This document shows, in pieces, positions 1 through 23,275 of a stretch of 23,275 nt of DNA. The position numbers and the translations under genes are program-made. The stretch comes from a virus. Position 1 is the first letter of the stretch. Every line of letters begins with the position of its first letter. A model generated the notes under the pieces. That model saw only the letters and a list, made by a program, of their open reading frames with translations, made no database searches and was not told the origin of the DNA. Where the stretch lies: positions 1-23,275 of IMG/VR virus record IMGVR_UViG_3300020596_000669; one strand, 5' to 3'.

Positions 1-440
1 CCCCCTATCCCACCCGCCAAGTCGCAACCGAAACTATCCAACCCACCGTAACATCCACAGATACCTCAACACCGACACCCACAGATACCCCTACAAGCAC
101 ACCCACATCCACACCCACATCCACACCCACAGATACCCCTACCTCAACAAGCACCGCCACAGATACCGCAACGCCCACCATCACCAATACACCAGAAGAC
201 CCGACCCCTACACAACAGGTCGGCTTCCAAACGGCTGGCGTTACGCTTGTTTATCCTATACGCGGGTATCGCTCACAGGTCGTCACTGGGACACCGTTTG
301 TTATTGTCACAACGCGCACCCCTGTCGTTGTTCTAGGCGTTCAGGCAGACGGCTGGGCATTAATGGGTATTCCCCTGTGGAATGACGGCGTTACGTTTTA
401 TTCGTTCTGGGCATATCTCCGCAGGTTGCCACAGAACTAA
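1..440 (+). CDS. 3' part of a gene for a Thr/Pro-linker protein, function unknown
   Basis: The reading frame is open from base 3 to the TAA at 438-440, leaving 145 residues with no start in the window. The first ~75 residues are almost only Thr, Pro and Ser with scattered Asp (TPTSTPTSTPT-like), a flexible and probably extracellular linker. The last ~70 residues (from about QQVGFQTAGVTLVYP) alternate hydrophobic and polar residues with GWALMGIP and FWAYLRRLP, as expected for a small all-beta domain. SH3-like wall-binding or a tail-fibre tip are possible, but neither is shown. Such linkers are known from secreted proteins, notably in Chloroflexota. The gene lies just before the promoter of the packaging genes and could be the last gene of a preceding lysis or host-interaction operon. 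The frame is clear; the function is not. Confidence 0.75.
   Translation, partial: PYPTRQVATETIQPTVTSTDTSTPTPTDTPTSTPTSTPTSTPTDTPTSTSTATDTATPTITNTPEDPTPTQQVGFQTAGVTLVYPIRGYRSQVVTGTPFVIVTTRTPVVVLGVQADGWALMGIPLWNDGVTFYSFWAYLRRLPQN
99..130 (+). repeat. 12-bp tandem repeat coding for TPTS
   Basis: The unit acacccacatcc occurs at 99-110 and 111-122, with a partial third copy at 123-130. It encodes Thr-Pro-Thr-Ser in the linker of the first gene. Copy number could vary by slippage without breaking the frame, because the unit is a multiple of three. Confidence 0.85.
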
Positions 441-444
441 AATC

Positions 445-473
445 TTGACACACCTTGCCGAACACACTATTAT
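445..473 (+). promoter_or_regulatory. sigma70-type promoter for the packaging genes
   Basis: A perfect -35 box TTGACA (445-450) is followed after 17 bases by TATTAT (468-473), one mismatch from TATAAT. It lies in the only gap between the first gene and the ORF at 510, and would start a transcript near 480. It is the best promoter match noticed in the window. Confidence 0.7.
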
Positions 474-509
474 AGATTCATCGCCGTATAATGTGAAAAG
501 GAATTAAGT

Positions 510-860
510 ATGCCCACTAACGTTGTTATTTGGGAGGGATCTCACTTGTGGAGAGAACTCTGCGACACTGCACGAAACAAGAACATGAGCATCGGTATGT
601 TTACTTACCGAGGAGAAAATTGGGAAATTTACAACCGCGATGGTAAGTACGGGTTTGCCAGACAATCCGGGGGCGACTCCCCTATTGACTCGCAATACAG
701 TGCTACCGCAATTGGCGCATCTGCAAACGGTGGTGATAGCCGTACCCCGCCCGTTAGTGTACCCGCGACAGAAGAGGCGGAATTAGCAATTGAGCCAGAA
801 GAACTGGTTATTGAGCCAGAAGAATTGATTGAGCAAAAGCCCAAGACCAAAGGCAAATAA
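510..860 (+). CDS. small acidic protein upstream of terminase, function unknown
   Basis: This codes for 116 residues. The start at 510 is supported by AAAAGGA eight to nine bases upstream and by the promoter at 445-473. The first ~55 residues look folded (MPTNVVIWEGSHLW, then MFTYRGENWEIYNRDGKYG, likely beta strands). The rest is disordered: a Ser/Gly/Pro-rich stretch, two tandem copies of IEPEEL, and a basic end (KPKTKGK). It sits four bases before the large terminase gene, where a small terminase subunit is often found. However, no helix-turn-helix or helical oligomerisation domain is visible, so calling it TerS would be a guess from position. I do not recognise the family. Confidence 0.7.
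   Translation: MPTNVVIWEGSHLWRELCDTARNKNMSIGMFTYRGENWEIYNRDGKYGFARQSGGDSPIDSQYSATAIGASANGGDSRTPPVSVPATEEAELAIEPEELVIEPEELIEQKPKTKGK
789..830 (+). repeat. two tandem 21-bp units coding for IEPEELV/I
   Basis: The copies at 789-809 and 810-830 differ at two of 21 bases and share the 15-mer attgagccagaagaa. They give two seven-residue acidic units at the C-terminal end of the small protein at 510-860. Confidence 0.85.
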
Positions 861-863
861 GGA

Positions 864-2630
864 ATGTCGCTCCTAACTGATGTTGAACGGCAGATTATCT
901 CTGCCACCATAGAACTGAATGATCCCACCATTTTTTCAAACTGGTTTATCCGGGGGAAGGGTAGTGGGACGCTTTTAGTTCCCGGAGACACCCGCGAGGT
1001 GTGGGCTGGGCAATATAAAACCGTTCATTCTCATTGGGAGCGACTCTTTAAGCCAGATTATTTTGGCGAGGTAGACGGCGAATGGGTGGCGTTAACGCCT
1101 CAAACGTATCGCCCTATGCGAGAAGCGCTCAAGAACGTTTACGAGTTCCGCAGTGGTGGAAAGTTCTTCACCCATCACGGCTATCGCTATTTGAAATGGC
1201 AAGCGCAGATGTATCAGGCGAAACAAGGCACGGTTATATGCGTAGGCGGTATGTCAAGTGGGAAGACCACATCGGCAATCAATACCGTGTTGACCTACGC
1301 GGCGACCCTGCCTAATTTTTACGCTATCTGCCCCGCTCCGTCATACAAGCAGGCTAAAGACATCTGGCGGAACAAGATACAACCGCATCTGAAAGACACG
1401 TTATTCGAGAAAAAGTTTGACGTTAGATACCGCTCAGGCGATGAACTTGGTATAAGCCTCACCACCGCCGATGGATCTGAAAGCACGATCCTGTTTATGC
1501 CGTTGGCTGATAAGTCAAAGGTTAAAAATATTGAGTGTGACATGTTTTATGTTGAGCAAGCAGAAGACTTTCAAGACCTCGTTTCGGGTCCTGACAACAT
1601 TTACACACTCATCCAAACACGGTTGCGTGGTTATATCGGCAATCGTGAGCGCGTGGCTAAGTCCCTGTGGATAGCCAACGCGTCCCACAATATGGAAATA
1701 TACGCATTACGCGACCGTGCAATTGACGACCCCGAAAATTACTTGTCAATCCAAACAAGTACGTATGACAATCCCCATATTTCACAGAAACATCTGAATC
1801 AGATGGTATCTAGTGTGGGTGAGAACGAAGAGGAACGCGCTTACTATCTGTTTGGCGACCAACCTATCGGCGGAGGGGAGCATTTTCCTAAATCGTCAAT
1901 CGTGAAGGTTTTTGATAGCCAGCTTGATGAACTGATGAAATACAAAATACGTGATGACGTACCGGGATGGATTCACAAAACCGCAAAGGGCGGTGTGGGA
2001 ACATATTGGTGGCAAAGACCATACGAACAAGAGGGCAAATATATTGTGGTTGCCGATCCGGGCTGGGGCAACCCACCTATGCGTAGTAGCGCCAGCGTCA
2101 TTGTATTGCGCGTGGACGGGTTTCCGTTGCGCCCTGCAAGCCTGTACGCGTTTTGGTGGGTATATGGCAATGGTAGCCCTGAGCCGTGGATTGCCACCTT
2201 TATCAATGCCGTGCAGGAATACCACGCGATTGGAAGTTGCGGTTATGACGCAACCAGCTGGCAAGGGCAGGGCTACGAGAAAATGGAAAAACTGATTTAT
2301 GATGTGATGCCATATCGCCTCATATTGAACGTTTTAACCAAGAGTCAAAACTTGAATGCCTTAAAGATGTTGTTTTCTCGTGCTATGATACAATTGCCAA
2401 ACATTGAGGGGTTACTGTCCCAATTAATGAACTATGTTATCCCAGAGCCACGCGAACTAAAACAAGACTTGGTGATGACTTTGGTGGTCGCCGCGGCGAT
2501 GTTAGCCCCCTTATACAACGACCACGTGTGGGCAATCCAAAAAGATAGCCTGCAAAAACAACAATCAATTGAACGATTTGAACGTGATTGGGACAGCGTC
2601 CCTGAGGATAGATACGACCGATGGAGTTAA
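864..2630 (+). CDS. terL: phage terminase, large subunit (ATPase-nuclease)
   Basis: This 588-residue protein is the packaging motor that translocates phage DNA into the procapsid and cuts it at the portal. An N-terminal ATPase domain shows a Walker A-like loop GGMSSGKT (residues 128-135) and a Walker B-like segment DMFYVEQAED (from D226), where E231 is the likely catalytic glutamate. The C-terminal RNase H-like nuclease domain offers three acids in the usual order: D398 in VVADPGWG, D462 in CGYDATSW and D535 in KQDLVMTLVVA. Length is typical. AAAGG at 849-853 supports the start. The gene follows the small acidic gene by three bases and overlaps the next one. These residue assignments come from motif reading; the family call itself is secure from the combination and the neighbouring portal gene. 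Confidence 0.92.
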   Translation: MSLLTDVERQIISATIELNDPTIFSNWFIRGKGSGTLLVPGDTREVWAGQYKTVHSHWERLFKPDYFGEVDGEWVALTPQTYRPMREALKNVYEFRSGGKFFTHHGYRYLKWQAQMYQAKQGTVICVGGMSSGKTTSAINTVLTYAATLPNFYAICPAPSYKQAKDIWRNKIQPHLKDTLFEKKFDVRYRSGDELGISLTTADGSESTILFMPLADKSKVKNIECDMFYVEQAEDFQDLVSGPDNIYTLIQTRLRGYIGNRERVAKSLWIANASHNMEIYALRDRAIDDPENYLSIQTSTYDNPHISQKHLNQMVSSVGENEEERAYYLFGDQPIGGGEHFPKSSIVKVFDSQLDELMKYKIRDDVPGWIHKTAKGGVGTYWWQRPYEQEGKYIVVADPGWGNPPMRSSASVIVLRVDGFPLRPASLYAFWWVYGNGSPEPWIATFINAVQEYHAIGSCGYDATSWQGQGYEKMEKLIYDVMPYRLILNVLTKSQNLNALKMLFSRAMIQLPNIEGLLSQLMNYVIPEPRELKQDLVMTLVVAAAMLAPLYNDHVWAIQKDSLQKQQSIERFERDWDSVPEDRYDRWS

Positions 2631-2941
2631 TTATCAAAAGAATTGTACGGATGCTGGCGGATATTATACAGCCAGCGTTCCCCAAAACAAGCGCACGGCT
2701 ATTCATCTGGACATTGGTTGTCCCTGCTAAAGATGAGGATTACGGGAGCGTAGACCGTTATAACCGCGAGGATTATAACGATGATTCTCAATCAGAGTGG
2801 GTAAAACGTCAAGCAAAAACGCCGGTTTATCCTAAATATATCCTGAAAGTAGAAATTGCGTCACACTGGTTATTGGCGGTAGGATGTTTGGTCGGTATCA
2901 TTTTAACACTCCTCTTGACAATTGCCATCAAAATCAATTAA
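2621..2941 (+). CDS. small protein with one C-terminal membrane segment, unknown
   Basis: This codes for 106 residues and overlaps the end of the terminase gene by 10 bases, suggesting translational coupling; GAGG at 2604-2607 is a rather distant ribosome site. The N-terminus is basic and hydrophobic (IIKRIVRMLADIIQP). The middle is charged (KDEDYGSVDRYNREDYNDD). Near the C-terminus is one clear hydrophobic helix, about residues 82-104 (HWLLAVGCLVGIILTLLLTI). A membrane-associated phage protein is likely. A holin or injection-related function would fit the size, but nothing specific shows it, and a holin between terminase and portal would be unusual. Confidence 0.6.
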   Translation: MELIIKRIVRMLADIIQPAFPKTSARLFIWTLVVPAKDEDYGSVDRYNREDYNDDSQSEWVKRQAKTPVYPKYILKVEIASHWLLAVGCLVGIILTLLLTIAIKIN

Positions 2942-2958
2942 TATTGATAGAGGATGCT

Positions 2959-3001
2959 CCGCATAGAGTGCAGTTACGTGCTTATCGATAACTCTGTGCG
3001 G
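2959..3001 (+). other. intergenic hairpin before the portal gene
   Basis: The arms ccgcatagagt (2959-2969) and actctgtgcgg (2991-3001) form an 11-bp stem with one G-U pair around a 21-base loop. There is no U-run on either side, so it does not look like a simple intrinsic terminator. It could be an mRNA-processing or stability element, or an operator-like inverted repeat. Confidence 0.55.
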
Positions 3002-3057
3002 GTATCCCCCCTTCCTCGTTTTCTAACTCCTCTTTATAATCCCCCGATAGGTCAAAT

Positions 3058-4662
3058 ATGCCCACTTCGTACGCTGATAGACCAGTGCAAGGACTGAACG
3101 AAGCGCCTGTCATAGATAATGGCATTGCCTCAAGACGCGCTTCGATGGCTTTTGACGGCATGTCTGCAGAACTACCTAGCTGGTTTCCGACCACAGAGTA
3201 TGCGGAAAGAACTCGTATCTATAGCCATTATTGGAAATGGTATACGGGAGAAATGCTGGCAGAGACATCGGGCAACAGCAAGCGTGAAAAGATGGCTAAG
3301 TTCCCGTTGCACATCAATTTGGTGCGTGGGATTGTCCGTAAGCGGACAACCGTCATGTCAGGAGAAACAGTAGATACATCACTCCCCATTGTGTCACCAG
3401 TTATAAAGCCCCGCCCTTCCCCACTTCCCATTGACCAGCTTGATAAAGACCTCGCTGATAATCTGGAAAACTTGGTGAACGAAATATGGAGCGAGAACAA
3501 TGGACGCACTTTGCAATTGGAGAACATGCTCACGTCCCAATTTTTGGGTGGATGTGTTTTTCAAGTATGTTGGGACCCTGATGGGATGCCTGACGCACGA
3601 ATCCCAATTCGGATTCGCTCAATTATCCCCGACTTTTTCCTTCCAATCTACCAACAAGATGATCCATGGAATTTACTTGAGGCGTTTGTCGCCTACAAGA
3701 TTACCCGCGCTGAAGCCCAGCTACGTTATGGCATTATTAGCGGAGTGAATCCTACGTACATCGAAAGATGGACAAAAACCAACGTAGAGATTTATGTCAA
3801 CAACATCAGAGTGACCCCTGAGTTAAAAAACGATTTTGGCTTTGTGCCGTTTGTGTATATCCCTATCATGCGCGAGGGTGGGTTTTATGGCTCATCTATC
3901 ATTCCTGATATCGAGGCATTGGTCAAAGAATATAACTCTCGGTATGCCGATATTGGCGATGCAATCCGACGTGGGGTAAACCCGCGCCGATTTGGTGTCA
4001 ATATTAGCGACAAGACCATCCCTAAGATACCCATTGACAACGAAACATCCTACTACGACTTAGGGCAAACTCCCCCGCACAACGACAAACAGAAGCCTGA
4101 GATGACCATAGAAAACCCCAGCAGTATATCCGAGGGGCTAATCGGTCATCCTGAAAGACTTTGGGCTTCTATCCTGAGAGAATCATCTCTCGCCCCCATT
4201 GTATTTGGGGAAGATACCGGTAGCCAACGCTCGGCGCTAACCCTAGCATTCCGTATGTGGCCGGTAACGGCAATTGTTGACATCATGAGAACCTATTGGG
4301 ACGTTGGTCTCAATCATATCTCTAAGATGATAATCAAGATTTTAATTGCCAAGCAAGTGTATCTTGATTTACCTTTCGTTGTTCCGCCAGACGTGTTGAA
4401 GCGTATGACGTTTGGACAAAGGTGGAATCCGAAAGTACCCCGCGACCGTGAGCAAACTATCAAAGAGGTGGCATTGCGTAGATCTGCGAAGGTCATCTCT
4501 CTTGAGGGCGCACTCGAAATGCTGGGGGATGTACGTGATGTAGATGATGAAATAGAACGCATCTACGCGGAAGAGAAGCGTTTATTAGAGATGACCGCCA
4601 GCGTGGGCGCACCTCTTGGGAATCCTGCCCAAGAGGAAGTTCCGACTGAGGAAATCTTGTAA
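3058..4662 (+). CDS. phage portal protein
   Basis: This 534-residue protein probably forms the dodecameric ring at the capsid vertex through which DNA enters and leaves. The evidence is its place between terminase and scaffold/capsid, its typical length, and portal-like sequence. Near the N-terminus is EYAERTRIYSHYWKWYTGE; mid-protein is VPFVYIPIMREGGFYGSS, followed by the helical IEALVKEYNSRYADIGDA; VFGEDTGSQRSA (residues 382-393) then runs into a long helix (MWPVTAIVDIMRTYWDV), which resembles the region after the tunnel loop in portals. The C-terminus is charged and helical (DDEIERIYAEEKRLLEM). The start is chosen at 3058, with only a weak ribosome site (ATAGG) upstream. The family call rests on recognition and context. 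Confidence 0.85.
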   Translation: MPTSYADRPVQGLNEAPVIDNGIASRRASMAFDGMSAELPSWFPTTEYAERTRIYSHYWKWYTGEMLAETSGNSKREKMAKFPLHINLVRGIVRKRTTVMSGETVDTSLPIVSPVIKPRPSPLPIDQLDKDLADNLENLVNEIWSENNGRTLQLENMLTSQFLGGCVFQVCWDPDGMPDARIPIRIRSIIPDFFLPIYQQDDPWNLLEAFVAYKITRAEAQLRYGIISGVNPTYIERWTKTNVEIYVNNIRVTPELKNDFGFVPFVYIPIMREGGFYGSSIIPDIEALVKEYNSRYADIGDAIRRGVNPRRFGVNISDKTIPKIPIDNETSYYDLGQTPPHNDKQKPEMTIENPSSISEGLIGHPERLWASILRESSLAPIVFGEDTGSQRSALTLAFRMWPVTAIVDIMRTYWDVGLNHISKMIIKILIAKQVYLDLPFVVPPDVLKRMTFGQRWNPKVPRDREQTIKEVALRRSAKVISLEGALEMLGDVRDVDDEIERIYAEEKRLLEMTASVGAPLGNPAQEEVPTEEIL

Positions 4663-4690
4663 GTTTTGTTAACTTAAAGGAGTAATAAAA

Positions 4691-5320
4691 ATGTCAGACG
4701 AAGAGATCCATGGAAAAGTTGTTAGCCCAACCGGCAACGATTTAGTAGATGGTAAAACCGCACAGCAATGGGCTGATTCATACGCGGGACTGAAAGGTCA
4801 CACGGAGAAAAAAACCAGAGAATTGGACGGTGTTAATTCCCGATACGCCGAAACTCTTTCAAAGGCTGAAGCTGATCGCTCAGAACTTGAAAGCATTAAA
4901 AAACGGTTAGTGGAAATGGAAGAAGCATCGTCCGCCAAGATATTAGAATCAGAATTGCGTTTTGCAAAATTGGCACAACGTGACGCACTGGGAAAATTGA
5001 TTGCAGAAAACCACCCCGCACTTATTCCGTTTCACATGCAGGGGTTTGTCAATCCAGAAAACAAAACAGGTGAAGAACTCACCGCTTACCTTTCTGGCTT
5101 AACCTCCATGCTCACTGCGATGAAACAGAACACTCTTGAAGGTTTCCGACAAGGGGTCGTTCCACAACCACCCAACCCAGCCCAAGTACCCGCGCAAGCG
5201 TCTGTATCACGCGGTGTGAACGCAATTTCAAGCGATTTGCGGACTGCGCCTGTTGGCTCAGACCGCTACAAGGAACTCCTAATCGAATATGAAATGGCTA
5301 AGAGAGATGGAACACTATGA
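4691..5320 (+). CDS. capsid scaffolding protein (coiled coil)
   Basis: This 209-residue protein lies directly between portal and major capsid, the standard place of a scaffold. It has a strong ribosome site, AAAGGAG, ten bases before the ATG. Residues ~35-100 are highly charged with heptad-like spacing (KAEADRSELESIKKRL, then MEEASSAKILESELRF), predicting a long coiled coil. A Pro/Gln/Ala-rich linker (VVPQPPNPAQVPAQ) leads to a charged C-terminal helix (DRYKELLIEYEMAKRDG), which in known scaffolds is the capsid-binding part. The stop overlaps the capsid start (ATGA), so the two are probably coupled. No protease motif is seen in it. The assignment is from architecture and position. Confidence 0.75.
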   Translation: MSDEEIHGKVVSPTGNDLVDGKTAQQWADSYAGLKGHTEKKTRELDGVNSRYAETLSKAEADRSELESIKKRLVEMEEASSAKILESELRFAKLAQRDALGKLIAENHPALIPFHMQGFVNPENKTGEELTAYLSGLTSMLTAMKQNTLEGFRQGVVPQPPNPAQVPAQASVSRGVNAISSDLRTAPVGSDRYKELLIEYEMAKRDGTL

Positions 5321-6681
5321 GTTTTGATGCGAATTATAATCAAACACCGTTTAACCCTGAAATCACGGAAAACAAGCAACAGTCGTGGATTCAATGGGAA
5401 CTGATGAACATGTACAAACGGCAAAGCGTGTATTCTCAACACGCTGGCGTTATTGCCACCAGCACCCCAACAAACTCCCCCACTTTGACATACAGTGACT
5501 TGATTGCTCCAAAACCAAACACCAATCAAGTCGATCCCTACACTCAATGGTTGCCTTCCAGCTACATTGATTCGTACACGCAAACAATTAGCTTCAAAAA
5601 CTACGCGGGCAAACTTGCGTACCATAAAGAAGACAATATGTTTACCGCGTGGAAACGCAACAATGTTGTTGGGCTTTCGGGTATTCTCCAGCAAGCATTG
5701 GGTCAAATGATTATTGATCAATTTGACACCCTTGCCCGCAACAAAATGCTGGAAAACCCGTTGAAATCTCACGGTATCGGCAAAAATGATTTTGCTGGGC
5801 TTGCCACGACAGACTTGTTGGGCAAGGCGACATTGAAGGACATTTGGCTTTCGCTGAATGACCGCGAGTCTCAATGGCAAAATCTGCACGAGAACACCTC
5901 ACCCGGTGGGCTAATCTGCCTGACCAGTAATGGTGCGATTAGCGATTTGATGGAAAACTTGCGTGGCTTGCCCAATGCTGAGTTAACCCCAGTGAGCCAA
6001 TACAAAAGCATGGCGCTGAAAGGCGAGATTTTTAGTCACGAGAATATCCGCTTTGTCGGCTCACCACTTGCCGTCCTGTGGAATGCGGGACCCATTGCCC
6101 AACGGAAAGACATTAAGGCGGCGGTTTATGCTGGTGAAGGCTCTCCCGACCCACGAATCACACTTGTTGACGGCGTGTATGCCGTTGGTCAAGGCAACCG
6201 TGCTGGCATCAAGTTCTATATCCAGCTGAACACCGTAACAGGGCTGGCGGTTGGCGATACAATTACCGTTCACTCTGCCATTACCAGTGCCTTTGGTGTG
6301 ACAGACGGGGTAGACTTCCGTGACTCGAAAACAGTGCATCGCCGGATTGTCGCAATTGACGCGCCAAACAATCGGATTCAATTGTCCAAACCAATCATGG
6401 AAGACTTTGTTACCGACTTGGGTGGGACTGTCTTCGGATATGTAACTTTGGGTCGCAACGTTCACACCAGTATCTTTATCGGCGGAAACACTGGCGTTGT
6501 GTTGGCAATGGCGCGTGGCGTGGAAATCTACACTCCTCCTGCGGTTGATGACACCATGTCTATGCACCGTTTCACATTCGATTGGCGTGGGGCGTACAAC
6601 ATCTTCCGTCCCGAAGACATTCATGTTCACTTTCACGCTGGCACTAACGCACGTTACGCCGGTGGGAGCTATATTTCCTAA
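5317..6681 (+). CDS. major capsid protein
   Basis: This codes for 454 residues and overlaps the scaffold gene by four bases (ATGA). It most likely forms the HK97-fold shell. It follows portal and scaffold and has the expected length. A long helical stretch (about residues 107-150, MFTAWKRNNVVGLSGILQQ onward) is followed by beta-rich parts: GGLICLTSNGAISDLM, then ENIRFVGSPLAVLWNAG, then FGYVTLGRNVHTSIFIGGN. The overall order recalls the N4-gp56-type capsid family, in which the mature protein is not extensively trimmed. No separate head protease gene is present in the window, which agrees with that. The subfamily is uncertain. A 1-base overlap (TAATG) links it to the next gene. Confidence 0.8.
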   Translation: MSFDANYNQTPFNPEITENKQQSWIQWELMNMYKRQSVYSQHAGVIATSTPTNSPTLTYSDLIAPKPNTNQVDPYTQWLPSSYIDSYTQTISFKNYAGKLAYHKEDNMFTAWKRNNVVGLSGILQQALGQMIIDQFDTLARNKMLENPLKSHGIGKNDFAGLATTDLLGKATLKDIWLSLNDRESQWQNLHENTSPGGLICLTSNGAISDLMENLRGLPNAELTPVSQYKSMALKGEIFSHENIRFVGSPLAVLWNAGPIAQRKDIKAAVYAGEGSPDPRITLVDGVYAVGQGNRAGIKFYIQLNTVTGLAVGDTITVHSAITSAFGVTDGVDFRDSKTVHRRIVAIDAPNNRIQLSKPIMEDFVTDLGGTVFGYVTLGRNVHTSIFIGGNTGVVLAMARGVEIYTPPAVDDTMSMHRFTFDWRGAYNIFRPEDIHVHFHAGTNARYAGGSYIS

Positions 6682-7367
6682 TGACGACATGGGGAGAGTT
6701 GCAATCACAAGTAAGGTCGGCGATGTTAAACGACACCCTGCCAAGCAATTACAAATACAGTGCAGAATCACTGTTACTTTATTGCGGTATGGCGCTTGAT
6801 GAACTTTGCGCTCATACCGCGAAAGAGGTAGAGGTTGTTTACTCAAACCAAACTACGAAAACAACCCTCCCCACCGTTAGTCATTACAAGCTGGACACTG
6901 ACCAACAGTACGAATTAACCGTCAGACCCTATGACGATTTTATCAACACATCGGCAGTCATAGCCGTCACCAACGGCTATGGCGAATATTATGACCGCAA
7001 TCCGAACAGAATCATTAGCGCCCGCGGGTATTACACGTTTCCAGATACAGTTTTGCGTGTGAATCCCGCGCCGAATTCTGATTATTTAGTCGTCCGCTAT
7101 TTTGGCTATTGGACTCATCCAGCCACAATAGACTCGGTACTCGAAATCCCAAAGTGGGCAGAATCGGTACTGCTTTATCGCATTAGCATTCATGCCCTCA
7201 CCTCGTTAGGCATCCAAACGGCGGACATCCGCCAATGGACATCAAAAGGGAATGTAGACCAAAATCCCTTAAGAACACAACAAGAATGGATGTTAACTAT
7301 GTACCATCAAATGCTAAACCAGCACGCAAGACAACAGCGAGGACTTTTTTATGTCCCTCGTGAATAA
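6681..7367 (+). CDS. head-tail adaptor (connector) protein
   Basis: This codes for 228 residues. It starts at the A of the capsid stop codon (TAATG), so ribosomes probably reinitiate. The N-terminal part is helical (TTWGELQSQVRSAMLNDT, then SAESLLLYCGMALDELCAH), followed by a beta-rich middle (YELTVRPYDDFI, then VVRYFGYWTHPA), then C-terminal helices (IPKWAESVLLYRISIHAL, then QEWMLTMYHQMLNQHAR). Helical bundle with a beta insertion and a place straight after the capsid fit a protein that docks under the portal. The family was not firmly recognised; the role is inferred from fold impression and order. Confidence 0.6.
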   Translation: MTTWGELQSQVRSAMLNDTLPSNYKYSAESLLLYCGMALDELCAHTAKEVEVVYSNQTTKTTLPTVSHYKLDTDQQYELTVRPYDDFINTSAVIAVTNGYGEYYDRNPNRIISARGYYTFPDTVLRVNPAPNSDYLVVRYFGYWTHPATIDSVLEIPKWAESVLLYRISIHALTSLGIQTADIRQWTSKGNVDQNPLRTQQEWMLTMYHQMLNQHARQQRGLFYVPRE

Positions 7368-7839
7368 CATTGCAAATGCGATTCTAGCGGAACTCGTAGA
7401 TGAATTTCTCAATAACGGAGAAGTTACCTATGTGGACTATGGCGCAAAGCTGGCTACCCCTGGGTTAGATATTCTGGTGCATTGGGGTGGGCAAGACGAC
7501 CCAGACGAGTTGAATACCACTAAGCGTGACGTTGGCGGTAAATTATCTGCCCCTACCCATGAAATTGGCGGGGGGATGTATATTTGGCGCAAATTCCGCA
7601 TTGAGTTCCAGTTCCACCGCTACACTGGCACGAAACCAGAAGCACGGGATTACGCAACAGATATAGAATCCCGGTCGCTTCTACGCATTAAGAATATGGA
7701 CATGCCGACCTTCTCCGACTCGCAATACGCTATCCAGAACGAATACGTGGATAGCTATATGCTTGAAGAAGGCGGAGTTTCCACCCCCTTCATTTGGCGG
7801 GGAGAGATGCGGTATCAATTTCTCACCTTCGTCGAATAA
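7351..7839 (+). CDS. neck / tail-completion protein
   Basis: This codes for 162 residues. It overlaps the adaptor gene by 17 bases and has its own ribosome site, GAGGA, seven bases upstream. An N-terminal helix (NNIANAILAELVDEFLN) is followed by mixed strands, including IWRKFRIEFQFHRYTG and a C-terminal RGEMRYQFLTFVE. This layout (short helix, then a beta sandwich, ~140-170 residues) and the place between adaptor and tail tube are typical of tail-terminator or tail-completion proteins that cap the tube at the head. No specific motif was recognised, so the exact role among the neck proteins is inferred. Confidence 0.55.
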   Translation: MSLVNNIANAILAELVDEFLNNGEVTYVDYGAKLATPGLDILVHWGGQDDPDELNTTKRDVGGKLSAPTHEIGGGMYIWRKFRIEFQFHRYTGTKPEARDYATDIESRSLLRIKNMDMPTFSDSQYAIQNEYVDSYMLEEGGVSTPFIWRGEMRYQFLTFVE

Positions 7840-7872
7840 TATCCTTTATATAATCACGAAAGGCTCTATAAT

Positions 7873-9339
7873 ATGTCTGCTACCGGAACGAATGGCATTG
7901 TTTCTATCGCCCCACAAAAACAACAGTTTGGTAAAAACGCTTATGACCTAACTCTCCACGAGTGGTCTAAAATCCCAGTCACACAAGCCGACATGGGACC
8001 TCAAAAATCTGTGCAAATGTTTGCACCAGAGGTTAACGGATTAGGCGTTCCACAAGGCTTTTACACTGACGCGGTTGCGTTTGGTGGACAGGTCGCCCTT
8101 ACTCCCCGCGCTGGTGGCGTGTTGGGGTGGTTACTTCATGCCTTCATGGGCAATTGCGTAACCACCGCAGACACTCCCGTTACAGGCGCACATCGTCACC
8201 AATTCCGCTACGCCGCGGATGCCCTCGCTAGTCCATGGTTGTCTGTTAGACGATTTGTTCCCGGCGCAACCACTGCCAAAGGCTACGGTGAATTCGGGTA
8301 CGATTGCAAAATCGGGTCTATGAATTTTGTTATCCCCGCTAAGGGGCAAATGGCAATGAGTGCGGAAATTATCGGCACACGCACAGGCAATGAGCAGACG
8401 CCATCTGCTTGGGCATATCAGAACGCCAATTTTGACGCTATTAGCACCTCTCCCCTTTCCGCTAATGGGTCGCTCCGCATTGCGGGCGAGACCTACCGCG
8501 TTAATGGCTTGAACGTGAAAGCTCAAAATATGTTTTCCAGTGTTCAAGACGAACAATCCATTGGCGACCTGTACGCAGGCGACTTAACCTTGCTTGCCCG
8601 TCAAGTAGAGGTAACTCTGTCTGTTATTTATACAGATGGTGGAATTTTGGCTCAGTTCTTGAGTGGCAGTCGTGTTGGTGAAGGGGTTAGCCCCGAAGTA
8701 TTCCAAACCATCACTGGCTCAAGCCCCGCGTTTGAAGCAACCTTTGACTCTCCTGCCAAAGTGGTTGGGTCAACACCGTTTAGCCTGCGCTTGCGCGGGA
8801 ATAGCATTGTGTGGCGCGTCACCCGTCCCCCCACCTTGCAAGCGAATCAATTGATGACGCTTGAATTAACGGGTACATTTGTGTCCCCCACAAGCGGTCA
8901 ATATTTTGAAATCGAAGTAATTAACGGCACTACATCCTACGCATGGCCGGTAGCCCCTGCTATTGCTGGCGTTGCGACCCTCGTTAATTATGCCACCCCG
9001 TACTCTGCGGTTACAATTGACAATACCCTCACATTCACCAGCCCTATGGCAAACCTAAATGGGGGGGTTATCACCGTGAGTAACTTGTACAACAGCACGG
9101 CTACTACCACATTGGGTATCACAGAAGGTACTATCGGTATTAAATCTGGTGGAGCAACAGGCACGCCCTTAGTGGTTGCGCTTGACACTGACGCTACCCC
9201 TGCCGCGATCCAAACAGCGCTCCGTACCATCACGCTGGTGGATTCTTCCCCCGTGGTTGGCGTGCGCGGTGTCCGTGTTACCGTCACTGACGGCGACGCT
9301 GGTGTTACCGAATTTGATTACCACGTCCGAACCGTATAA
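7873..9339 (+). CDS. major tail tube protein with extra C-terminal beta domain
   Basis: This codes for 488 residues, with ribosome site GAAAGG nine bases before the ATG. The N-terminal ~330 residues read like a siphovirus tube subunit: alternating strands, Gly-rich turns, VGMxx-free core segments such as GEFGYDCKIGSMNFVIPAKG, and LSVIYTDGGILAQFLSG near the domain end. Standard tubes are shorter, 150-330 residues. Residues ~335-488 form an added Thr/Val/Gly-rich part. It ends with a unit AAIQTALRTI followed by VTVTDGDAGVTEFDYHV, a pattern known from surface beta domains of phage structural proteins. This part probably decorates the outside of the tail. The gene is followed by a strong hairpin, as expected for a highly expressed structural gene. 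Confidence 0.75.
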   Translation: MSATGTNGIVSIAPQKQQFGKNAYDLTLHEWSKIPVTQADMGPQKSVQMFAPEVNGLGVPQGFYTDAVAFGGQVALTPRAGGVLGWLLHAFMGNCVTTADTPVTGAHRHQFRYAADALASPWLSVRRFVPGATTAKGYGEFGYDCKIGSMNFVIPAKGQMAMSAEIIGTRTGNEQTPSAWAYQNANFDAISTSPLSANGSLRIAGETYRVNGLNVKAQNMFSSVQDEQSIGDLYAGDLTLLARQVEVTLSVIYTDGGILAQFLSGSRVGEGVSPEVFQTITGSSPAFEATFDSPAKVVGSTPFSLRLRGNSIVWRVTRPPTLQANQLMTLELTGTFVSPTSGQYFEIEVINGTTSYAWPVAPAIAGVATLVNYATPYSAVTIDNTLTFTSPMANLNGGVITVSNLYNSTATTTLGITEGTIGIKSGGATGTPLVVALDTDATPAAIQTALRTITLVDSSPVVGVRGVRVTVTDGDAGVTEFDYHVRTV

Positions 9340-9351
9340 TTTAGTTTCTGG

Positions 9352-9374
9352 TCTGCCTAGATAGTCTAGGCAGA
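9352..9374 (+). terminator. perfect 10-bp hairpin after the tail tube gene
   Basis: The arms tctgcctaga (9352-9361) and tctaggcaga (9365-9374) pair perfectly around TAG. Only a weak T-rich tail (TCTATTTG) follows, so it is probably a partial terminator or a 3' stabiliser. It separates the abundant tube message from the chaperone genes and ends eight bases before the next ribosome site. Confidence 0.65.
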
Positions 9375-9397
9375 TCTATTTGAGGAGAAATACGAAC

Positions 9398-9868
9398 ATG
9401 ACTATTACTATCAACAAACCCGTTGTAAAACGATTCCGCCTAGCCTATGACTCCGAAGGAGAGGCATGGGTAGAAATTCGTCAGGCGACCGTTGGCGCAC
9501 GCAAAGAACGTGGTGACGAAACCGCAACGATTCGCCAGCGTGTTGACGCGATTGGGTCAATGTTAGAACAAGATATTAACCCTTACGAATTGCAACTCTT
9601 TGATATTTACTTGTGCTTGTCTGGATGGGGCGGGTTTAAGACCGTTGCCGTAGAACAAGACCCAGAGGGCAACGATACCGATGTTGAAAGTGATTTTGAA
9701 CCCTTTAAGTTTGCGGTAATTAATGGTGTGAAGCAATTATCCCACACCAAAGGTCAATTCAATGCCATTATCAATCAATATGTTATCCCCCAAGAATTGA
9801 TTGATGAAATTCACGGTAAAGTCTTGGAGATAAACCCGGATTTTCTGAATCGGGGCGGAAGGAACTAG
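9398..9868 (+). CDS. tail assembly chaperone, gpG-like
   Basis: This codes for 156 residues from the ATG at 9398, chosen because GAGGAG (9382-9387) lies ten bases upstream; a TTG at 9380 in the same frame overlaps that site and is rejected. The protein is acidic and has no membrane segment. FRLAYDSEGEAWVEIRQAT is followed by a helical part, then by a C-terminal helix (NQYVIPQELIDEIHGKVL). In siphoviruses two overlapping ORFs lie between tube and tape measure, the first giving the short chaperone and a -1 frameshift giving the long form; both bind the tape measure during tail assembly. This gene has that position, size and overlap. The function is inferred from arrangement. Confidence 0.7.
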   Translation: MTITINKPVVKRFRLAYDSEGEAWVEIRQATVGARKERGDETATIRQRVDAIGSMLEQDINPYELQLFDIYLCLSGWGGFKTVAVEQDPEGNDTDVESDFEPFKFAVINGVKQLSHTKGQFNAIINQYVIPQELIDEIHGKVLEINPDFLNRGGRN

Positions 9869-10188
9869 CCACGCATTTCCAAGCGCTAGAAAACGAGTGT
9901 GTGGAATGGCTGGAATGGAAATACAAAATCAATGTGGAACACTCCGAAGACCCAGCCATTAACATGCTATTAAAGATTGCCACAGACGCAGGTGTTGAAC
10001 CTCCCCCAATACCTGAGGCGCTATCACTGTATTACACGCTAAAGGCGCACAACATGCAGTATACCGCGGCAGTGGGGTACGAAAATCAGCCGTGGTTGCA
10101 CATATCCGAAATGAATATCTGCATGAACACCATAGCTCAAACCGAAGAAAAATCTCGCATCCACCAAAAAAAGTCAGCGCAAGTTTAA
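9820..10188 (+). CDS. tail chaperone extension, gpT-like, read by -1 frameshift
   Basis: This frame is -1 relative to the gpG-like gene. It is open from 9820 to the TAA at 10186-10188 and overlaps the first ORF's end (9868) by 49 bases. The only start early on is GTG 9901, with no ribosome site, so fusion by frameshift is more likely than separate initiation. A slip near G-GAT-TTT (9838-9844) would give about 263 residues. That heptamer is imperfect: the TTT re-pairs fully and the GAT does not. The extension is helical and charged (ALENECVEWLEWKYKINVE), with a Pro-rich stretch (VEPPPIPEA), and ends in a basic tail. In lambda-like systems this T part recruits the tube protein. Confidence 0.6.
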   Translation, partial: SLGDKPGFSESGRKELATHFQALENECVEWLEWKYKINVEHSEDPAINMLLKIATDAGVEPPPIPEALSLYYTLKAHNMQYTAAVGYENQPWLHISEMNICMNTIAQTEEKSRIHQKKSAQV

Positions 10189-10210
10189 TCCCCTGAGCGA
10201 TAAACATCTC

Positions 10211-10579
10211 ATGTCTACAAAATCCCACAACCCCACACCCCGACAAACCCACCCCTGTATAATTGCTATTTTGCAATCCGATGAAAAGGCGCGGGCTAAA
10301 TGGCGTGCCTATTTCGTCCGTGATGGCGTAAAGTGCTTATGGTTTGACAATCAATCAGACCTAGAAACATTTATTCGGCACAATGCAGTAGACTTGATTT
10401 TGCTCAACATGCCTGACATGGTAGATGTGGCAGATATAGAGTATTACTTTCCGGAAGTATACTGCCTTAGCGATAATCCAGATGATGTTGATATTCCGAC
10501 CGCCTACGGACACGGATGGCTACCAACCCCAATGGACGCTTCTACGGCACGCATCATTCTACAAAAAATAGGTAGATGA
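10211..10579 (+). CDS. pseudo-receiver: response-regulator-like domain without phosphoacceptor
   Basis: This 122-residue protein is the length of one receiver domain. The pattern follows a CheY-like fold: strand CIIAILQSDE (16-25), helix, LWFDNQSDLETFI, then VDLILLNMPDM (60-70). In true receivers that last strand reads DLILLDxMMP; here the phosphoacceptor Asp is N66. S87 in VYCLSDN fits the switch Ser/Thr. GHGWLPTPMD (100-109) matches the usual G-ADDYLTKPF motif, but the conserved Lys is T106. Only D24 remains of the N-terminal acid cluster. It therefore cannot use the normal phosphorylation chemistry and would act as a binding module. No output domain follows. It lies between the tail chaperones and the giant tail gene. 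The ribosome site is weak. The similarity is by eye. Confidence 0.6.
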   Translation: MSTKSHNPTPRQTHPCIIAILQSDEKARAKWRAYFVRDGVKCLWFDNQSDLETFIRHNAVDLILLNMPDMVDVADIEYYFPEVYCLSDNPDDVDIPTAYGHGWLPTPMDASTARIILQKIGR

Positions 10580-10605
10580 CAACACGTGCCGAATCGTGCT
10601 ATAAT
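10576..10605 (+). promoter_or_regulatory. promoter-like sequence before the gene at 10632
   Basis: ATGACA (10576-10581) is followed after 18 bases by a perfect TATAAT (10600-10605), preceded by TGC, which gives an extended -10 element. It overlaps the stop of the pseudo-receiver gene and could drive the 10632 gene and the giant ORF. Confidence 0.55.
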
Positions 10606-10631
10606 AAGACGGAAAAGACGAGGTAAGGTTG

Positions 10632-11033
10632 ATGAATATTCTGTATACAATCGGCAATCAATTAATTGCCGAGTTTCGCCCCCTAGAGACTTATGATTTA
10701 ATATCGCTTAGGGGATTCGCAGAGTCCGCCTCAAAAGAATATCCAGACCAATACAGCCTTTTATTAACGGCTTATACTCTATATATTTCAATGGTAGACC
10801 ACCCCGCAACACACCATGACGGGGAATCATATTTCCCCTTTGCTACGCGCCTCTTAGACCAAACAAAATACATTCCTATGACGTTTGATAATTTCGCACA
10901 GTTATACATAGAGTATGCCGTTGAAATAGAGGCGTTTCATAAGGTAATGACATTGGCGGTTTCTAAAAGCCATCCACGTTTCATAGAGATATTTAACAAA
11001 TACGCCCCCGATCAAAAAGGTGATGACCCATGA
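10632..11033 (+). CDS. small helical protein coupled to the giant tail gene, unknown
   Basis: This codes for 133 residues from the ATG at 10632. A TTG just before it, at 10629, is a less likely start; GAGGTAAGG (10619-10628) serves either. The sequence is predicted mostly helical: LETYDLISLRGFAESASK, YSLLLTAYTLYISMV and FAQLYIEYAVEIEAFHKVM. There is no signal peptide or membrane helix. Its stop overlaps the giant ORF's start (ATGA), so the two are translated together, and a promoter-like sequence precedes it. A tail-assembly chaperone or other partner of the giant protein is the simplest idea, but I recognise no family. Confidence 0.65.
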   Translation: MNILYTIGNQLIAEFRPLETYDLISLRGFAESASKEYPDQYSLLLTAYTLYISMVDHPATHHDGESYFPFATRLLDQTKYIPMTFDNFAQLYIEYAVEIEAFHKVMTLAVSKSHPRFIEIFNKYAPDQKGDDP

Positions 11034-14000
11034 ATGATGACTACAAAAAACTATTAGGCATGGTTAACGTTTCCGATGAGCCAGAGGAAACGCCATCTTA
11101 TTCTGCGTTTTCTAATTTTGACGCGTTTGAATCTCACGAAATAGCCGTTTCTCGCAGAGAACAATCCCGAAACGTTGCCCGCACCATTCTTGAACCCCGT
11201 TGGCGAGGACACCAAGCAAAGTCCTATTCCCCTCAAACTCAAAATACATTTTTCAAACAAAAACCTATTATTCAAGAAACTGCTGGCGGTTGGGCGGTCG
11301 TAGATTCAACTACAAACGAGGTAGTTCGTGAATTTAAGTCCCAATCGAACAGCCAATTTATTTTTGGCGGAAGCGTTGCCCGTTGGCAAGCGCAGGCGTT
11401 TACGACTGGTGGTATTCTTGATTTTAATGATCCTGAAACTCGCCAACTAGCTAAAGACTCCGGTTACGAAGGCGATGTTGATAAATTAAACTTTTCAGAT
11501 GAGTTCAAGTCAAAAATGGGTGGCGTTATCAATATGTACGCCAGTCCTAAAAATCGCCCGGTTGTGTTACCGAGTGAACTATACAAAAATTCTCGCGTTA
11601 ATGATGCGCGGGGTGCATACGACAATACCTTAACCCGTTCTGCGATATTTGTTACAGCAAGCCGTGATGTAGAAATAGATAAGGGGTCTGTAGAAGAACA
11701 ATATTTGTCGGCGTTCTCTTCAATGCCCGCCTCAAAAGAGGAATCGCGTCTATTAACAGGGATTCATGAATTTGGGCATTGGATGCACGATCGGCTTGAA
11801 CAAACAATGGGTGGCGAAGATTCTATAGATACCGAAGGGATTGTCAACCATTACGCAAGTGTTACCCGCCAAGACCGAACTCGTCTATTCGGATTTGCAA
11901 ACAAAATTCACTACAATATGATTAACCAAAACGAGACGTGGGCGAGAGGGTTTTCAATTGATACATTTGTTAATGAAATCAAAGACCCTCAAAATGCACC
12001 TGCCCCTAGTCGTGAAAAATACTCCCGCTTGGGTTTTTCTCCACATAGAACTGGCGAACATTACGATATGCCGTCTGGTCGCATAGATGCGCCTAGTTCT
12101 GGAAGAAATACAGAAGAACAGCGTACTCAAGCGCGTGAGCAGGCAAAGATTACACGCGAGTGGATGGAATCTCGCAAGTCCTCTAACGAGGCAGAACTAA
12201 GCACCGTATTTAAGAACGTCACCGCCGCCAACGAGTCTGGGCAATTGAACAAAAACTATCGTAACTTTCGCATGGAAACCAATAGAGGCTTGCGTGGCGG
12301 AAGCAATATCGTTTTTGACGATTACTCTAATCCTAACCAGCCAATGCCTGTATCGCTCAGTAGTGTTGGGCAACGGATTGGTGTGAATCGCGGTACTGGT
12401 AAGAATCGGCTTGGTGGGTTTATCCCACTCCCCCGCTTAGGTGAAAAGTCCTCAAATTCTGACATGATGATTCAGGCGCTACAGTCAAAGAAACTATCGG
12501 GTTGGCTACAAGGCAACGCGATGAAAAAAGACGATGACGTAAACGCGAGGTTTGTTGGATACGCGCAAACTGAAACATCCATGTCACGCATTAACAACGC
12601 GATGAATCTTGGACGGAATTTTCGCAATCGCGTAACGGCGTTCCGCAGTCAGCAATTACTGGGTAGCCATAGCGGACAGTCTGCCGTTGGTATGCAAGAC
12701 TTTGCCGATGCTTATAATAATTACGGCGAGTCAAATTCCCAATTGTTGTCAAGACTAAAAATGGGGACTGGCGCTAATGCACCGCTAAACGCCAACATCC
12801 CTAAATTCGATAAACGGAATAAAAACATCGGTCGCTTTGACAGCGAGATGGCGACCATGAACGGCGCATTGATGAGAATGCACAAAAACTTTTTGCAAGG
12901 TGGCGCACAATCCAATGTGCTAATGCAGGCTACCTATGCCATCGGCGCACAGTTCAATGAAGGTGAAGCAGAAAAAACCAGAGGGTTAGGCGTTGCCAGC
13001 CCCGAAGAGTTTGAGGTAGATTCCAGCAAAGTGGGGTCGCTTGAAGCTGGTCAGTATTATGGCAATACACGGCGCGTAGGGGTAACACAACGCGCAAGTG
13101 GCAATGTGAAAGAACTAAGCGAAATGGGGCTGGGTGTATCAAATAGCCCTCACGCCTATCAGATATTGGGTGTTGATAATTTAGGTGGCGGTCGCTCACT
13201 GGCTACCGCGCTTCGTCTACACTCAAACACCATGCAAAAAACGATGGGTAAACCGGGGCATTCTGAGCGTGATGCGTCAGTGATGGCGAGATTGGGCAAC
13301 GCGCCACAAGAGTTTTCCGATATAGCCCAAAACGGGAGAGTCCATCTCCAACAGGCAATCACTGGCGACCTGCTTATGCAAGCCCGCCAATCAACAGCAG
13401 GGGCATTTGCCGTTTTAGGCGAACATGCTTACGACAAAGCCATTAGCGCCTATTACCAAGAGAACAAAGATCAATTGGGTGATGCCCACATTGCCGATTC
13501 CTTTGCGGTAGAATATTACACCAAAGGCGTAACACATGGTGGGAAGACCATCGGCGGATTCAATTGGACAAGTGTGGACGCGACTCTATCCGAATCACGG
13601 TTAAGCCACTTTGTTCAAGACGCTAAGCCTGCGGGCGATGAGGGACTGCAATGGGAAGAACACAGCGGAAAATGGCATCGGATGGTAATGAGTGCCGATG
13701 GTACTAAAAAGCCCATAGTAGACCCGCTCACACGGGATAACAAAGGCGAAATGGGCTACGATGTAAAATTGAACGACCTTGTTCATATATCGCCTACGAT
13801 TATGGAAATGAAAGCGTCTTACGGTAGAGACGTTGCCAATATTAAAGGTGACAGCTTCACCGCACGCGAGAAAACCGACCCGTCTTTTGCCAAAAACCTG
13901 CGCCTTTTTGAGGAGGCTGGTATTGGTCGTACCTCTGCAACATTCCACACACTCGCAGACCTTGCAAACCGCAGGGAAAACGGTGCGGAGTATTTAGCAG

Positions 14001-17000
14001 ACTTGGGGCATAACGTGGTGCGCCTCGATGACCCTGAAAGTATTGACTTTGGGCAAATAAAAAAGACTGCATTCGCAAGTACGCCAGAGGGTATGACAAC
14101 CACCCAGAAGGCAGAACGCATACTGAACGAAATTCAGCGGGTACACGGGAACGCGTTTCTATCTGTGGACGCTGGCGGGGTACAACAGTTCCTCGCACCA
14201 GCTTCTAAGATGAAAGAAATGCTCACTGAGGGGAGTGACGGTGAGCCAGTCACCAACCTTGCCAGCAAGCTGGTTACTCTTATGGATACTTCGGAAGCCT
14301 CGCAAGTTGACTCAACAGCCCACATGAAAAGATTGCACGCGAAGGCAATTGCAGATGTGGTACTTGAACAACACGATTATGCGAATACGGCAAAAAATCG
14401 GTCTGACTCTCTATCTGTCCAATTGCCTGCCGTTACAGGACACGCGCAAGGCGCACGCGGGTTAAAATCAAATCAGGTTGCCATGTATCGCTCCGAGATT
14501 ATGCGTAAAACAGGCTTAACCAGTGACGAGGTAGACCGCCTACTCGCAGATAAATCCATGTCGGTAGCCATTACTGGCTATCCTGAATCGGATAAAACAT
14601 CGGCTATCATCGGCGCAAATATTGTGTTAGCCGATACATTGAGCGAAAAACAACGCAAGTCGCTGGGTGTATCTGGGGACGAACACCAAACACTTATCGG
14701 TGAGGACGCGTGGCAAGCCCTTGTACGCGACTATGACGCAGACCAAGTACAGCTTACCTTTAGTCATTATGCCGATGACAAAGGGAACACCATTGGTGGG
14801 AAGCAACGCGTTCATACCGAAAAAGAAATACGCGCTATTGGCGGGTCGCGTTATGGCAATGAATTCAAGAATCGTTCTGATAAATTCTCGGAACGTGCGG
14901 GTTTTGGCGAGTGGCTTACAGACAAGGCGAGAGAAGCCGTCAAGCGTGTTGGTATTGACTCGTTTCAAGACCAGAACGAAAAGGGTATTATTGCCAAACA
15001 ATCTGCGGGCAAACTCTATAACTTTGGGCAACGCATGGTTTACGAGGGCATGAATGAACGGTTTGGGCAAAGTGATGACCCTATACACAAACTTATGGTG
15101 CAGACCGCGGCACGCTTTGGGCAAGGGGTTGTGCAAGGGTCGCTAGATAATGACGCGTCCACAATCGGCTCACTTGAAGACCTTGCAAACATCCAACAGG
15201 GATATGTCAATATCGGCAAGGGAACTGTTCATATCCCTCGCTATGGTGAAAAGGGCAAATCGAAGGGGATGGACTTTCAGCTTGCCAACGAGGACGCAGT
15301 GTTACGCCTTGCCAATGTCGTCAATCAATTTAAGGGCGATGAACAAGATTTAATGGCGCGTCAAATTGCAACGATGCTTATGTCACCAAAACAATTGAGG
15401 GCTACGACTACATCCATAGATGCGTCTAGTCATGTAATTAGCTACGAAAATTCAACAGTTGACACAATGGTCGCACAGTTGAAACAAATCGGAAATAACC
15501 CCGCTCAGATTAGTAAAAAGGACGTTGCAGACTTGTTTGGCAACGCACTTGGAAATAGCAATCGTGGTCTCTTCGGAATTTTCGGCTTAGCTGGTCAAGA
15601 TAAAGAAAACGCTTCCGCACTTGGGGGATTATTTTCTGGCGCATTGGCAAAACGCACGGAAGAAAATGCTGACAAATACGGATTTACTTTGCGTGGAATG
15701 TCTCAGTATTTGCAAGACAACCTCGGAATAGCATCAGACACGATTAGGCGCGTGAGTTCGCTAATCCCGTTAAAGAATTTTAGGGGAACGGGAGCGCAAC
15801 CGTTATCGGATGTTATGAAATACACGCATGGCGAACAGATGGACAAAAGCCTTGCAACGCGCTTTGGCAACGCTTCCGCCAATCCTTCCCCACTTGGAAT
15901 GGATGCCTTAGTTGCCCAATACGGACAGGGTATGCAGAGGGGGCTTATTGAAATGCCACACCCTGTAACTGGAAAAATGGCGATTGCAAACACGACATTC
16001 TCAGAAAATCCGATGAGTGTGCTTGACCACCCAAACTGGTTTACAGAGGGGAGCAACGTAAGCGCGTCTTCGCTAAACCCGGAATGGGGTGGCGAGACAC
16101 CTGCCCAACGCGCCACAAAACTGCGGGCATTAGGCTCAATTCCAAAAGAGTTTGTAATGGGACCGTACTCATCCGATTACAACAACATGTCTCCAGAGGA
16201 TCAGCATAACGCGCAAAGCGCAGTTAACTTGACGCGCAGTGGCTTGGGGTTAACCCCAAAGACCTTAGAGTCTTCGTTTGCTTCATTGGCGGGCGATACA
16301 CTGCACCGCGAATTGCAGGAACACCTACTTGGTGATGTTGCGGGGATTAAGCACGTCACCTATGGAAAAGAACGGGTTGGGAATCGAACTATAAATAAAG
16401 CCGTGCTAGACCCACGCGCACGCGCAGAGGTACGGGTTGTCCAAGACGGCATATCTGGGTCACTGGATGCCATTTACAATAACTCCGTACTGGATTTCAA
16501 AAGCAAGGTAAACACAGGCAAGCTACTTAACAACGCTCAGTACATGCACCAGATGTCCGCCTATCACATGATGACTGTTGAAAATCGCGGAATGGCGAAT
16601 AGTGAACGAGTGATGCAATCGGGTATCGTCCCAGTGTCTCAAACATCGGGGTTGTCACCTGAGGAACGCCTCGCCGAATCTGCAAACGCCGTGCGTGGAT
16701 TAATATCCCGTCTTGAATCTGCCCATAAAGATGGCAATAACGACATGTTTAACGATGTTCTCACCCAAACTTATGGGAGTGAGTATCTTGGCGGTAGTCG
16801 GATGAATCGTGCCAAAACAATTGACTATATAAGACAAGCCAATAATCGCCTAAATAAAGGGGAAGATTGGAAAATGGGTATCATCCCCATGTTCGGTCAA
16901 GAGGCGGTTGATCAAGGCGCAATGGAACTCAATTTGTCCAAACGTCTTTATGATGAAGACAAAGAGGCAATTGGCGACGATGGCTATATCTGGGACGCAA

Positions 17001-20000
17001 GCGCCGCGAAGAAAAACTTCTCAGAACTTGCCAAACGGGTTGTAAACAAACCGTCCATTATGAGCGACTTTCTAAAGGCGTTCCGCAAAGACCGTGCTAT
17101 ACCCTTTATCCTACCCCGCCATCTGGGACCGCCAACGGGGAAACTTCGGCGACCCGGTATGTTTGATGCGGACGACGAGATTGTTTTGGAAGAAGGGGAA
17201 CGTGTACTAATTAACGACGAGTTAATAGAAGCCCCTCACACGGGTAAGTTTAGTATGCCCCCGGACTTGGAATATTCTACTCGCCTTGAGGGACTTGGCG
17301 ATAATCACATACGCAAAGCCGTTGATAAAAAATTTGATAATGATGGAGTCCCCCGCCCCACTGACCAGAATCAGCGCACACCTTCTGGCGCTGGCGGGGG
17401 GAATAGCGCAAATACCCCCCCACCATCTGGGACACCACCGCCCGTACCGTCTGCCAACACGCCACAAACCCCATTCATGCGGTCGCCAATGAGAATGGCA
17501 GATGATTCTAAGTTTGTTGCAAACTTGAATCGCGTGTTTGGGGATGGTTGGGATGACCCCGAAGGGGAAGGTACACAATACAATAAACACGTTCCTGAGG
17601 ATCGATTAAGGTCGTTTGGGTTTAACACGGCGCAAATAGCCGATATTGGGTCAATTTCGCCAATTGCTTTTGCTCAAAGCCCTCATCTACAGAAACTGTT
17701 ACAAAGCGATACCTTAACCCCGTTTAACCAACAAGCCATTAAAAGTTACGCAAACGCTTCGTTTGAATTAATGGACGCTTCTCAAAGAGCTAGTGGGAAT
17801 GTTGCTAGTGGGATGCGTGACCCTGTTGCCACAAACATCCACAGGATGACAAATCAAATGCCTGACGATATGCGGAATCTGTCAATGAACGCTTCCGGGA
17901 TCGGTAAAAAAATACAAATTTCGGCATTGAATACACTGCGAGAACTTGGCGCTAAGGGCGATGCCTCGACAGAACGTGCGTCTGGGTTTTTACGGTCGTT
18001 TGTTGACCCAGAAACCGGAAACTTAGCCGAGGGTCTGACAAAATCTGTTAAAGAATTAACGGCGGGATTCAAAGCGGGAACGGCGGAATACGATAAGTCT
18101 ATGCAGACCTTTAAGTCATGGACGCAAACGTATGATAACCTGCAAACCACCATGGCACCTGCTTTGCGGGGGCAAAACGTTAATGGTCAAATTACCGAAG
18201 AACAATACAACGCACTCTCTGATACGGTTGGGATTAACAATCAACCGCTAGTAAGCAATACTGGTGGAAAATTTAGCTTAGATGTAGACGCATACAATGC
18301 AACAATCAAATCAATTGAAGATACCATAAGACCTCTGGCTGACACCGCAGACAAGGCGCAATCGGTACGTACCCAGAAATCATGGAAGGCGCTGGTGGGT
18401 TTTAGCGCCGAAGGGGAACGTAACAAAAGAGATTTAACAGACTCTTGGAACGCGCCAATGGAAGACGGCAAATTTACTCAGGGCGCATTTGAAGGCATGG
18501 GTAGAAATATACGGACAGCCGCATTGGCATCTGGCGGGTCTATGATAGCCAATGCGTTTGACCCCTACAATATGTTCGCCGCCCAACGGGTGTGGAACGC
18601 ACTAGGCAAGTCTGCGGTAAGTTCGATGGAAGTATACCAAACATCGAGAATGGGACAGGAATATCTCGGCTATCAGGGTGGTATGCTTAGCGGGGAACAA
18701 TTAGCGGGTGGTATGTTTGGCAAGATGCAAAGTCGGTTTGCCCTAACAAAAGAACGCACTTTGGCTATGGGTAGAACTGCCGACTTTGCTTATGGTGGCA
18801 CGGCAGATATGTTAAATAGCCCATTCATGGAAGGGACTTCATCTATTGCTGGGTTGGTCATGCCTGCCCTTGGCGCGGGTATGGCTACTAGCGCTTTGCT
18901 AAAAGGCGCAGTCGGGTTGGGTGCAAAATCCGCTATCGGGCTTGCTACACCACTCGGACTTCTTGCTGGCGCGGGGATTATGGCGTATGGCGGATATAAC
19001 GCCCTGACAAATGCGGGGTCTGATTATATGGCGTTTGCTCAGAACGACCCTCTGGCGAAGCTTGGGGGTGGACTTGGCGCGTGGACTGACCCAGGTGAAT
19101 ACGCCCGCAAGGAAAGATTTACAAAGCGCTCGCAAGAAATAGAAGCAGGCTTTAGATCTGGGCGAGGGATAGATGACGTAAACCTAGATGAGTTTACAGA
19201 AAACGAAAAAGGTTCTGCGAAATACTTAGGGTTTAAGAACACATACAAAGACTCCGCACGCGCCTTCTTTGGGGCAGATGCCGACACGGAATTGCAAAAC
19301 ACGTATCGTATAGCCCAGATGATTGACCCTGCGTTTTCTATATTGAGTGAGCGACAAACAACAAACAATTTGCAGAGTATGCAATTGAAACTTGGCACAG
19401 ATGCCACTATGGATATACTGCTAAGGGCTTCTCGTGCAACTAATAATTCTGTTCCCACGATTGACTCTGCTCGAAGCATAGCCAGCTACTTTGCAAACAC
19501 TGAAGATGACACGCTTGTTGCCACAGATAATATGAATGCGTCTATTGGCGCATCGGGGGTCGCTAACGAATACAGAACGCTTATGGGGCAAAGTGCGATT
19601 GGATACGAGGCGTTTCTTGGTTACGGGAACACCAGAGAAATGTCATTTGCGGGCAGTATTTTAGGGAGTTTGGCTAGAACTCAATTTTCAAATAGAGGAA
19701 CGAGTGAAAACGACTATCTTTATCAAGCAACACAAACAAGGTTAGACAATAGAGACTTTGCGGGTTCGGATCGATCCGCAAGGGCGTATGAAATGTCTGC
19801 GCCTGTTATTGCCTCAGGCAGACAAATTATGGGACTACTTGGGGCAAGCGATATGTCACAAACCGTCTTTGCCGGAGCAAACGCAATGCTAACCGAGGGT
19901 TTTATGGAAAACCCCGGCATTGTCGAGGGTATGGGCGCGCTGATTCAAGGAGCGGCGCGATCTGAAAAAATGGCAAATATGCTTGCGGGTTTGAATATAA

Positions 20001-23000
20001 CAGAGAACAATGGGGTGCTTGAAGGTCCAGCGCCGGAGCCCACTCCCCCGCCGATGATTGTCGCAACGCCACCACCGCCACAAGGGGCAATCCCTAATAA
20101 CATATTCAGTGCGCTACCTCCAACAAACGTGCTTGAGGTGCTGGCTAGAAATAACAATGGGAGACCCCCCTCAGACTTACTACTGGGTATAACTAACGCG
20201 TTTTCTCAACAAAACACTAACCTAAGCGTTCCCATTGAAGGCATGAACACTGAGCGTGTGACTACCGAGGAAGAGCTACAATTTAACGCACATACAGATA
20301 GCGGTATTACGGCGGGTGCTGAATTTCTAGCACGCGATGGCAACCTGCAGGCATGGCACCGAAGACAAATGCGGATAACCAATACTTCGCTGGCTGATTC
20401 GCAGGGCATAGCTAATATTTACGGTGACATGTTTAGTCAACTTGCAACCTCATCGCCCGCGGAACTGCAAACCCTTATAGAAACTTCGCTATCGGATGAT
20501 ACACTTGAGAAGGGGGAGTCTGTAAACGCAAGATGGGGAGTGGATCTGATTGGGGGGCAAACTGATTATACGACTGGGTATAGTGGCTCAAACGCACAGG
20601 CGATGTTTTCTGGCATAGATAACCTTTTGGGGTCGCTTCCTATGGCGACTGCGACAAGCACGCGCAATAGACTAGCCCAAGGACTTATTGATTCTGGGTT
20701 GGGCAGTGCGAATGTGAGGCAACACCGAGTCGGGCAACAGGTATTAAACCAAACAACAGGATACCTTGGGCAATTGGCAAGTCAGGGTTTCAATTATACC
20801 CCTAACGAATCATCGGAATTGGCGCTAGGGCTTGGTCAGGCTTTTGCGGTTAATCAGCCCTTTATTAGTAGCGTTGTTGGCATGTCAGGGGCGGTGCGGG
20901 ACGCAAGTCTATACCGTGTAAATCAGTCAGACCCCCACGCCGTCCGCGACATTGAACTCGCCGGTATGGAAGATATGGGTATAATGGCGACTGAGAACTA
21001 CCACGGTATTGGCATTTTAGCTGCTGAATATCGCGCCGCCCCTACCCGCTTTCAAACTGGAATCATGTCTCGCACATCAGGCATGGAAGAAGGCGCTATT
21101 ATCGGAATGTCGGGATTAAACAACCAAGACCTATCTACCGACAGTATCAGAACAAACGCGAATCGCCTATTCCAAGAGTTTAGCGATGTCTTGATTAACA
21201 ACGCCTCGTTATCCCGTCAAAGTCAAAACGCTATTGGCGATATGATTCTCGGCGGTGGTGAGGAAGTCTATGGTGACGAAGCGGTGGTGGCGGGGCGTTC
21301 ACGGATGCTGGGACGGTATTCAACGGCAATGGGCATGATGACCAGCCGTTATTCAGCGACAGGCTCAAACATTGACGACCTGAGCGCTATGGCGCTTGAA
21401 ACTGCCAATATGACAAGCCAGCAATTTGCCCAATGGCAAGGTATGGAATCACAGAATCCATACGTTATGAGCCAAGACCTTGCTGGCGCACAAAGCCGAT
21501 GGGGTTCAGACGCAGTACCGATAGCGCCTATCAACTTGCAAACAGGCATGGCGACCACCATGACCCAGCTTGCGCCCGGTGGCAACATGGGGTTTGTTGA
21601 CAAACTGCGTGATGTAAACAAAACCTACGGCGGGTCATTCCTCGCCTCATACATGACAGACGACTATCTCTCGAACATTGGTGGGGTGGCTGGCATACAG
21701 GGTGAGATTAGCAACTTGCAAATGTCGCAAATTGGCGCGGGCGCGGGGCATGGACGGCGGATGCTCAATATGCGGAACGCTATGAATCTTGGCGGGGGAA
21801 CGCTTGACGCGCAAGGGTTTGTTGTTGGGGGTAGCTTACAACCGCTACAACAACAATTGGCAAGCGCGGGTCATACACTCAATGTTGGCAACGGTATGAC
21901 CGCGTGGCAGATTGAGGACCGCAAAACGCAAATGTCGCGTGAAATGTCTTTATGGGATATGGAACGACAAGGACGCGATAAGGAAATGCAAAAGCGCCAT
22001 TTCTACGAAAAGTGGGACTTTGGCAAAGCGCAGTTTGACTATAGCAAACAATACCAACAAGAGGAAATGCAAATTGGTCGTACCCAACAACTTACCCAAC
22101 GGGCATGGAGTCAGGTGGACATGGCGGTTGGTCGTACACAGCAAATCACACAATTTGCGTGGCAAAGAGAAGACAACGCCTTTGGACGTGCAAAAAACGC
22201 GCTTGAATTCGGTTGGCAAACAGAAGACTATGGACGCAATCTCAAATATGCACGCGGTAGAGACCGTATTGACTTGCTACGCGAACAGGAACGCTCCAAT
22301 ATCCGTTATAATATGGATGTTGGGCAAGCGGATAAGGCGGATTCGCGTCAAGATACACAAGAACAATGGGCAAGTGAACAGTTCACACGGCAAATGGACA
22401 GGTTTAACCAGCAGGTAATCTGGGAAGACCAACGCTTTGAACGACAAATAGAGCATTTCAATATCATAAATGCCTATGAACTCGAACAAATGCTCATGCA
22501 AAAGCGCCACTTTGAAGAACAAATGGGGTTGGCAGACGAGGACTTTGAGAAGAAAAAAGCCCACACCCTAGAGATGATGGGGCTTGAAGACGGAGAACGT
22601 TCATTAAGCCGTCAAACATCATTGGCGTTTGCCGATATTGACCAAGACTTTAGCGAATCTATGGCGGGTGTCCAACGTAAAATCGCCGAATTGTCCAACC
22701 TGCTCACAGGGATTAGTACAACTGAAGGATGGACAACCGCGCTTCAGAGTCTGCGCCAACAAATACTAGACCACCCTGACGTTAAAACGACCGGCGCAGG
22801 AGTAAACAGTGTTCGCACAATCAACAGCCTTGACGCGTTAATTCTGGCGGACGAGGAACTGAACATGCCAGCCCGTCCAGCACCCGGCGGGGCGGTTGGC
22901 GGTGGTTCTGGTTCTGGTGCTGGTAGTTCTGGTGGTGGGTTGGCAGGCAGACTTGAAAACGTTAACAACGCCTTCAAAACGGTGGAAGTGTCAGCTAAGG

Positions 23001-23275
23001 CGCTCCTCTCCCCTACAAGCGGAATGAACGCACGGTTTGAGTCACTCCGTGAATCTGTAAACGCAAGCAGTACGTCAATTAGCCTAAATCGGTTTGCGTT
23101 TGACTCTCTAAACAACGCTTCCAGTATGGCTAATACCCAGCTTGGAATCGCCACTGGAAACTTCTTTGCGATGAGTATCTCTCTGCTGGGTATCAGTATC
23201 GTTGGCGGTGGTGCTATTGCCAACATAAACGGCGCGGGGGTTGCCTTCCAAACCCTATCTGGCATATTGCCTGAC
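11030..23275 (+). CDS. giant tape-measure-like virion protein with protease and polymerase-like domains (3' end beyond window)
   Basis: From the ATG at 11030 (overlapping the previous stop; AAGGTG about eight bases upstream) the frame is open to the window edge, 4082 codons without a stop. Order of parts: metallopeptidase-like domain with HEFGH at 246-250 and candidate ligand E302; a long region with a polymerase-barrel-like segment (DYDAD at 1234-1238); more unrecognised sequence to ~2100; a Pro/Gly/Ser linker ~2106-2150; a helical region with a Gly/Ala-rich hydrophobic stretch ~2604-2661; a second Pro-rich linker ~2998-3023; then a Gln/Trp/Asp-rich helical repeat zone ~3626-3890, a Gly/Ser linker and another hydrophobic stretch ~4045-4066. 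Position after tube and chaperones marks it as the tape measure, which sets tail length and enters the host cell. Domain roles are inferred from short motifs. Confidence 0.8.
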   Translation, partial: MNDDYKKLLGMVNVSDEPEETPSYSAFSNFDAFESHEIAVSRREQSRNVARTILEPRWRGHQAKSYSPQTQNTFFKQKPIIQETAGGWAVVDSTTNEVVREFKSQSNSQFIFGGSVARWQAQAFTTGGILDFNDPETRQLAKDSGYEGDVDKLNFSDEFKSKMGGVINMYASPKNRPVVLPSELYKNSRVNDARGAYDNTLTRSAIFVTASRDVEIDKGSVEEQYLSAFSSMPASKEESRLLTGIHEFGHWMHDRLEQTMGGEDSIDTEGIVNHYASVTRQDRTRLFGFANKIHYNMINQNETWARGFSIDTFVNEIKDPQNAPAPSREKYSRLGFSPHRTGEHYDMPSGRIDAPSSGRNTEEQRTQAREQAKITREWMESRKSSNEAELSTVFKNVTAANESGQLNKNYRNFRMETNRGLRGGSNIVFDDYSNPNQPMPVSLSSVGQRIGVNRGTGKNRLGGFIPLPRLGEKSSNSDMMIQALQSKKLSGWLQGNAMKKDDDVNARFVGYAQTETSMSRINNAMNLGRNFRNRVTAFRSQQLLGSHSGQSAVGMQDFADAYNNYGESNSQLLSRLKMGTGANAPLNANIPKFDKRNKNIGRFDSEMATMNGALMRMHKNFLQGGAQSNVLMQATYAIGAQFNEGEAEKTRGLGVASPEEFEVDSSKVGSLEAGQYYGNTRRVGVTQRASGNVKELSEMGLGVSNSPHAYQILGVDNLGGGRSLATALRLHSNTMQKTMGKPGHSERDASVMARLGNAPQEFSDIAQNGRVHLQQAITGDLLMQARQSTAGAFAVLGEHAYDKAISAYYQENKDQLGDAHIADSFAVEYYTKGVTHGGKTIGGFNWTSVDATLSESRLSHFVQDAKPAGDEGLQWEEHSGKWHRMVMSADGTKKPIVDPLTRDNKGEMGYDVKLNDLVHISPTIMEMKASYGRDVANIKGDSFTAREKTDPSFAKNLRLFEEAGIGRTSATFHTLADLANRRENGAEYLADLGHNVVRLDDPESIDFGQIKKTAFASTPEGMTTTQKAERILNEIQRVHGNAFLSVDAGGVQQFLAPASKMKEMLTEGSDGEPVTNLASKLVTLMDTSEASQVDSTAHMKRLHAKAIADVVLEQHDYANTAKNRSDSLSVQLPAVTGHAQGARGLKSNQVAMYRSEIMRKTGLTSDEVDRLLADKSMSVAITGYPESDKTSAIIGANIVLADTLSEKQRKSLGVSGDEHQTLIGEDAWQALVRDYDADQVQLTFSHYADDKGNTIGGKQRVHTEKEIRAIGGSRYGNEFKNRSDKFSERAGFGEWLTDKAREAVKRVGIDSFQDQNEKGIIAKQSAGKLYNFGQRMVYEGMNERFGQSDDPIHKLMVQTAARFGQGVVQGSLDNDASTIGSLEDLANIQQGYVNIGKGTVHIPRYGEKGKSKGMDFQLANEDAVLRLANVVNQFKGDEQDLMARQIATMLMSPKQLRATTTSIDASSHVISYENSTVDTMVAQLKQIGNNPAQISKKDVADLFGNALGNSNRGLFGIFGLAGQDKENASALGGLFSGALAKRTEENADKYGFTLRGMSQYLQDNLGIASDTIRRVSSLIPLKNFRGTGAQPLSDVMKYTHGEQMDKSLATRFGNASANPSPLGMDALVAQYGQGMQRGLIEMPHPVTGKMAIANTTFSENPMSVLDHPNWFTEGSNVSASSLNPEWGGETPAQRATKLRALGSIPKEFVMGPYSSDYNNMSPEDQHNAQSAVNLTRSGLGLTPKTLESSFASLAGDTLHRELQEHLLGDVAGIKHVTYGKERVGNRTINKAVLDPRARAEVRVVQDGISGSLDAIYNNSVLDFKSKVNTGKLLNNAQYMHQMSAYHMMTVENRGMANSERVMQSGIVPVSQTSGLSPEERLAESANAVRGLISRLESAHKDGNNDMFNDVLTQTYGSEYLGGSRMNRAKTIDYIRQANNRLNKGEDWKMGIIPMFGQEAVDQGAMELNLSKRLYDEDKEAIGDDGYIWDASAAKKNFSELAKRVVNKPSIMSDFLKAFRKDRAIPFILPRHLGPPTGKLRRPGMFDADDEIVLEEGERVLINDELIEAPHTGKFSMPPDLEYSTRLEGLGDNHIRKAVDKKFDNDGVPRPTDQNQRTPSGAGGGNSANTPPPSGTPPPVPSANTPQTPFMRSPMRMADDSKFVANLNRVFGDGWDDPEGEGTQYNKHVPEDRLRSFGFNTAQIADIGSISPIAFAQSPHLQKLLQSDTLTPFNQQAIKSYANASFELMDASQRASGNVASGMRDPVATNIHRMTNQMPDDMRNLSMNASGIGKKIQISALNTLRELGAKGDASTERASGFLRSFVDPETGNLAEGLTKSVKELTAGFKAGTAEYDKSMQTFKSWTQTYDNLQTTMAPALRGQNVNGQITEEQYNALSDTVGINNQPLVSNTGGKFSLDVDAYNATIKSIEDTIRPLADTADKAQSVRTQKSWKALVGFSAEGERNKRDLTDSWNAPMEDGKFTQGAFEGMGRNIRTAALASGGSMIANAFDPYNMFAAQRVWNALGKSAVSSMEVYQTSRMGQEYLGYQGGMLSGEQLAGGMFGKMQSRFALTKERTLAMGRTADFAYGGTADMLNSPFMEGTSSIAGLVMPALGAGMATSALLKGAVGLGAKSAIGLATPLGLLAGAGIMAYGGYNALTNAGSDYMAFAQNDPLAKLGGGLGAWTDPGEYARKERFTKRSQEIEAGFRSGRGIDDVNLDEFTENEKGSAKYLGFKNTYKDSARAFFGADADTELQNTYRIAQMIDPAFSILSERQTTNNLQSMQLKLGTDATMDILLRASRATNNSVPTIDSARSIASYFANTEDDTLVATDNMNASIGASGVANEYRTLMGQSAIGYEAFLGYGNTREMSFAGSILGSLARTQFSNRGTSENDYLYQATQTRLDNRDFAGSDRSARAYEMSAPVIASGRQIMGLLGASDMSQTVFAGANAMLTEGFMENPGIVEGMGALIQGAARSEKMANMLAGLNITENNGVLEGPAPEPTPPPMIVATPPPPQGAIPNNIFSALPPTNVLEVLARNNNGRPPSDLLLGITNAFSQQNTNLSVPIEGMNTERVTTEEELQFNAHTDSGITAGAEFLARDGNLQAWHRRQMRITNTSLADSQGIANIYGDMFSQLATSSPAELQTLIETSLSDDTLEKGESVNARWGVDLIGGQTDYTTGYSGSNAQAMFSGIDNLLGSLPMATATSTRNRLAQGLIDSGLGSANVRQHRVGQQVLNQTTGYLGQLASQGFNYTPNESSELALGLGQAFAVNQPFISSVVGMSGAVRDASLYRVNQSDPHAVRDIELAGMEDMGIMATENYHGIGILAAEYRAAPTRFQTGIMSRTSGMEEGAIIGMSGLNNQDLSTDSIRTNANRLFQEFSDVLINNASLSRQSQNAIGDMILGGGEEVYGDEAVVAGRSRMLGRYSTAMGMMTSRYSATGSNIDDLSAMALETANMTSQQFAQWQGMESQNPYVMSQDLAGAQSRWGSDAVPIAPINLQTGMATTMTQLAPGGNMGFVDKLRDVNKTYGGSFLASYMTDDYLSNIGGVAGIQGEISNLQMSQIGAGAGHGRRMLNMRNAMNLGGGTLDAQGFVVGGSLQPLQQQLASAGHTLNVGNGMTAWQIEDRKTQMSREMSLWDMERQGRDKEMQKRHFYEKWDFGKAQFDYSKQYQQEEMQIGRTQQLTQRAWSQVDMAVGRTQQITQFAWQREDNAFGRAKNALEFGWQTEDYGRNLKYARGRDRIDLLREQERSNIRYNMDVGQADKADSRQDTQEQWASEQFTRQMDRFNQQVIWEDQRFERQIEHFNIINAYELEQMLMQKRHFEEQMGLADEDFEKKKAHTLEMMGLEDGERSLSRQTSLAFADIDQDFSESMAGVQRKIAELSNLLTGISTTEGWTTALQSLRQQILDHPDVKTTGAGVNSVRTINSLDALILADEELNMPARPAPGGAVGGGSGSGAGSSGGGLAGRLENVNNAFKTVEVSAKALLSPTSGMNARFESLRESVNASSTSISLNRFAFDSLNNASSMANTQLGIATGNFFAMSISLLGISIVGGGAIANINGAGVAFQTLSGILPD
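11477..11989 (+). other. zinc metallopeptidase-like domain of the giant protein
   Basis: This covers about residues 150-320. LLTGIHEFGHWMHDRLEQ holds the HExxH motif (H246, E247, H250). About fifty residues on, NETWARGF offers E302 as the third zinc ligand in an E-xx-A-x-x-F context, as in anthrax lethal factor-type zincins (HEFGH, later EFFAEAF). All three ligands and the catalytic Glu are present, so it may be active. It could trim the giant protein itself or cut wall or host targets during entry; neither can be told from the sequence. Confidence 0.65.
14411..15163 (+). other. RNA polymerase beta'-like double-psi barrel segment of the giant protein
   Basis: This covers about residues 1128-1378. 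VQLPAVTG and NQVAMYRSEIMRKTGL lead to VAITGYPESDKTSA (Y1184-P1185), and about 50 residues later VRDYDADQVQL places D1234, D1236 and D1238. Multisubunit polymerases have RxP, then DFDGD, in one double-psi barrel, and the single-chain virion polymerase of crAss-like phage phi14:2 has DFDID. Helical KGIIAKQSAGKLYNFGQRM and QGVVQGSLD follow, as after the catalytic loop in such enzymes. Against it: the RxP arginine is a Gly here, the motif's Gly is Ala, and the partner barrel with its two lysines is only a candidate (K928 in DLVHISPTIMEMK). Confidence 0.45.
17344..17476 (+). other. proline/glycine-rich linker in the giant protein
   Basis: This covers about residues 2106-2150. It includes TPSGAGGGNSANTPPPSG and TPPPVPSANTPQTP. 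It is low-complexity and disordered, and separates the N-terminal half (protease and polymerase-like parts) from the tape-measure-like half. Confidence 0.75.
18837..19011 (+). other. hydrophobic Gly/Ala-rich stretch in the giant protein
   Basis: This covers about residues 2604-2661. It includes AGLVMPALGAGMATSALL and LATPLGLLAGAGIMAYGG, long enough for two membrane segments. Tape measures often have such stretches, which are thought to enter the host membrane during DNA delivery. Confidence 0.6.
22079..22240 (+). repeat. three 18-residue tandem repeats in the giant protein
   Basis: Three 54-base units (22079-22132, 22133-22186, 22187-22240) encode RTQQLTQRAWSQVDMAVG, RTQQITQFAWQREDNAFG and RAKNALEFGWQTEDYGRN. 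Position 10 is always Trp and position 14 always Asp. They lie in a longer zone (about 21899-22700) of related but looser W/F-Q-x-E-D and RF/HF-xxQ patterns, with no Pro over more than 200 residues, predicting a continuous helix. Confidence 0.75.

Follow-up and report, generated by a model that had tools for sequence, protein, structure and literature searches.

The window, by which we mean the whole stretch of DNA analysed, is a virus record of 23,275 bases from an uncultured tailed phage. Its genes occur in the order terminase, portal, a gene at the scaffold position, capsid, adaptor, a gene at the tail-tube position, a G-like and a T-like tail chaperone, a receiver-like open reading frame (ORF), an orphan gene and a giant gene. 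The large terminase was recognised by a PHROG match (E = 6e-17), the portal is of the SPP1 type (Pfam, E = 3e-15), the adaptor is of the SU10 type (Pfam), and the major capsid gene gave a weak match to the N4-gp56 family; genes without a database match were named by their position and by their conservation in relatives. The window genes and sites given below with their coordinates lie on the plus strand.

The receiver-like ORF (10211..10579) encodes a protein of 122 aa, probably an aspartate-less pseudo-receiver without an output domain. Upstream of it are the G-like gene (9398..9868) and the T-like gene (9901..10188), the latter in the -1 frame relative to the former and carrying a conserved QP motif; both chaperones are conserved in relatives. 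Downstream, beyond the orphan gene (10632..11033), the gene at the tape-measure position (11030..23275) extends for more than 4000 codons and runs off the window, so that it is open at the window end. The tail-cluster setting described in the first-pass annotation is therefore borne out, with a chaperone pair on one side and a giant tape-measure-like gene on the other.

Several further features surround the ORF. A promoter-like site (10576..10605; ATGACA, a spacer of 18, and TATAAT with an extended -10 TG, 11/12) starts at the ORF stop codon and lies between the ORF and the orphan gene; it is the best such site in the 19 kb scanned, over which the number of such sites is at chance level. The orphan gene has the lowest GC content among the window genes (0.405). 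In the giant gene, an HEFGH motif of the metallopeptidase type HExxH is present at residue 246 (11765-11779), within an N-terminal part that has no match in the relatives read, and the stretch GSLDAIYNNSVLDFKS (approximately 16457-16504) resembles by eye the core of PD-(D/E)XK nucleases.

The ORF has the properties of a genuine gene. It begins with ATG and occupies exactly 10211-10579, and its translation contains the segments VDLILLNMPDM and GHGWLPTPMD as quoted in the first-pass annotation. By codon usage its frame is the best of the six (+0.06 per codon, versus -0.24 to -0.46 for the other five), and a random open frame of 122 codons is expected with p ~0.0015 per frame. The GC content is 0.45, as compared with 0.48 for the window, and the ribosome-binding site, judged by eye, is weaker than those of the neighbours. 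A programmed -1 frameshift joining the T-like gene to the ORF was rejected on reading the sequence: slippage at A AAA AAG (10167-10173) would enter the third frame and meet a stop within about 8 codons.

Similarity to receivers was detected in the N-terminal half of the encoded protein. The best sequence match was to the NCBIfam TorR model (E = 4.2e-4, residues 18-67), and hhalign comparison with five E. coli regulators aligned residues 18-73 (P = 7.6e-4). Pfam Response_reg scored 13.5 bits in the library-wide search (E = 0.084) and 12.8 bits in a targeted one (E = 0.002); the protein is recognised via the E-value of the TorR model and lies below both the Pfam and the NCBIfam cut-offs, the curated threshold of PF00072 being 30.2 bits. 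With a profile built from eight E. coli receivers the score of the N-terminal half exceeded those of all 500 shuffled sequences (0/500), and the full-length protein, scored against a small custom-built HMM, ranked fourth among 5000 shuffles. As controls, nine shuffles and the reversed ORF sequence gave a best NCBIfam E-value of 0.049, and the best match among ten other window proteins, at 0.012, was a plausible capsid match. The tests of the N-terminal half share one set of residues and cannot be counted as independent. At the level of sequence, residues 17-73 (10259..10429), which correspond to the region from receiver strand 1 to just past strand 3, are confirmed to resemble OmpR/PhoB-type receivers beyond chance. 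The C-terminal half scored no better than shuffled sequences (880/1000 were as good or better), so the alignment of GHGWLPTPMD with the receiver motif DDYLTKPF, proposed in the first-pass annotation, is a match by eye only and lacks statistical support.

The residues required for phosphorylation are missing from this supported half. In alignments with E. coli receivers the acidic-pair position is occupied by Gln22-Ser23, a loss that had previously gone unmentioned. It had been claimed that the phosphoacceptor Asp is replaced by Asn, and the TorR match agrees with this, because residues 18-67 pair with model positions 5-54 at equal lengths on both sides and Asn66 is thereby placed at Asp53. Gapped alignments, on the other hand, delete the phosphoacceptor and its neighbour (a two-residue gap) and put Asn66 at Asp+2. 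Under either alignment no Asp stands at or beside the site, and to that extent the claim holds, but the substitution by Asn66 is one of two readings. Since the phosphoacceptor is gone in both, the protein would, provided that it is a receiver in the first place, count as an aspartate-less pseudo-receiver as defined in PMC12632262. The conserved Thr and Lys appear as Ser87 and Thr106, two positions that rest on the unsupported C-terminal half.

Structure prediction gave mixed evidence, because the full-length model is receiver-like and a trimmed one is not. In the AlphaFold2 model of the ORF protein (single sequence, pLDDT 48), the order of strands and helices is that of a receiver as far as strand 4. 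Its best PDB matches in Foldseek were mostly receivers, none at E < 0.001, and VIA-align returned Z ~8 over ~92 residues, a level rated middling by the tool itself. Against a viral structure library all matches were weak; they comprised histidine kinases of giant viruses and some response regulators of phages. When AlphaFold was rerun on residues 15-122, with the first 14 removed, a different topology with unrelated structural matches was obtained. Of the original proposal of a receiver-like protein, the N-terminal half without a phosphoacceptor is thus supported, while for the full five-stranded receiver fold the evidence is divided, one low-confidence model agreeing with it and the trimmed one disagreeing.

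These structural results bear on an alternative in which the protein is not a receiver at all, but an alpha/beta protein of a different kind, with an N-terminal half (beta-alpha-beta-alpha-beta) that came to look like a receiver by convergence or chance. The restriction of the similarity to one half, the instability of the AlphaFold2 models and a score far under the Pfam cut-off all fit this alternative. Nonetheless, several receiver profiles converge on the same residues, and the NCBIfam E-value is well below the best reached by shuffled sequences; we therefore consider it somewhat unlikely, and hold that the protein is probably derived from a receiver.

Relatives of the window were collected through its head genes. 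Single-protein scans with the major capsid protein, terminase and portal returned no relatives, nor did tblastn against phage records, where the window portal and capsid proteins had no match. A syntenic phage (G001; portal, 42%) was found through a terminase motif, an alignment of its portal with that of the window led to eight further records, and a portal motif then gave at least 80 viral matches, some of them already known, and three genome matches. In the portal-motif records, tblastn detected the window portal and usually other head genes too. Many uncultured phages form a large group that shares a head module and is recognisable by this motif, D-x-GSQRS-x-x-TL-x-x-RM (L004:7535-8626; L017-L096).

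We read the stretch following the G-like gene in 18 loci, two of which (L020 and L022) are near identical, leaving ~17 distinct relatives. In about 14, the T-like gene, or a gap holding it, is followed by the giant gene. A 76-codon ORF separates the two genes in G001, which also carries an insertion before its tail-tube gene that looks by eye glycosyltransferase-like. In two relatives, the giant gene has an additional G-like chaperone gene right ahead of it (L013:17142-17558 and L015:17515-17934; hhalign, 99.9%). A receiver-like gene between the T-like and giant genes was found in none of the ~17 distinct relatives, and a search for PF00072 in 59 related virus records, many of them fragments, returned 0 matches, the window itself giving one sub-threshold match. 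The first-pass annotation had called the position of the ORF unexpected and suggested looking for phage homologues at the same place; the comparison bears out the former, and the latter search came back empty. The orphan gene has no family match and likewise does not occur at this place in the relatives read, as compared with which it too is an insertion; the idea that it encodes a further G-like chaperone, like the additional genes of L013 and L015, was unsupported, as no similarity was found.

Because the receiver-like gene is missing at this place in ~17 relatives, it is probably an accessory gene and not one of the usual tail-machinery genes. For the same reason it is unlikely to be required for tail assembly, for instance as a required chaperone; a chaperone was one of the roles that the first-pass annotation put forward, beside a decoy and a binder of host regulators. 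In a broader form of the pseudo-receiver proposal, a stand-alone, aspartate-less phage protein would be made together with the tail proteins and dock either on host histidine kinases and regulators or on the tape measure; we consider this form unlikely, and found no earlier description of the receiver fold being used in this way in phages. A helper role confined to this phage, in which the protein would bind the T-like chaperone or the giant tape measure during virion assembly, appears quite unlikely. Its location between chaperones and tape measure, and the extra chaperone-like gene at the same place in two relatives, would suit such a role, but ~17 distinct relatives manage without the gene at this place, and hhalign with the single ORF sequence matched neither the G nor the T profile of relatives.

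No homologue of the ORF protein was found in viral contigs, in related virus records, in phage records (best E = 0.1, short pieces) or in 301 genomes from the phylum to which an Anaerolineae metagenome-assembled genome with a related portal belongs, the control for these searches being the self-match of the query in its own record only. Conservation therefore cannot speak for the receiver reading. The empty searches, together with the lost catalytic residues, the weak ribosome-binding site and the absence from relatives, would be expected of a response-regulator fragment that the phage acquired and that is now decaying without function, but the frame is intact across 122 codons, codon usage is like that of the phage's own genes, the GC content is close to that of the window and the surrounding operon is compact, and we judge decay improbable.

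The reading we prefer, to which we assign a probability of roughly 0.4, is that the ORF encodes an accessory, phosphorylation-independent binding protein derived from a receiver of the OmpR/PhoB type, with a host two-component protein as its likeliest partner. The protein would descend from a bacterial receiver domain that came to stand alone and lost the residues for Asp phosphorylation, becoming an aspartate-less pseudo-receiver. Its gene would be accessory cargo carried in the tail operon, outside the conserved tail machinery, and the protein would bind its partners through the protein-protein surfaces of receivers, independently of phosphorylation. The usual partners of receivers are histidine kinases and other receivers. 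Since the protein would have neither phosphorylation chemistry nor an output domain, and since phage proteins that bind host kinases are known, a host-directed binder, acting on a histidine kinase or a response regulator, is our best guess; we are less confident of an action on the host than of the receiver origin.

If this reading is correct, a minimal phage-borne pseudo-receiver devoid of an output domain would offer a simple test case for phosphorylation-independent binding, and would add one more way in which phages touch host two-component signalling. The reach of the observation is limited for now to a single gene without homologues. Pseudo-receivers and receiver-like phage domains are both already known; a stand-alone aspartate-less one inserted among tail genes appears to be a new variation on these, and the open-licence literature yielded no directly comparable case of a phage pseudo-receiver within such an operon.

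Among known systems, aspartate-less receivers form a subset of the pseudo-receiver domains, which are common and whose mode of action in bacteria is largely unknown (PMC12632262). The ORF protein resembles them in being receiver-like in sequence and devoid of the phosphoacceptor Asp, but it lies far under the Pfam cut-off with only its N-terminal half supported, and it is stand-alone, phage-borne and placed in a tail operon. TorR and the other OmpR/PhoB receivers provide its best sequence match (residues 18-67), yet the ORF protein has no DNA-binding output domain, no acidic pair and no phosphoacceptor Asp. In jumbo phages, a divergent Rec domain has been linked to NAD+/ADP-ribose enzymes outside histidine-kinase systems (PMC7824862); by description, this too is a divergent receiver-like domain in a phage, but unlike the ORF protein it reportedly keeps its catalytic aspartates, and its gene neighbours differ. 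PIT4 of Pseudomonas phage LSL4 binds several host histidine kinases (PMC10714779), which, by description, is the mode of action proposed here for the ORF protein, although PIT4 is the product of an early gene and the ORF belongs to a tail operon.
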